Positions 1 through 64,000 of a stretch of DNA of 64,000 nt are shown one piece after another (positions within the stretch are counted from its first letter, which is position 1; the number at the start of each line of letters is the position of its first letter). The stretch comes from an uncultured Acidobacteriia bacterium (GTDB lineage Bacteria > Acidobacteriota > Terriglobia > Bryobacterales > Bryobacteraceae): positions 1-64,000 of the forward strand of contig CAIYVZ010000153.1 in assembly GCA_903929755.1 (NCBI GenBank), read 5' to 3'. The notes below the pieces were generated by a model, which saw nothing but the letters and a program-made list of their open reading frames with translations, was not told the origin of the DNA and searched no databases. The translations under genes and the position numbers were made by a program.

Positions 1-122
1 ACGGGATCCAACCAGAACTTCGCCGTGAAGGACTCGCGCTCGACGTGAATGTGGGGCGGCTCATTGTGTTCGGCCGAATAGAAGAAGAAGCGCCACGGCC
101 CGAGCCTGAGAACGGTCGGCAT
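1..122 (-). CDS. DUF4160 domain protein, 5' part only (runs off the left edge)
   Basis: Reading the minus strand from the ATG at 122 gives about 40 codons starting MPTVLRLGPWRFFFYSAE and continuing through EPPHIHVER to a KFWLDP stretch. This is the characteristic N-terminal half of DUF4160, a small protein often found next to a DUF2442 partner in toxin-antitoxin-like pairs. The 3' end lies outside the window, so neither the partner nor the full length can be judged. A TAAACT hexamer (135-130) ends 7 nt before the ATG and there is no Shine-Dalgarno, which suggests a leaderless mRNA. Function is unknown; the family assignment is from recognisable motifs. Confidence 0.8.
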   Translation of the reverse strand, partial: MPTVLRLGPWRFFFYSAEHNEPPHIHVERESFTAKFWLDP

Positions 123-224
123 TGGTAGAAGTTTAGCGCGAACTTTGACAGGCCCGCCGAGACAGGCCCGCATTTGGATGTGGGCCGCCACGCCGGTTCT
201 TCCCGAACCCTGTAGCATTATCGT

Positions 225-2051
225 GTGGCCTCTAACTTCATGAGATACACCTCACTTGCTCTATTGCTGGCGGAGGTGCTGTTCGCGACGCCCGGAGTAA
301 CCAAGGTGGAGCCGCCCAATTGGTGGCCGGGGCATACGCGGAATCCGATCCAGATCCTGGTCACCGGGAGCGAACTTCGGGGCGCAACGGTGGTGGCTCC
401 GAAGGGGTTCCGGACGGAGGTCCGTAAGATTTCGGGCGACGGGCATTCCCTGTTCCTCTATTGCGAGATCCCCCGTACAGCTAAACCGGGTGAGTATCCA
501 TTCCGGATTCGGACAAGTGCCGGCGAGACGACTTTTCAGTTTCGGCTGGAGACGCCGCTGGAAGCAAGAGGCCGCTTTCAGGGCATTACGGCCGATGACG
601 TTATCTACCTGCTGATGCCGGACCGGTTCGCGAATGGCGACCCGGCAAATGACAGTCCCACGGGGCTGGGACCTCCGGCTGACCGCAAGACGGTGCTCGC
701 CTGGCACGGTGGCGATCTGAAGGGCATTCGCGAGCACTTGGGGTACATGAAAGACCTGGGGGTAACCGGCATCTGGCTGACCCCGACGTACAAGAACTCG
801 AACGCCGCCGCGTCGCCGTATCACGGGTACCACGCGGTGGATTTCTATGCGGTGGAACCGCGCTTCGGAACGATGTCGGAATACCGGACGCTGGTGGATG
901 CGGCCCACGCGGCTGGCATAAAAGTTGTGCAGGATCAAGTGGCGAACCATACGGGGCCGGACCATCCGTGGCTGAAGAATCCGCCGGCTCCCCACTGGAT
1001 CTATGACGCCGATAAGATGCCGCGGACGAGGAATACGTTCGACATTGCGAGCCTTGCAGACCCATACGCGCGGCCTGGCCGCCGGAAACTCACGCTGGAA
1101 GGCTGGTTCGCGGGGCACCTGCCGGATCTGGACCAAACGAACCCTCTGGTGGCCGATTACCTGATCCAGAACGCCCTGTGGTGGCTGGGTATGACCGGCG
1201 TGGACGGGATCCGGCAGGACACATACCCCTACGCCGACCGACCGTTCTGGGAGGCCTGGCAGACCGCCATCGACAAGCAGTACCCAGGGTATTGGGTGAC
1301 GGGCGAGGTTACGGCGAAGAATCCGGCGGACCTTTCGTTCTTTGAGGGCGGAACGCGGCGGCGCGGCGTGGATACGAAGCTACCAAGTTTGCTGGACTTC
1401 CCGTTACAGAACGCGATGCGCCAGGTGTTCGGGGAAGGTAAGCCGATGACGCAGCTGACGGCCATTCTGGAGCAGGATTTCCTGTTTTTGCACCCGGAGC
1501 GCCTGGTGGCGTTTATCGGCAACCATGACAATGCGCGCTTCCTGACGGTGGCCGGGGGCGACGTTTCGAAGCTGGAGATGGCGCAGGCCTTCCTGTTAAC
1601 GATCCCGCGGATTCCGCACCTTTACTACGGCGATGAACTGGCGCTTGGAGCGGGAACAGACCGAACCGACCGCACAGTGCGGGCCGATTTTCCGACAGCA
1701 GCGTTTGACGCCTCGGGACGAACGGGAGCGGCGGGCGAGGTCCACGACTGGCTGCGGGATTTGCTGAAACTGCGGGGGAGCACGAAGGCGCTGCGGAGCG
1801 GCAGCATGACGGTGCTGAAGGCGACCGACGACCAGCTTGCGTACCTGCGTCAGGCTGCGGGGGAAACGGTGCTGCTGGTGCTGAACCGGACTGCCGGGGG
1901 AACGGCGCTGGAGTTGGATACGGCGGACCTGGAACTCGGCGCGGGCAGGCACTTTGTGGCTCTGCTGCAGGCCAGTTCTCCGGTTGAGACAGCTCCGGGC
2001 AAGGTTGTTCTGGCACACCCCGCGCCCGTCAACATTTATTCACTACGTTGA
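225..2051 (+). CDS. Exported GH13 alpha-amylase / cyclomaltodextrinase-like glycosidase
   Basis: A 608-residue alpha-glucan hydrolase. It has a hydrophobic signal peptide (residues 6-24, ending near ATPG), an N-terminal beta-sandwich of the cyclomaltodextrinase-N type (about 25-115), the GH13 barrel (about 120-520) and a C-terminal beta domain. Catalytic landmarks are visible: region I DQVANH (237-242), the nucleophile in GIRQD (Asp332), the acid/base in VTGEV (Glu361) and region IV GNHD (432-435). The GTG at 225 is taken as the start because TAGCAT (213-218) ends 6 nt upstream, fitting a leaderless message. The ATG at 240 is an equally good protein start with the same signal peptide. Exact substrate (starch, maltodextrin, cyclodextrin or pullulan) cannot be told from sequence alone. 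Confidence 0.88.
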   Translation: MASNFMRYTSLALLLAEVLFATPGVTKVEPPNWWPGHTRNPIQILVTGSELRGATVVAPKGFRTEVRKISGDGHSLFLYCEIPRTAKPGEYPFRIRTSAGETTFQFRLETPLEARGRFQGITADDVIYLLMPDRFANGDPANDSPTGLGPPADRKTVLAWHGGDLKGIREHLGYMKDLGVTGIWLTPTYKNSNAAASPYHGYHAVDFYAVEPRFGTMSEYRTLVDAAHAAGIKVVQDQVANHTGPDHPWLKNPPAPHWIYDADKMPRTRNTFDIASLADPYARPGRRKLTLEGWFAGHLPDLDQTNPLVADYLIQNALWWLGMTGVDGIRQDTYPYADRPFWEAWQTAIDKQYPGYWVTGEVTAKNPADLSFFEGGTRRRGVDTKLPSLLDFPLQNAMRQVFGEGKPMTQLTAILEQDFLFLHPERLVAFIGNHDNARFLTVAGGDVSKLEMAQAFLLTIPRIPHLYYGDELALGAGTDRTDRTVRADFPTAAFDASGRTGAAGEVHDWLRDLLKLRGSTKALRSGSMTVLKATDDQLAYLRQAAGETVLLVLNRTAGGTALELDTADLELGAGRHFVALLQASSPVETAPGKVVLAHPAPVNIYSLR

Positions 2052-2070
2052 ACTGCTAACATTCTTAGAA

Positions 2071-2928
2071 ATGCATCGTTTTGCTACAGGCGCCATAACA
2101 GACGAATTCTCCAGCGATATTGCGGTTGCGGCAGCAGCCATGCACGCACTGGGAATGAAGGGCGCAGAACTGCGCGTTATCAACGGCAAGAACATCATGG
2201 ATCTGACGGACGCCGAGATCGCCGAAACCATGGACATTCTGCGGGCGAACGACCTGAAGGTGATTTCCATCGCGTCGCCCGTCTTGAAGTGCACGCTGCC
2301 CGATGCCCCCGAAGTCGACTCCCGCTTTCAGCAGGACCAGTTCAACGCCAAACACACGTTTGAAGATCAGCCACGGCTGGCGGAGCGCGCGTTTGAGATA
2401 GCGAAGCTGACGGGCGCGAAGATTGTCCGGGTCTTTTCGTACTGGCGGGTAGTGACGCCCGATGCGGTGTTTGAGCGCGTGGTCGATGCGCTGCAGGACT
2501 TATCGGACAACGCGCACAAACACGGCTTGATCATCGGTATCGAAAACGAGCACGCGTGTAACATTGCCACGGCGCAGGAAACGGCCAAGGTTCTGGCGGC
2601 GATTGACCACGAGAATCTGCAGGTGGTTTGGGATCCGGCGAACGCATACATCTCAGGGGAGAAGCCGTATCCGAACGGGTACCGGCTGCTGGATGCAAAG
2701 AGGATTGCGCACGTCCACGCGAAGGACTGCCAACTGGATGGGCACAAGCCAATCTGGGGTCCACTGGGAACCTGCGATATTGACTGGAAAGGCCAGCTGG
2801 AAGCTCTGGCGACGGATGGATACAAGGGCTATATTCACCTGGAAACCCACTGGGCGGGCCCGGACGGCAATAAGTTCGAAGGCAGCCGGATCTGCGGTCA
2901 GAATTTGCAGAAGCTCGCCGGATACTGA
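2071..2928 (+). CDS. Sugar phosphate isomerase/epimerase (xylose-isomerase-like TIM barrel)
   Basis: A 285-residue protein of the AP-endonuclease-2/xylose-isomerase-like TIM-barrel superfamily. It shows metal-binding segments typical of the fold: GIENEHAC, WDPANAY, HVHAKD and HLETHW, where Glu, Asp and His ligands sit at strand ends. No signal peptide is seen, so it is probably cytoplasmic. The start is set at 2071: a longer open frame reaches back into the amylase, but it only becomes protein-like at MHRFATG. An extended -10 (TGC TAACAT, 2054-2062) ends 8 nt before this ATG, with no Shine-Dalgarno. The gene follows the amylase by 19 bp but appears to carry its own promoter. The sugar substrate is unknown. 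Confidence 0.85.
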   Translation: MHRFATGAITDEFSSDIAVAAAAMHALGMKGAELRVINGKNIMDLTDAEIAETMDILRANDLKVISIASPVLKCTLPDAPEVDSRFQQDQFNAKHTFEDQPRLAERAFEIAKLTGAKIVRVFSYWRVVTPDAVFERVVDALQDLSDNAHKHGLIIGIENEHACNIATAQETAKVLAAIDHENLQVVWDPANAYISGEKPYPNGYRLLDAKRIAHVHAKDCQLDGHKPIWGPLGTCDIDWKGQLEALATDGYKGYIHLETHWAGPDGNKFEGSRICGQNLQKLAGY

Positions 2929-3030
2929 GAGTCCTGGGGTTGAGTAAGGCCACAGCCACGCTGTAAACGTGTCCCGTTCGCGCAGCCATCATTGGCGAAG
3001 CTTGACGCTACAGATTACACCTCTCCTCCG

Positions 3031-3219
3031 GTGGAGACCACGGAAGATTGCCTTTACCTGAACGTCTGGACGCCCGACTGGCCGGTCAAGACTGCCAGCC
3101 CGGTGATGGCCTGGATTCCCGGTCGCGTCCGGGTCTGTTCCGGAAGGTGATTCAGGAGAGCGGACCGGTACTGAGTCTGGCGCCAGAGAATCTTACCAGT
3201 ATCCACGTTCCAAACCGGG
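3031..3219 (+). pseudogene. Relic of a type-B carboxylesterase, core deleted
   Basis: Frame 1 from 3031 encodes ETTEDCLYLNVWTPDWP and PVMAWIPG, the hallmark EDCLYLNVWTP block of type-B carboxylesterases. At about 3112 the homology jumps to another frame, which encodes RPGLFRKVIQESGPVLSL, the block that normally lies after the catalytic GESAGG serine. The intervening 80-100 residues, including the nucleophile elbow, are missing, and both the N-terminus and the C-terminal half are gone. This is an internally deleted, frameshifted remnant and not a functional enzyme. The motif recognition is strong; the exact ends are approximate. Confidence 0.8.
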
Positions 3220-3636
3220 CACGGGACAGACGGCACTTAATTACCGACGTACCGAGGATCTGGATACGGCAGGTGAGGCAGGTTGAGGAAACCCCTGGCT
3301 TAGCGCGCTGGTGGAAGAGCCGGAAGAGCTGCCCACCGCCTTGAAGATATCGATTCGACGCGGAAATCCTCTCGGCTGCATAAACGAGAACGTATGGCAA
3401 GGGTCAAGTGGCAGGGTGACCCGACTGTCTGAATAACCGCCCTCCAGCCGTGCACGCTCCGCAGGCGCAGCGGCAAACGCGTCAGACGTCCCAGCAAGGC
3501 GCAGATAGTCTCCGGAGTATACAGCGCGCCCGGTCCCCTTTACAGCTGGACGTAGCCCCGGGACAGGTCATGTTGCTCGACGACCCGCCGGCCGACCGAT
3601 TGTGCTCCAGCACGTATTTGCGAGAGATGGAATAGC
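3220..3636. other. Gene-poor stretch between the carboxylesterase relic and the rpoC terminator
   Basis: About 420 bp with no frame that resembles a known protein. It may contain further eroded esterase sequence, but no motif could be recognised. Confidence 0.5.
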
Positions 3637-3672
3637 AAAAGGGCCACTGATCAAAAGATCAGTGGCCCTTTT
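3637..3672 (-). terminator. Rho-independent terminator of rpoC
   Basis: Perfect 16-bp inverted repeat (AAAAGGGCCACTGATC, 3637-3652, and its complement, 3657-3672) around a 4-nt loop. It lies 20 bp beyond the rpoC stop. Read on the minus strand the stem ends in TTTT. The A and T flanks are symmetrical, so it could also stop rightward transcripts. Confidence 0.9.
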
Positions 3673-3692
3673 GGGTTAAATTGCAGCCAGCC

Positions 3693-7892
<4,200 letters not shown>

Positions 7893-7904
7893 GTTGGTCT
7901 CCAG

Positions 7905-12230
<4,326 letters not shown>

Positions 12231-12650
12231 AGAGATAGGAACTCCGTATATTCAGCAAGGGCGCTTCCGCGCACCGTCACCGGAAAAAGCCTAAAAACCG
12301 GAAAAAGCCTGGAAAGCTTGAACGAGTCGCCGCACGGACCGGGCCCGCGACGCAAATCGGCGTTTTACATCTCTGCGAACAGGAGGGCCGCAGCGTGCCG
12401 GTTTATCAAAACTACAAATGGAAACCGCCGGAATCGACGGCACAGTGATTACGTTGACTGGGGCATCGGGAGAGACAATAGCTTTTGAATAGCCGGGACA
12501 GAAATCGGGCGCATGAATAGCAGAGACGCAAGAGCGCACACCGCCCCCACGCATCGGCCCGGCCTGCCAGCAATCCGACTGCCAAATGACCTGCGCTACC
12601 ATTCTCCGCCCAGAAACTCACCGGGACAACTCCCGGTCGATACAGATGCC
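12231..12650 (-). other. Long rpoB leader / rplL-rpoB intergenic region
   Basis: More than 400 bp without a convincing gene in any frame. If the promoter at 12651-12679 is real, this is a 5' UTR of about 410 nt. Near its 5' end is a perfect 7-bp hairpin with a GTTG loop (12620-12637, ACCGGGA/TCCCGGT). No known leader family was recognised. Confidence 0.5.
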
Positions 12651-12679
12651 AAATTACAGGTTAGCATCATCGTCGTCAA
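12651..12679 (-). promoter_or_regulatory. Candidate sigma-70-type promoter for rpoBC
   Basis: On the minus strand TTGACG (12679-12674), a 17-bp spacer and TAATTT (12656-12651). It lies just downstream of the rplL terminator-like hairpin and would provide separate rpoBC transcription. Confidence 0.45.
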
Positions 12680-12705
12680 ACAGTCAACGTCAACAGACAA
12701 CAATA

Positions 12706-12740
12706 CGATGCGGCCACGGCAAAGAGCCGCGGCCGCATCG
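12706..12740 (-). terminator. Terminator or attenuator hairpin after rplL
   Basis: 15-bp inverted repeat (12706-12720 with 12726-12740) around a 5-nt loop; the single mismatch is a G-U pair in minus-strand RNA. It is followed by TATTGTTGT, a weak U tract. It may act as a partial terminator like the rplL-rpoB attenuator of enterobacteria. Confidence 0.65.
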
Positions 12741-12790
12741 CACCGCTTAATTTAGTCCAGCACCTCTAACGAGGTATTGGGGAGGAGCAA

Positions 12791-13168
12791 CTACTTAACT
12801 TCGACCGTAGCGCCGGCATCGACAAACTTCTTCTGGATGGCTGCAGCTTCATCCTTGCTGACGCCTTCCTTGATTGCCTTGGGAGCGCCATCAACGAGGT
12901 CCTTTGCTTCCTTGAGACCGAGGCTGGTGACTTCGCGCACAACCTTGATAACGTTGATCTTGTTGGCGCCGGCAGCGGTGAGGATGACGTTGAATTCCGT
13001 CTTTTCTTCAACCGGAGCAGCAGCTGCCGCAGCCGGAGCAGCGCCGGCAACAGCCGTTGCTGCCGCAGCCGATACGCCCAACCGCTCTTCGAGCACCTTG
13101 ACGAGCTGCGACGCTTCGAGCAGCGTCAAGCCCTGAATCTGTTCCGCAATTGCGTTAATGTCCGCCAT
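12791..13168 (-). CDS. rplL: 50S ribosomal protein L7/L12
   Basis: A 125-residue acidic stalk protein. It has the N-terminal dimerisation segment (about 1-35), an Ala/Pro-rich hinge (about 36-52) and the globular C-terminal domain with [18 protein letters not shown] and [13 protein letters not shown]. It recruits translation factors to the ribosome and binds L10, encoded 144 bp upstream. Its length and hinge are normal for the family. It ends the rplA-rplJ-rplL group, being followed by a terminator-like hairpin. Confidence 0.98.
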
Positions 13169-13312
13169 GATGTTATTCCTCTTCTATTTCCTGATTCTGA
13201 TCAGGCCTGTACAGCAGCCTGGAAATGTTACTAAAACCCAAGTGAGCATTACTGCCAAGTGAATCAGCGTGCGGCCAAAACCGAACGCCACCGCCCAAAT
13301 CTTTTTTTCGAA

Positions 13313-13840
13313 CTACTCGGCGAACTTGCCGCCCTGCACACCCTGATCGACAACGACGGCCAGATTGCGGCCGACAGCGTTGACGACAGTAGCGAGCTGG
13401 GTTGCCGGTGCGTTGATGACGTACAAAAGCTTCGAGAACATGACTTCCTTCGACGGCATGCTGGCCAGATCGCTGATCTCTTTAACGTTGATCGCGCGAC
13501 CTTCCACCAAGCCAGCCTTGAAAGTAAACGCCGCATTGGTTTTCGCGTAAGCCTGGAGGGCCTTAGCGAGAGCAACCGGGTCGCCCGCCGTGTAGGCGAT
13601 TGAAGTCATCCCACGCAGACTCTTGAGGACTTCGTTAGACGACAATCCCTCGGAGGCGATCGCCGCGATGTTGTTCTTGACTACCTGATAGCTGCCACCA
13701 GCGCCACGAACGATCTTGCGAAGGTTGTAGTCCTGGTCCACCGTCATCTTCTCGTAGCCGGCAACAAACACGTTGTCGACTTTCTGGAGCGCCTGACGCA
13801 GTTTTTCGAAATCTTTTTTCTTATCGTTTCTATTTTTCAT
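13313..13840 (-). CDS. rplJ: 50S ribosomal protein L10
   Basis: A 175-residue L10, base of the L12 stalk. The N-terminal 23S rRNA-binding domain includes [19 protein letters not shown] and ends with the C-terminal helix that binds L12 dimers ([21 protein letters not shown]). Only 30 bp separate it from rplA, with AGGAAG ahead of the ATG. There is therefore no room for the classical long L10-binding leader upstream of rplJ. Feedback control of this operon, if present, must act elsewhere, for instance on the rplA leader. Confidence 0.97.
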
Positions 13841-13870
13841 TGCGGCTTCCTGTCATGCAAGCGGCGTCCG

Positions 13871-14587
13871 TTACGCTTGCGCGGCTTCCTTTGCAGTGAG
13901 TTCCGTCACATCCAACTGGATGCCCGGGCTCATGGTAGAGCAAAGGGTCGCACTGCGAACATACTTACCCTTGGCGGCCGACGGCTTGGCCTTCAGGACT
14001 GCAGTGATCAGACTGGTGGCGTTTTCCACTAGCTTGATAGCCGAAAAACTAGCCTTGCCAACGGGAGCGTGGATAATACCGGTCTTATCGACGCGGAATT
14101 CAACCTTACCAGCCTTCACTTCGTTGATTGCAGTGACGACATCCACAGTGACGGTACCAGTCTTGGGGTTCGGCATGAGGCCGCGGGGACCGAGAACCTT
14201 ACCGAGTTTACCGACCGAACGCATCATGTCTGGCGTGGCGATAACGGCGTCGTAGTCGGTCCAGCCTTCGGACTGAATCTTGTTCACCATTTCTTCACCG
14301 CCAACGAAATCGGCGCCGGCTTCGCGAGCTTCACGCTGCTTATCACCGGTACAGATTACGAGAACCTTCTTGGATTTACCAAGTCCGTTCGGCATAACGA
14401 CAGTGCCACGAACCATCTGGTCCGCATGCTTTGGATCGACACCGAGACGCATGTGGACTTCCACTGTCTCATCGAATTTGGCAAACTTAATCTTCTGGAG
14501 AAGATCAACTGCCTGACTTAAGGGGTAGTCGCGCGTTTCGACCAGCTTTAGCGCGGCTTGATACTTCTTGCCTGGTTTCTTTGCCAT
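13871..14587 (-). CDS. rplA: 50S ribosomal protein L1
   Basis: A 238-residue L1 with the conserved segments [24 protein letters not shown] (residues about 28-51, not contiguous in function), [11 protein letters not shown] and [16 protein letters not shown]. It binds 23S rRNA at the L1 stalk and in many bacteria represses its own operon. A good Shine-Dalgarno (GAGGAG) lies 4 nt before the ATG. Unusually rplK, its normal upstream partner, is not present; a TonB receptor gene precedes it after its own terminator. It therefore starts its own transcription unit, served by the promoter at 14707-14736. Confidence 0.97.
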
Positions 14588-14706
14588 GTCTCCTCATTGG
14601 TGCAAGCGGCGGCATTACCTGATTTCCTTTTCAGGAAACTTTGGCCCAGGCTTTTCAGAGCCCGGCGCACACACCTCCCACTGAGACCCATTTCGGGTAC
14701 TTCATG

Positions 14707-14736
14707 ATGGTAGCACGTCCGGTCACCTGATCGCAA
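14707..14736 (-). promoter_or_regulatory. Extended -10 promoter of rplA-rplJ-rplL
   Basis: Minus strand: TTGCGA (14736-14731), an 18-bp spacer ending in TGC, and TACCAT (14712-14707). It would start transcription near 14700, giving a leader of about 110 nt that contains GTGGGAGGTG and two short hairpins. Confidence 0.55.
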
Positions 14737-14823
14737 CATCCGGCGTGTGTGAATCGGATGCCCACCGTGCGTAAGGGGACGACGCGGCATCAGGCTTGAT
14801 TTGGTGTGAAATTCGAGGTACGC

Positions 14824-14862
14824 AAAAAAAGGGGGCACGGACGCCGAAGCGACCGTACCCCC
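14824..14862 (-). terminator. Rho-independent terminator of the TonB receptor gene
   Basis: Minus strand: 10-bp stem GGGGGTACGG / CCGTGCCCCC (14862-14831, one G-U pair) around a 12-nt loop, followed by seven T residues (14830-14824). It lies 33 bp past the receptor stop and insulates rplA. Confidence 0.92.
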
Positions 14863-14894
14863 CTGAATTGCCTGTTTACTGTAGCAGTTGCGGA

Positions 14895-17800
14895 TCAGAA
14901 GTTGACGCGCAGTGCAATTTGGATCAAGCGGGGACCACGGTCCGCTGTTGCCGTGCCGAACAGGGTATTGATTTGTTTCCCTGTCGCGTCAAAGCGGGCA
15001 GCCGTGTTGATGGTGGCCCATTGGGCGTGGTTGAAGGCATTGTAGAACTCGCCGCGGAGCTGGACGACAAATCGCTCCCTGACAGTGAAATTCTTGAATG
15101 CCGACAGGTCCCACTGGTGCTGCCCGGGGCCACGGAACACGTTGCGAGCGGCGCTGCCGATGTACCCGAGGGCTGGCTGAGCGAACGCGGAGGTATTGAA
15201 CCACTGGTTCTGATCGCGGCCACCGAATCCGAATTTGGGATTCGAGGTGACGTTGATGCGCTGGCCATCGCCGCCGCCGATCAGATCGACGCCGGAGACC
15301 GTGCTGAATGAAACTCCGGTGGGAGCACCATCCGCAAAAGTAGCGATACCCGAGACGTTCCAGTGAGCGAGGAGGAATTTCGTCATTGGATTCTTCAGGC
15401 GCGCCGAGCCGGGCAATTCATAGAGCCAGGACACGTTCGTGACGAAAGTTCGGTCGAAGGACGACTCGCCGTAGTTCAGCAACCGGCGATCGGCGTAGGT
15501 AGCGATTGTGTTGCCATTGCCGGAACCATAATCCATTGACTTCGACCAGGTGAAGTTCGCTTTGAACTCCATCCCGTTCGAGAAGCGGCGGTTGGCCTGG
15601 GTCTGGAGGGAATAGTAGCTGGACGTTCCGATGGGTTCCAGGAAGTTTATGGAGCCGTATCCCTTATAGGGTGCAAGGAAGTTGTTCGGAAGCGGCTTTC
15701 CGGGCAAGGTGGGATCCTGTGCGGCGGGAGCGAAACGCGCGCCATAGGGAAGCTGGTTCAGATTCTGAGCCATTTCCAAATGACGACCGAGGGTACCGAC
15801 GGCGGCGACATCGATTACAATCGAGTGGCCGAGGTCCCGCTGGAGACCGAGACTGAAGCCATAGGTGGAGCCGATGCGGTGTTCATCGTTACCGAGAATG
15901 TTGGAAGGAAAGAGCGTTCCGGCTGTACCGAGGAACGAATTCAGAGTTCCGTAGTAGGTAGTGGGCGTATAGGAGAGCGGCGGAGTCGACTGAAAACTTC
16001 CCGAGCAGCAGAGGCTGGGCTGGCTGGTGGGGATGTAGCTGATGCCGAAACCACCGCGCAGGGCGGTTTTGCCGTCGCCGAAGACGTCGTAGGCAAAGCC
16101 GAAGCGCGGGCCGATGTCGATCGCCGAGCCTTTGGTAAGGCCGAGCGGGACGCCGGGCTGGCCTGCGATGATGATGCCATTTGTCGGATTTCCCACGCCG
16201 GGCACAATGGCGCCGACGTAAATCTGGGGAAGTTGCTGTTGGGTAACGGGATTGACGGCGACCCGCTGACCGAGGCTGTTCAGCCCAGGACCGTAAAGGA
16301 CGGGAACCTTAGTGGTATCCCACGAGCCTGGATTGAAGCCCGCCATAAGATTTTTCCGCTGTGTCCAGGGAGTGCGCGTGGTGAACCGGACGCCGAGTTC
16401 CAGTGTCAGGCGCTTGTTCACCTTCCAGGAATCCTGCAGGTACTCCTCGAACGAGGACTCGCGGTAATCCGCGGCGTTTCGCGCCGAGCTTTCGGTATAG
16501 GTATCGAAAACGCCCTGTATTGCGTTCGAGTAGCCGTAACCTGTGTCGAGAGGATTGTTAACGTCCTTGGCGAACGCGAAGTTGCCGGAGTAGGCCGTTC
16601 CGGGGTTTCCCTTCCACATCCGGGTCCGCTCGATGCTGACGCCGGTTTTAAGCGTGTGGCGACCCAGCACCTTGGTCACGTTGTCGGAGAAGGTGAACTT
16701 GGTGGTGGCTCCGTTGATGGGAGCGCGGGCATCATAGGAATAACCGGCTGCGGACGGAACGTCGCCGAAGCTCATGATGGGAATCACGTTATTCGAGTTG
16801 GCAGAAGGATACCACTGCCCGAGGGCATTGAGGTTGTAGGTAGAGCGCTGAATCTTGGCGTTTTCTGCGTCGCTAACCGGGCCGCCGGGTTCGTCCCAGT
16901 GGTTCATACCGAAGGTGATTTCGTTGATCAGAGTCGGTGTGATCGTGTAGACGAGGTTGATGGAGGGTGTCTGGATGCGGGACTTGTAGAAAGATTTCAC
17001 CAGACCCCAGGCCGGTCCCGGAGCTGCGCCAACCCCGAAGCCTGTGTTCGAGTTGACAATGCTGTTGTAGTGGCCGTACATGCGGAGCTTTTCCGTGAGA
17101 TTGAAATCAATACGGTAGGTATAGTTCTCAATATTGGCGACGGGCGTTTCCTGGAACAGGAAGTTGTAGTTGCCGCCGCTGACGGCGCGATTGTTGAAGT
17201 TGGGCTGGGGAAAGACACTCAACAGCGAGACGCCGAAGGGGTTGACCTGGCTCGGCGGCACGATATTGCCGGGAAACGCGGTCTTGGTGCCGGGCGCATT
17301 GACCGGAATGAGCGCACCACCGACGGTAACGCTCTGTGAGAAGTTTCCGACACGTTCGAGAGCCGTGGGCATGGTGTTTTGTTGCAAGGCTTTGGGAACG
17401 CCCTGGTAAGCGTACTGATTGTTGAAGAAAAAGAAGACTTTGTTCTTTTGGGTGTTGAACTTGCCGGGGATGTAGACGGGGCCGCCGATACTGCCGCCAC
17501 CGATCACATACCGGTACTTTGCCTTCGCGACCTTGTTCAGGTTGTTGAAGTACGAGTTGGCGTTCAAATCCTCATTGCGGAGATAGGTATAGATGCCTCC
17601 GTGGAAGTCCTTCCCGCCTGACTTGGTGGAAAGATTGATGATGGCGCCGCCACTTTGGCCGTATTCCGCCTGGTAGCTGGAGGTCTTCACGTTCAGTTCT
17701 GCCAGGGCGTCCAGCGCCTCGGTGGCGTACAATGCGCCCTGACTGGAAGGATCGGAGCCATCGACGCCGTTGAGGGTGGGGATAGTCGCCGCCGCTCGGG

Positions 17801-18467
17801 TGCCATTGATGCTCGAATAGCTCTGGCCGCTGCTGGGACCATCGGAATCGGTGGCACCGGTAAAGCCGGGCAGACCCCGCATCAGGCCGCCAATGGATAA
17901 GCCGCGCGAAAGCAGCGCCTGGATTTCATGTGTATCCAAGGCCGAAGACCGGTCGGCGCTTTCGACTTGAACGGGAGTGACTTCGGCCTGTACCGTGACG
18001 GAATCGCTGGTATTGCCGACGGCCAGCGTCAGGTTGCCGACCGCGCGGCGCTCGCCTACTGTCAGAGAGATACCCTTCTGCTCCAACCGGGAAAAGCCGG
18101 AGACCTGAACGGCAATGGAGTAGGTGGCTGGTGCGGGAACGGCGAGAAAGGAAAAGGACCCGTCGGGCCGGGATTTTTCAGTAATGACGACAATGGCCGT
18201 AGCCTGGTCGGTCAAAGTTAAGGTGGCGCCGGGAACTCCGGCACCCGTCGGATCGGCAAGGACGCCGGAGATGGTTGCCGCCTGTTGGGCGAAGACCATT
18301 GCGGGTACCGCGCTCAGCGCAATCGCCAGAAAAAAGGCGTGGGTGAGCGGTTTTAGCCTGCGGGAAAAGGACAAGGCACAGGAATTCGGCGAAGTAATGA
18401 CGGGCAGATTCGTTGGCGATGGAGCCGGAGATAGTGGACCATGATGGCACATAAAAGTTCTAAGCAT
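14895..18467 (-). CDS. TonB-dependent receptor, Oar-like, with carboxypeptidase-regulatory N-domain
   Basis: A 1190-residue outer-membrane receptor. A hydrophobic signal segment (about 42-62, ending VFAQQ) follows a long basic N-terminal region. Next come a carboxypeptidase-regulatory-like beta-sandwich (ATISGVLADPTGAGVPGATL, about 65-150), a plug domain and a long beta-barrel ending in the typical aromatic terminus (ALRVNF). Such receptors import large substrates, probably oligosaccharides or peptides, using TonB energy; the ligand is unknown. The ATG at 18467 is supported by TTGCAA-18-TAGCAT with an extended TG (18504-18475), which ends 7 nt before it. A start further in, near residue 37, is possible if the long N-region is not translated. 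No SusD partner is present, as usual for this group. Confidence 0.9.
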   Translation of the reverse strand: MLRTFMCHHGPLSPAPSPTNLPVITSPNSCALSFSRRLKPLTHAFFLAIALSAVPAMVFAQQAATISGVLADPTGAGVPGATLTLTDQATAIVVITEKSRPDGSFSFLAVPAPATYSIAVQVSGFSRLEQKGISLTVGERRAVGNLTLAVGNTSDSVTVQAEVTPVQVESADRSSALDTHEIQALLSRGLSIGGLMRGLPGFTGATDSDGPSSGQSYSSINGTRAAATIPTLNGVDGSDPSSQGALYATEALDALAELNVKTSSYQAEYGQSGGAIINLSTKSGGKDFHGGIYTYLRNEDLNANSYFNNLNKVAKAKYRYVIGGGSIGGPVYIPGKFNTQKNKVFFFFNNQYAYQGVPKALQQNTMPTALERVGNFSQSVTVGGALIPVNAPGTKTAFPGNIVPPSQVNPFGVSLLSVFPQPNFNNRAVSGGNYNFLFQETPVANIENYTYRIDFNLTEKLRMYGHYNSIVNSNTGFGVGAAPGPAWGLVKSFYKSRIQTPSINLVYTITPTLINEITFGMNHWDEPGGPVSDAENAKIQRSTYNLNALGQWYPSANSNNVIPIMSFGDVPSAAGYSYDARAPINGATTKFTFSDNVTKVLGRHTLKTGVSIERTRMWKGNPGTAYSGNFAFAKDVNNPLDTGYGYSNAIQGVFDTYTESSARNAADYRESSFEEYLQDSWKVNKRLTLELGVRFTTRTPWTQRKNLMAGFNPGSWDTTKVPVLYGPGLNSLGQRVAVNPVTQQQLPQIYVGAIVPGVGNPTNGIIIAGQPGVPLGLTKGSAIDIGPRFGFAYDVFGDGKTALRGGFGISYIPTSQPSLCCSGSFQSTPPLSYTPTTYYGTLNSFLGTAGTLFPSNILGNDEHRIGSTYGFSLGLQRDLGHSIVIDVAAVGTLGRHLEMAQNLNQLPYGARFAPAAQDPTLPGKPLPNNFLAPYKGYGSINFLEPIGTSSYYSLQTQANRRFSNGMEFKANFTWSKSMDYGSGNGNTIATYADRRLLNYGESSFDRTFVTNVSWLYELPGSARLKNPMTKFLLAHWNVSGIATFADGAPTGVSFSTVSGVDLIGGGDGQRINVTSNPKFGFGGRDQNQWFNTSAFAQPALGYIGSAARNVFRGPGQHQWDLSAFKNFTVRERFVVQLRGEFYNAFNHAQWATINTAARFDATGKQINTLFGTATADRGPRLIQIALRVNF

Positions 18468-18474
18468 TGGGGGA

Positions 18475-18504
18475 ATGCTAACACCTTAGGCCCTGAAATT
18501 GCAA
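18475..18504 (-). promoter_or_regulatory. Promoter of the TonB receptor, apparently leaderless
   Basis: TTGCAA (18504-18499), an 18-bp spacer with TGT immediately before TAGCAT (18480-18475), then 7 nt to the ATG. No Shine-Dalgarno is present. Confidence 0.55.
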
Positions 18505-18731
18505 GTGTTTAGCGATGAAGGATCAGTACAATAGGATAGCGATGCCAGTTCACGTGCGAATTGGGACTTCTGACGGCGGGGCTCGATGGCGGTGATTTCG
18601 CCGGATACCGAAGCGGCGTTTTGTAAGATCCTTTTTTATAAGATCCTGAGGAGACGCGGGGGTGCCTGCCCTCCCGACGTTTCTCTCACCCTGCCGCTGC
18701 GGTCCACACCGAGTTTGATACTCTTCAGGAC

Positions 18732-19517
18732 GTGAACACGACAGAAGCTCAATTTCGACTGGACGGCAAGGTGGCGGTGGTGACGGGCGGGGCTGGAGGT
18801 ATCGGTACCGCAGTATGCCACGCGCTGGCCAACATGGGCGCGAAGATCGCGGTGATTGGACGGAATGGCGAGAAAGCAGCGGCGCTGGCCGCCGAGTTGA
18901 ACGCCGGGGGACACGAGGCCTGGTCCAGCGGCTTCGAGCTGACGTCCGTAAAGGAAACGGAGCGGGTGATTGACGAGGCTGCCGAGCACTTTGGCCGACT
19001 CGATATCCTGGTCAACTGCATTGGAAGCCTGCGGAAAGAACAGAAAGCGGAAGAACAGACCGAAGACGAGTTCGACTATATGATCTCGACCGGGCTGAAG
19101 GGCGCCATGTTCCAGTCGGCGGCGGCGGCGCGGCATATGATCCGGCAGGGTGAGGGCGGCAAGATCGTCCACATTGGTTCGGTGCGCTCGCTTTTGGCTT
19201 TGCGCGGCAGGGGCTTCGCGGCCTATTGCGCGGCGAAGGGCGGGCTGGTGATTTTGGCGAAACAACTGGCGGCGGAGTGGGCTCCGCATAAAATCAACGT
19301 GAATGTGGTGGCTCCCACCTTCATTCGCACGGCGCAAGCGGCCGCGTGGCTGAGCGATCCGGCGTTCCGGGCCAGCATTGAGGCGCGGATCCCACTGGGC
19401 AGAGTCGGCGAACCGGAGGAAGTGGCGAGCGCAGTGCTGTTTTTCGCGTCCGCGGCCTCAAGTTTTGTTACGGGCCAGACGATGTTCCTGGATGGCGGCC
19501 TGACGGTTACGCAATAA
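18732..19517 (+). CDS. SDR-family oxidoreductase
   Basis: A 261-residue classical short-chain dehydrogenase/reductase. It has the cofactor motif TGGAGGIG (18-25), the VNCIG segment, catalytic Ser in HIGSVRS and the YCAAK motif (Tyr and Lys), and ends [10 protein letters not shown]. It is probably a cytoplasmic NAD(P)-dependent polyol or sugar-acid dehydrogenase of the gluconate 5-dehydrogenase type, but the substrate is not determinable. The GTG start has GATACT (18717-18722) ending 9 nt upstream; the AGGA just before the GTG is too close to act as a normal ribosome site. The gene converges with the xylanase gene, whose end is 6 bp away. Confidence 0.85.
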
Positions 19518-19523
19518 GCTGGG

Positions 19524-21803
19524 CTACGGGGACCGGGGGAGCGCGACGGACACGGTCTTCGGGTCAGTTACCGTTACGGTTTGGGTGATGAAACCGGTGT
19601 GAGTGATGACGGTGATCTGGTAGTCGCCTTTGAAGACACGGGCGGGAAACTGTCCGGCAGCGTCGGTGACGCCGAGCGAGTTGCTCCACCAATCCTGAAA
19701 CAGGAGCCGGTTGTAGACAAGCGCGTTGGCCTTTGAGGTCCAGTCGGCGGCGTACATCGCGGCTTGGGGGAGCCAGTGGCGGCCGGACCAGAAGCCCCAC
19801 ATCAGAAAGTCGGAAAACTCGGGGCGGCTGAAGATCAGCGTCATGAAGTCGCGGGTGAAGGTGGCCTGTGCCTGTTCGTCGGAGGTATTGACGTCGAATT
19901 CGGTGATGGCGAGGGGGAGGCGAAAACGCCCAAAGCGATCCAGCACCTGCTGCATTCTTACCAGGGTGCGGGCGCCGCCGAAGTGGGCCTGCAGACCAAT
20001 GCCATCGAGAGGGGCGTTGTTTTCCCGCATCCATTCCAGAAAACGGACGGTATAGTCTTCGTGCTGCCCGGGAGTGGCGGTCTCGATATTGCTGTAGTCG
20101 TTCAGAAGGAGTTGCGCGTTGGGAGCGAGAGCGCGGGCCTGGCGGTACCAGGCGAGGAGTTCGCTGTTGCCCAGAAGGCCATCGGACTGGGGAATGCCGG
20201 CGACGCCCCCTACCCTGCCCTGCACGTCGTAGTTATCAAAAGGTTCGTTGACGACGTCCCACTGGTAGAGCTTGCCGTAGACGCCGGAGTCATTGAGGAC
20301 GTTTTCAAAATGCCGCGTGATGCGGGTGCGCAGGTTGTCTCCGGTGAGGCGCTGCACATCGGACGGCATATTGCGGAAGGAGGGCCAGATGAGGTTGTGG
20401 CCCCGCACCGGAATACCGTAGTCGAGAAGCCATTGGATGCCGTCTCGGGTTTGGGCCTGATCAAACGACGGGCGGCAGGTGGTGCATTCCCAGGTTGGCC
20501 ATTTCAGATCGTTTTCAAGGACGGAAGTGGTGAAATGGCTGGCAATGCGGGAGCGATAGATGTCGTTATCCTGCCCTGCCTGTTTGAGACCGGCCGACAC
20601 GACGGCCGAGCCAAAACGAAACGCGTGGCGTAACTGCTGGACGCGAACTTCGATCCCGGGTAAGGGGTGCCCGTCGGCGTCGGTGACGAGGACTGACAGG
20701 GGGACCTGGCGAATTGCGGTGATGCGCTGCCGGGCTTCGGTGAGCAACTGTTCCTGGGTAGCATCGACGATGGTTGCGGTCTGGCTGGGGAGGGCGGTGA
20801 GGTCTTTGAGCGGGCCGTAGTTCTGGAGCTGCAGAGCGGCGATCTCGAAGCACTGGGGGCCAGCGGCGAACTGGACCTGGAGGTGGGCTTCGGCAGGCTT
20901 GTAGTTGTCGTTGGCCAAGAAGGGGGCCTGGAGCAACTGCCATTCACCAGCGGCCACGGGGAACGTGAAGGTCAGCGATTTATCAAAGGGCGTGCCGTTG
21001 CGTTCGAAGACAATCTGGCCCTGAATGGGACCGTTTTCAAGGGCTCGGGCGTAAAAGCTGAGGAGAACGGCGTCGTTCTTTGCTACGGAGGCGGTGGTGA
21101 CCCAGCCGAGTTGGGCGTTGTAGATGAAGGGGGAGGTTCCGTTCACCTGAATCTGGATGGCCTGGGTGAAGCCGGGTCCGGTGGCGGGGACAACTTTCGC
21201 CGAACCACCGCCTGCGGTGTTATCGAAGAAGGCCGCGTAGGTGTGGGTGCTGTCGGCGGGTATCAGGAAGCCCAGGGGCGCGGGTGGGGGAGGTGGCGCG
21301 CCCCGATTGGTGAACTGGATACCGCCAAGCTCGTAGGTTTGGGGGCCGAGACCGTGGCGGAAGACGAGGCGGAGCTGACCGGGGTCATAATCGCGGGCCG
21401 CCGTGACCGGGAAGGAGTATTTCGTCCAGGTGGAGAGGCTACAGGGGAACACGGTGTCGAGGAGGGAATCGGCATCGTCGGATTCGAGGGAGACGGTGCC
21501 GCGGAGATTATAGATGTCATCGGGTGCCACTTTGCGAACCCAAAAGGTCAGCGTGAGGCGGTCGGCGGCTTTGATGGCGGTCGAGTTGGTCCAGCGGAGG
21601 GAGGCGAGGGAGAGCGTTCGGCCAGGGCGGTGGGTGGTGATGCGGAAGGCATCGGTGAAACCGGGACCCGGCGAAGACACGACATCTACGGAGGCGACGC
21701 CGAAGACAGCGGCGGCACCGACGAGGTCTGCAGGCAGAACAGACTGCGCGGGAAGGCTGGCCGCACAGAGGGTGAGGAGTAGCGGGATGGAGGCGCTCCG
21801 CAT
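19524..21803 (-). CDS. Exported GH10 endo-1,4-beta-xylanase with two N-terminal beta-sandwich modules
   Basis: A 759-residue secreted enzyme. Following the signal peptide (1-19, LLLTLCAASLPAQS) are two similar carbohydrate-binding-like regions (about 25-170 and 180-335), each with a PGFTxAxxI(Q/T) element and an FExxxxQ/L(Q)F(T/Q)N ending. A GH10 barrel follows (about 375-690): FRFGSAV, GHNLIWPS, the acid/base Glu in WDVVNEP and the nucleophile Glu in ITEFD. A small C-terminal beta domain ends the protein. It would cleave xylan in plant litter. It begins 3 nt after the SDR gene upstream, so the two are probably co-translated. Confidence 0.92.
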   Translation of the reverse strand: MRSASIPLLLTLCAASLPAQSVLPADLVGAAAVFGVASVDVVSSPGPGFTDAFRITTHRPGRTLSLASLRWTNSTAIKAADRLTLTFWVRKVAPDDIYNLRGTVSLESDDADSLLDTVFPCSLSTWTKYSFPVTAARDYDPGQLRLVFRHGLGPQTYELGGIQFTNRGAPPPPPAPLGFLIPADSTHTYAAFFDNTAGGGSAKVVPATGPGFTQAIQIQVNGTSPFIYNAQLGWVTTASVAKNDAVLLSFYARALENGPIQGQIVFERNGTPFDKSLTFTFPVAAGEWQLLQAPFLANDNYKPAEAHLQVQFAAGPQCFEIAALQLQNYGPLKDLTALPSQTATIVDATQEQLLTEARQRITAIRQVPLSVLVTDADGHPLPGIEVRVQQLRHAFRFGSAVVSAGLKQAGQDNDIYRSRIASHFTTSVLENDLKWPTWECTTCRPSFDQAQTRDGIQWLLDYGIPVRGHNLIWPSFRNMPSDVQRLTGDNLRTRITRHFENVLNDSGVYGKLYQWDVVNEPFDNYDVQGRVGGVAGIPQSDGLLGNSELLAWYRQARALAPNAQLLLNDYSNIETATPGQHEDYTVRFLEWMRENNAPLDGIGLQAHFGGARTLVRMQQVLDRFGRFRLPLAITEFDVNTSDEQAQATFTRDFMTLIFSRPEFSDFLMWGFWSGRHWLPQAAMYAADWTSKANALVYNRLLFQDWWSNSLGVTDAAGQFPARVFKGDYQITVITHTGFITQTVTVTDPKTVSVALPRSP

Positions 21804-21806
21804 GGC

Positions 21807-22538
21807 TCAGGACATATACCAGCCGCCGTTCACATTGATGGTCTGGCCGGTGATGTATCCATTTTGTGCCAGCAGGACCGCAACTGAGGACACTTCGTCG
21901 ACTTTGCCAAGGCGGCCGACGGGAATGTTCGAAACGGTCGCCAGGAAATTAGCGGCCAGCATGTCGGTCTCGATGAGCGCCGGGGCAATGGCGTTGACCG
22001 TGATGCCTTCGGTGGCGAGGTTGCGGGCATAGTAGTGCGTGAGGCCGTGCATGCCTGCCTTTGAGGCTGCGTAGTGGGGCCCGACGACGCCGCCGGTCTG
22101 GGCGGCAACCGAGGAGATATTGATGACGCGGCCCCAGCGGCGCTCACGCATAGCGGGGAGGACGGCTTCGGTCATCAGAAAGCAGGATTTCAGGTTCTGG
22201 TTGAGGACGTAGTCCCAATCGTCTTCGCGAATTTCACCTGGGCGCTGGACGCGGGCTATTCCGGCATTATTGACAAGAATGCCGATGGGTCCGAGATGCA
22301 GCGTGGTTTCGTGAAAGAGCTTGGCCACACCCTCCGCAGTTGCGACATCGGCCTGAACAGCGATGGCACGCTGCCCCATTTCCAAAATGTCGTTTCGGAC
22401 GTCGAGTCCGGCCTGCGCGGAATGGCAATAATTGACGGCGACATCGGCACCGGCTGCGGCGAGGGCCCGCGCGATGTCGCGACCGATCCCGCGACTGGAG
22501 CCGGTGACAACTGCAACTTTCCTGCGGAGTTCGTCCAT
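21807..22538 (-). CDS. FabG-like SDR-family oxidoreductase
   Basis: A 243-residue short-chain dehydrogenase resembling 3-oxoacyl-ACP reductase. It has TGSSRGIG at the N-terminus, NNAG, ISSVAA with catalytic Ser, the YAASK motif and the C-terminal GQTINVNGGW. It lies immediately upstream of the xylanase on the same strand, with a 3-nt gap. This pairing suggests a role with plant-polymer sugars or acyl groups and not housekeeping fatty-acid synthesis, but that is inference. A CATAAT hexamer (22552-22547) ends 8 nt before the ATG, with no Shine-Dalgarno, and overlaps a short tandem repeat. Confidence 0.87.
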   Translation of the reverse strand: MDELRRKVAVVTGSSRGIGRDIARALAAAGADVAVNYCHSAQAGLDVRNDILEMGQRAIAVQADVATAEGVAKLFHETTLHLGPIGILVNNAGIARVQRPGEIREDDWDYVLNQNLKSCFLMTEAVLPAMRERRWGRVINISSVAAQTGGVVGPHYAASKAGMHGLTHYYARNLATEGITVNAIAPALIETDMLAANFLATVSNIPVGRLGKVDEVSSVAVLLAQNGYITGQTINVNGGWYMS

Positions 22539-22549
22539 TTCTACTCATT

Positions 22550-22588
22550 ATGGACGAGCAAGATGGACGAGCACGATGGACGAGCAAG
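22550..22588. repeat. Three tandem copies of a 13-bp unit upstream of the SDR gene
   Basis: Units ATGGACGAGCAAG, ATGGACGAGCACG and ATGGACGAGCAAG at 22550, 22563 and 22576, in perfect register with one mismatch. They sit at and upstream of the -10 hexamer of the minus-strand SDR gene. They could be a slippage-prone element or a regulator-binding array. Confidence 0.85.
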
Positions 22589-22602
22589 TGGTACGGACCG
22601 GG

Positions 22603-23619
22603 CTACTTCAGCGGCTTGCCCGCGATAGTGGCGGCAGTCGTATCGCGAGAGAGGTTGGGATTGGCGTTGCCGCGCCCGCCACCGCCGCGTCCACCGCGTC
22701 CACCGGGGGCCGCACCCGGTGCCGGAGCAGGACCTCTGGCGATGTAGATCCACCATTCGGTTTTATCCTTGCTGAGGTTCAGGTTGGAATGATCAAGCGC
22801 ACCGGTGGGAGGCACGAGGTAAGCCGTGTTTTCCGGCATGTCGCGAAGTTCGCTGCCGAGCAGCATAACGACGTTGCCGGGCGTGACCTTGGTCCAGATT
22901 TCTTCCGTTCCGGGAACGTGGCTGTGGGGCTGGGAGACGGACCAGGGACGCAGCATGACGAGGTAAATCCGCTCGCCCTGCAGGAGGCCATCGGCCGCGC
23001 TGAAGACACAACGGGAGGCATTATTCCAGTGGGCATTTTCCTCGCACCAGGGCAGCTTCGGCACGTCGCGAACGATGAGTTCATTCTTCGCTTCGGGGGC
23101 ACCAGTGAACTGCAGCATGATCATGGAGAGTTCCTTGTCGCGCGAGGCATTCATGAAGCGATGGGCGACGTTAGGCGGGGCGAGAATCGCCACACCTTCG
23201 TGGAGATCCCAGGACTTCTTGCCATCGTCGAGGCGGCCTTCTCCGGACTTCACGTAGAAGAAATAAGCGTCGGGCAGCGTGGAGAGCGGCGTTTCGCTGC
23301 CGGGCAGAAGGGTTGCGGTGTCCAGTTCCTTCCGGTATTCGAGAACCGCGCCCTGCGGCCCCGGTTTGTAGGGATCGCCGTTCCGGAGAATGGAATGGAT
23401 CAGCAGCGTGCCGTGCGAGAGATGCGCGGTCTTGGCGGTGGGGTAACCGATGAAGCGGTCGATATCGACACCGAGCTGTTCGTTGGTCTGGCGGTTCGCC
23501 TGGGGGGCTGGGGCTCCGGCCCGACCGGGGCCACCGGGTGCCTGCCCGGCCGGGGAAGCTGGTGCCTGGGCCAGACAGCTAAGAGCGGTGAGTACTGCCG
23601 TGAAAATTATGCGATGCAT
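22603..23619 (-). CDS. Exported double-cupin protein
   Basis: A 338-residue protein with a signal peptide (about 1-18, IIFTAVLTALSCLAQ), a Pro/Gly/Ala-rich linker and two cupin-like beta-barrels. These are seen around FYVKSGEGRLDDG...ANVAHRF-like and SQPHSHVPGTEEIWTKVTPG, the latter with His and Glu metal ligands. A Gly/Arg-rich tail follows (about 305-325, with RGGRGGGGRG). The start is placed at 23619 and not at the upstream TTG, because GGAG lies 7 nt before this ATG. The protein is probably periplasmic. The substrate is unknown; isomerase, dioxygenase and sugar-binding roles are all possible. Confidence 0.75.
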   Translation of the reverse strand: MHRIIFTAVLTALSCLAQAPASPAGQAPGGPGRAGAPAPQANRQTNEQLGVDIDRFIGYPTAKTAHLSHGTLLIHSILRNGDPYKPGPQGAVLEYRKELDTATLLPGSETPLSTLPDAYFFYVKSGEGRLDDGKKSWDLHEGVAILAPPNVAHRFMNASRDKELSMIMLQFTGAPEAKNELIVRDVPKLPWCEENAHWNNASRCVFSAADGLLQGERIYLVMLRPWSVSQPHSHVPGTEEIWTKVTPGNVVMLLGSELRDMPENTAYLVPPTGALDHSNLNLSKDKTEWWIYIARGPAPAPGAAPGGRGGRGGGGRGNANPNLSRDTTAATIAGKPLK

Positions 23620-23675
23620 GCTGATCTCCAATATAAATCTCTTCCCATACCAAGCAGCTCTTTCAATACCAAGCG

Positions 23676-24063
23676 CTAGGGCAGAGCGAAAGCGATGACG
23701 CTGTCGCCCGGTTTCCGGTCGTAGTAACCACCGCCGGTGGCGACGATCAGGACGTATTGCTTGCCGTCTTTACCCTGATACGTAATGGGCGAGGCATATC
23801 CGCCCGCCTCCAGTTGCGTTTCCCAGACCACTTTCCCTGTCTTCGCCTCAAATGCGCGGAAACGACGGTCATTGGTGGCGGCGATAAAGACGAGACCGCC
23901 AGCGGTGGAAACCGAGCCACCCATGTTCATGGTCCCGGCTTTGCGGGACGGGGCGCTCTTCCACATCGTAGAGCGGCTTGCCGGTCCGGCGATCGAGGAT
24001 GAAGACCAGGCCTGTCTTAGAAGTCAGGGCGAGGGCCGGGATCTTCGCCCCCAGCTTTCGGTT
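23676..24063 (-). pseudogene. Relic of a PQQ-dependent (glucose-type) dehydrogenase, core deleted
   Basis: The minus strand encodes KIPALALTSKTGLVFILDRR followed by TGKPLYDVEERPVPQS, a mid-protein block of membrane-type quinoprotein dehydrogenases. Around 23940 it shifts frame to GTMNMGGSVSTAGGLVFI, then FRAFEAKTGKVVWE and the C-terminal GKQYVLIVATGGGYYDR, ending at a stop codon at 23676. In intact relatives a segment of some 200 or more residues separates these blocks, and a long N-terminal half precedes them. This is therefore an internally deleted, frameshifted fragment. The neighbouring peptidase gene begins 30 bp away. Confidence 0.82.
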
Positions 24064-24093
24064 GCTCAGAACGAACTTCGGTAAGATGCCGGT

Positions 24094-25206
24094 TCAGACT
24101 GTCGTCTCACTGAGCTGGAGTACAGCAGCTTTGCGCCCTTGACGTGCGTTTTTGAACATCACGTACTCGCCGAGATTTTCTGCGGTGAGCAGACCCACCA
24201 GCGTTTGGTTGCGAAGAACCGGAAGCGTATGGCAAGCGGACTCCTGCAATCGCTGGAGCGCACTCTCGAGCATGTCAGAAGCCTCGGCGACTGCGATATT
24301 CCGGTCCATGATTTCGCTCACCGCGGGAGCAATGGTCTGGGCGAGTGCTTTCACCAGACTATCCCGAGTGACGATGCCCACGACCTGAGTACCCTCAAGA
24401 ACAGGAAAATCCTGTTGGGACCCGCCGAGGACCAACCCCGAGATGTGCTCCAGGGAATCTCCAGGCGCTACGGTCTCGAACCTGGTCATCATGGCGGCGC
24501 TCACGGGAATTCCACCCAGGGCGGATTTCATCAACACCATACTGGCTTCCTGCGCGGCTCCGATCCAGACGAAAAGAGCAATAAACATCAGCATGGGGTT
24601 GTAGAAGAATCCGACGAGTCCAAACAGGAGCGCCATTCCCTGACCCAGGCTCGCCGCGATCTGCGTAGCGCGCGTGTACTCCATGCGCCTTGCCAGGAGC
24701 GCCCGCAAAACTCTGCCACCGTCCATAGGGAACGCGGGCAACATATTGAACACAAAGAGCGAAACGTTGACGAGCAGTATGCGTTCCGCGAGCGAGCCTG
24801 CAGCGATGTCGATTTCGGCAGGGTTGAAGCCTCCGCGCGTGGCGTACAACCAAGTCCCCAGGCCGGCGGCAATCACAACATTGACGGCCGGACCAGCCAA
24901 CGCAACCCAGAGTTCCTGGCGCGGGTCGTCGGGCATTCGCTCGAGGCGCGCCACGCCGCCGATGGGGAGAAGCGTTATGTCTTTCGTGACAATTCCATAT
25001 CGCTTCGCTGTCAAGGCGTGCCCCAATTCATGCAGCACGACACATGCAAACAGGGTTAGAACAAAGACGGCATTTGCCAGAACAAGCTGCTGACCCTTAC
25101 CCGCTATGAGCCCTCCGAGCACTATCCAGATCATGAAGATCAGAAATGTGAAATGCACCTGCACGCGGATCCCCGCAACGCTGCCAAGTTTCAACGACCA
25201 GCCCAT
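24094..25206 (-). CDS. Site-2-type zinc metalloprotease with tandem CBS domains
   Basis: A 370-residue integral membrane protease of family M50. The zinc site HELGH (59-63) lies in the second hydrophobic segment and the third ligand in NMLPAFPMDGG (about 155). About six transmembrane segments occupy residues 15-225, and two CBS domains (about 245-360) form the C-terminus. The CBS pair probably senses adenine nucleotides to gate proteolysis. The start at 25206 is chosen over an upstream in-frame ATG because GAGGAG lies 7 nt before it. Rip3-like enzymes of this architecture sit next to universal stress proteins in the mycobacterial dormancy regulon; a similar grouping occurs here. Confidence 0.93.
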   Translation of the reverse strand: MGWSLKLGSVAGIRVQVHFTFLIFMIWIVLGGLIAGKGQQLVLANAVFVLTLFACVVLHELGHALTAKRYGIVTKDITLLPIGGVARLERMPDDPRQELWVALAGPAVNVVIAAGLGTWLYATRGGFNPAEIDIAAGSLAERILLVNVSLFVFNMLPAFPMDGGRVLRALLARRMEYTRATQIAASLGQGMALLFGLVGFFYNPMLMFIALFVWIGAAQEASMVLMKSALGGIPVSAAMMTRFETVAPGDSLEHISGLVLGGSQQDFPVLEGTQVVGIVTRDSLVKALAQTIAPAVSEIMDRNIAVAEASDMLESALQRLQESACHTLPVLRNQTLVGLLTAENLGEYVMFKNARQGRKAAVLQLSETTV

Positions 25207-25480
25207 CTGATTCTCCTCAATTGCCTGCTTTCGGCCGAATGGCCGAAAGACATCCACATCTGTACTCGGGTTATTCCGTTAACTCTGGTGCAATCTTGTA
25301 GCCATGCTTCTTGCGCGCGTAATCCAGGGCCAGAGATGGCGATGCCAAGTTTCGGCTTTGGCTATTCACTCGGGGCTGACCCGCCGCGTTTCTCTCAAAA
25401 GGGGAGTACGCGCTGGCCCTGAAGAACGCTGATTCGCATCGTCGTTCATGGTGTCTCCGGCCTGTTCTCAGTCGAGCTGA
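25207..25480. other. Intergenic region upstream of the site-2 protease
   Basis: About 270 bp. A 27-codon frame exists on the minus strand but has no recognisable features. Nothing convincing is seen. Confidence 0.4.
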
Positions 25481-25957
25481 TTAATGTTCTCTTTCCTCCG
25501 ATTCCTTCGACGATTTTTCGCCCCGTTGACCGATGGTTGCCCGTAGTCCGGCGATCAACGCTTCCTTCTCAGTCGGCGTTAGTTTCGCCTCAGGATGGAT
25601 CGGTGTGTAGAACCAGAGGGGCATTTCACCTTTTTGAACCTCTTCCACTGCGTCGTCCGCTTTCTTCTGGGGGCGGTTCCATTCGGAGAAGTTCATTTTG
25701 CTTCGCCCTGTCAAGGTGTCTCGCTCGGTTAGCCATGAGACCGGAGCGATGTTTGAATACCAGGGCCACTGCGTTTCATTGCTGTGGCAATCAAAACAGG
25801 CCCGTTTTGCGAGGGCCCGCGTCTCGGGTGGATTCCACGCCGGTTCCTGGACAATGGGTGGATTCGTGTGGTTTCGCCCATAGGGCACGACCTGAATCCC
25901 TGCGAATACAATGATCGCGCCGATGGCAACGCGGGGAAGTAGTTTTGTTGTGTTCAT
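25481..25957 (-). CDS. Heme-binding domain protein (single CxxCH)
   Basis: A 158-residue small exported c-type heme protein of the Haem_bd family. It has an N-terminal membrane anchor (about 8-24, VAIGAIIVFAGIQVVPY), a CFDCHSNET heme-attachment motif (54-58), WPWYSNIAPVSWL and a conserved FSEWNR segment, with a charged tail. A role in periplasmic electron transfer or redox sensing is likely. The ATG at 25957 has AAGGA 5 nt upstream and is preferred to the ATG at 25993, which would add a very polar, repeat-like N-terminus. Confidence 0.85.
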   Translation of the reverse strand: MNTTKLLPRVAIGAIIVFAGIQVVPYGRNHTNPPIVQEPAWNPPETRALAKRACFDCHSNETQWPWYSNIAPVSWLTERDTLTGRSKMNFSEWNRPQKKADDAVEEVQKGEMPLWFYTPIHPEAKLTPTEKEALIAGLRATIGQRGEKSSKESEEREH

Positions 25958-25993
25958 TCTGTCCTTGTGTTCATTTGATCGTTTCGTGTGCAC

Positions 25994-26407
25994 TAGTCAT
26001 CGCGGTGTCGCCGGGCACCTTGCACACATAATAATTCCGCTTCGGACCTTGTTCCAGGCTGGGGTCGTTCGCCGCTCCGGCAAACAGGTTGAAGTGTGGT
26101 ACCTCGGCCTTTCTGGGATGCTCGAAGATCTCTGCGGCGGCACGATTCACTTCCGCTTGGGCCGTCTTGATGGAACCCGGGCCCCGGGTGTCCCGCTCGT
26201 CAACCTCGCCCCTGCTGGCCCCGCCGTCCAGCGTCTTTCGGGTAGAAGGACGACGAATTTCTCGATCCTGGCGTCTGGGACGCCGCCCCTGCTGCGGATG
26301 ACAACGACGTGTACGGGGCTTTGGGGGAACGGGCGAAGGCACTGGCGGTGCGGTCTGTCCGTGCCCGCCGTTCGGCTGGCTGCGAGGCGGATCGGCCGAC
26401 TGTGGCT
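25994..26407. other. Region without a recognisable intact gene
   Basis: About 410 bp. One minus-strand frame stays open through it (from 26531 to 25971, ending NYYVCKVPGDTA...), but its N-terminal part overlaps the YflT-like gene in a different frame and is Arg/Pro-rich, as expected of an out-of-frame GC-rich reading. Short protein-like pieces occur in more than one frame, so it may be a decayed gene. Confidence 0.35.
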
Positions 26408-26875
26408 TCAGACAGTCGCGGAATTTGCGAAATGGTCGGCAGCGTGCGGAGTTGAGGAAACCCCTGCCTCCGACGCTCCGGTACTGTTCAGGAGTTCCCT
26501 GACCCGGTGAATGACCTGCGGGTTGACACAATCCACAGACAGAAGAAGTTTCCCCTCCAGAACGGCAACTTCAGCCGATTCCGAAGAAATGTCCATTTCC
26601 GCCAGAGCCGAAAAAATCGAACCTGCCTGCGGACCACACTGCGGATCAAGCAATCCCCAATTGCCATCGGGCGACGCATCTTCGCCGTGGAGGTCTAAAG
26701 TGAGAAGCGGCAACCTTGTGTGCTTGCGCGCCGCGAAATCGCGCGACCTGCCACTGTCGCCGCTGACCACAGTGATCGAACCAAGTGCGAACCCGTTATG
26801 CACGAATTCATCGACGGCCAGCCCGGCCTGGTCTGCGGTCTGGTAAATCCCGAATACGTGAGCTTTCTTTTCCAT
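26408..26875 (-). CDS. YflT-like general stress protein
   Basis: A 155-residue soluble protein beginning MEKKAHVFGIYQTADQAG, followed by AVDEFVHNGF and ITVVSGD. This resembles the heat/general-stress YflT (17M) domain, a ferredoxin-like fold of unknown biochemical role. A hydrophobic-charged C-terminal half (about 90-135, AEVAVLEGKLLLSVDC) would complete the fold. It lies in a group of stress-type genes on the same strand, separated from the universal stress protein gene by 319 bp. The ribosome site is weak (GGGTT). The family call rests on the N-terminal pattern only. Confidence 0.6.
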   Translation of the reverse strand: MEKKAHVFGIYQTADQAGLAVDEFVHNGFALGSITVVSGDSGRSRDFAARKHTRLPLLTLDLHGEDASPDGNWGLLDPQCGPQAGSIFSALAEMDISSESAEVAVLEGKLLLSVDCVNPQVIHRVRELLNSTGASEAGVSSTPHAADHFANSATV

Positions 26876-27194
26876 GCTGCAACCCGGTGCATGTTATTGG
26901 CCATATCTACCTCCACCCGCGGCAGCCGTAAAGCAGACTCTCCATGGCGCCGCTTGGGGTCAGGACAGCGGAAGTTCTCAGGCGGGAATGGCCAATAGGC
27001 CGGGAATCCAGAAACAGAGCTGTGAGGTGATTGCTTACCGGAGGTGTTCAGTTCCTCCGCTGCCACGCCGTGCCGCGATCAATCGCGTCTCTTGTGGCCG
27101 CCATCTGGCGGGCAGTTGCGTTGTATCGCTCACCGAGTGCGAACGCTCAGGGTGACTCGCCAAGGGCCCCAGGCAGAGCTTGGAAATTCATTGG
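26876..27194. other. Intergenic region, nothing recognised
   Basis: About 320 bp between the YflT-like and universal stress protein genes. No frame or RNA structure could be supported. Confidence 0.45.
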
Positions 27195-28034
27195 TTAGAT
27201 GCTGATTACCGGACAGGGCGAATCGCACAGGATCGAGTATGCGTTGTGGCGCAGGTATCCAGCCATACCAGTCTGGCTATGCCTGCCCATCACAAGAAGA
27301 TCGGCGGCAAAGCGCCGGGCAATCCCGGCGACTACCTTGGCTGGATCTCCGGCTTCGATCAAAACATCCCCCGAAGTGCCTGTCGCTGCCAGAAGGGACC
27401 GGACCTGTGCCTGCGCGTGTTCTGCGAGAGATTGAACCAACTCTGCTTCGAGCTGCTCACCATAAAGTGCCGGTGGTAAGTCAGGGATCACGTGAGCGAT
27501 TCCCATGTCGGCGTCACGCTGTCCCGCCAACCAGGAGGCCCATTGGAGGACGTTCTGGCTGCGTGCGCTCAGATCAAGAGCGCACCATATCCTGCGGCAG
27601 TGAATCGCTTCAAGCCGCGGCGCCGTCTCCGCATGGACCCCGGTCCAGACAGGGCAATCCAAATCGTGCAATACCTTCGATGTGACCGAACCGAGCAGAA
27701 GCCTGCGAAAAACGCCAAGCCCATGAGTTGGCATCATCACCAGATCAGGGCTCCAGCGCCCTGCAGCACTCACGATTTCAGCCGCCGGATCGTCCCCAAT
27801 CACGCAGTAGCGATGCGTGCTGAAGTGTTTGAACTCTTCCACCATGAAGGCATCCAGCTGCCGTTGGCGCAGCGGCAGCAGGTCCTCGGCAAGATTGTGC
27901 TCTCCCATGCCGACGATGTGGAGAAACATGATCTCCGCCTCAAAGTGGCCGGCAAATGCCTCGACATAGCGGGAGGCTCCGAGGCAGCTATCGGAGAAAT
28001 CGACTGGGAAAAGAATCTTCTTGATCAGAGGCAT
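27195..28034 (-). CDS. Universal stress protein, tandem UspA domains
   Basis: A 279-residue protein with two Usp domains. The first (about 1-145) begins KKILFPVDFSDSC and has the ATP-binding-like stretch THGLGVFRRLLLGSVTSKVL, written here in one line of 20 residues. The second (about 150-279) has RIWCALDLSA and MGRHSQTGMAGYLRHNAYSI ending CPVISI, with a less canonical GxxG(9x)G(S/T) site, so it may not bind ATP. The start at 28034 (MPLIKKIL) is preferred over an open frame 33 codons longer that is not Usp-like. It is cytoplasmic and likely induced by starvation, hypoxia or redox stress. Confidence 0.92.
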   Translation of the reverse strand: MPLIKKILFPVDFSDSCLGASRYVEAFAGHFEAEIMFLHIVGMGEHNLAEDLLPLRQRQLDAFMVEEFKHFSTHRYCVIGDDPAAEIVSAAGRWSPDLVMMPTHGLGVFRRLLLGSVTSKVLHDLDCPVWTGVHAETAPRLEAIHCRRIWCALDLSARSQNVLQWASWLAGQRDADMGIAHVIPDLPPALYGEQLEAELVQSLAEHAQAQVRSLLAATGTSGDVLIEAGDPAKVVAGIARRFAADLLVMGRHSQTGMAGYLRHNAYSILCDSPCPVISI

Positions 28035-28271
28035 CAGGTGTCCGGTAGCACCGATGCAATCGAAAGGCCAAATTCCGCTGCTTCGCCTGTCCGCGCCGTT
28101 CAAGCCGCAGGGACAGGCTGGCACGGAAACCAAAGTAGTTACATCGAGGGACTACAGGATGTCAAGTCGGAAGAGCCGCCTCAGACCGCCCATCGAATCG
28201 AGTCGAGCCAGGAAACCGCCGGGCTCACAGCGTATTGCCCTGCGTGCCCCCTCCCGGTGCCCGCAGAGGGC

Positions 28272-28670
28272 TCAATACACTTCGAAGACAGTGACACTAA
28301 ACTCTTTATCGGTAAGTGTGTTCTCAATCAGGGGCCAAACGCGCGCGTGGTCCGGCGTTGCGATCCACTTCTGCCGCAGTTCTTCGCTTTGCATGGTGAG
28401 TTCGAACCGATACTTCAGGGGGGCGGCACCGCGAATGGCCGTCTTCAGTTTCAGCATCTTCAGATCGATGAAGCCCTCGTGTTTGCGCGCCACGGGACGG
28501 AAGACCTTCTCGAAATTGTCGAGCATCTCTTGTTCGCGTTTTGGGTCCACGGCCAGATCACAATGGAGCTGGATGGGGCGACCGGCCGGAGCGGCAGTGG
28601 CCACGGTGGCAGTGATGCCAGCGCCCACCACGATCATTTTCATACAATTTCTGCGATTTACTATCGACAA
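28272..28670 (-). CDS. Exported antibiotic-biosynthesis-monooxygenase-like protein
   Basis: A 132-residue protein. The N-terminus NRRNCMKMIVVGAGITATVA reads as a Tat-like signal (twin Arg, hydrophobic core, Ala cleavage region). It is followed by an ABM-type dimeric alpha/beta-barrel: IQLHCDLAVDPKRE, HEGFIDLKMLK, YRFELTMQSEELRQKW and the C-terminal FSVTVFEVY. The TTG at 28670 is chosen because GAGGAG stands 9 nt upstream; the ATG at 28643 lacks a ribosome site and would lose the twin arginine. Function could be heme or quinol oxidation or simply a small-ligand role; no catalytic residues are identifiable. Confidence 0.65.
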   Translation of the reverse strand: MSIVNRRNCMKMIVVGAGITATVATAAPAGRPIQLHCDLAVDPKREQEMLDNFEKVFRPVARKHEGFIDLKMLKLKTAIRGAAPLKYRFELTMQSEELRQKWIATPDHARVWPLIENTLTDKEFSVTVFEVY

Positions 28671-28756
28671 GTTAAACGTCTCCTCGTGCAGGCTGAGCCC
28701 GAACAGTCGATACTAACAGAGGCCGTATTACAGGTCAATCCGGCCTGCGAAGCGCC

Positions 28757-29002
28757 TCAGGGACGAGGGGTTTCCGGATTCGGATGGTCAGCGATCCACT
28801 GCTGTTCTTTGGCTGCATCTTCCGTGTTTCCCCTGCGGGTCAGGAGCCTGGCCAGCAGGGTATGCGCCGCGCGCTCCGAGTTCAAATCATTGCCTGTTGA
28901 AGCGAGGCCAAGCTGAGCTTCATTAATGGCAGCCGCTGCGTCACCGGAATGATCCCGGTATTTCGCCTTCTGCAGAGTACTATCCCAGTCGTAGAATGTA
29001 AA
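28757..29002 (-). pseudogene. C-terminal fragment of a TPR-like protein
   Basis: The minus strand stays open for about 80 codons and reads FYDWDSTLQKAKYRDHSGD, then AAAAINEAQLGLAST, NSERAAHTLLARLLTRRGN and EDAAKEQQWIADHPN, ending at a stop at 28757. The helical, Ala/Glu-rich pattern resembles tetratricopeptide helices. No start codon is present: an in-frame stop lies just upstream within the divergent gntR start region. It looks like the tail of a gene whose 5' part was lost. Family assignment is tentative. Confidence 0.35.
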
Positions 29003-29005
29003 ATA

Positions 29006-29758
29006 ATGTCAGACCCTGATCATTCCAGAAGCAGTCTCTCCGACCACGTAGCGCAACATCTGGTTACCCTCATCCGGGAGAACAAACTGCGCTCCGGGGA
29101 TGATGTCCCTTCCGAACTGAGCATCAGCGCCGAACTGGGCATCAGCCGCGGCATTGTTCGGGAAGCGTATCGCGGCCTCCGCATGGCGGGGATCGTGGAG
29201 ATCAGCAACGGCAGAGCACCCCGGGTGGGACGCATCAATGACGGCGTACTTGCCCATCTGCTGGAACACGCGCTCTCCACCGAGCAGGCGACCGCCGAAC
29301 AGGCACTTCATTTGCGCTCTGCCATAGAAGTCCGGGCTGCTGAACTTGCGGCGGAGAACCGGCTCCCTGTTCATGTGGCCGGTTTACAAACCGAGGCAGC
29401 CTCCATGCGAGCAAATCTGGGACGCCAGGACCTGTTCGCCGAGGCCGACACCCGGTTTCACGAAATCATCGGGAACGCCACCGGGAACCCTCTTTTCGAC
29501 CTGATTGGGAGTGCGCTGCGGGGCGCGTTGCAGACGACTATCCGGGCGGGATTGCGGAACCGGGTAGTGCAATCGGAACTCGAGCAGGTGGCGGTTACCC
29601 ATCAGCGGATCGCCGACTCTATCGGCGACGGCGATGCGGTGCAGGCCCGCGAGTACATGGTGATCCATTTTCGCGAGGCGCTGCGGTCCTTCAACCGAAC
29701 AAATCCACCCAAGTCGGTAGCTGAGGCACGAAGCCAAAATCAAAGAGCCCCGGCCTGA
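29006..29758 (+). CDS. GntR-family transcriptional regulator with FCD domain
   Basis: A 250-residue regulator with an N-terminal winged helix-turn-helix (about 10-75: PSELSISAELGISRGIVREA, then YRGLRMAGIVE). A C-terminal all-helical FCD ligand domain follows (about 90-230), with the Asp/His metal-ligand pattern in DTRFHEIIGNATGNPLF and THQRIADSI...REYMVIHF. Such FadR/UxuR-type regulators usually control sugar-acid or fatty-acid catabolism. The start at 29006 has TAGAAT (28992-28997) ending 8 nt before it and no ribosome site. It ends 6 bp from the convergent DUF1501 gene. The target genes are not evident in the immediate neighbourhood. Confidence 0.9.
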   Translation: MSDPDHSRSSLSDHVAQHLVTLIRENKLRSGDDVPSELSISAELGISRGIVREAYRGLRMAGIVEISNGRAPRVGRINDGVLAHLLEHALSTEQATAEQALHLRSAIEVRAAELAAENRLPVHVAGLQTEAASMRANLGRQDLFAEADTRFHEIIGNATGNPLFDLIGSALRGALQTTIRAGLRNRVVQSELEQVAVTHQRIADSIGDGDAVQAREYMVIHFREALRSFNRTNPPKSVAEARSQNQRAPA

Positions 29759-29764
29759 ACCGCC

Positions 29765-31213
29765 TCAGGCGAACAGCGCTTTTATGGCCTTACCCTTGCC
29801 GTCCTTCGTCACGTAAACCGGGCGCTTTTCGGTGATGAACGAATGGGTCGGGGGGATGCCGAGAGTCTGGTACATAGTGGCGTGCAGGTCCTCCAGGGAG
29901 ACCGGGTTTTCCAGCGTAATGCAGGGTCGTTCGTCGGCCGTCCTGCCGTAAACGGAGCCCTTCTTTATGCCGCCGCCGAACAGCAGGACCGCGCCGGCCC
30001 CGGTGAAGTGGCGATGCATCCCGTAGTGCGTGGGCAACTGCATCACGTCGGGTGTCTGCGAGGACTGGTCTTTCACTTCCTTGCCCACCTTTCCCTCGGT
30101 AATGGCATCGCGGCTGAATTCGCTCGCCAGCACCACCAGCGTCCGGTTCAGGAGGCCGCGCTCTTCGAGGTCAAGAATCAGCTGGGCGATGGGCGCATCG
30201 ATCCGCTGCTTCATTTCCGCAGCGCGGCTATGGCCATCCTGGTGGGAGTCCCAGTTCACAAAAGGAATGTATTCAGATGTGACTTCCACGTAGCGCGCTC
30301 CGTTTTCCACCAGACGACGCGCCAGCAGACAACCCTGCCCGAAGCGACTGGTGCCGTAGACATCACGAACCTTGTCGGTTTCCAGTGAAAGATCGAAAGC
30401 CTTCGCCTGGGGAGAGTTGAGCAGCCGGTCGGCGCTATCCATGGACCGCAGCATGGATTCGCGCTGGAAGTCACCGGCGAACTGATACACGGGCTGCGCG
30501 GCCAGAATCCGTTCATAGAGATTGCGGCGCGTACGGAAACGTTCCTGGCCAAGGTCGGCGGGGGGACGCACAGCTGAGGCGGCGTCCTGCGGGTTCGATA
30601 TCAGAAACGGCCCGTATTCCGTGCCCAGGTAGCCTGCGGTGTGGAACGACTTCAGGGGCGCGGATTCCGCTCCGATCTCCAGGTTCTGCCCAATGGAAAT
30701 GAACGCCGGCATAGTGGGAACGCGGGGCCCCAGCGTCTTTGAGATGACGGCGCCCAGGTGCGGAATCGCCATGGGTTGAGGCGGCACGTAGCCAGTGTGC
30801 CAGTGGTACTGGTGGCGGGAGTGGAGAATGAAGCCGAGATCGGCGGCCTGGAAGGTCTTGATCAGCGAGCCCCGGTCCATGATTTTGGCCACCCGCTCCA
30901 GACCCTGAGAAATCTTCACGTTATCCACGGAAGTATTGATGGCGGGGAAAGTGCTGAGAACCTTGTCGGTCCGAACGCCGGGCGCGAAGGGCGTGTAGCG
31001 CTTGGGGTCAAAGGTTTCCGTAGCTGCCATGCCGCCGGCCATCCAGAGAACAATGATGGAATCCGCGGTGGCGGGCAGCAGGGGAGTCTGCGCCATCGCC
31101 AGCTCGCGGCCGGAGAGCGCCGCCAGCGTTCCCGCCGCGGTTACGCCGGAGCTCATGAAGCCGCGGCGTCCGATTTTTGAACTGATAAAACTTTCTTCGC
31201 GTGTCATGTCCAT
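29765..31213 (-). CDS. DUF1501 domain protein, Tat-exported
   Basis: A 482-residue member of the DUF1501 family, part of the alkaline-phosphatase/sulfatase-like superfamily. The N-terminal SSKIGRRGFMSSGVTAAGT is a Tat signal. Family landmarks include IVLWMAGGMAATETFDPK, HWHTGYV, NWDSHQDGH and LVVLASEFSRDA. It is encoded 9 bp after the DUF1549/DUF1553 gene, the classical pair of planctomycetes and acidobacteria thought to act on polymers in the periplasm. The biochemical activity is unproven. A second in-frame ATG two codons on is an equally good start. Confidence 0.9.
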   Translation of the reverse strand: MDMTREESFISSKIGRRGFMSSGVTAAGTLAALSGRELAMAQTPLLPATADSIIVLWMAGGMAATETFDPKRYTPFAPGVRTDKVLSTFPAINTSVDNVKISQGLERVAKIMDRGSLIKTFQAADLGFILHSRHQYHWHTGYVPPQPMAIPHLGAVISKTLGPRVPTMPAFISIGQNLEIGAESAPLKSFHTAGYLGTEYGPFLISNPQDAASAVRPPADLGQERFRTRRNLYERILAAQPVYQFAGDFQRESMLRSMDSADRLLNSPQAKAFDLSLETDKVRDVYGTSRFGQGCLLARRLVENGARYVEVTSEYIPFVNWDSHQDGHSRAAEMKQRIDAPIAQLILDLEERGLLNRTLVVLASEFSRDAITEGKVGKEVKDQSSQTPDVMQLPTHYGMHRHFTGAGAVLLFGGGIKKGSVYGRTADERPCITLENPVSLEDLHATMYQTLGIPPTHSFITEKRPVYVTKDGKGKAIKALFA

Positions 31214-31222
31214 GTACCGAGG

Positions 31223-33799
31223 TTAACGAATGTATTGGAATTCCGGCGTCATCATCACGGACCAGAGCAAGTCTGCCACGCCGTCAGGACCGGGCCGGCC
31301 GGGTCGCGACGAATCCAGCAGCGCCCGCTCCGCCACGGCGCGTTCGCCCGCTGTGGGGGCTCTGCCCAGGGCGAACCAGTAGATGTAAGCCACCGCTTCC
31401 GGCACGGTCTGCAACAGCGCTGGCGCCGGACGGGGCGTGGCTGGGTTTGGAGATACCAGGCGGTCCATGGTCGGCTTTTGATCAAAAATAAAGAACCGGC
31501 CGTTTACGTTTTCGCCCTGGTTGAGGGTCGCGTTTTCGTAACCGGTGGAGCCTCGCAATTTGGTGAAGCCTTTCCCCTCAATGTCGTAGACAATCACTGA
31601 CGGAAACTTGACTCGCACCGCCTGCTTCGCCGTTTCTCCACCGGCAACCGTCACCGGACCATTGCCGTCGCGGAGGTCCGCGGGGTTCTCGGGCTTCAGT
31701 GAGGAGAGGGGTGTTGCGGTGCCGTCCGCCCCCACCAGTTCCGCCTGAAGCCAAAGAGGTGTGGCCTTGTCGGGAGCCGTGGAAGACGCATCCTGCACGA
31801 TGAACCAGAGCTTCTTTGCAGCAGCAATATCCAGATCAAAGGCTGAGGCTGCGAGGGGGGCACCGCGCCCTCCGGCAACCTGGCGCGCCAGCAAACCCTT
31901 CGGCTCCGCAGGCAATTCGCCGATTAACTTGCGGCTGCCGCGCCAAAGCCAGTGCGTTAACTGCTCGCCGTTCACTACTTCGAGCGCCTGCAACATGGCC
32001 GCCTGGGTATCACGCGTTGAATAAACCTGGTCACGAATGGGGCGACCCAGGGCGCGGGTGAGATTGCCGGCCGCCAGACGCCATTCGCGCGTATAGTTTC
32101 CGGCCGGAATGGCGGTAAACGGAGGAGGAGGCGGAGCGGGAGGCCGCGCCACACCGCCGCGTCCGGCAGCGGGAGCCGGGTCCGGGACAGCCTGGCCACC
32201 ATTCGCTTTATTTACAGAGCCATCAAAAGGACGTCCGGAAACAAGCAGCGGACCTCGGCCACCGCGCCCAGGCGTAAACTCCAGGCTGCCGGGCGTCACG
32301 TGCCAGTCTCCCGTTATGGAAGCAACCGCATCGGCAAACTGCTCGGCCGTAACCCGGCGGACTTCCGGACCTTTGAAAACATAATCCTTCGGTGGGTCGC
32401 CCTTTTGCGGCACGGCGGGCAGTTGGTAAACGCGGGAAGTGAGGATCTGCGCGATGAGATGTTTCAGATCATAGCCGCTGGCTACGAAATCACTCGCCAG
32501 CCAGTCCAGCAACTGTGGATCCCACGGTTCGCCATCCATTTCGTCCACGTTCTCCACGATTCCCCGCCCCAGCAGCCTCTGCCAGACACGATTCACCACC
32601 GTTCGTGGCATACGTCCATTCGCAGGGTCAGTGAACGTGGCGGCAGCCGCGGCACGCCGGTCGGCAGCGGAATCCGAAGGCAGCTTCGGATTCAGTTCCG
32701 GATAGAGGAACGCAGCTTTGGCAAACTGCTGGGTGACGGTGTCGCAGCGATACAACTGCAACTCCTCTTCGGTGGAGAAGAACGCCGCCAGTGAGTAGGC
32801 ATCTTTCAACTTCCATTTGCTGATGAAACTGTCATGGCAGGAATTGCACTTCAGATTGATCCCGAGGAAGATCTGCGCCGTATTCTGCGCCGCCTGGAGT
32901 GCGGGTGTCTGGCTGGCGCTCACGGTGCCGCGCCAGTTTACGCCAATCAGGAAGCCATCGGGATCAGAGGGGTCGGTCGGATTCAGAAGCTGATGAATCC
33001 ATTTATTGAACGGCTTGTTGGTCTCGAGCGAGGAGTAGATCCAGGGCGAGATGCTCTTCCGCTGGGCGGTCTCGGAATAGTAAACGACACCCTCATCGTT
33101 GCGCAGCAAATCGTTCCAGTAAGAGATCCAGTTTTCGGTGTACTTTTTGCTGTCGGCCAGCAGCGTGGCCACCAGTTTTTGCCGCTTATCGACTGCCTTG
33201 TCGGCCAGGAAAGCCTGAACGTCTTTTGGCTCGGGCAGCAGACCCCAAATGTCCAGCCAGGCGCGCCGGAGAAAAACCTGGTCGGAGACAGTGGAAATCT
33301 CCTTCATCCCACGCCGCGACAGATACGAAGCGGCGTAGCGGTCAATCGGATTGCTCCAGCCGGGCCAGACGGGTGCAGGAACAGCGGGCTTTGTCAGCGA
33401 CAAAAGAGCTTCCCATTTCGGCTTTGCCGGGGCTGATTTCGGCGTAGCCCGCGCGCCGGCATCAATCCATTTCGTCAGGACCGCATTCTCTGCCGCCCCC
33501 AGCGGTTCGTCGTCTAAAGGCATACGAGGTTCCACCGATCCGGTGACGCGCTTCAGCAACATACTGTCCGCGCTCTTCCCCGGGCGGACCACCGCGCCAT
33601 TCCGGCCACCCACGAGAACATCTTCGTAAGTGGCCAGCGAAAGCCCGCCGGAGCGCTTCGTCGAGTTGTGGCACGACGCACACCTCTTCGCCAGCAGAGG
33701 CGCGATCTGGCTCTGGTAGTCAGGCGACTGGGCGCAGAGTGACATCGCCGGAGCGATGACGATGAGAAGCTTCAGGAGTCGCGAACGTGCGTGTGCCAT
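31223..33799 (-). CDS. Cytochrome-c / DUF1549 / DUF1553 exported protein
   Basis: An 858-residue secreted protein. A signal peptide (1-23, ending SLCAQ) precedes a planctomycete-type cytochrome C domain with CASCH (40-44), then DUF1549 (about 145-350, with a further CNSCH) and DUF1553 (about 400-850). A Pro/Gly-rich stretch lies near residues 565-580. It is co-transcribed with DUF1501 and may feed electrons from polymer oxidation into the respiratory chain (inference). The start is put at 33799 because TAAAAT (33819-33814) upstream would start transcription around 33807, inside the alternative longer reading that begins at 33832. Confidence 0.88.
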   Translation of the reverse strand: MAHARSRLLKLLIVIAPAMSLCAQSPDYQSQIAPLLAKRCASCHNSTKRSGGLSLATYEDVLVGGRNGAVVRPGKSADSMLLKRVTGSVEPRMPLDDEPLGAAENAVLTKWIDAGARATPKSAPAKPKWEALLSLTKPAVPAPVWPGWSNPIDRYAASYLSRRGMKEISTVSDQVFLRRAWLDIWGLLPEPKDVQAFLADKAVDKRQKLVATLLADSKKYTENWISYWNDLLRNDEGVVYYSETAQRKSISPWIYSSLETNKPFNKWIHQLLNPTDPSDPDGFLIGVNWRGTVSASQTPALQAAQNTAQIFLGINLKCNSCHDSFISKWKLKDAYSLAAFFSTEEELQLYRCDTVTQQFAKAAFLYPELNPKLPSDSAADRRAAAAATFTDPANGRMPRTVVNRVWQRLLGRGIVENVDEMDGEPWDPQLLDWLASDFVASGYDLKHLIAQILTSRVYQLPAVPQKGDPPKDYVFKGPEVRRVTAEQFADAVASITGDWHVTPGSLEFTPGRGGRGPLLVSGRPFDGSVNKANGGQAVPDPAPAAGRGGVARPPAPPPPPFTAIPAGNYTREWRLAAGNLTRALGRPIRDQVYSTRDTQAAMLQALEVVNGEQLTHWLWRGSRKLIGELPAEPKGLLARQVAGGRGAPLAASAFDLDIAAAKKLWFIVQDASSTAPDKATPLWLQAELVGADGTATPLSSLKPENPADLRDGNGPVTVAGGETAKQAVRVKFPSVIVYDIEGKGFTKLRGSTGYENATLNQGENVNGRFFIFDQKPTMDRLVSPNPATPRPAPALLQTVPEAVAYIYWFALGRAPTAGERAVAERALLDSSRPGRPGPDGVADLLWSVMMTPEFQYIR

Positions 33800-33866
33800 A
33801 GGCTGGAAACTCAATTTTAGGTCAACCGGCATACCGCGTCACAAGTCCGCGCTGGCAGCACAGAAA

Positions 33867-36800
33867 TCAGAACGTTAACTTCAGGGAAGCCTGCAGGATT
33901 CTTGGGTCACCCGCAGACGTAATCTGGCCGAAATTGGCCGACGAAATGTTCGTCACCGGAGCATTGAAATTCGGGTGGTTGAAGAGGTTGAATGCTTCTG
34001 CCCGTACGTGGAGCGTCAGGCGTTCCCGCAGCTTGAATTCGCGGCTGAGCGCAAGGTCGATATCGACATAGCCCGGCGCGCGGAGGCTGTTGTGACCGGC
34101 ATTGCCATAGGTGCCGGCCAGGTTCGCGGTGAAGAGCCCCGGGTTGAGGTACTGGTAAAGCTTGCCATGGGCATTGCCGGTGTAGGCGGTGGCGGAAATA
34201 ACGTTGGGGCGGTCGTTCCCCACCGCCGTGAGCGAATTGTCCTTGCCTGCAAGAGGGTTCACCGCCAGGCCGCTTTGGTAGCGAACCAGCGGGGCAAGGT
34301 TCCAGTGGCTCAGCAGGGCGGACGGCAGGCGACCGTGCCCAAACTGGCTCACGTAGACGGAACTCAGATTGAAAAGGTGTTTGGCGTCATAAGAGCACGG
34401 GCCATAGTCGCCGCGAATATTGTTGGGATCCTGAACCACGCCGCCGCCAAGCGACGTTACCGGGGCAATGCCCAGACATTTCGACCAGGTATAGTTGGCC
34501 AGCACAGTGTAGTTATGAGCAAAGCGATGTTCCACGGAGGTCAGCATCCCGTTGTAGTTCGCGCTGATCCCGTCGTTCGCCACCACCATAGTGGAGTAGT
34601 ACTGGCCCGCGACCGGATTCGCCAGCGAGAGAACGCGCCTGGCCTGCGTGTTGCTGGTGCTGGAACATGCCTTGCCGGCACAGGTACCGGGGATGTAAAC
34701 TGCCGGATTCGTCTCATTGCCAATCCAGAGATGCGCGGTCTTGTTTCCCAGATAGGTCAGCGAGAAGACCCAGCTATCGGCAAAGCGGTGCTGCAGACTG
34801 GCGTTCCAAGTGATGACGTTTGGCGGTTTCACATTCGGAGGCAGGAAGACTTCGGCATTCGCCAGGGGGAACGCGATGTCCTTACCCGGGGGCGGGAGGG
34901 GGAAGGGATTGCCGCCCGGAACCGTGCTCCAGGGATTGCTGAACTGATAGGGACCGTTGGTATTCGTCACCTGCGGTCCGAAGGGAGGGTTCTGCGCAAC
35001 CATGCGGTAGGGAACAAATGTCGCCACGGAGTCGTAGAGCAAAGCACCGCCGGCCCGAATTGTTGTTTCCCCCTTGCCGTCGGGGTTATAGACGAAGCCC
35101 AGGCGTGGCGAGAAATCGGCGAGACGCCTGGAGGTAAAGGAATTCGGCACGCCGGGGTCTCCGTAGAATAAGGAACCGACCGGTGCCTTCACATAAACCT
35201 TGCTCACCTGGCCGGCGTCAAAGGCCGCCCGTGAGAAGGTGCTGCCGCGATTGAAGTGATCGTATTCGGGCAACATAGGTTCCCACCGAAGTCCGACATT
35301 CAGCACCATTCGCTGCGTTACATGAAAGGTGTCCTGCACGTACAGGCCGAAGACATTCTGGCGTAAATCGTTCAACTGGGGCCCGCTCTGGCTGAAGGAA
35401 TTCATCTTGCCTGCAAGGAAATCCAGCAGCGGATCGTTGCTGTAGAGGCCTGAGAAGTTGAAGACGCCGTTATCCTGGTAATGGTTGTTCTGGGTATCGC
35501 GAGTGCGGAGAACATCCACGCCAAAGGCAATCTGGTGTTTGCCGCGAATAATATCCACGTCGTCGGCTTCCTGAAAGCTGGTGATATTGAAGCTGCCAAG
35601 AGCGCAGGTGCCACAGCCGATGGAGAAGCCACCGTTGCTCACGGCAACCTGCATAAAATTCTTCGTCCCCTGATAGAGGTTCGGAACTCCGAGCGACGCC
35701 ACGGTGACGCCGGCGTCATTGGGACCGCGATCATCACGTCTCCGCCCTACCGTGAAGTGGAAGGAATTCACGGTTGAGGGATTGATCGTGAAAGTGTGGC
35801 CGAGCACGAACGTCTGAGCGCGCTCTGAATTGCCGGAGGCGGAGGTCACCAGGATGTCGTGCGGATCAAAGAAAGCAGCCAGCTTGTAGGTGTCCATGAA
35901 GTAGCGACCGTAGAGTGACTGCCGGGGGCTAATGATCCAGTCAACGCGTGAGACGTACTGTGATTCGTTCGATTGCACCGGGATCCCGTAGGAAGCCTTG
36001 CCGCACGAATCGGTATTGGTCGGCAGGTATTTGGCGAGCGCCACGGCGGCGGGGTCGAAGCGGCTGATCGCCATTTTTTGGCCCGGCAGCGCCTGCCCCG
36101 TCGTTGGATCGAGAATTGCGCGGGCGACACCTTTCGACTGGCAAGTGGGGCCGTCCAGCACGCTGAAGTCTCCCTGCAGGGCGGCTGCGGTTGGCACAAA
36201 AGCCGTGCTGGACGAAGGGTCCTGCCGAATATTGGACTGCTGGAACCCTCCGAAGAAGAACAGTCTGTCGCGAATAATCCGACCGCCAACAGTGCCGCCG
36301 AACTGGTTGCGTTTCAGGCTGTCCTGGCGGGGAGCGAAGTAGTTAATGGCGTTGGCATTGCCGTTGCGGATGAACTCAAACAGACTGCCGTGGAGGGAAT
36401 TTGTGCCGGACTTGGTGACGGCATTCACAACGCCGCCGGGATGCAACCCGTTGCGCGCCGGCAGTGTACTGGTCTCCACGCTGAACTCCTGCAGGGCATC
36501 AGGGAACGGAAAAGGCATGTTTACGTTGGTGAAGCTGTCGTTGTTGTCTCCACCGTCCAGAAGATAGTTGGTGGCGTTACCGGCGCTGCCCGCGATGGAG
36601 ATGGATTGGGAACTGAAGAAGCTCTTGCTGCCGGTATTTGTCCCGTCACTGTGGTTGATGGAGGCCCCGGAGATGGTGATGAGCTGGGTGGCGTCACGGC
36701 CGTTGAGGGGCAGGTCCACGATTCGCTGCTGATCCACCACCTGGGAGATGCTGCTTTGCTGCGTTTGAATCACCGCCGCATTCGCTTGGACTTCCACGCG

Positions 36801-37169
36801 TTCCGAGAGGGAACCCACTTTCATCCCGATATTAATCTGGAGCGCATCCCCAACGCGCAGCTGAATGCCACTCTGGACGTAGGTTTGGAAGCCGCTAAAG
36901 GTCGCTTCCAACGTATACGCCCCGATGGGGATATTGGTGATGGTATAGAGCCCATCGCTGTTGCTGGCTGCCGTATAGACCACGCCGGTATCTGTTCCGG
37001 TTACCCGTATCCGGGCGCCGACAATAGTGGCAGCCTGGTCATCAGCCACCCGGCCGGAAACCGATGCGATCGAGACAGCCTGGCCATAGAGCAACGGGCA
37101 GACTGCCAGGAAGGCGGCAGCGGCAACGAAGGCGACGAGACGGGGGGTGCGGGATGTTTTTACGTGCAT
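33867..37169 (-). CDS. TonB-dependent receptor with carboxypeptidase-regulatory domain (second of three)
   Basis: A 1100-residue Oar-like receptor. A signal peptide (about 9-30, VAFVAAAAFLAVCPLLYGQ) precedes SVSGRVADDQAATIVGARIR (carboxypeptidase-regulatory sandwich). The plug follows, with VVDQQRIVDLPLNGRDATQL, then a barrel that ends in LKLTF. The DLPLNGR motif is typical of acidobacterial receptors of this kind. It lies upstream of the cytochrome/DUF1553-DUF1501 pair on the same strand, suggesting import of products released by that pair. The ligand is unknown. Confidence 0.92.
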   Translation of the reverse strand: MHVKTSRTPRLVAFVAAAAFLAVCPLLYGQAVSIASVSGRVADDQAATIVGARIRVTGTDTGVVYTAASNSDGLYTITNIPIGAYTLEATFSGFQTYVQSGIQLRVGDALQINIGMKVGSLSERVEVQANAAVIQTQQSSISQVVDQQRIVDLPLNGRDATQLITISGASINHSDGTNTGSKSFFSSQSISIAGSAGNATNYLLDGGDNNDSFTNVNMPFPFPDALQEFSVETSTLPARNGLHPGGVVNAVTKSGTNSLHGSLFEFIRNGNANAINYFAPRQDSLKRNQFGGTVGGRIIRDRLFFFGGFQQSNIRQDPSSSTAFVPTAAALQGDFSVLDGPTCQSKGVARAILDPTTGQALPGQKMAISRFDPAAVALAKYLPTNTDSCGKASYGIPVQSNESQYVSRVDWIISPRQSLYGRYFMDTYKLAAFFDPHDILVTSASGNSERAQTFVLGHTFTINPSTVNSFHFTVGRRRDDRGPNDAGVTVASLGVPNLYQGTKNFMQVAVSNGGFSIGCGTCALGSFNITSFQEADDVDIIRGKHQIAFGVDVLRTRDTQNNHYQDNGVFNFSGLYSNDPLLDFLAGKMNSFSQSGPQLNDLRQNVFGLYVQDTFHVTQRMVLNVGLRWEPMLPEYDHFNRGSTFSRAAFDAGQVSKVYVKAPVGSLFYGDPGVPNSFTSRRLADFSPRLGFVYNPDGKGETTIRAGGALLYDSVATFVPYRMVAQNPPFGPQVTNTNGPYQFSNPWSTVPGGNPFPLPPPGKDIAFPLANAEVFLPPNVKPPNVITWNASLQHRFADSWVFSLTYLGNKTAHLWIGNETNPAVYIPGTCAGKACSSTSNTQARRVLSLANPVAGQYYSTMVVANDGISANYNGMLTSVEHRFAHNYTVLANYTWSKCLGIAPVTSLGGGVVQDPNNIRGDYGPCSYDAKHLFNLSSVYVSQFGHGRLPSALLSHWNLAPLVRYQSGLAVNPLAGKDNSLTAVGNDRPNVISATAYTGNAHGKLYQYLNPGLFTANLAGTYGNAGHNSLRAPGYVDIDLALSREFKLRERLTLHVRAEAFNLFNHPNFNAPVTNISSANFGQITSAGDPRILQASLKLTF

Positions 37170-37377
37170 TTCTAAATGGACCTTATTTCTTCAGACTGAC
37201 GTCGATTCTACATCAAAAACAGAGCCGGCATGGCGCTATTTTGAAAAGCGCAGGAAAAACCTGGGAGCCACGAGAAAACCGTCCCCTGGCATGGTAGATA
37301 ATCACTAAGCACGTTCCGGCCGGTTCAACCCAGGCGCGAAGGATATGATTTAAGGAACACATTAAGGAGGACAAAGA

Positions 37378-38115
37378 ATGAAAGGCATCATCCTCGCCGG
37401 AGGCACAGGTAGCCGGCTCTACCCCCTGACCAAGGTCACCAACAAGCATCTGCTGCCGGTTTACAACCAGCCGATGATCTACTACCCGATCAAGACTTTG
37501 ATTGAGGCAGGCATCACCGACATTCTGATCGTGACCGGTGGCAACAACTCCGGTGACTTCCTGCGTTTGCTGGGAAGTGGAAGCGAGTTTGGGAATATCC
37601 ACCTCAACTACACGTACCAAGAGGGCGAGGGTGGCATCGCCGCAGCTTTACGCCTGGCGGAGCATTTCGCAGACGGCGGCAAAATCTGCGTCATTCTGGG
37701 CGACAACATTATTGACGGCGGGATCCGCGAAGCCGCCGATGCCTTCCGCGCCCAGGAGTCCGGCGCACGCCTGCTGCTCAAGGAAGTGGTGGATGCGGAG
37801 CGTTTCGGCGTCGCAGAACTGCAGGATGGCAAGATTATCGGCATCGAAGAGAAGCCGGCAGCCCCGAAATCGAACTGTGCGGTAACGGGAATCTACTTCT
37901 ACGACACCACCGTCTTCGACAAGATCAGCACGCTGGTCCCCTCCAGACGCAATGAACTCGAGATTACGGATGTGAATAATGCCTATGTGCAGGAAGGCAA
38001 TCTCACCTATTCGTTCCTCGACGGTTGGTGGACCGACGCGGGCACGTTTGAATCTCTGGCCCGAGCCACAAGGCTTGCGGCACGCAATGCGGGCCTGGAT
38101 CTCGCAGAAGCTTAA
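37378..38115 (+). CDS. Sugar-1-phosphate nucleotidyltransferase (short RmlA-like)
   Basis: A 245-residue nucleotidyltransferase with the signature GIILAGGTGSRLYPLT at residues 3-18, HLLPVYNQPMIYYPI, the catalytic ILGDNI and the EITDVNNAY / GWWTDAGT blocks of glucose-1-phosphate thymidylyltransferases. It would form an NDP-sugar for cell-surface glycans. It is shorter than the roughly 290-residue RmlA and lacks its C-terminal helical part; similar short forms are common. A strong AAGGAGG ribosome site is 7 nt before the ATG, unlike most neighbours. No other dTDP-rhamnose genes are nearby. Which sugar and nucleotide it uses is unclear. Confidence 0.85.
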   Translation: MKGIILAGGTGSRLYPLTKVTNKHLLPVYNQPMIYYPIKTLIEAGITDILIVTGGNNSGDFLRLLGSGSEFGNIHLNYTYQEGEGGIAAALRLAEHFADGGKICVILGDNIIDGGIREAADAFRAQESGARLLLKEVVDAERFGVAELQDGKIIGIEEKPAAPKSNCAVTGIYFYDTTVFDKISTLVPSRRNELEITDVNNAYVQEGNLTYSFLDGWWTDAGTFESLARATRLAARNAGLDLAEA

Positions 38116-38188
38116 ACCGCTCCTGGCGAGCCGGTTCGTTATCAAGAGACTTCACTAACACCGCAATTTCAGGCAAAGCTGAGAGGTG

Positions 38189-38231
38189 GGCCGGAGACAA
38201 GTTCGGCGCTGTGCCGCTCTTGTCTCCGGCC
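38189..38231. terminator. 13-bp perfect inverted repeat after the nucleotidyltransferase gene
   Basis: GGCCGGAGACAAG (38189-38201) and its complement (38219-38231) around a 17-nt loop that can form its own CGGC/GCCG stem. No U tract follows in either direction. It could be a factor-dependent terminator or an mRNA-stabilising hairpin. Confidence 0.5.
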
Positions 38232-38335
38232 AGACTGCAGCGTCCCTGCAAGAGGTGCATGCAAGACTCCCGCTCGGAATATAATCACAGAAACCGATGC
38301 GACACAAAGAACCGTTCGCCCAAGAATCGAAGTCG

Positions 38336-39490
38336 ATGCTGCCCCGCCGTAAGTTCCTGGCTACCGGAGCCGCTTTTCTTGCTCCACTCGCCCTGGCCCA
38401 AAGGGGAAATACCCCGGCCGGTGGAGAAGGCCTGCCCCTGGAACAATTCGCGCCAAAGAGCATGCTAAAAGTACCGGAGCATCCCGTCGCTAAAGCGAAG
38501 TTTCCGCTCATCGACTGGCATACGCACATCACCAGCAGCACGGTTGCGGGCAAGCAGATTCGTTTCTCCATGACGCCGGAAACCTGTCTGCCCGTCATGG
38601 ACCGGCGCAATATCCAGACCATGGTGAACCTGACCGGCGGGTATGGCGACGCCCTGCGCGAGGCCATCGAAAAATTGCAAACGGCGCATCCCGGCCGGTT
38701 TGTGGTCTTCACCGAACCGGCCTATGACCGGGCCTCGGAAGCGGACTATGCCAAGTCCCAGGGCGAACTGATTGACGACGCTTTCAAAGCCGGGGCGAAG
38801 GGCCTGAAAATACTGAAGCGGCTCGGGCTGGTGCTGCGGGAAACCGGATCGAATCAGTTGGTCCATATTGACGACAAGCGCTTCGACCCTATGTGGGAGG
38901 CAGCTGGATCGCACCGGATGCCGGTGGCAATCCATATCTCGGACCCGCTCGCGTTCTTCCTGCCCATCGACAAAAACAACGAGCGGTGGGAAGAGCTCCA
39001 CGCGCATCCCGACTGGGGCTATTACGGTAAGGGTCTGCCGGGCGACAAGGAACTGCAGGAAGCGCGCCGGAACGTGATGCGCCGCCACCCGAAAACGAAC
39101 TTCGTCTGCCTGCATGTGGCGGATTCCGAGGACCTGGCCTATGTCTCTGAGTGCATGGACAGCCACCCGAACATGTACGTGGATATCGCGGCACGCGTCG
39201 GGGAACTCGGCCGGCAGCCTCGCATGGCGCGCAAGTTCTTCGATAAATATCAGGACCGAATTGTCTTTGGCACCGACGCCAGCCCCAGTCCCATGACGCC
39301 GCAACAGATCTTCGGCGACGAGCTTTACCAGATCTACTTCCGGTTTCTCGAAACCGAAGACGAGTATTTCGACTACGCCCCCGCGCCAACGCCGCCACAA
39401 GGACGCTGGCAGATTTCAGGAGTAGGGCTGCCGGACCGGATTTTGAAGAAGATCTATCACGACAACGCGGCCCGCTTGCTCAGGATTTAA
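38336..39490 (+). CDS. Tat-exported amidohydrolase family 2 protein
   Basis: A 384-residue metal-dependent hydrolase. The N-terminus LPRRKFLATGAAFLAPLALA is a Tat signal. Metal-binding landmarks are DWHTHI (HxH), IHISDP, CLHVADSED and the C-terminal FGTDASPSP with the catalytic Asp. It is likely a periplasmic enzyme acting on a ring or carboxylate substrate (the decarboxylase-hydrolase group). The ATG at 38336 is chosen because TATAAT (38280-38285) would place transcription start near 38292; the in-frame ATG at 38297 would then have only a 5-nt leader and an extra polar N-terminus. It converges with the gamma-glutamyltransferase gene 4 bp away. Confidence 0.85.
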   Translation: MLPRRKFLATGAAFLAPLALAQRGNTPAGGEGLPLEQFAPKSMLKVPEHPVAKAKFPLIDWHTHITSSTVAGKQIRFSMTPETCLPVMDRRNIQTMVNLTGGYGDALREAIEKLQTAHPGRFVVFTEPAYDRASEADYAKSQGELIDDAFKAGAKGLKILKRLGLVLRETGSNQLVHIDDKRFDPMWEAAGSHRMPVAIHISDPLAFFLPIDKNNERWEELHAHPDWGYYGKGLPGDKELQEARRNVMRRHPKTNFVCLHVADSEDLAYVSECMDSHPNMYVDIAARVGELGRQPRMARKFFDKYQDRIVFGTDASPSPMTPQQIFGDELYQIYFRFLETEDEYFDYAPAPTPPQGRWQISGVGLPDRILKKIYHDNAARLLRI

Positions 39491-39494
39491 GCGC

Positions 39495-41183
39495 TTAGGG
39501 TTTGAGCGGCTCCGGCACAGCCGCACCGTCCGCTCTCGGATCAGAAGCTCCGAAGTTGGTGCCCGTCTTGCCATCATGCAGAATCGCCTGACCGCGGCCC
39601 ATCTCCTGAGTGAATTCCCGGCGAATCAGAATCTCGTGGCCATACTCGGAGAGCCGCTGCAGCGTGGCGGCGGGAACACGAACCTCAATCGACACATCGC
39701 AACCTGCCGCGCTGTTCTTGGTGAAGCGGGGAGCCTCCAACGCGGCCTGGATATTCATCCCGAAATCCACGATATTGGACACGAACTGGGCATGGGCCAG
39801 AGGCTGGTTCATGCCGCCCATAATGCCGAAGCCAAGCCGCGCGTCGCCTTTGTCGTCTTTCTTGTCCATGAACGCCGGAATAATGGTGTGGAACGGTCTC
39901 TTTCCCCCGGCCAAAACATCAGGATCTTTGGGATCGAGAGTGAACCCCCAGCCCCGGTTGTGCAGTGGAAATCCCATCTCTTCCACAGTGACCGCGGAAC
40001 CCCAGGCATGAGCCACGCTTTGAATCCAGCTGGCCATATTCCCGTCTCGGTCCACCACCGTTAAGTAGGTGGTGTCACCGGACTTCACGTCCCCGGGCGT
40101 CACTTTGCAGTTCGCCCTCACCGGGTCAATCAGCTTCGCGCGGCGTTCCGCCCAACCGCGTGACAGCAGCGTCTCAACCGGAGCCGTGTAAGTGCGGGGA
40201 TCGGCGTCGTACTTCCGGAGATCGGCAAACGCCAGCTTCGTAGCCTCAATCCTCTTATGCATTTCCGCCGGGCTCAGGGGACCGGGACCAACCGGCAGCG
40301 TCTGCATGATATTCAGGATTTCCAGCGCCGCCATCCCCTGCCCGTTGGGCGGCAACTCCAGAACGCGCCAGCCACGGTAATCGATGGAGATCGGCTTCAC
40401 CCATTCTGACGAATACCCCGCCAGATCCGCCGCCGTCATGGTGCCGCCCTCCGCAGCGGAGGTCTTGAGAATCGCCTTCGCGATATCGCCCTTGTAGAAC
40501 GCATCGCGACCCTGCGTGGCAATCAGACGATACGCCTTCGCCAGCCCTGGATTCCGAAACACCTCCCCCACGCCTACAGGCTTGCCGCCCGGCAGGAAGA
40601 CCTTCACCGAAGCCGGGTTCACTCGCAATTTCTTCAAATTCACAGCGTCAGCCCACTGCTCCTGAATGACTTCCGTCACCGGAAAACCGTTTTCCGCAAA
40701 ATAAATCGCGTCGTCGAACAGGTCCTTCCACGGGAGTTTGCCGAAGCGGGCATGGATCATCGCCCAGCCATCCACCGCGCCGGGAACCGTTACCGTATGG
40801 ATCCCCACGGTGGGCATTTCCTTCATTCCCTTCCCCGCCAGGAACTCCGGAGTCAGAGCTTTCGGAGCAGGCCCGGAGGCATTCAGCCCCACGTACTCCT
40901 TCGCCTTCGCATCCCAGTACAGGACAAAAAGGTCACCGCCAATCCCGTCCATCATGGGCTCCACCAGCCCCAGCACGGCATTCGAAGCGATAGCGGCGTC
41001 GGCAGCGGAACCACCCCGGGCGAGAATTCTCGCGCCGGTCTCAGAAGCCAGCATCTGACTCGTTGCCGCCATGCCCTGCCGCGTCATCGTCATGGACCGT
41101 GCCTGATTGCGGCCCCAGCCAGTTTGAGCAGCGGCAAAAACCGCCGTCACTCCCATCAAAACAAACAGCGTTGCGATTCTCAT
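39495..41183 (-). CDS. ggt: Gamma-glutamyltransferase, exported
   Basis: A 562-residue Ntn-type hydrolase/transpeptidase. The signal peptide (1-20, ATLFVLMGVTAVFAAAQ) is followed by the large-subunit features ARGGSAADAAIA and MDGIGGDLF. The self-processing site is GDTTYLTVVDRDGN, whose Thr becomes the small-subunit nucleophile. The small-subunit KRPFHTIIPAF and GIMGGMNQPLAHAQFV follow. It would hydrolyse glutathione or other gamma-glutamyl amides in the periplasm. The start at 41183 has AGGA 8 nt upstream and gives a clean signal peptide; a longer reading from 41207 adds 8 residues. It is divergent from the cytochrome c gene. Confidence 0.92.
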   Translation of the reverse strand: MRIATLFVLMGVTAVFAAAQTGWGRNQARSMTMTRQGMAATSQMLASETGARILARGGSAADAAIASNAVLGLVEPMMDGIGGDLFVLYWDAKAKEYVGLNASGPAPKALTPEFLAGKGMKEMPTVGIHTVTVPGAVDGWAMIHARFGKLPWKDLFDDAIYFAENGFPVTEVIQEQWADAVNLKKLRVNPASVKVFLPGGKPVGVGEVFRNPGLAKAYRLIATQGRDAFYKGDIAKAILKTSAAEGGTMTAADLAGYSSEWVKPISIDYRGWRVLELPPNGQGMAALEILNIMQTLPVGPGPLSPAEMHKRIEATKLAFADLRKYDADPRTYTAPVETLLSRGWAERRAKLIDPVRANCKVTPGDVKSGDTTYLTVVDRDGNMASWIQSVAHAWGSAVTVEEMGFPLHNRGWGFTLDPKDPDVLAGGKRPFHTIIPAFMDKKDDKGDARLGFGIMGGMNQPLAHAQFVSNIVDFGMNIQAALEAPRFTKNSAAGCDVSIEVRVPAATLQRLSEYGHEILIRREFTQEMGRGQAILHDGKTGTNFGASDPRADGAAVPEPLKP

Positions 41184-41197
41184 ATTAAAATTCCTGT

Positions 41198-41225
41198 TTG
41201 CCAGCATAGCCCAACGTTATATACT
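41198..41225 (+). promoter_or_regulatory. Promoter of the cytochrome c / PQQ dehydrogenase operon
   Basis: TTGCCA (41198-41203), a 16-bp spacer and TATACT (41220-41225). It gives a short leader of about 18 nt that contains GGAG ahead of the ATG at 41250. Confidence 0.55.
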
Positions 41226-41249
41226 GCTCCACTGGAGAATCAACACTAC

Positions 41250-41978
41250 ATGCGACTTCCGGCTACCTTCCGGAGACTCATCCTTCTCACGATCGCCTGC
41301 GCTTCAGTTACCTTCGCGCAGCAGGGTGAACGTCTCTACAAGTTTCACTGCGCTTTCTGTCACGGCAAAGGTGACGACGGGATGGCCGCCAATCTGGTGT
41401 CACCCAAACTCCCCCACGCCCCTTCTGATGCCGCACTCATCAACATCATCAAGAACGGCATCCCTGGCAGCGATATGCCTGCCTCGCTCGGCATGACCGA
41501 CGCGGAGATCCGCCAGGTGGCCACTTATGTTCGCGCCCTGGGCCGGTCGGCCCCGCAAAAGGTTCCAGGCGACGCCACGAAAGGGCAGGCGGCGTTTGAT
41601 AAATCCTGCCGCAGCTGCCACATGGCGAAAGGCAACGGCGGCGTTATGGGCCCGGATCTTTCCGATATCGGCCTCCGCCGCAGTCCGACAAATCTGAAGA
41701 ATTCCATTGTGGAGCCCGATGCCAACATCGTCGCAGGCTGGTCCGGCGTCACCGTAAAGACCAAAGACGGCAAATCGGTGCGCGGCATCAAGCTCAATGA
41801 AGACATGCTGACCATCCATGTCCGCACCGCCGATGGCAAAATCCAGTCGATAGCCAAGAGCCAGACGGCAAGCATCGAACGTGCCGGAGCAAAATCGACC
41901 ATGCCTTCCTTCAAACAGCTGCCTGCGGCCGACCTGGACAATGTAATCGCCTATCTGTTTACCCTTCGCGGAGAATAG
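41250..41978 (+). CDS. Exported diheme c-type cytochrome
   Basis: A 242-residue periplasmic cytochrome with a signal peptide (about 9-24). An N-terminal monoheme domain has CAFCH (34-38) and a Met ligand candidate in SDMPASLG. A second domain has CRSCH (120-124) and resembles the planctomycete-type heme-binding module (ITVRTKDGK-like strand VTVKTKDGKSVRGIKLNED). It is encoded 6 bp before the PQQ dehydrogenase, so it is very probably that enzyme's electron acceptor. The start at 41250 is chosen because the upstream part of the open frame lies in the divergent gamma-glutamyltransferase gene. Confidence 0.9.
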   Translation: MRLPATFRRLILLTIACASVTFAQQGERLYKFHCAFCHGKGDDGMAANLVSPKLPHAPSDAALINIIKNGIPGSDMPASLGMTDAEIRQVATYVRALGRSAPQKVPGDATKGQAAFDKSCRSCHMAKGNGGVMGPDLSDIGLRRSPTNLKNSIVEPDANIVAGWSGVTVKTKDGKSVRGIKLNEDMLTIHVRTADGKIQSIAKSQTASIERAGAKSTMPSFKQLPAADLDNVIAYLFTLRGE

Positions 41979-41984
41979 CCACCC

Positions 41985-43571
41985 ATGAAAATCCTTAAGA
42001 CCTCTCTCATTTTCGCGGGCGCATGCTTTGCCCACATTGCCCTTTATGCCCAGGCCCCCGGTACAGACTGGATCAACTACCAGGGCAATGTGGAGGGCTT
42101 TCGCTTCTCGCCCCTCACGCAGGTAACAAAGGCCAACGCCGGACGCCTGCAGCCGCTGTGGTCCTATCAGATTGACCACACGGACAAGTTTGAAGCCTCG
42201 CCCATCGTGCGCGGCGGCATCATGTACATCAGCGAACCGCCCAGCGATGTAACGGCGCTGGAAACCAGGTCGGGCAAGGTGCTTTGGAAGTACCGCCGCG
42301 TTTACCCCGACAATATCCCCACCTGCTGCGGGCGCGTGAATCGCGGCGTAGCGATCCTGGGCGACCGGATCTATATCGGCACCCTGGACGCGCACCTGGT
42401 AGCCCTCGACGCCTCCTCCGGCAACGTGGTTTGGGACGTGGAAGTCGCCGATTTCCACAAAGGCTACACCTCAACCGCCGCGCCCATGATCGTGAAAGAC
42501 AAAGTGATCATCGGGTCGGCCGGTGGCGAGTTTGGCGTGCGCGGCTACCTGGCCGCTTATGACGCGAAAACCGGCAAACAGGCCTGGCGCTTCTGGACCG
42601 TACCGAACGCGGGCGAACCGGGTTCCGAGACCTGGACAGGCCAGAGCCTAAAGACGGGCTCGGCAACCACCTGGGTAACCGGATCATACGATCCGGCCCT
42701 GAACACGCTCTACTGGGGTACCGGAAACCCGGGGCCCGACTGGAAGGGAACCTCGCGCCTTGGCGACAACCTCTATTCCGATTCCCTGATCGCGCTCGAT
42801 GCCGATACCGGCAAACTGAAATGGCATTTCCAGTTCACCCCGCACGACGTTCTGGATCTGGACGCCACGCAGACCCCGATTCTGGTGGACGCCAACTGGA
42901 AGGGCAAGCCCCGCAAGCTCCTCCTGTTCGCCAACCGGAACTGCTTCTACTATGTTCTGGACCGGACAACCGGCGAATATCTTCTGGGCAAGGAGTACGT
43001 CCGCCAGACATGGGCCGAACCGAATCTGAGCGACAAGGGCAAGGCCACCTGGAGGCCGAATACCCAGCCCACCGAGCAGGGCACAGTGGTGTACCCGAAC
43101 TCGCCCGGTGCCACCAACTATCAGGCACCCGCCTACAGCCCCAACACCAAACTCCACTATGTGATGACCCGCGATGAGGGTGGCGTCTTCTACTCCGGCG
43201 ACGATACTTACAAGGCGGGCAGCTGGTTCCTGGCCGGACGCTTCGTCTCGAAGCCGGGCGAGGAAGCCACCGGCGGCGTGAAAGCCATGGACCCCATGAC
43301 CGGCACCCCGAAATGGACGTTTGAGACAGGGCCCTCCTGGTCCGGCGTTCTCGCTACCGGAGGAGGCCTGGTCTTCACCGCCATGGCCGACGGCGACATG
43401 ATCGCGCTCGATGACTCGACCGGCAAGCTGCTCTGGCGTTATCCCATGGGCGGAAAAGTGAACGCCGACCCCATCAGCTACATCGGAGCGGACGGCAAAC
43501 AGCAGATCGCCATCGCCAGCGGTCACGCGATTTTCGCGTTCGGCCTTCGGGATACGCCGCCCATTAATTAA
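41985..43571 (+). CDS. PQQ-dependent alcohol dehydrogenase, possibly lanthanide-type
   Basis: A 528-residue eight-bladed propeller enzyme with a signal peptide (1-22). It has the adjacent-cysteine pair in PTCCGRVN (C114-C115), metal ligands likely at Glu182 (GGEFGVRG) and Asn248 (GTGNPGPD), and the catalytic Asp291 in TPHDVLDLDA. Asp293, two residues on, gives the D-x-D pattern that marks lanthanide-dependent XoxF/PedH-like enzymes; calcium enzymes usually have a small residue there. Substrate could be an alcohol or aldehyde and is not predictable. It forms an operon with the cytochrome c gene and is closed by a strong terminator. Confidence 0.9.
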   Translation: MKILKTSLIFAGACFAHIALYAQAPGTDWINYQGNVEGFRFSPLTQVTKANAGRLQPLWSYQIDHTDKFEASPIVRGGIMYISEPPSDVTALETRSGKVLWKYRRVYPDNIPTCCGRVNRGVAILGDRIYIGTLDAHLVALDASSGNVVWDVEVADFHKGYTSTAAPMIVKDKVIIGSAGGEFGVRGYLAAYDAKTGKQAWRFWTVPNAGEPGSETWTGQSLKTGSATTWVTGSYDPALNTLYWGTGNPGPDWKGTSRLGDNLYSDSLIALDADTGKLKWHFQFTPHDVLDLDATQTPILVDANWKGKPRKLLLFANRNCFYYVLDRTTGEYLLGKEYVRQTWAEPNLSDKGKATWRPNTQPTEQGTVVYPNSPGATNYQAPAYSPNTKLHYVMTRDEGGVFYSGDDTYKAGSWFLAGRFVSKPGEEATGGVKAMDPMTGTPKWTFETGPSWSGVLATGGGLVFTAMADGDMIALDDSTGKLLWRYPMGGKVNADPISYIGADGKQQIAIASGHAIFAFGLRDTPPIN

Positions 43572-43597
43572 GAGAAACAGTTCCGCCAAACAGCCGC

Positions 43598-43637
43598 AAA
43601 TGCAAAACCCCGCCCCCCAGGGCGGGGTTTTGCATTT
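43598..43637 (+). terminator. Rho-independent terminator of the PQQ dehydrogenase operon
   Basis: Perfect 18-bp inverted repeat (AAATGCAAAACCCCGCCC, 43598-43615, and its complement, 43620-43637) with a CCCA loop and a T-rich 3' arm. It is 26 bp past the stop codon. Confidence 0.92.
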
Positions 43638-43640
43638 TGC

Positions 43641-43817
43641 GTGGTTAGCCGCATCCTGCGCAGGAAGGATACTGGGCTCACAATCACGCTGGCGGACATC
43701 ACGGAGAAGGACTTCCGGACGCCGGAACTGGTTCAGCGGCTGGATCAGATCAAAGTCGGTGCCGGGAATTCGCAGCAGCCGCATTCGGCCTTGAGGAACA
43801 TCTCCGTAACTTGTTGA
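43641..43817 (+). other. Short open frame after the terminator, probably a gene remnant
   Basis: A 58-codon frame from GTG 43641 reads ITLADITEKDFRTPELVQRL in its middle and looks protein-like, but has no Shine-Dalgarno, no clear family and begins inside the downstream flank of the terminator. It may be the tail of a lost gene. Confidence 0.25.
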
Positions 43818-43849
43818 TTCCTGATTTGTCGAGCCCTATCGCCGCCAGC

Positions 43850-44131
43850 CTACTTGTGATGCCGAAACAGAGCACTCAGCCCGACCACAAACAGGAATAT
43901 GGACATTGCACACCGAAAGATCGTCTTCCGAGCAAAACGGTCACTATCGGCACGCCCGGCACGTATTTCAGCAACCGCGTCAACCGTGGAGAGGACCAGC
44001 CCAAAAACGGATCCCAGCAGAGCTGTGACCAGTAATCCTGTTATTTGGTCCCAGTCACTGATGAGCTCGATAAGCACGCAGGCGACTACGAGTACCGGGA
44101 ATAGAAGGAGCAGGATGTATTTCTTCATCAT
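43850..44131 (-). CDS. Small membrane protein with three hydrophobic segments
   Basis: A 93-residue protein beginning MMKKYILLLLFPVLVVAC, with hydrophobic segments at about 4-24, 31-51 and 73-89. A polar stretch (AEIRAGRADSDRFARK) lies between the last two. No known family was recognised. The start at 44131 is chosen because ATG overlaps the stop codon of the short frame upstream (TAATG), implying translational coupling; an ATG two codons upstream is an alternative. It may be an immunity or anchor protein for the upstream peptide, but that is only inference from the arrangement. Confidence 0.6.
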   Translation of the reverse strand: MMKKYILLLLFPVLVVACVLIELISDWDQITGLLVTALLGSVFGLVLSTVDAVAEIRAGRADSDRFARKTIFRCAMSIFLFVVGLSALFRHHK

Positions 44132-44292
44132 TAGCATAGGACCTTGGAGATTGCCCAACATGCGACACAGATGCCGCCCATAAGCGCGCCCACCGCTGGC
44201 GCGCTCACCATTGCCATACCCGCCACACCCACATAGCTGCCGCCCCAGTCTAGCGCGTCGCAGGCATCCCGCGACAGATTCGCACGAAGTAT
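44131..44292 (-). CDS. Possible short Gly/Cys-rich hydrophobic peptide (bacteriocin-like)
   Basis: A minus-strand frame ending in TAATG with the next gene reads LSRDACDALDWGGSYVGVAG and then MAMVSAPAVGALMGGICVAC, ending WAISKVLC. The composition (Gly, Ala, Val, four Cys, double-Gly after an acidic helix-like leader) resembles class II bacteriocin precursors. The start is uncertain: no ATG, GTG or TTG lies before this stretch. An ATA at 44292 sits 6 nt after GGAG, and inner GTG/ATG codons would give only about 30 residues. It is reported for its pattern and coupling, not as a proven gene. Confidence 0.3.
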   Translation of the reverse strand: MLRANLSRDACDALDWGGSYVGVAGMAMVSAPAVGALMGGICVACWAISKVLC

Positions 44293-44654
44293 TTGGTTCT
44301 CCGGTACGCCAGAATGCGATTAATTCCATTCACATTCCATGCCGTACTCAGACTACAATGACCAGCGGTATTTTCTTTGTCAATGAGACTTTTGAAATTA
44401 CTTCACTGAGCTTATGCACCTTTTCACTACCATTTCGGATCAGATGCGATCCAGGCTCGAATAGCAAGCCGCCACCGACCGAGAGGCGGTCGTCGAAATG
44501 CCATTTACAACCTTGCAACCGAATAGGAGACCGTACCTGCCGCGCCTCATATGCTTCCTGCCTCGGCACGCGCTGTCCCCAGGGTTGGATTCTTATTTCG
44601 CACAATAATTGAAACGCAGCCGGAACAATACACGTCTCGGGTTTAAATAAAGAT
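44293..44654. other. Upstream region of the third TonB receptor
   Basis: About 360 bp with no convincing gene. It presumably holds the promoters of the receptor and of the minus-strand small genes; no clean -35/-10 pair was identified, although TTAAAT stands 6 nt before the receptor ATG. Confidence 0.4.
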
Positions 44655-47600
44655 ATGGTCCACAAAATTGCGCTTCTGGGTATTTTGATCGCTGCATCTT
44701 GCTACGCCCAGTTTTCCGGACGCCTGACCGGCACAGTTGTAGATGCCTCCGGAGCCCCGGTACCCGAAGCCGACATCGCGCTGCAATTGCCCGGCAGTGA
44801 AAAAGCTCTGCTCACCACCACGACCTCTGCCGATGGAACCTGGCACCTCGCCGGAGTCCGCCCAGCGGCCTATGATCTGACCGCCCAGGCCAAAGCCTTC
44901 GTAAAAACCACACTTCACAACCTGCCCGTGGATGCCGCCCGCGAAACCGCCGTACCCACCATCACCCTGCAACTCCCCGCCGTTGCCCAATCTATTGACG
45001 TGGAAGGCTCGGCGGAAACCGTCCAGACCGGCAACGCCGAGATCTCCAGCACCATCACCACTGCGGAAGTTCAAAAACTGCCCATCGCCGACCGTGATCC
45101 CCTGGCACTGATCCAAACCCAGGCGGGCGTCGTCTACAACGGCAACTCCGGCACCGTCATCAACGGCATGCGGACCTCTTTCGCCAACGTCACGCTCGAC
45201 GGCATCAACATCCAGGACAACTACATCCGCGACAACGCGCTGGATTACTCCCCCAACCGCCCCCTGCTCGGCCAGGTCCGGCAGGTGACCCTCGTCACCT
45301 CAAACTCCAACGCCGCCGCCCCCGGAGGCTCCGCGCAGGTCGCCATGGAAACGCCCTCGGGGACAAACACCATCCACGCGACGGCCTTCTGGTTCAACCG
45401 GAATTCCCATTTCGCTGCCAACGACTGGTTCAACAATCAATCGGGCGTGGAACGCTCCCGGCTCAATCAAAATCAGGCAGGCGTTTCGGTCGGCGGCCCC
45501 ATTCAGAAAGACAAGCTGTTCTTTTTTGCCAACTACGAAGCCGTCCGCACCAACCAGCAGGCCCCCGCCACCAATACCGTGCTCACCCCCGACGCCCGGT
45601 CCGGAATCTTCACCTACCGGGACACCGGCGGCGGAACCCGCAAAGTGAATCTCCTCACGCTGCGCAATGCCTCCATCGACCCCTACGTGCAGAACCTGCT
45701 CGGCCAACTGCCCCAAACCATCAATAGCTTCGACACCGGCGACAGCACTTCCGCCCTGCTGCGCAACACCGCAGGCTACCGCTTCAACCAGCGCAGCAAC
45801 GAGACTCGCGACAACATCACCGCGCGCGGCGATTACAATTTGTCCGTCAAAAACGTCTTCAGCGGCTCTTACATCTGGAATCGCGACAACACCGACGTCG
45901 CCGACCACACCTTCGCGGTAATTCCGAAAGAAGCCAATCCCAACCACAGCCACTTCGCCTCACTCGGCTGGCGCTGGACGCCCACCGCCTCGCTCACCAA
46001 CGAAATGCGCGGGGGCTTCAACCTGGCCCCGGGCGATTTCACCACTTCTCAAAAATTCGGCCCCTTCCTCGCCACCGGCTTCGCGTTCACTGATCCCGTC
46101 GATGAATCTCTCCCGCAAGGCCGCGCCACCAATACCTATGCCCTCAGCGACAACGCCGCATGGCAGCGTGGAAAGCACTACCTCCAGTTCGGCTTCCACA
46201 TGCAGAAAATCCGGGTTCGCGCCTACAACGCCGCCGGGACTCTCCCCACCTATACGGTCGGCATGGGTACGGGCCAGAGTGCCATTGTCCGCGCAGACCT
46301 GCCAGGCAGCCGTGGCTCCGACGTCACCGCCGCCAATAATCTGCTGGCATCCCTGGCCGGTTTCGTCGATTCCTACGCCCAAACCTTCAACATCACCAAC
46401 CGAACTTCCGGCTTCGTCAACGGCGCGCCCGAGACCCGCAACTTCCGCCTCGACGAGTACGACATCTATCTCCAGGACAACTGGAAACCCCTCCGGAACG
46501 TGACCCTGACCCTCGGCGTGCGCTGGAATCTGCCCGGTGTTGCCGATGAGACCGATTCGCTGGGTCTCCTCCCGATCCTGAAGAACAACGACCCCGTCCA
46601 GACCCTGCTCTCCAACTCAACCCTCGGTTTTGCCGGAGCCTCCGCCGGGCGACCCTGGTACAAGAGACCGCGCAAGGATTTTGCCCCGAATGTGGGCCTC
46701 GCCTGGGATCCGTTCGGCAAGGGCAAGACGGCCTTCCGCGCCGGCTACTCCATTAACTTTGTTAACGACCAGGCGCTGGCCGCGCCCAAGACCATTCTTG
46801 GAATCAACTCCGGTTTAAGCGCTGTTTCGTCCAAAAGCGGGCTCACAGGGCGGCTCTCCGCCAGCCTGCCCGCTGTGGTCACGCCCGTCTACCAGATGCC
46901 GATCACCGCCGCCGATAACTATGCCCTGAATTCCTTTAACGCCGTCGGCACCATGGCCCCCAACCTCCGAACACCCTATGTGCAGCAGTATTCGGCGGGC
47001 ATTCAGCAGGAGTTTCTCCACACCGTGTTTGAGGCCAGATTCGTTGGCAACCACATGGTGCAGGGCTTCCGCACCTTCGACTACAACCAGGTGAACATCC
47101 GCAGCAACGGCTTCCTGGCCGACTTCCTGCGAGCCCAAAACAACGGCTATCTGGCGCAGGCACGCAACGGAACTTTCAACCCGGCATACAACGCCGCTAT
47201 CCCTGGCAGCCAGCCGCTGCCAGTTTTCGCGCAATTGAAGAATGGCGGCTCGCTCAACACGGGCACCGTGAGGAATCTTTTGCAGTCCGGCGAACCCGGC
47301 GCGCTGGCGGCAACCTACGCGGAAAACGGGACCAACGGCACCGTGGCCTTCTTCGCCAACCCCTACGCCCTGGGTGCTGACATGCTGACCAATTACTCGA
47401 ATTCCAGCTACAATTCCCTTCAAGTGGAAGCCCGCCACCGCTCACGCGCGGGCTTCGATTTCACCGTAAATTACACGTTTTCGAAGGTGCTGTCCGATAC
47501 AGCCGGCGATACCCAGAGCCGCATCGAGCACTTCCTCGACAGCGCCAATCCCGGGCTGGAACGCTCGCGAGCCAACTTCGATCTCAACCATTCTTTCAAG

Positions 47601-48209
47601 GCGTCCGGCGTCTATGAACTGCCCTTCGGCCGCGGGCACCGCCTGAATCTGGCGCACGTGGACCGTGCAATCTCAGGCTGGAGCCTGGGCACCATCGCCT
47701 CCTGGCAGTCCGGCGCCCCGTTTTCCATCCTCTCGTCGCGTGGCACGCTGAACCGGGCCGATGGCTCCCGTTCGTACTACAACACCGCAAATACGGCCCT
47801 CAACGGAAGCCAGCTCAGCAACGTGGTGAACTTTCAGATGACCGGTAATGGTCCTTATATCGTGCCCCAATCGGCCATCAATCCTGGTGATGGTTCCGGC
47901 GTGAATGCGGACGGCTCGGCCAACTTCACGGGCCAGCTTTTTAACAATCCGACTGCGGGAACTCTGGGCGCACTGCAACGCCGCTACTTCTCCGGACCCA
48001 CGTCGTTCAACTACGACATCAGCCTGCAGAAGAGCGTGAAAGTGACCGAGCACCAGTCAGTCGAAATCCGCATGGACGCCCTGAATGTCTTCAACCACCC
48101 CACATTCTGGGTAGGCGACCAGGACATCAATTCCACCACTTTCGGCGCGCTCGCCAGCACGCTGAACCTGCCCCGCGTGGTACAGTTCGGGCTGAAGTAC
48201 CAGTTTTAA
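44655..48209 (+). CDS. TonB-dependent receptor with carboxypeptidase-regulatory domain (third of three)
   Basis: An 1184-residue Oar-like outer-membrane receptor. The signal peptide (1-19, ALLGILIAASCYAQ) is followed by FSGRLTGTVVDASGAPVPEA and a regulatory sandwich to about 110. The plug (IADRDPLALIQTQAGVVYNG and GMRTSFANVTLDGINI, about 155-190) and a barrel ending RVVQFGLKYQF complete it. The ligand is unknown. It heads a group of three plus-strand genes: two small coupled genes begin 6 bp and 206 bp after its stop and may be expressed from the same message. Confidence 0.92.
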   Translation: MVHKIALLGILIAASCYAQFSGRLTGTVVDASGAPVPEADIALQLPGSEKALLTTTTSADGTWHLAGVRPAAYDLTAQAKAFVKTTLHNLPVDAARETAVPTITLQLPAVAQSIDVEGSAETVQTGNAEISSTITTAEVQKLPIADRDPLALIQTQAGVVYNGNSGTVINGMRTSFANVTLDGINIQDNYIRDNALDYSPNRPLLGQVRQVTLVTSNSNAAAPGGSAQVAMETPSGTNTIHATAFWFNRNSHFAANDWFNNQSGVERSRLNQNQAGVSVGGPIQKDKLFFFANYEAVRTNQQAPATNTVLTPDARSGIFTYRDTGGGTRKVNLLTLRNASIDPYVQNLLGQLPQTINSFDTGDSTSALLRNTAGYRFNQRSNETRDNITARGDYNLSVKNVFSGSYIWNRDNTDVADHTFAVIPKEANPNHSHFASLGWRWTPTASLTNEMRGGFNLAPGDFTTSQKFGPFLATGFAFTDPVDESLPQGRATNTYALSDNAAWQRGKHYLQFGFHMQKIRVRAYNAAGTLPTYTVGMGTGQSAIVRADLPGSRGSDVTAANNLLASLAGFVDSYAQTFNITNRTSGFVNGAPETRNFRLDEYDIYLQDNWKPLRNVTLTLGVRWNLPGVADETDSLGLLPILKNNDPVQTLLSNSTLGFAGASAGRPWYKRPRKDFAPNVGLAWDPFGKGKTAFRAGYSINFVNDQALAAPKTILGINSGLSAVSSKSGLTGRLSASLPAVVTPVYQMPITAADNYALNSFNAVGTMAPNLRTPYVQQYSAGIQQEFLHTVFEARFVGNHMVQGFRTFDYNQVNIRSNGFLADFLRAQNNGYLAQARNGTFNPAYNAAIPGSQPLPVFAQLKNGGSLNTGTVRNLLQSGEPGALAATYAENGTNGTVAFFANPYALGADMLTNYSNSSYNSLQVEARHRSRAGFDFTVNYTFSKVLSDTAGDTQSRIEHFLDSANPGLERSRANFDLNHSFKASGVYELPFGRGHRLNLAHVDRAISGWSLGTIASWQSGAPFSILSSRGTLNRADGSRSYYNTANTALNGSQLSNVVNFQMTGNGPYIVPQSAINPGDGSGVNADGSANFTGQLFNNPTAGTLGALQRRYFSGPTSFNYDISLQKSVKVTEHQSVEIRMDALNVFNHPTFWVGDQDINSTTFGALASTLNLPRVVQFGLKYQF

Positions 48210-48215
48210 GCCGCC

Positions 48216-48419
48216 ATGTTTTCGCGAAATACAATTCGTCTGGAGCCGACGCTCCACAAGCGCGCGGAGGAAGCCGCGAAGGCCGCAGGCTACAGCGGGC
48301 TGGACGAGTTTGTGGCCCACGCGGTGGAAAAAGAACTGGCCCGGCTCAACTGCGTAGAACCGGCACCGGACGCGACGGAGATTGAGAAGCAACTGCGCGG
48401 CCTCGGCTACATCGAATGA
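48216..48419 (+). CDS. Small ribbon-helix-helix-like protein
   Basis: A 67-residue protein reading NTIRLEPTLHKRAEEAAKAA, then GLDEFVAHAVEKELARL. A short beta strand followed by two helices is the pattern of CopG/MetJ-type ribbon-helix-helix proteins. The C-terminal EIEKQLRGLGYIE is a second conserved-looking element. It may bind DNA or act as a partner of the next protein, with which it overlaps by 4 bp (ATGA). It follows the TonB receptor by 6 bp. Confidence 0.55.
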   Translation: MFSRNTIRLEPTLHKRAEEAAKAAGYSGLDEFVAHAVEKELARLNCVEPAPDATEIEKQLRGLGYIE

Positions 48420-49030
48420 GGCTGGCGCTGCTTGTTCTTTCCGGAGCGGCTTACGGCCTGGCCACAGCCTGGTTATTCCGACGCTTCACCAAACGCGAAC
48501 CGCTCAGCACGGCGGCGAATCGCATCATCGCCCACATTCTGGAATTCAACCTCTTCATCGATGAGCCCCGCCTCATCTTCCGGGCACAGCGCGACTTGCT
48601 CCGAGCCAACTTCGCCATGCTGCAAGCAGTTGCCCTCCCGATGCTCTTCGCGGGAGCCATGCTCGCCGTAGCCTGGAAACCCTTAGCAGAACACCTGGGT
48701 CACGCTCCGTTGCAAGCCGGAGATGTGACGATAGCCAGAGTAGCCTCTACCGCGGATACCCTCGACCTGGTAGCACCCTTCGGCGTTGCCGTCGAAACCC
48801 CCGCCTTGCGAGTCCAGGCTGAAGCCGCAACGATGTGGCGGATTCGCGCGCTGAGTCCCGTCAACGGCGACTTCCGAACCGTACCGAAGCCTCTCCCCGT
48901 GCAAATTGATTACCCAACGGCAAAGTATTTCGATATGCCGTGGTGGGTTGTATTTGCCTTGGTATCAACGGCAGTTTCAGTAAGCGCTATCGGTAGAAAG
49001 TCTGGCCTGCCGCGACCGTCGGCGCAATAG
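48416..49030 (+). CDS. Membrane protein of unknown function, two TM segments at each end
   Basis: A 204-residue protein with hydrophobic segments at about 3-20 (LALLVLSGAAYGLATAWLF) and 68-86 (MLQAVALPMLFAGAMLAVAW) and one near 177-193 (WWVVFALVSTAVSVSAI). Between the second and third lies a periplasm-like beta region (DVTIARVASTADTLDLVAPF). No family recognised. It is translationally coupled to the small protein upstream and its 3' end overlaps the convergent 48987-49661 gene by 44 bp. Confidence 0.7.
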   Translation: MRLALLVLSGAAYGLATAWLFRRFTKREPLSTAANRIIAHILEFNLFIDEPRLIFRAQRDLLRANFAMLQAVALPMLFAGAMLAVAWKPLAEHLGHAPLQAGDVTIARVASTADTLDLVAPFGVAVETPALRVQAEAATMWRIRALSPVNGDFRTVPKPLPVQIDYPTAKYFDMPWWVVFALVSTAVSVSAIGRKSGLPRPSAQ

Positions 49031-49661
49031 AGGCCCGGTGGCGCTCATGGGCCGCAAACAGAAACAGAACGTGTGAAGTTGGAATTGCCTCAATCTCGGC
49101 AGCGCCCGTACGTGCCTGAAGTTCCGCCTTCATCCGGGCGATAAACCCGGTCCGCTCCTCGCGAGGAAAGTGCTGATAGATCAGGACAGACGCGCCCGAA
49201 GCGAAAGTGGCCTCCACCTCCGGCCAGTAAATGTATTTCGAAGATCCGCGATTACCCGGACGCTTCGAACGCTCCAGTCCGTTATCAGGATCGAAGAACA
49301 CCAAATCTCGTCCCCGAAACAGCTCCTGGCAATGGGCGAAGTAGCTAAGACGTCCCACGCTGTCATCGCGCAGAATACGCGTTTGAAATATGGCGTCGCC
49401 GAGGAGCCCGGAGGCCTCAATACGAGCGGTACGACGGTCCCTATCGCGATGGATTGCGGTCTGCAACCATTCGAACAGTTCCGGGTCGGCTTGGCGATGC
49501 TGTCGGGGTTTGTCCAGGTAACCAAGATGCTTCCCGTCGGTGCGCCCATCAGGTTCGGTGAGCATCCAGCAGACCCCGAGACTCAGACCGGCTCGAGTCA
49601 GCGAGCGAAGCAGCCGGTATTTGCAGTAGTCGTTGACGTCGCCGAAATATTGATCTTTCAC
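48987..49661 (-). CDS. Conserved protein with FFDPDNGLE motif (possible nucleic-acid-modifying or nuclease-type)
   Basis: A 224-residue protein starting MKDQYFGDVNDYCKYRLLRS, with LGVCWMLTEPDGRTDG, DLVFFDPDNGLE (about 120-131) and LIYQHFPREERTGF. I recall this pattern from widely scattered conserved hypothetical proteins. The FFDPDNG element is reminiscent of TcmP-like and methyltransferase-like folds, but no catalytic role is established. It overlaps the upstream HEPN gene by 4 bp (ATGA), so the two are co-translated. The grouping with HEPN and an Xre-RES pair suggests a defence role (inference). Confidence 0.65.
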   Translation of the reverse strand: MKDQYFGDVNDYCKYRLLRSLTRAGLSLGVCWMLTEPDGRTDGKHLGYLDKPRQHRQADPELFEWLQTAIHRDRDRRTARIEASGLLGDAIFQTRILRDDSVGRLSYFAHCQELFRGRDLVFFDPDNGLERSKRPGNRGSSKYIYWPEVEATFASGASVLIYQHFPREERTGFIARMKAELQARTGAAEIEAIPTSHVLFLFAAHERHRASIAPTVAAGQTFYR

Positions 49662-50569
49662 GCCTTGATCTTGCTGGCCAGTTCGTCGGGCGTTAGCAGC
49701 TTTCTCAGGTCATCAGGAAAGACCTTTCGCCATTCTTGCTTTGTGTAGGGAAGCCCGAGTTTCCATGATGAGTCCGAACGCTCATGGGGCTTCTTGAGGG
49801 GCCAGATGAAAGTATCCATGCCAGCATTGATTGTGGTGCTGCCACGAGCCACCTTAATCCGATTGGCCCGGCGTGTCACTTCATGGGCTATTTGAACAAC
49901 CGTGCCGGTATCGGACTGGGCATAGGGACGCCCCATCACAGCGTCAAAAGGTTTGTCGTGGATGTACTCAATGAAAGCCGAGTAACCAACTCCGATGGCC
50001 TGCCCCCTGTTCGCCAAACTCGCCAAATATTGAAACAGCCTGACCGCGCGCGCGTAACCGTCAGCATTGGGCTCCAACACACCGACGGTAGCGGGACCAG
50101 AGCGTTTAGTTGGAACCGCAATCTGCAAACGAGGGGCAGCTACGGCGAGTACAGCCGAAACCTGCCGCTGGCGAAGTTTTCGAACGGTCTCCGCCTCTGT
50201 TGAGCCGATGGCTTCGAGAACTAGTTCCATCGTGACCAGCGCCCCGTCCACGTCCAGATCTGAAAAAGTACGCTGATGGGCGTAAGTGTTTCGCGCCGCT
50301 CGAACTCTTAATACCCAATTCCGCGCCGTCGGGGTTCTGAGTTTGGCGAACGCCACGTGACGGTCATCGAGAATGATCACAGTCAGCGCATGGACATCCA
50401 GATGCAATTCGCCGCTCGTACCTCCTGACAACGGACTGAGACTTCCACGCGCCTTTTGCTGCCACTTGGCAGCGTACAGCCGAACCAACTCGGAGCGGAC
50501 CCAAGGCTCCAGACCCGCACGAAAAGCATCCAGCGCCCGGCCAACCCACTCGTGATTCGAAAGTCCCAT
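49658..50569 (-). CDS. Swt1-type HEPN-domain protein
   Basis: A 303-residue protein. The N-terminal half (about 1-150) matches the Swt1-HEPN pattern: MGLSNHEWVGRALDAFRAGL, and R-x4-H in VRAARNTYAHQR (Arg93, His98), the presumed RNase active motif of HEPN domains. FSDLDVDGALVTMELVLEAI follows. The C-terminal half (about 165-303, KPFDAVMGRPYAQSD... and PLKKPHERSDSSWKLG) is unfamiliar. HEPN proteins of this type occur in anti-phage and abortive-infection loci. TATAGT (50583-50578) ends 8 nt before the ATG with no Shine-Dalgarno. Coupling to the next gene by ATGA overlap suggests one functional unit. Confidence 0.8.
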   Translation of the reverse strand: MGLSNHEWVGRALDAFRAGLEPWVRSELVRLYAAKWQQKARGSLSPLSGGTSGELHLDVHALTVIILDDRHVAFAKLRTPTARNWVLRVRAARNTYAHQRTFSDLDVDGALVTMELVLEAIGSTEAETVRKLRQRQVSAVLAVAAPRLQIAVPTKRSGPATVGVLEPNADGYARAVRLFQYLASLANRGQAIGVGYSAFIEYIHDKPFDAVMGRPYAQSDTGTVVQIAHEVTRRANRIKVARGSTTINAGMDTFIWPLKKPHERSDSSWKLGLPYTKQEWRKVFPDDLRKLLTPDELASKIKA

Positions 50570-50664
50570 AAGGAAACACTATACTCCCGGCACAATTGAG
50601 CCCTGTTACACCAAGCCCTTCCAGCCGACAAGTCCCGGTGGTCTTTCTGCATCCACGCCATCAA

Positions 50665-51120
50665 CTAATGCAGATGAAATAGCCGCTTGTCGTAGTCGAT
50701 CCACCGGCTCCATTCAAACGCGACTTTCTCCGCATCGGCATGGCGTGGGTTCAGCATGTAATTCATCGATTCCGGGGCAACGGCCGATGGCACGGCAAAG
50801 AGCGCGGATTCCCTGCCCTCCAGCCAGGCATCTCCGATTGCCCTGGTCCGGCGGACGTCCTCCCGCCAGTTGCCCGCAATGGTGCCGACCGAAGGTATCA
50901 CCAAATCATCCGGAACCGTGACGCGCATCAATTGGTAGCGGTCTGGAAACAGTCGTGGATTCCCCCGCATATTGGCCACGGCCTCAACCAGCGCAAGCGC
51001 CGGGTGCTCCGACAGATACACGATTCGTTTCCCCCGCGCCGCCGAATGCCATCGCCCATCGGCCCGCTCTCCACCAAGACCCTCCAGGTCCGCGTGGTTA
51101 CTGATGCGCCAGAGCGCCAT
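50665..51120 (-). CDS. RES-domain toxin (NAD+-degrading type)
   Basis: A 151-residue RES protein. The family name residues are visible: Arg23 in DGRWHSAARG, Glu46 in LALVEAVAN and Ser112 in VPSAVAPESMNYMLNP. RES toxins hydrolyse or phosphorolyse NAD+ and cause growth arrest. Its ATG overlaps the antitoxin stop (TGATG), the usual arrangement of Xre-RES pairs. Length is normal. A 95-bp gap separates it from the HEPN gene on the same strand. Confidence 0.95.
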   Translation of the reverse strand: MALWRISNHADLEGLGGERADGRWHSAARGKRIVYLSEHPALALVEAVANMRGNPRLFPDRYQLMRVTVPDDLVIPSVGTIAGNWREDVRRTRAIGDAWLEGRESALFAVPSAVAPESMNYMLNPRHADAEKVAFEWSRWIDYDKRLFHLH

Positions 51121-51533
51121 CAGCTATAGACACCCTCGTCAATTTGCCACAGCATATTCTCCACCAGCCGACCACCCGCTTCGGTCTGAAGGAGACTCAT
51201 CGGATTTCGATTCGCAAGCCGGTCGTCGGGAGTTCGCAACCAAAGCAGGGCCTTCGCCGGATCGACGAAAATACTCTCCGCCAAAGCAATTACCCTGGCA
51301 ACGCGCACCACTCTGTCCGTTTCTTCAAGGGACAAAGACTCTCCGCGCGCCTTGCGATGCTTCAGCGTTCGCGGAGCGATCACAATTTGCGAGATCTCGG
51401 AAAAGCTCAGGCCCTTGTCCTTCAACAGACTCAGGCTCCCCGTGGGCAGGCCATGCTCCACCAGTTCAGCCAGGTCGAAGTCGGACTTCGGCGTGATTCC
51501 GCAGTATTCACCGAACTCAAGGTTGGTAACCAT
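51120..51533 (-). CDS. Xre/MbcA/ParS-family antitoxin
   Basis: A 137-residue antitoxin. An N-terminal helical HTH-like region (about 15-75: LVEHGLPTGSLSLLKDKGLS, then ISQIVIAPRTLKHRKARG) is followed by the ParS/MbcA toxin-binding domain (DUF2384), with FVDPAKALLWLRTPDDRLAN, NPMSLLQTEAGGRLVENML and a C-terminal QIDEGVYS tail. It neutralises the RES toxin and very likely represses the operon through the operator-like repeats directly upstream. A CATAAT hexamer (51550-51545) lies 11 nt before the ATG inside a palindrome. Confidence 0.93.
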   Translation of the reverse strand: MVTNLEFGEYCGITPKSDFDLAELVEHGLPTGSLSLLKDKGLSFSEISQIVIAPRTLKHRKARGESLSLEETDRVVRVARVIALAESIFVDPAKALLWLRTPDDRLANRNPMSLLQTEAGGRLVENMLWQIDEGVYS

Positions 51534-51540
51534 GCCCTAA

Positions 51541-51575
51541 TGGCATTATGCCACAAAGGCAACAGGCATAACGCC
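51541..51575. promoter_or_regulatory. Candidate operator/promoter of the Xre-RES pair
   Basis: Palindrome TGGCATTATGCCA (51541-51553) overlaps the antitoxin -10 (CATAAT on the minus strand). A related 11-bp element GGCATAACGCC (51565-51575) has its centre 23 bp away, about two helical turns. This is the layout expected for antitoxin autoregulation. Confidence 0.6.
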
Positions 51576-51583
51576 TCGTCCAG

Positions 51584-52879
51584 CTACCGCACCAAACAAG
51601 GCTTCTTCGGATCAAACTTCCAGCCCGAAATCAAATACTGCATCGCCACAGCATCATTCCGAGCCCCCAGCCCCATCCCCAAATACACCTGATGAGCCGC
51701 CTCAACCTGCGCCATATCGATCTCCACACCAAGCCCAGGCTTATCCGGCACCGTCAGCAACCCACCCTGTATCTGAAACGGCTCCCGCGTCAGGCGCTGG
51801 CCATCCTGCCAGATCCAGTGCGTATCAATCGCGGTAATCTTCCCCGGCGCCGCGGCCGCCACATGCGTAAACATCGCCAGCGAAACGTCGAAGTGGTTGT
51901 TCGAATGCGAGCCCCACGTCAGGCCCCACTCATTGCACATCTGCGCCACCCGCACCGAGCCCTGCATCGTCCAGAAATGCGGGTCGGCCAGCGGAATATC
52001 CACCGACTGCAACTGAATCGCATGTCCCATTTCACGCCAGTCCGTCGCGATCATGTTCGTCGCCGTCGGCAGGCCCGTCGCGCGCCGGAATTCCGCCATC
52101 ACTTCCCTGCCTGAGTACCCATGCTCCGCCCCGCATGGGTCTTCCGCATACGCCAGCACATCATGCTGATCGCGGCACAGACCGATCGCTTCCCGCAGAC
52201 TCCACGCGCCATTCGGGTCCAGCGTAATCCGCGCCTCCGGAAAACGCTCCGCCAGCGCCGTAACCGCCTCGATCTCGGCCTCGCCGCTCAGCACGCCACC
52301 TTTCAACTTGAAATCATTGAACCCGTAGCGCGCGTGCGTCGCTTCCGCCAACCGCACCACCGCTTCCGGCGTCAGCGCCTCTTCATGGCGCAGCCGGAAC
52401 CAGTCATCTTCGGCCCCCGGCTCGCTCCGGTAAGCAAGATCCGTCTTCGTCCGGTCGCCCACATAGAACAGGTACCCCAGAACCTCCACCTGTTTCCGCT
52501 GCTGACCTTCCCCCAATAACGCCGCCACCGGCACTTCCAGGTGCTGACCCAGCAGATCCAGCAAGGCCGCTTCCAGCGCCGTCACCGCATGAATCGTGGT
52601 CCGCAAGTCGAACGTCTGGTTGCCCCGCCCCCCCGCGTCGCGGTCCGCAAACTGACGCCGCACCGACCCCAGAATGTTATTCCACGCCCCAATCGGCTGC
52701 CCGATCACCAGAGGCTTCGCGTCCTCCAGCGTCTGCCGGATGCGCTCGCCACCCGGCACTTCCCCCACGCCGGTATTGCCCGCCGTGTCCTTCAGGATCA
52801 CCAGATTGCGCGTAAAAAATGGCCCGTGGGCCCCGCTCAAATTGAGCAGCATGCCGTCATGCCCGGCCACGGGGATCAC
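51584..52879 (-). CDS. gudD: Glucarate dehydratase
   Basis: A 431-residue enolase-superfamily enzyme that converts D-glucarate to 5-keto-4-deoxyglucarate. Signature sites are NDFKLKGG (Lys191 and Lys193), LDPNGAW (Asp221 and Asn223), TNMIATDW and GSHSNNHFD with the catalytic His. Homology to known GudD proteins is very close in long blocks. The GTG at 52879 is the only standard start, but homologous residues (STTP...V.VIPVAGHD) continue 11 codons further upstream. An extended -10, TGC TAGAAT (52927-52919), would start the RNA near 52912, exactly at an in-frame ATC. The true start is therefore unsettled. Nothing else of the glucarate pathway is adjacent. Confidence 0.95.
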
Positions 52880-52918
52880 AGCAACGGAGGAGACTTTCGG
52901 TGTAGTAGAGATGCTCCG

Positions 52919-52927
52919 ATTCTAGCA
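52919..52927 (-). promoter_or_regulatory. Extended -10 promoter of gudD
   Basis: Minus strand TGC TAGAAT (52927-52919); the -35 region (TTTGGC, 17-bp spacer) is weak, as usual for extended -10 promoters. Confidence 0.45.
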
Positions 52928-53059
52928 ATCCCCGTCGCTGCGCCAAAACGCGTTCCCATTTTTTTGCGGACTTTATTGCGACTGTTTTCAGCAGCTTGGC
53001 TTCTTCAACGCCAGATCCTGCACGCCACGAAAGCCAGAATACAACCGAGGACAACACAC

Positions 53060-53386
53060 ATGAACGTTACTGCAAAAGGCCGTGTCAACGTAACCACACC
53101 AGGTACCCCCGTCGCTTTATCAACCGATAAAAGCGTGACGGCGACGCGGCTGTTCTTTCAGGTAATTCCAGGGCTCACCGGCAAGACGTACGTCGGCGTT
53201 CCCGGCATGAACAAAGCCACGCTCACCGGCGTGGTGCGCGTCCTCTGGCCGAACTCGGCCGGAGGCTTTTCGGAAAACTTCACCGTTGAAGCGCAGGACG
53301 GGCGGGACTCCATCCGCGTGGCTGACTATGTGATCGACGCGGATGTGGCAAGCGAGGGACTGCTCGTTAGCTACTGGACCGAATAA
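53060..53386 (+). CDS. Small conserved-looking protein of unknown function
   Basis: A 108-residue protein without signal peptide or membrane segment. It is rich in beta-type residues (VNVTTPGTPVALSTDKSVTA, RLFFQVIPGLTGKTYVGVPG) and ends VADYVIDADVASEGLLVSYW. It may be a small beta-sandwich, perhaps a structural or adhesin-like protein; no family was recognised. GAGG lies about 9 nt before the ATG. It stands alone between gudD (divergent) and queD (convergent), with a terminator hairpin at its 3' end. Confidence 0.65.
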   Translation: MNVTAKGRVNVTTPGTPVALSTDKSVTATRLFFQVIPGLTGKTYVGVPGMNKATLTGVVRVLWPNSAGGFSENFTVEAQDGRDSIRVADYVIDADVASEGLLVSYWTE

Positions 53387-53395
53387 CGCCAGGGG

Positions 53396-53422
53396 AGGGG
53401 GCCGGATACAAGCCGGTCCCCT
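53396..53422. terminator. Hairpin between convergent genes
   Basis: 10-bp stem AGGGGGCCGG (53396-53405) with CCGGTCCCCT (53413-53422), one G-U pair, 7-nt loop. It lies 10 bp past the plus-strand stop and 7 bp before the queD end, and no U tract follows. Confidence 0.5.
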
Positions 53423-53428
53423 GTCCTG

Positions 53429-53803
53429 CTACTTAGGCCGGTAAGTGGCGCACTGAATGTCTGTTTCCCAGACCTTCACTTCTTTCACTTCCACCGGAAC
53501 TCCAACCTTCAAGCCTTCCTGCAGCTTCGTGCAGAAATACCAGGCCATGTTCTCTGCCGTCGGGTTCAGTTCAATAAACGGCTCAATATCGTTGATGAAC
53601 ACATGGTCCAGCGGTTCGGAAATCGCGCGCAGCAACCGCTTCAGTTCCACGAAGTCGGCCAGCATGCCGGCATGATCCAGCGTTTCACCGCACAGCGTCA
53701 CCTGCACCTTGTAGTTGTGCCCGTGCACGTTCTCGCACTTTCCGCGATAGTTGCGAAGGGCGTGGCCAGCGGCGAAAGTGTGTTCCACAGAGACTTCAAA
53801 CAT
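53429..53803 (-). CDS. queD: 6-carboxytetrahydropterin synthase (QueD)
   Basis: A 124-residue pterin synthase of the queuosine pathway, converting dihydroneopterin triphosphate to 6-carboxytetrahydropterin. Zinc ligands are His14 (FAAGHAL) and His27/His29 (ENVHGHNY), with catalytic Cys23 just before. The LDHVFINDIEPF, NPTAENMAWY and C-terminal VWETDIQCATY blocks are normal. It overlaps the DinG-type helicase gene by 8 bp and follows it on the same strand, which is unrelated by pathway. A 6-pyruvoyl-type activity is possible but the Cys-ExxHGH pattern favours QueD. Confidence 0.93.
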   Translation of the reverse strand: MFEVSVEHTFAAGHALRNYRGKCENVHGHNYKVQVTLCGETLDHAGMLADFVELKRLLRAISEPLDHVFINDIEPFIELNPTAENMAWYFCTKLQEGLKVGVPVEVKEVKVWETDIQCATYRPK

Positions 53804-55766
53804 CGAAAAACTTCTCCACGTCTGCGATTTGCATGGTAAATGAATAGTCGGGCAGGCTGTCGAAAAATACCTGGCCGTAACGCTGGTCGGTTATCCGGTT
53901 ATCGAGCAGCACCAGCACCCCCCGATCGGAAGCCGTTCGAATCAAACGGCCAAAGCCTTGCTTGAGCGCGATGGCAGCCTGGGGAATTTGGTAATCGTAA
54001 AACGGCTTCCCCCCAGCTTCGCGAACATTTCGGATGCGGGCCTCGACCACAGGATCGTTCGGCACCGCAAACGGCAACTTATCAATAATAACGCAGCTAA
54101 GCTGCTCCCCCGGCACGTCAACTCCCTGCCAGAAGGCGGCGGTAGCGAAAAGGATAGAGTTGGGCTGGGCCAAAAACTCGTCCAGCAGCGCCATCCGGGG
54201 CATCGTTCCCTGCATCAGCGTGGGGTATTCGATCTCGAATGAAACTCGCTCATAGATCTGCCGCATCTGGCTGTAACTGGTAAAAAGACAGAATGCGCGG
54301 CCCTTGCTGGCGGCCAGAATCTTCACGATTTCGTCACTGGCCATTTGGATATACGCCGGGTTCGACGGGTGTGGCAAGTGGCGCGGGACATACAGCAGGG
54401 CCTGCGTCTGGTAGTCGAAATGGCTGGGGACCACCAGCGTCCGCGCGTCAGGCAGGCCGAGACGCGCCTGAACGTACTCGAAACCGCCGGCCACCGCCAG
54501 GGTAGCGGAAGTGAGAACGGCCGCATCCACCTTTTCCCAAAGCTGCTCCCGCAGAAGATGCGCAACGTCAATCGGGGTCGCCTGCAGGAAGACACCGTTG
54601 CGGCCCCGCCGGTCGATCCAGTGGACGAACGAGGGATCATCGCCCTCCATCAGGAAACGCAGCGCTTCGCGGAGTTCACTGGCCCGGCGAAACAGCGGAA
54701 TCACTTCCGTAGGCGCGTCTTTTATAAGCTGCAGATGGCTCATCAGCAGGTCAAACGCCGCCATCATATCCACGTACAGTTCGGCGTTGCCACCCAGAAA
54801 CTCCGGGCGACCACCAAAGCTGGCCCTGCCCTCGCCGCCCGGCAGCAGGGAGAAAAAGCTGATCGAGATCTCCTCCAGCCGGATCAGGATCCGGTCCAGC
54901 TCTTCAGAACCGAACTTGCGGGTCCGCGAGAGCGCCGCAATATCGCGCCGGAGTTCCAGGATTCGGTACGTGGAAACCTGGAAGCCAAAGTACTGCCCGG
55001 CAATGTCCTCAATATCGTGCGCTTCGTCGAAGATCACCGCCGTGTAGTCCGGCAGGATCTGCGCCATCTCATCCCGCCGTACCGACAGATCCGCAAAGAA
55101 CAGATGGTGGTTCACGATGATGATGTCGGCTTCCGTCGCACGCTGGTGCATCAGCGTGATGAAGCATCGTTCGTACTGCTTGCACTTTGACCCGGCACAC
55201 AACTCCGAGCGCGCATCAATCTTGCCCCAGGCAGTGGAATCTTCCGCCAGAGTCCGAATCTCCGCCCGATCCCCCACCTCCGAAGTCTGCTCCCACTCCT
55301 TGATGATCTGAAAATCGCCCACCTCTTCGAGGCCCGTCAGGATCGGCGTATTCTCGGCATCGTAGATTTTCTGGCGACAAGCGTAGTTGCTGCGCCCCTT
55401 CATGTAGCAGACGTTCAGCTTTCGCCCAATCACTTTTTCCAGAAACGGGATATCACGAAAGAACAGCTGCTCCTGGAGCGCCTTGGTTCCGGTCGAGACA
55501 ACTACACGACGCCCGGACAACAAAGCCGGCACCAGATAAGCGAGCGTCTTACCCGTTCCGGTCCCCGCTTCCACAATCAGCTTGCGGCCTTCCGCCAGCG
55601 CCAGATCCACCGCAAGCGCCATTTCCACCTGTCCCGGACGGGACTCAAAAGCGGGATGCGCCGCCGCCAGAGCTCCGCCGGGCTGAAAGAAACGCTTCAC
55701 GATGCGACTCTGACTGGCCGCCGCTTGCCCGGTAATGTGGCTTCCAACTGTGGAGCTGGTGCTCAA
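53796..55766 (-). CDS. dinG: DinG-type ATP-dependent DNA helicase (XPD/Rad3 family)
   Basis: A 656-residue superfamily-2 helicase. Walker A is EAGTGTGKT (66-74) and the DEAH box is IFDEAHDIED. The four-cysteine iron-sulfur site is formed by YACRQK and LCAGSKCKQYERCF. C-terminal helicase motifs include FATAAFWQGVDVPG and GFGRLIRTASDRGV. It unwinds DNA at R-loops and damaged forks. The TTG at 55766 is a poor start: the recognisable domain begins at MKRFFQPGG-like sequence, reached from a GTG at 55700, so 22 residues may be extra. The gene is divergent from the VbhA-Fic pair and followed by queD. Confidence 0.92.
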   Translation of the reverse strand: MSTSSTVGSHITGQAAASQSRIVKRFFQPGGALAAAHPAFESRPGQVEMALAVDLALAEGRKLIVEAGTGTGKTLAYLVPALLSGRRVVVSTGTKALQEQLFFRDIPFLEKVIGRKLNVCYMKGRSNYACRQKIYDAENTPILTGLEEVGDFQIIKEWEQTSEVGDRAEIRTLAEDSTAWGKIDARSELCAGSKCKQYERCFITLMHQRATEADIIIVNHHLFFADLSVRRDEMAQILPDYTAVIFDEAHDIEDIAGQYFGFQVSTYRILELRRDIAALSRTRKFGSEELDRILIRLEEISISFFSLLPGGEGRASFGGRPEFLGGNAELYVDMMAAFDLLMSHLQLIKDAPTEVIPLFRRASELREALRFLMEGDDPSFVHWIDRRGRNGVFLQATPIDVAHLLREQLWEKVDAAVLTSATLAVAGGFEYVQARLGLPDARTLVVPSHFDYQTQALLYVPRHLPHPSNPAYIQMASDEIVKILAASKGRAFCLFTSYSQMRQIYERVSFEIEYPTLMQGTMPRMALLDEFLAQPNSILFATAAFWQGVDVPGEQLSCVIIDKLPFAVPNDPVVEARIRNVREAGGKPFYDYQIPQAAIALKQGFGRLIRTASDRGVLVLLDNRITDQRYGQVFFDSLPDYSFTMQIADVEKFFDV

Positions 55767-55788
55767 GTCATTATCATGACAGGACCCG

Positions 55789-55815
55789 TTGAATCTGCCG
55801 CCGAAAAGCTATAAT
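55789..55815 (+). promoter_or_regulatory. Promoter of the VbhA-Fic pair
   Basis: TTGAAT (55789-55794), a short 15-bp spacer and TATAAT (55810-55815). A Shine-Dalgarno (GGGAG) lies ahead of the ATG at 55835. Confidence 0.5.
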
Positions 55816-55834
55816 TAACCTGGGAGATCGGGAA

Positions 55835-56050
55835 ATGCCAGTCCTTACAGATCATGACCAGGAAGTGCGCGCCAGAGAAATTGAGAACGCCCTGGCCAGC
55901 GTTCGCATGGAGGGCCTGGAACCTTCCGCCGAAGCAAAGGCTCTGTTTGAGCACTACGTGGATGGCGATCTGACCGCGGAAGATTTGGACAGTGCCTTCG
56001 CAAGGCACCTCGAAAGCAAGCATGGACCCGTACGTCTACCCGGGAACTAA
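55835..56050 (+). CDS. VbhA-like antitoxin of a Fic toxin
   Basis: A 71-residue helical antitoxin of the VbhA family. It carries the inhibitory (S/T)xxxE(G/N) motif as Ser22-VRM-Glu26-Gly27. The Glu would enter the Fic ATP pocket and block AMP transfer. The rest (ALFEHYVDGDLTAEDLDSAF) matches VbhA's helical pattern. Its 3' end overlaps the fic gene by 29 bp, the usual coupled arrangement. A good ribosome site (GGGAG, 8-12 nt upstream) and a strong TATAAT promoter precede it. Confidence 0.9.
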   Translation: MPVLTDHDQEVRAREIENALASVRMEGLEPSAEAKALFEHYVDGDLTAEDLDSAFARHLESKHGPVRLPGN

Positions 56051-56609
56051 TGTCCTCAAAAACCTCCGGAACTATCGCGACCCGGGTCAACTGAGGGAGC
56101 TGGAAGCCGAAGCAACCAGCTGGCGCATCAGCCAACTGGAGCGCAAAGCACAGAAGGGCAAATTCGATACCGCCCACCTCCAGGCCATCCACCGTCACAT
56201 CTTTCAGGACGTCTACCCATGGGCCGGAGACCTGCGAACAGTCGATATCGCGCGTCCAGGCCAGTTCTATTTCGCCTTCAGCCACCAAATCCCGCCTTGC
56301 CTGCAACGCACCTTCGCCAACCTCAAAGAGGAACGCCACCTGAAAGGCACCACCCACCAGGACTTCTGCAAACGAGCCGCCTGGTACCTGGGCGAACTGA
56401 ACGCCATCCACCCCTTTCGCGACGGCAACGGGCGCACCCAGCGCGAGTTCATCCGGCAACTCGGCCTGCATGGTGGCCATGTGCTCAATTGGGTCCGCGT
56501 TTCCCGCACGCAGATGTACTCCGCGTCCCACCTCAGTTTCCAGGCCGCCGACAACTCCGGGCTCGAAAATGTCCTGCTAACGGCGCTTGGGCACTCAGAG
56601 TTGCTATAA
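56022..56609 (+). CDS. fic: Fic-domain AMP-transferase toxin (class I)
   Basis: A 195-residue Fic protein with the full active-site loop HPFRDGNGRTQR (130-141). The nucleotide-handling Gly-Asn-Gly and the catalytic His are intact. It also has the upstream FQDVYPWAGDLRTVDIA segment typical of class I Fic. It would AMPylate a host protein unless inhibited by the adjacent VbhA-like antitoxin. The ATG at 56022 lies within the antitoxin gene. Its TAA stop is part of the -10 hexamer of the following der gene. Confidence 0.95.
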   Translation: MDPYVYPGTNVLKNLRNYRDPGQLRELEAEATSWRISQLERKAQKGKFDTAHLQAIHRHIFQDVYPWAGDLRTVDIARPGQFYFAFSHQIPPCLQRTFANLKEERHLKGTTHQDFCKRAAWYLGELNAIHPFRDGNGRTQREFIRQLGLHGGHVLNWVRVSRTQMYSASHLSFQAADNSGLENVLLTALGHSELL

Positions 56610-56610
56610 T
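56602..56610 (+). promoter_or_regulatory. Extended -10 promoter of der, overlapping the fic stop codon
   Basis: TGC TATAAT (56602-56610) matches the extended -10 consensus. The fic stop TAA is 56607-56609. The hexamer ends 8 nt before the der ATG at 56619, so der is probably leaderless. Confidence 0.65.
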
Positions 56611-56618
56611 GACAATAC

Positions 56619-57959
56619 ATGCCGAACGAACTGCCAGCGATTGTGATCGTTGGGCGACCGAATGTCGGCAAATCCACCCTCTTCAACCGGATCACCGGAC
56701 AGCGGCGCGCGATTGTCGGCGATGAGCCGGGTATCACTCGCGACCGCCTCCACGGCGAAGCCAAGTACGAAGGCCGCCGGTTTGAACTGATCGACACGGG
56801 TGGAATTGTCGTCGATGATGCGGATTTCATTCCGAGCCAAATCCTGAAGCAGGCCCGCGTGGCGCTGCAGAAGGCGATCCACGTCATTTTCGTGGTGGAT
56901 GGACGGTCGGAACTAACCGCCGCCGACCGCGAGCTGGCTCAACTGCTGCGGAAAACCGGGAAGCCTGTCACGCTGGCTGTCAATAAGGCCGATACCGGCC
57001 CGCGCCAGTCCCTCGTACACGACTTCTACTCCCTCGGCTTCAAGGACATCTACCCGGTTTCCGGCGAACATGGCCTGGGCGTCGACCAGATGCTGGAACA
57101 CCTGACGGTCGGAATCCCGGAAGGTCCCGACGACGACGACGCGCCAACCGCCGAAGATGCAGAACCGGAAATGCCTGTCATTCGCGTGGCCATCATTGGC
57201 CGCCCGAACGCCGGCAAGTCCACCCTGCTCAACTCCCTCATCGGTGAAGAGCGCACCATCGTCTCGCCCGTAGCAGGAACCACCCGCGACTCCGTCGATG
57301 AAGAAATTGAAAACCACGGTGTTCGCTACGTTTTCATCGACACCGCCGGTATCCGCCGCAAGGGTAAAACCAAGCTGATGGCGGAAAAGATGAGCGTCGT
57401 GATGGCGCGCCGCAACATTCGTATGGCGGACGTTGTCATCGTCGTCATGGATGCCAGCGAGGGCGTGCTCGGTCTGGACGCCACTATTGCCGGTTACGCC
57501 CATGAAGGCGGTCGCTCCGTCATCCTCTGCGTCAACAAGTGGGATCTCATCGATTCGGCCAAGAAGACCGAATTCGAGGAAAATCTCCGCTACAACATCA
57601 AATTCCTCGAATACGCGCCGTCGGTCTACCTGTCTGCCCTCACCGGCGCCAGCGTGAAGCACCTGTTCCCGGTCGTGAAGGAATGCTACCAAAATGCACG
57701 CAAACGAGTGACCACCGGCGAACTCAACCGCTTCGTGGAAACGCTGCGTTTTGAAGAGCGCAAGATTCTCTACATCACGCAGGCCAGCGTCAAGCCGCCG
57801 TCATTCATCCTTTTTACCGATAAATCCGGCCCGCTCCACTTCTCTGACGAACGCTACATCATCAACCAGCTGCGGAAACGCTTCGGCTTCGAGGGTACGC
57901 CCATCGAACTGAAGATCCGTGGCCGATTGCGCAAAAAAGATCGCCCGGCACTCCGCTAG
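56619..57959 (+). CDS. der: Ribosome-assembly GTPase Der (EngA)
   Basis: A 446-residue tandem GTPase. First G domain: VGRPNVGKST (11-20), DTGG and NKAD. Second: IGRPNAGKST (about 193-202), DTAGI and NKWD. A C-terminal KH-like domain (about 365-446) carries RGRLRKKDRPALR at its end. It is essential for 50S assembly. The ATG at 56619 is 9 bp after fic and appears leaderless, so a housekeeping gene takes its promoter from the end of a toxin gene. The acidic linker EGPDDDDAPTAEDAEPE between the G domains is longer than average. Confidence 0.97.
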   Translation: MPNELPAIVIVGRPNVGKSTLFNRITGQRRAIVGDEPGITRDRLHGEAKYEGRRFELIDTGGIVVDDADFIPSQILKQARVALQKAIHVIFVVDGRSELTAADRELAQLLRKTGKPVTLAVNKADTGPRQSLVHDFYSLGFKDIYPVSGEHGLGVDQMLEHLTVGIPEGPDDDDAPTAEDAEPEMPVIRVAIIGRPNAGKSTLLNSLIGEERTIVSPVAGTTRDSVDEEIENHGVRYVFIDTAGIRRKGKTKLMAEKMSVVMARRNIRMADVVIVVMDASEGVLGLDATIAGYAHEGGRSVILCVNKWDLIDSAKKTEFEENLRYNIKFLEYAPSVYLSALTGASVKHLFPVVKECYQNARKRVTTGELNRFVETLRFEERKILYITQASVKPPSFILFTDKSGPLHFSDERYIINQLRKRFGFEGTPIELKIRGRLRKKDRPALR

Positions 57960-58002
57960 ACGCCGCTAGCCCCCGACCCCAAGCTTCGATACACTGGCCA
58001 TC

Positions 58003-59094
58003 ATGGCTAAGCCCACACTGGAAATCTGGGTTGGCACCCGCAAGGGTGCCTTTGTGTTTCGTTCGAAGGACAGAAAAACCTGGGAACAGGAAGGTCCGCA
58101 CTTCGCGGGCCTGGAAGTTCACCACGTTGCGCAGGACCCTCGCGAGCCCCACCGCTACTACGCGGCCGCCAACTCCCCCTGGTTCGGACCTCACCTCCAC
58201 GCCAGCATGGATGGCGGAAAAACCTGGGCGCTTTCCGAGAAAGGCCTGGAAGTCAAAGGCCTTCCCAACACCTCACTCACCCGCATCTGGCACATCGCTC
58301 CCGGCGCTGCCGATGACCCTGGCGCGGTCTGGCTCGGCGCCGACCCCGGAGTCCTCTTCCGCAGCGAAGATAATGGCGCCAACTGGAAAATGGTGAAAGG
58401 TCTGTCCCTCCACCCAACCCGCGAGAAATGGCAGCCCGGGGCCGGAGGCATGATGGTCCATTCCATTCAGCCTCTCGAAAAAGGCCGCGTCATCGTCGGC
58501 ATCTCCGCCGCCGGAGCCTTCCGCACCTCCGACAACGGTAAGACCTGGGCTCCGTTCAATAAAAACGTCCTCGCCGATTTCTCCCCCGACAAATTCCCCG
58601 AAGTCGGCCAGTGCGTCCACAAACTGCTGGCCCATCCCCGCAGGCAAAACGAGCTTTATCAGCAAAATCACTGCGGGGTCTACCGAGCTACCTTCAACGG
58701 CAAGCAGTGGACCGATATCTCGGAAGGGCTCCCCTCCCGCTTCGGTTTTGCCGCCGCCGTCCCCGCCGCCGAAGACAAGACCATCTTTACTGTCCCGATC
58801 AGCTCGCCGCAAAACCGCTGGGTAGCCGACGGAAAACTTCGTGTGGCGCGCAGCCGTGATGCCGGCAACACCTGGGAACTCCTTACCAAAGGTCTGCCCC
58901 AGAAGGAGTGCTACGACCTGATCGTTCGCGAAGCCATGGCGGCAGACGCCCGGGATCCCGCCGGCGTCTACTTCGGCACCCACGGCGGTACCATGTATTA
59001 CACTCGCAACGCGGGCAAATCCTGGGCTAAGTTGGCAAGCCACCTCCCCCCGGTTTACTCCGTTACAACGGCAGTGCAAGCAGAGGCACAATAA
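58003..59094 (+). CDS. BNR / Asp-box propeller protein (sialidase-like)
   Basis: A 363-residue cytoplasmic-looking beta-propeller with five Asp-box (BNR) repeats: SMDGGKTW, SEDNGANW, TSDNGKTW, SRDAGNTW and TRNAGKSW. No signal peptide is visible. Catalytic residues of true sialidases are not obvious, so an enzymatic role is doubtful; members of this family may assist protein folding or bind sugars. TACACT (57990-57995) ends 7 nt before the ATG without a ribosome site. The next gene starts 4 bp after its stop, so they form a two-gene operon. Confidence 0.75.
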   Translation: MAKPTLEIWVGTRKGAFVFRSKDRKTWEQEGPHFAGLEVHHVAQDPREPHRYYAAANSPWFGPHLHASMDGGKTWALSEKGLEVKGLPNTSLTRIWHIAPGAADDPGAVWLGADPGVLFRSEDNGANWKMVKGLSLHPTREKWQPGAGGMMVHSIQPLEKGRVIVGISAAGAFRTSDNGKTWAPFNKNVLADFSPDKFPEVGQCVHKLLAHPRRQNELYQQNHCGVYRATFNGKQWTDISEGLPSRFGFAAAVPAAEDKTIFTVPISSPQNRWVADGKLRVARSRDAGNTWELLTKGLPQKECYDLIVREAMAADARDPAGVYFGTHGGTMYYTRNAGKSWAKLASHLPPVYSVTTAVQAEAQ

Positions 59095-59098
59095 TTCC

Positions 59099-59980
59099 AT
59101 GAATCGACGAGACATTCTGAAGTCCTTCCCGGCCCTGGCAGCCGCAGCGCAACTGAGCGCCCAAACCGCCTCCGTTACGCGGACAGGCCAGGGCAGACTT
59201 CGCCCAGGCCTGGTGGCCTATTCGTATCGCGGCCAGCTCGAAGCGAAGAAGATGTCGTACGAAGATTTGATCCGCATCACCGCGGATCTCGGCTTCGAGG
59301 GGCTCGACACCACCGTGTACTGGTTCCCGGACACCTCCGACGCCTACCTGGCGGGGCTCCGCCGCACGGCGCACCGGAATGGCATCTCGCTGTACAGCGT
59401 CGCCGTCAGAGTCCGTCTCTGCCAGCCCACAAAGGAACTGCAGGACGCCGAAGTCGAGAGCGCGAAGAAATGGGTGGACGTAGCCCAGAAGCTCGGAGCA
59501 GGTCACGTCCGCGTCTTCGGCGGGACCGTCCCCAAGGGCGTCAGTGAAGCCCAGGCCATCGCATGGGCCGTCGAAGTCATGAAGCCTGCCTGTGCCTACG
59601 CCGGCACGAAAGGCATCACGCTCGGCATCGAAGACGATGGAGGGCTCAGCACCAACGCCGCCCCCACCATCGAAATCATCAAAAAAGCCGACTCCCCCTG
59701 GGCCGGCATGAACGTCGATACCGGAAACTTCCCGAAGAACGGCTACGAACAGACGGCCATGTCCATCCCGTACGCCGTCAGCACCCACATCAAGCCTTAT
59801 GTAACCGACGCCGAAGGCAAACGCCAGCCCGCCGACCTGGATCGCCTCTGCAACATGTTCGCCAACGGAGGCTACCGCGGCTTCGTCTCCCTGGAATATG
59901 AGGAGAAGGACCCGGAAATCGGGGTTCCGAAGCTGGCTCCGGAGCTAATTCGGGCGACAAGAAAATATTCCGGCGTATAA
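59099..59980 (+). CDS. Exported sugar phosphate isomerase/epimerase (TIM barrel)
   Basis: A 293-residue TIM-barrel protein of the xylose-isomerase-like superfamily. The N-terminus MNRRDILKSFPALAAAAQLS is a Tat signal, so it works outside the cytoplasm despite the enzyme-family name. Barrel landmarks are LVAYSYRG, GFEGLDTTVYW, GIEDDGG, NVDTGNFP, THIKPYV and FVSLEYEE, supplying Glu, Asp and His ligands. It follows the BNR gene by 4 bp and probably shares its message. The substrate is unknown; exported relatives are common in Bryobacterales. Confidence 0.85.
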   Translation: MNRRDILKSFPALAAAAQLSAQTASVTRTGQGRLRPGLVAYSYRGQLEAKKMSYEDLIRITADLGFEGLDTTVYWFPDTSDAYLAGLRRTAHRNGISLYSVAVRVRLCQPTKELQDAEVESAKKWVDVAQKLGAGHVRVFGGTVPKGVSEAQAIAWAVEVMKPACAYAGTKGITLGIEDDGGLSTNAAPTIEIIKKADSPWAGMNVDTGNFPKNGYEQTAMSIPYAVSTHIKPYVTDAEGKRQPADLDRLCNMFANGGYRGFVSLEYEEKDPEIGVPKLAPELIRATRKYSGV

Positions 59981-60050
59981 CGAAACCCCATAGACACTAC
60001 AAGTAGAGTATGGTTAAGTTAGTACATATGCACCACACCTCCTATAACGC

Positions 60051-60737
60051 ATGATCCCAGGCCGCAATTTCCCACCTCGCAAGCCGAGCCGCAGAGAAAA
60101 CGTAAACGAATCGATTCGCGCGCGTGAAGTCCGGGCAGTTTTCCCGGACGGCACCGCGGAGGTCATGCCTACTGCGGCTGCTCTCCGCCGAGCGCAGGAA
60201 CTGGGACTGGATTTGGTGGTTGTCTCACCAACCGCCGTGCCCCCGGTTGCTAAAGCGATCGACTATGGTCAATACCAGTACGAGCTGAAAAAGAAACAGC
60301 ACGACGCCAAGAAGAAGCAGCATGTCGTTCAGGTGAAAGAGCTGAAGTTCCGGCCCAACACCGACGAACATGACTACGAATTCAAGAAAGCGCATGCGAT
60401 TCGCTTCCTCCAGGAAGGCAATCGTGTGAAAGCCCTGGTGCAGTTCCGTGGCCGCGAAATCGCGCACACGGATCTGGGCCGCAAGCTGCTTATGCGTTTT
60501 GCTGAGGATTTGACAGGCGTTGGTGCTATTGATGGCATGCCGCGACTGGAAGGTCGCAGCTTCCACGTGCTGATCAGCCCGGTCAAAGCGGCCGTTAAGG
60601 CTCCCACTCCAGTTGCGGCTCCGGCTCCGGCCCCGGCTGGTGCCAAGCCTGTCGCCGCTGCGCCTGTCTCAGCACCACCTGCTGCGCCAGTCTTAGCACC
60701 ACCTGCTGCGCCTGCTCCCGTACCCGAACAGGGGTGA
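60051..60737 (+). CDS. infC: Translation initiation factor IF-3 with Ala/Pro-rich C-terminal tail
   Basis: A 228-residue IF-3. The N-domain (NVNESIRAREVRAVFPDGT), the linker of Lys-rich helix (YQYELKKKQHDAKKKQHVVQ) and the C-domain (VKELKFRPNTDEHDYEFKKA, then FLQEGNRVKALVQFRGREI) are canonical and end near residue 182. The remaining 45 residues are Ala/Pro repeats (VSAPPAAP, VLAPPAAP), an extension rare in model species. The start is unclear: ATG 60051 is followed by ATC, an alternative IF-3-like start codon, and there is no ribosome site. TATAAC at 60043-60048 lies too close for a leadered message. The usual rpmI and rplT partners do not follow. Confidence 0.95.
   Translation: MIPGRNFPPRKPSRRENVNESIRAREVRAVFPDGTAEVMPTAAALRRAQELGLDLVVVSPTAVPPVAKAIDYGQYQYELKKKQHDAKKKQHVVQVKELKFRPNTDEHDYEFKKAHAIRFLQEGNRVKALVQFRGREIAHTDLGRKLLMRFAEDLTGVGAIDGMPRLEGRSFHVLISPVKAAVKAPTPVAAPAPAPAGAKPVAAAPVSAPPAAPVLAPPAAPAPVPEQG
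60666..60713 (+). repeat. Two tandem 24-bp units within the infC tail
   Basis: Units at 60666-60689 and 60690-60713 differ at two positions. They encode VSAPPAAP and VLAPPAAP. This is a recent-looking in-frame duplication in the Ala/Pro extension. Confidence 0.85.
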
Positions 60738-62053
60738 GCTTCGGCTCTCTTCTCATCGGAATTCTGACGCTGCCGGGTTTGCTCACGGCGGCAACACTCA
60801 ATCTCCGCGCCGGGGATACGGTCCTTGACGCGCCTCTGAAAATTAAGACCAATACGGCTGTCCGCGGGAATCCCCGGGGCAGCCGTTTGCTTTTGAAGCC
60901 AGGCTTTTCCGGGACCGCCGCCATTGTGGTGGAAGGTGCGGTGAACGTCACCTTGTCTGGCTTTGAGATTGTGGGCGACCGCACCGGGATGGGCTCCGAG
61001 TGGTATCTTCCCACCGGAGAAGCTGCTTTCGCCGACTATTACCCCGCAAACGGCATTCTGGTTCGGAAAAGTACCAACGTCACCATCCGGAACGTCCGCA
61101 TTACCCGCATCCGAACTTTCCCGATCCTGGTGAACGCGTCATCCAGGGTTCTTATTGACGGCGTTCAAATTGAAGACTCCGGCAGCCTCAACAAAACCGG
61201 GCGCAATAACACCACCGGCGGCATTCTGTTCGAAGAGGGCGTCAGCAGCTTCGAAGTCCGCGCCTCCATCCTGTCAAAAATTGCTGGCAACGCCATTTGG
61301 ACCCATTCCTGGGCCAGATCCCCGCGCCAACGCGACGGAACGATCCGGAACAACACGATTACGACGGTTGGGCGCGATGCCATTCAAATAGGCCATGCCA
61401 CAGAAGTCCGGGTAACCGGCAACAAAGGTTCGGAGATCGGTTTCCCTGCGGAGTGGGTCGATGTGGAGAATCACGGCGTCGGAGTCGCCCTCGATACCGC
61501 CGGTAATGTGGACCGAACTGTCTATGCGGACAATCATTTCACTGACGTGAACGGTCAGTGCATCGACCTGGACGGGTTTCACGATGGGGAGGTCACCGGA
61601 AATTCCTGCGTAAACAAGCAGCCGCTGGAAGCCTACCCAGCGTCACACTACGGCATCGTCTTCGGCAATAACGACCCCGGGATGAAGCCCGAGAAGACCC
61701 TGGTTCGAGGCAACACTTTGGAAGGTTTCGGCTACGGAGCGGTCTTCCTGGTCGGAACGGGCAATACGGTTGAGGGTAACCGATTCCTGGACATCAACCG
61801 CGCGCGCTGCGGAGCCGAACCCCTTACCGCCCGCTGCAACTACGCTGTGGCCGAGCAACCCGACCTTCTGCGCAGCGGGATCTACCTGGCGGCAAACGGG
61901 GGACGCCCCACCGAAACCACCGGCAACATCATTCGTGGCAATACCGTGACCGGCTATGGCATGGACGCGCACTGCATCGCAACTGCACCCGGCGTGCAGG
62001 CATCGGCCAACACGATTACGAACAACACGTGTACCCCCAGCGGAAAACAGTAA
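60734..62053 (+). CDS. Exported right-handed parallel beta-helix protein (pectate-lyase-like fold)
   Basis: A 439-residue secreted protein. It starts at a GTG overlapping the infC stop by 4 bp (GTGA); a signal peptide (about 5-19, LLIGILTLPGLLTAAT) follows. The body is a parallel beta-helix with many short repeating strands such as NVTLSGFEIVGD, NVTIRNVRITRI, NAIWTHSW and GNTVEGNRF. It probably binds or cleaves a polysaccharide, but no catalytic Asp/Arg set is certain. Coupling to infC suggests growth-linked expression, or merely fortuitous overlap. The protein has Asn-rich repeats at the C-terminus. Confidence 0.8.
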   Translation: MSFGSLLIGILTLPGLLTAATLNLRAGDTVLDAPLKIKTNTAVRGNPRGSRLLLKPGFSGTAAIVVEGAVNVTLSGFEIVGDRTGMGSEWYLPTGEAAFADYYPANGILVRKSTNVTIRNVRITRIRTFPILVNASSRVLIDGVQIEDSGSLNKTGRNNTTGGILFEEGVSSFEVRASILSKIAGNAIWTHSWARSPRQRDGTIRNNTITTVGRDAIQIGHATEVRVTGNKGSEIGFPAEWVDVENHGVGVALDTAGNVDRTVYADNHFTDVNGQCIDLDGFHDGEVTGNSCVNKQPLEAYPASHYGIVFGNNDPGMKPEKTLVRGNTLEGFGYGAVFLVGTGNTVEGNRFLDINRARCGAEPLTARCNYAVAEQPDLLRSGIYLAANGGRPTETTGNIIRGNTVTGYGMDAHCIATAPGVQASANTITNNTCTPSGKQ

Positions 62054-62175
62054 TACCTCCTCCGCGCAAACCAGGGTAATAGTCAGCGCCCAAATACAGC
62101 GCTACCATCCTGGTTTCTACTCCGGGTTGTGCAGAGGCAAAGTTTGCAGGAGAATCCGGACTCCACACGTGCAAA

Positions 62176-62198
62176 ACCCCGCTGTTTAGGAGCGGGGT
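62176..62198 (-). terminator. 8-bp hairpin with T tract on the minus strand
   Basis: Stem ACCCCGCT (62176-62183) with AGCGGGGT (62191-62198), 7-nt loop. On the minus strand the 3' arm continues into TTT, so it may end leftward transcripts. Confidence 0.5.
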
Positions 62199-62233
62199 CT
62201 GCAAAACAAAGGAGTAGAAAGGAGGACTAAAAT

Positions 62234-62314
62234 ATGGTCTTCTCGATGTTGATCGTATGCCTGCTAATACTCAGGCTGCGACGGTTAAAGATTAAAATCG
62301 ACTTCCGGTTTTAG
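62234..62314 (+). CDS. 26-residue hydrophobic-basic membrane peptide
   Basis: A tiny open frame: ATG at 62234, TAG at 62312-62314. It reads MVFSMLIVCLLILRLRRLKI then KIDFRF, a single membrane segment followed by an Arg/Lys-rich tail. A near-perfect ribosome site (GGAGG, 62221-62225) stands 8 nt upstream. A 10-pair hairpin (62327-62359) lies just past the stop, and another hairpin lies upstream, making it look like a free-standing small-protein gene. It could be a toxin-type peptide (type I TA or ion-channel-like) or a regulatory small protein. It is too short to assign to a family. Confidence 0.5.
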   Translation: MVFSMLIVCLLILRLRRLKIKIDFRF

Positions 62315-62326
62315 TCCGTAACCGTA

Positions 62327-62359
62327 AGGAGGCTGGCGGCTTGCACCCGCTGGCCTCCT
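62327..62359. terminator. Hairpin after the 26-residue peptide gene
   Basis: Stem of seven outer pairs (AGGAGGC with GCCTCCT) and four inner pairs (GCGG with CCGC) separated by a 2-nt internal mismatch, loop of seven. It lies between convergent genes, with a T-rich run (ATTTTT) about 25 nt downstream. Confidence 0.55.
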
Positions 62360-62394
62360 CAACATCAAATTACCACATTTTTCGCCAGTCGCAA

Positions 62395-63183
62395 CTAAAA
62401 CTCCTTGAGCCGGAAATTCCGATACTCCACCTTCATCGGCCCGCCAACGTGCACCTGCACCCCGATCAACCCTGCCGCCATCCTGCCTGGTTTATCCGCC
62501 GAACCCTGCCCGCCATCGTCCACCACCACGCACATCGTCTTGCCGTTCAGGACATGCGTCAGAACATTCCCCCGCGCCAGAATGTGATACGAATTCCAGT
62601 CGGCCCGAATCGCGGTGGCAAGCTCCTTGTCCTCCCCGAGGGAGGCCAGAACGATCGGCTTCCGCCCCTCCACCACGCGCGTCATCTGCCCCCGAGTGGC
62701 CAGGAACAGCCGCCCCTTCTCTTCGTAATTCTGGCCCGTGTAGACGTTCCGGCCATCGATATCGGCCTGGTACCCGCGCATCGCAAATTTGTTCGAAGGC
62801 GTCACCGGGTCCGGCACCACCACGCTCCGGTAGTTGATCCCGCTGTTCCCCCCGGAAGTAATCCGGTAATCCGCCTTCAGCTCAAAATCCCGAGGCTGCC
62901 CGCCCCGCCAAATAATGAAGGTATTGCTTTTCACAATGGTCTGCGGCGTAATCTCGCCCACCATGTTGCCGTCCTCCACCCGCCAGTAGACCGGATCGCC
63001 CTCCCAGCCGTCGAAGTTCTTCCCGTTGAAGATAGACCGGAACCCCGATTCCTCTCCCACCAACGCCTCCGGGCGATCACTCTGCTTCGGTTTATAGGGC
63101 TCCGTGCCCTGCTGGGCCACCAGCGGCAGAGCCAGTGACGACAGCAATGACTTGAGAAAAGGACGACGTGATACGAATGTCAT
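62395..63183 (-). CDS. DUF1080 (3-keto-disaccharide hydrolase-like) exported protein
   Basis: A 262-residue jelly-roll protein of the DUF1080 family. The N-terminus SRRPFLKSLLSSLALPLVAQ is a Tat-like signal. Family blocks include FRSIFNGKNFDGWEGDPVYW, NMVGEITP, FIIWRGGQPRDFELKADYRI, GNSGINYRS and KVEYRNFRLKEF. Recognised relatives act on 3-keto-glycosides. TGA TAGCGT (63200-63192) ends 8 nt before the ATG with no ribosome site. It converges with the small-peptide gene. Confidence 0.9.
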   Translation of the reverse strand: MTFVSRRPFLKSLLSSLALPLVAQQGTEPYKPKQSDRPEALVGEESGFRSIFNGKNFDGWEGDPVYWRVEDGNMVGEITPQTIVKSNTFIIWRGGQPRDFELKADYRITSGGNSGINYRSVVVPDPVTPSNKFAMRGYQADIDGRNVYTGQNYEEKGRLFLATRGQMTRVVEGRKPIVLASLGEDKELATAIRADWNSYHILARGNVLTHVLNGKTMCVVVDDGGQGSADKPGRMAAGLIGVQVHVGGPMKVEYRNFRLKEF

Positions 63184-63215
63184 GACTGTCTACGCTATCA
63201 TTACCGCTTTGACGC

Positions 63216-64000
63216 TTGAGTCGTCGGAAAAAGAGGAAGATCCTGGGAATCGAGAGCGCAGCACGTAATCCGGAATTCCAGAGGCTCATCCGCCTGCAGA
63301 CGGAAGCCTTTGCCAAGAACACGCCGTACCACAGCCTGGAACTGCTGGACGGCACCATCATCCCCGGCATCATCCCGGTCCCCAACCTCCAGGCGCGACT
63401 CGCCGCCTACCCCTTACCGGAAGACCTTCGCGGACGCCGCGTCCTCGACATCGGCGCCGCCTCCGGCTGGAACAGCTTCGAATGTGAACGTCGCGGTGCC
63501 GAAGTCGTCGCCATCGACTGCGTGGAATACGAAGAACTCCTCGCCGTGAAACGCCTCCGCGACTCTAAAATTGAATACGCCATCCTCGACGTGGAAGAAC
63601 TCACGCCGGAGCGCTTCGGCTTCTTCGACTACGTCCTCTTTTTCGGCGTTTTCTACCACCTCCGCCACCCCCTCTGGGCCATGGAGAACGTCTGCGCTGT
63701 CACACGCGGTACCGCCTTCATCGAGTCCTACGTGATTGACGACGCGCCAGACCCCACGCGCTGCCATATGGAGTTCTACGAAAACGACGAACTCGGCGGC
63801 CAGATCGACAATTGGTGCGGCCCCACGGTGGACTGCCTGATGGCGATGACGCGCTCCGCTGGCTTTCCCCGCGTCGATTTCCTCTACGCCAACTCCCGCC
63901 GCGGAGGCCTCATCGCCCACCGACGCTGGGAACCCGTCACGCCCCGCAGTGACGCGAAACCGCCCTTCCTCTGCTCCGCCGTCAACAACCGGCACAACGA
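63216..64000 (+). CDS. Class I SAM-dependent methyltransferase, CmoB/DUF1698-like (3' end outside window)
   Basis: An open frame of 261 codons without a stop before the window edge. It shows RRVLDIGAASGWNSFECERR (SAM-binding motif I), VVAIDCVE, LDVEELTP and FGVFYHLRHPLW, the pattern of DUF1698 and tRNA-mo5U34-type methyltransferases. The start is not settled: a TTG at 63216 is the first in-frame standard start and has TATCAT (63196-63201) upstream; no ATG fits. Real target could be tRNA or a small molecule. It is divergent from DUF1080, whose start is 32 bp away. Confidence 0.85.
   Translation, partial: MSRRKKRKILGIESAARNPEFQRLIRLQTEAFAKNTPYHSLELLDGTIIPGIIPVPNLQARLAAYPLPEDLRGRRVLDIGAASGWNSFECERRGAEVVAIDCVEYEELLAVKRLRDSKIEYAILDVEELTPERFGFFDYVLFFGVFYHLRHPLWAMENVCAVTRGTAFIESYVIDDAPDPTRCHMEFYENDELGGQIDNWCGPTVDCLMAMTRSAGFPRVDFLYANSRRGGLIAHRRWEPVTPRSDAKPPFLCSAVNNRHN

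Follow-up and report, generated by a model that had tools for sequence, protein, structure and literature searches.

Gene organization of the locus

The window, i.e. the whole stretch of 64,000 nucleotides that was analysed, lies on contig C153 of a 6.86-Mb draft genome (212 contigs, 97.9% complete). It contains a cytochrome gene followed by a dehydrogenase gene, with 6 bp between the stop codon of the former and the ATG of the latter (Table 1). The closest named relatives are metagenome genomes labelled Terriglobia and Bryobacterales. The N-termini of both proteins are signal-peptide-like, suggesting that both would be secreted. A hairpin with a T-rich tail lies 3' of the dehydrogenase gene, and the scan found three terminator-like sites in the region against a shuffle mean of 2.8, i.e. 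no excess.

Table 1. Coordinates of the genes and predicted functional features in the window
Feature	Coordinates	Strand	Evidence
Dihaem cytochrome c, 242 aa, two CxxCH (CAFCH, CRSCH)	41250..41978	+	ORF from ATG 41250 to stop
PQQ-dependent dehydrogenase, methanol/ethanol family (TIGR03075), 528 aa	41985..43571	+	ORF, profiles, predicted fold
Cys114-Cys115 codons, adjacent cysteine pair	42324..42329	+	CC in 72/79 relatives (best 80 of 332 stretches)
Glu182 codon, predicted metal ligand (XoxF Glu172)	42528..42530	+	Alignment to 4mae, relatives
Asn248 codon, predicted metal ligand (XoxF Asn256)	42726..42728	+	Alignment to 4mae, relatives
Asp291 codon, predicted catalytic base (XoxF Asp299)	42855..42857	+	HMMER alignment, relatives
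Asp293 codon, second Asp of D-x-D (XoxF Asp301, PedH Asp325)	42861..42863	+	HMMER alignment, relatives, paralogues
Terminator-like hairpin, T-rich tail, 3' of dehydrogenase	43612..43628	+	Scan

The Pfam names of five neighbour genes gave no hint of the substrate. Two large outer-membrane β-barrel proteins, each with an N-terminal carboxypeptidase regulatory-like domain, flank the region (33867-37169, minus strand; 44655-48209, plus strand). A 96-residue frame at 23676-23966 (minus strand), adjoining a gene read as site-2-protease-like, matched only the C-terminal part of the quinoprotein; by eye it resembles the end of a Gcd-like protein, and it may be a gene remnant. Among the first 30 relatives' loci listed, a gamma-glutamyltransferase gene was kept beside the gene pair in L089, whose main genes matched the window locus at 81-93%, and in L090, and weak receptor matches were found in several. 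In L103 the gamma-glutamyltransferase is distant (33%) and in the opposite orientation; that of L092 is partial and sits at a different place in the locus.

Family and predicted fold of the dehydrogenase

The dehydrogenase passed the NCBIfam model TIGR03075 with 522.4 bits (cut-off 480.05), matched the Pfam families PF01011 (PQQ) and PF13360 (PQQ_2), and has no CxxCH motif of its own. Its top solved relatives in HMMER searches were PedH (6zcv/6zcw) and the quinohaemoprotein alcohol dehydrogenase (ADH) 1kv9, at 330-333 bits. An AlphaFold2 model built from 43 alignment rows (pLDDT 89.9, pTM 0.89; mean of 92 for block 291-300) adopted the 8-bladed-propeller fold of quinoprotein dehydrogenases. 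Foldseek matched the model to 6zcw with an E value of 2.8e-55 and a TMq of 0.91, and structural comparison (VIA) superimposed it on 6zcw (Z of 51.9, rmsd of 1.8 over 501 residues) and 1kv9 (Z of 51.0, rmsd of 2.0 over 498 residues). Since PedH 6zcw, XoxF 6dam and ADH-II 1kv9 lie within one Z unit of each other, calcium and lanthanide enzymes cannot be told apart from the predicted fold.

Residues at the predicted metal site

We compared the dehydrogenase with solved chains and with relatives at 79 loci; these come from the 80 top-ranking stretches out of 332 confirmed and include several from one genome. The first-pass annotation had placed a catalytic Asp at residue 291 and another Asp two residues later, as in XoxF and PedH, and both residues are indeed Asp (HDVLDLDATQ). 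In HMMER alignments they lay opposite the D-x-D of XoxF 4mae (WDYDG) and PedH 6zcv/6zcw (WDFDG), and opposite the D-x-T of ADH-II 1kv9 and 1yiq. The check that the annotation had proposed, alignment to solved XoxF, MxaF and PedH, placed D293 in the metal-site column. Other solved chains carried D-x-D (XoxF 6oc5 and 6dam), D-x-A (MxaF 4tqo and 1g72) or, as read from alignments among the sorbose-type enzymes themselves rather than to the window dehydrogenase, D-x-E (4mh1, 22vi, 9m2c, 7wmd and 4cvb).

The surrounding residues were also conserved. E182, which takes the place of a metal ligand of XoxF (Glu172), was invariant in all 79 relatives (best 80 of 332 stretches), as were N248, D291, D293, R318, R120 and W217. 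E70, R120, W217, R318 and N378, which correspond to the positions facing PQQ in known enzymes, were invariant or nearly so among the same relatives. Gly181 agrees with both XoxF and PedH, while Pro251, shared with PedH, 1kv9 and 79/79 relatives (best 80 of 332), differs from Thr259 in XoxF. Judged by its residues, the predicted site is as good for a lanthanide as that of PedH. In a review (PMC11845868), roles are proposed for XoxF Gly171, Asn256 and Thr259, and the second Asp, shown as a ligand of the metal in crystal structures of XoxF and PedH, is termed a signature.

The cytochrome partner

The cytochrome matched the N-terminal CBB3-type cytochrome domain and cytochrome c in Pfam, and its C-terminal half exceeded the cut-off of the putative haem-binding domain TIGR02603 in NCBIfam. 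With 27.1 bits against a cut-off of 147.8, it failed TIGR03872, which models MoxG. A cytochrome homologue was located directly upstream on the same strand, with no more than 200 bp separating the matched stretches, in 67 of the 79 relatives (best 80 of 332 stretches). A chance pairing of the two genes is ruled out by this homologous arrangement. The dihaem cytochrome gene 6 bp upstream, described in the first-pass annotation, thus held up as an intact reading frame with two CxxCH motifs and as a conserved partner in relatives. Among the same relatives, the homologue was downstream in 8/79, all from Opitutae/Opitutaceae (L142, L144-L147, L150, L158 and L164, of which the three sampled formed one tree group), and was not found in 4/79.

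The pairwise identities of the dehydrogenases and cytochromes were strongly correlated (r of 0.82, compared to a maximum of 0.12 in 1000 permutations; 69 of 76 pairs, seven having been dropped because the matched stretch ran through a stop), although shared genome ancestry inflates this value. Quartets of paralogues within one genome are the better control: in assemblies with at least two pairs, all 43 informative quartets, counted only at a dehydrogenase identity difference of at least 0.10, kept the same pairing. The nearest neighbours of dehydrogenase and cytochrome agreed in 51 of the 69 pairs and differed in 18. The two genes are a real unit and co-evolve. In the own genome, CxxCH was in frame in 25 of 56 quinoprotein rows, adjacent in 15 and absent from both places in 16, the last number perhaps being overcounted, as some loci are short. 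A relative on a Sinorhizobium fredii plasmid typed as conjugative (L172, 3338-5521, plus strand; 45.7% identity, D-W-D) has a CxxCH stretch fused at its N-terminus; transfer between phyla would be our guess.

Distribution of the D-x-D motif and phylogenetic position

A search of the own genome with the dehydrogenase gave 66 matches at E <= 1e-5. Some of these represent parts of a single gene, and they collapsed to 56 distinct reading frames including the window dehydrogenase. All 54 paralogues spanning the site carried D-x-D, the 55th being a 115-residue fragment without it. Only 17 of the 54 had both E and N in the other two ligand columns, five of these with the Cys pair as well, and 37 carried D-x-D without that combination; these ligand calls in distant paralogues come from one MAFFT alignment. 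E. coli Gcd reads DMD at the aligned place, although in the other ligand columns it does not match the dehydrogenase, which scored 199.5 bits on the Gcd family model (cut-off 832.65).

Because D-x-D occurs in 54/54 paralogues and in Gcd, the motif is non-discriminating among the sequences examined, and the rare-earth inference drawn from it is weak. The first-pass annotation had treated D-x-D beside a cytochrome as a pointer to a rare-earth enzyme; as a specific pointer it found no support, given also that the tree groups the dehydrogenase with neither XoxF nor PedH and that the cytochrome is not MoxG-like. We regard rare-earth use, at least of a facultative kind, as possible but somewhat short of likely. 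Counting by the motif alone may overestimate rare-earth metabolism, since it persists in paralogues with other ligands replaced and in members of the so-called empty group described below. According to a passage of PMC10409515, Methylopila PedE, which has Ser in place of the extra Asp, kept 50-80% of its activity when 10 mM lanthanides were added, a range given as 60-80% in the discussion of that paper.

We built a tree of 97 rows (54 own paralogues, 10 references including one PedH row, 32 of the 79 relatives and the window dehydrogenase) by a quick search with SH-aLRT support, rooted at the midpoint with no outside root. The dehydrogenase fell in a mainly acidobacterial group (support of 96) that also contained rows from Opitutae and the protein encoded on the Sinorhizobium plasmid. 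PedH, ADH-II, XoxF and MxaF formed a separate group (support of 93), and Gcd and the sorbose-type enzyme also stood apart from the dehydrogenase. Membership in XoxF was rejected on the basis of Pro251 in place of Thr259, the tree position and the cytochrome, and membership in PedH on the basis of the tree, with its one PedH row.

Large sets of such proteins have been described in this phylum. PMC11996626 reports unusually many D-x-D proteins in three Acidobacteria and fifteen UBA9145 genomes, up to 70 per genome and counted as lanthanide enzymes by that survey, as well as many putative lanthanide sorbose dehydrogenases, mostly from Acidobacteria and Gammaproteobacteria. A table in PMC3174227 lists 26 "glucose dehydrogenase" genes for Solibacter usitatus versus none in the comparison column, and we infer that these are quinoproteins. 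Passages elsewhere report XoxF3 proper in Acidobacteria, including the group 3 Solibacteres (PMC10875860), and the use of a Solibacter alcohol dehydrogenase gene as an outgroup (PMC3579938). Our literature search for a PQQ-dependent dehydrogenase in Bryobacter or Acidobacteriota found no paper.

Supply of PQQ

We searched the genome for PQQ biosynthesis and uptake genes with profiles and an E. coli query. PqqC was not found by profile search. PqqE reached 94 bits at best (cut-off 381), and PqqB 35 bits at best (cut-off 245), with no positive control over the cut-off for the latter. The genome therefore holds at least 54 distinct quinoprotein paralogues with PqqC not found and PqqB and PqqE below cut-off. 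The PqqC model, searched in 297 genomes of the phylum with G401 and G397 not among them, exceeded its cut-off in 14; within the family it did so in 6 of 101 genomes. Among nine genomes searched for PqqE, the model was over cut-off in exactly the same six family genomes, indicating that both models work in this family, and in none of the three with close dehydrogenase orthologues. Of 40 other genomes searched, three contained such orthologues (at least 74% identity).

TIGR03075 was over cut-off in 68/101 family genomes; at E <= 0.001 it was matched in 92/101, but also in 9/14 controls, none of which was over cut-off. Given 68 genomes with TIGR03075 and six with PqqC, at least 62/101 have the dehydrogenase model over cut-off without PqqC over cut-off. 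The E. coli PqqU query gave one partial match of 33 bits in the genome and no convincing PqqU. PMC12124388 reports PqqU within Acidobacteria only from the class Vicinamibacteria and suggests that Acidobacteria and Bacteroidota without PqqU may make PQQ or rely on PQQ in the soil. The organism presumably scavenges PQQ rather than making it.

Proposed function and alternative explanations

Considering these data together, we think it likely that the two genes constitute a small operon whose products oxidise an alcohol or aldehyde in the periplasm, using PQQ that is scavenged and a metal that is either a lanthanide or calcium/magnesium. The dehydrogenase would bind PQQ and coordinate a single metal ion through E182, N248, D291 and D293, and D291 would be the base that aids hydride movement from the substrate to PQQ. 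Reduced PQQ would then pass its electrons singly to the dihaem cytochrome c, which would feed them into the respiratory chain. PQQ would probably be taken from the surroundings and not be self-made. Several points weigh against this explanation: the apparent lack of both PQQ synthesis and a clear PqqU leaves the cofactor supply unexplained, the genome is a draft, the neighbouring genes suggest no substrate, the nearest neighbours of the two proteins differ in 18 of 69 pairs, and the dehydrogenase scored 494.6 bits on the model of a sister group, TIGR04528, named "acido-empty-quinoprotein" (group A) by NCBI curators, although this is below the cut-off of 650.

The last of these raises the alternative that the protein is itself empty, i.e. 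that it binds no PQQ and uses another cofactor or has a binding role. The PQQ genes below cut-off or not found here, the scarcity of PqqC in the family (6/101 genomes, compared to 68/101 for TIGR03075) and the three of ten paralogues submitted to NCBIfam that passed TIGR04528 (L028, L030 and L031) are consistent with it. However, these three lack the Cys pair and carry Ser, Asp and Ser in place of Glu182, with D-x-D retained, whereas the window dehydrogenase has both the Cys pair and Glu182 and scores over the cut-off of TIGR03075 but under that of TIGR04528. Since the PQQ-facing positions are also invariant or nearly so among its relatives, we consider the alternative distinctly unlikely. The name suggests that the NCBI curators noticed missing PQQ; our literature search on TIGR04528 found no paper.

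Within the proposed operon, two readings of the metal compete. A lanthanide enzyme like PedH/ExaF, with D293 as an extra bidentate ligand and La, Ce or Nd as the working metal, is a serious possibility, though we stop short of calling it probable. E182, N248, D291, D293 and Gly181 are all as in PedH and XoxF 4mae, PedH is the top structural match, and the second Asp is a crystallographic metal ligand of XoxF and PedH (PMC11845868). On the other hand, D-x-D also occurs in every paralogue covering the site, even where Glu or Asn is replaced, and in Gcd; the tree position lies outside the XoxF/MxaF/PedH/ADH-II group; the cytochrome is not MoxG-like; and XoxF Thr259 is replaced by Pro251, though PedH has Pro too. 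The same ubiquity of D-x-D (Gcd, 54/54 paralogues and 79/79 relatives from the best 80 of 332 stretches) would also fit an enzyme that uses calcium or magnesium, with D-x-D as the ancestral condition of the superfamily, as in Gcd, and the second Asp lost in the familiar calcium alcohol dehydrogenases; we consider this reading possible but less than likely. The only solved chains that deviate in the alignments are MxaF, ADH-II and the sorbose-type enzymes, and PMC11996626 states that Gcd is able to form complexes with Ca, Mg, Zn and Sr. However, the authors of PMC11996626 also propose there that Gcd is facultatively lanthanide-dependent. Moreover, Gcd is distant from the dehydrogenase by its model score and differs in the other ligand columns, and an ancestral D-x-D is a supposition with a tree that has no outside root.

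A broader proposal is that the acidobacterial D-x-D quinoproteins, with dozens per genome in bacteria where PQQ synthesis genes were not found, form a large set of putative lanthanide enzymes running on PQQ from neighbours, taken up by an importer that is not the E. coli-type PqqU. We consider it unlikely, but if true, one enzyme would require two scavenged cofactors, and these bacteria would have to scavenge the rare metal as well as the PQQ.

Comparison with known systems

The closest known system is PedH/ExaF (6zcw, 6zcv), which shares the fold, the ligands E, N, D and D, the Gly before Glu and the CC pair. The identity in the structural alignment is nevertheless 39%, the Trp before the catalytic Asp of PedH is Leu here, and the window dehydrogenase is paired with a dihaem cytochrome gene of its own lying upstream. 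XoxF (4mae, 6oc5, 6dam) has the same D-x-D, Glu, Asn and Gly171 equivalent, but differs in Thr259, which is Pro here, and in its partner, as the cytochrome here is not MoxG-like. MoxJ (TIGR03870) had no match in the genome, and no control genome gave a match either.

Known type II quinohaemoprotein ADHs have a haem domain fused at the C-terminus and use cytochrome c as acceptor, as is proposed for the enzyme here. One of them, 1kv9, is about as close to the window dehydrogenase as PedH in bits and Z, but these enzymes (1kv9, 1yiq) have D-x-T instead of D-x-D, and the haem domain here is encoded by a separate upstream gene instead of a C-terminal fusion. The TIGR04528 proteins are of the same superfamily and genome and have D-x-D, and L030 and L031 also have an upstream dihaem gene; membership of the window dehydrogenase in that group was rejected at its score of 494.6 bits, and it differs in keeping CC and Glu182. 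The pair is a further member of a familiar quinoprotein type, from a phylum whose large D-x-D sets have already been published as putative lanthanide enzymes.
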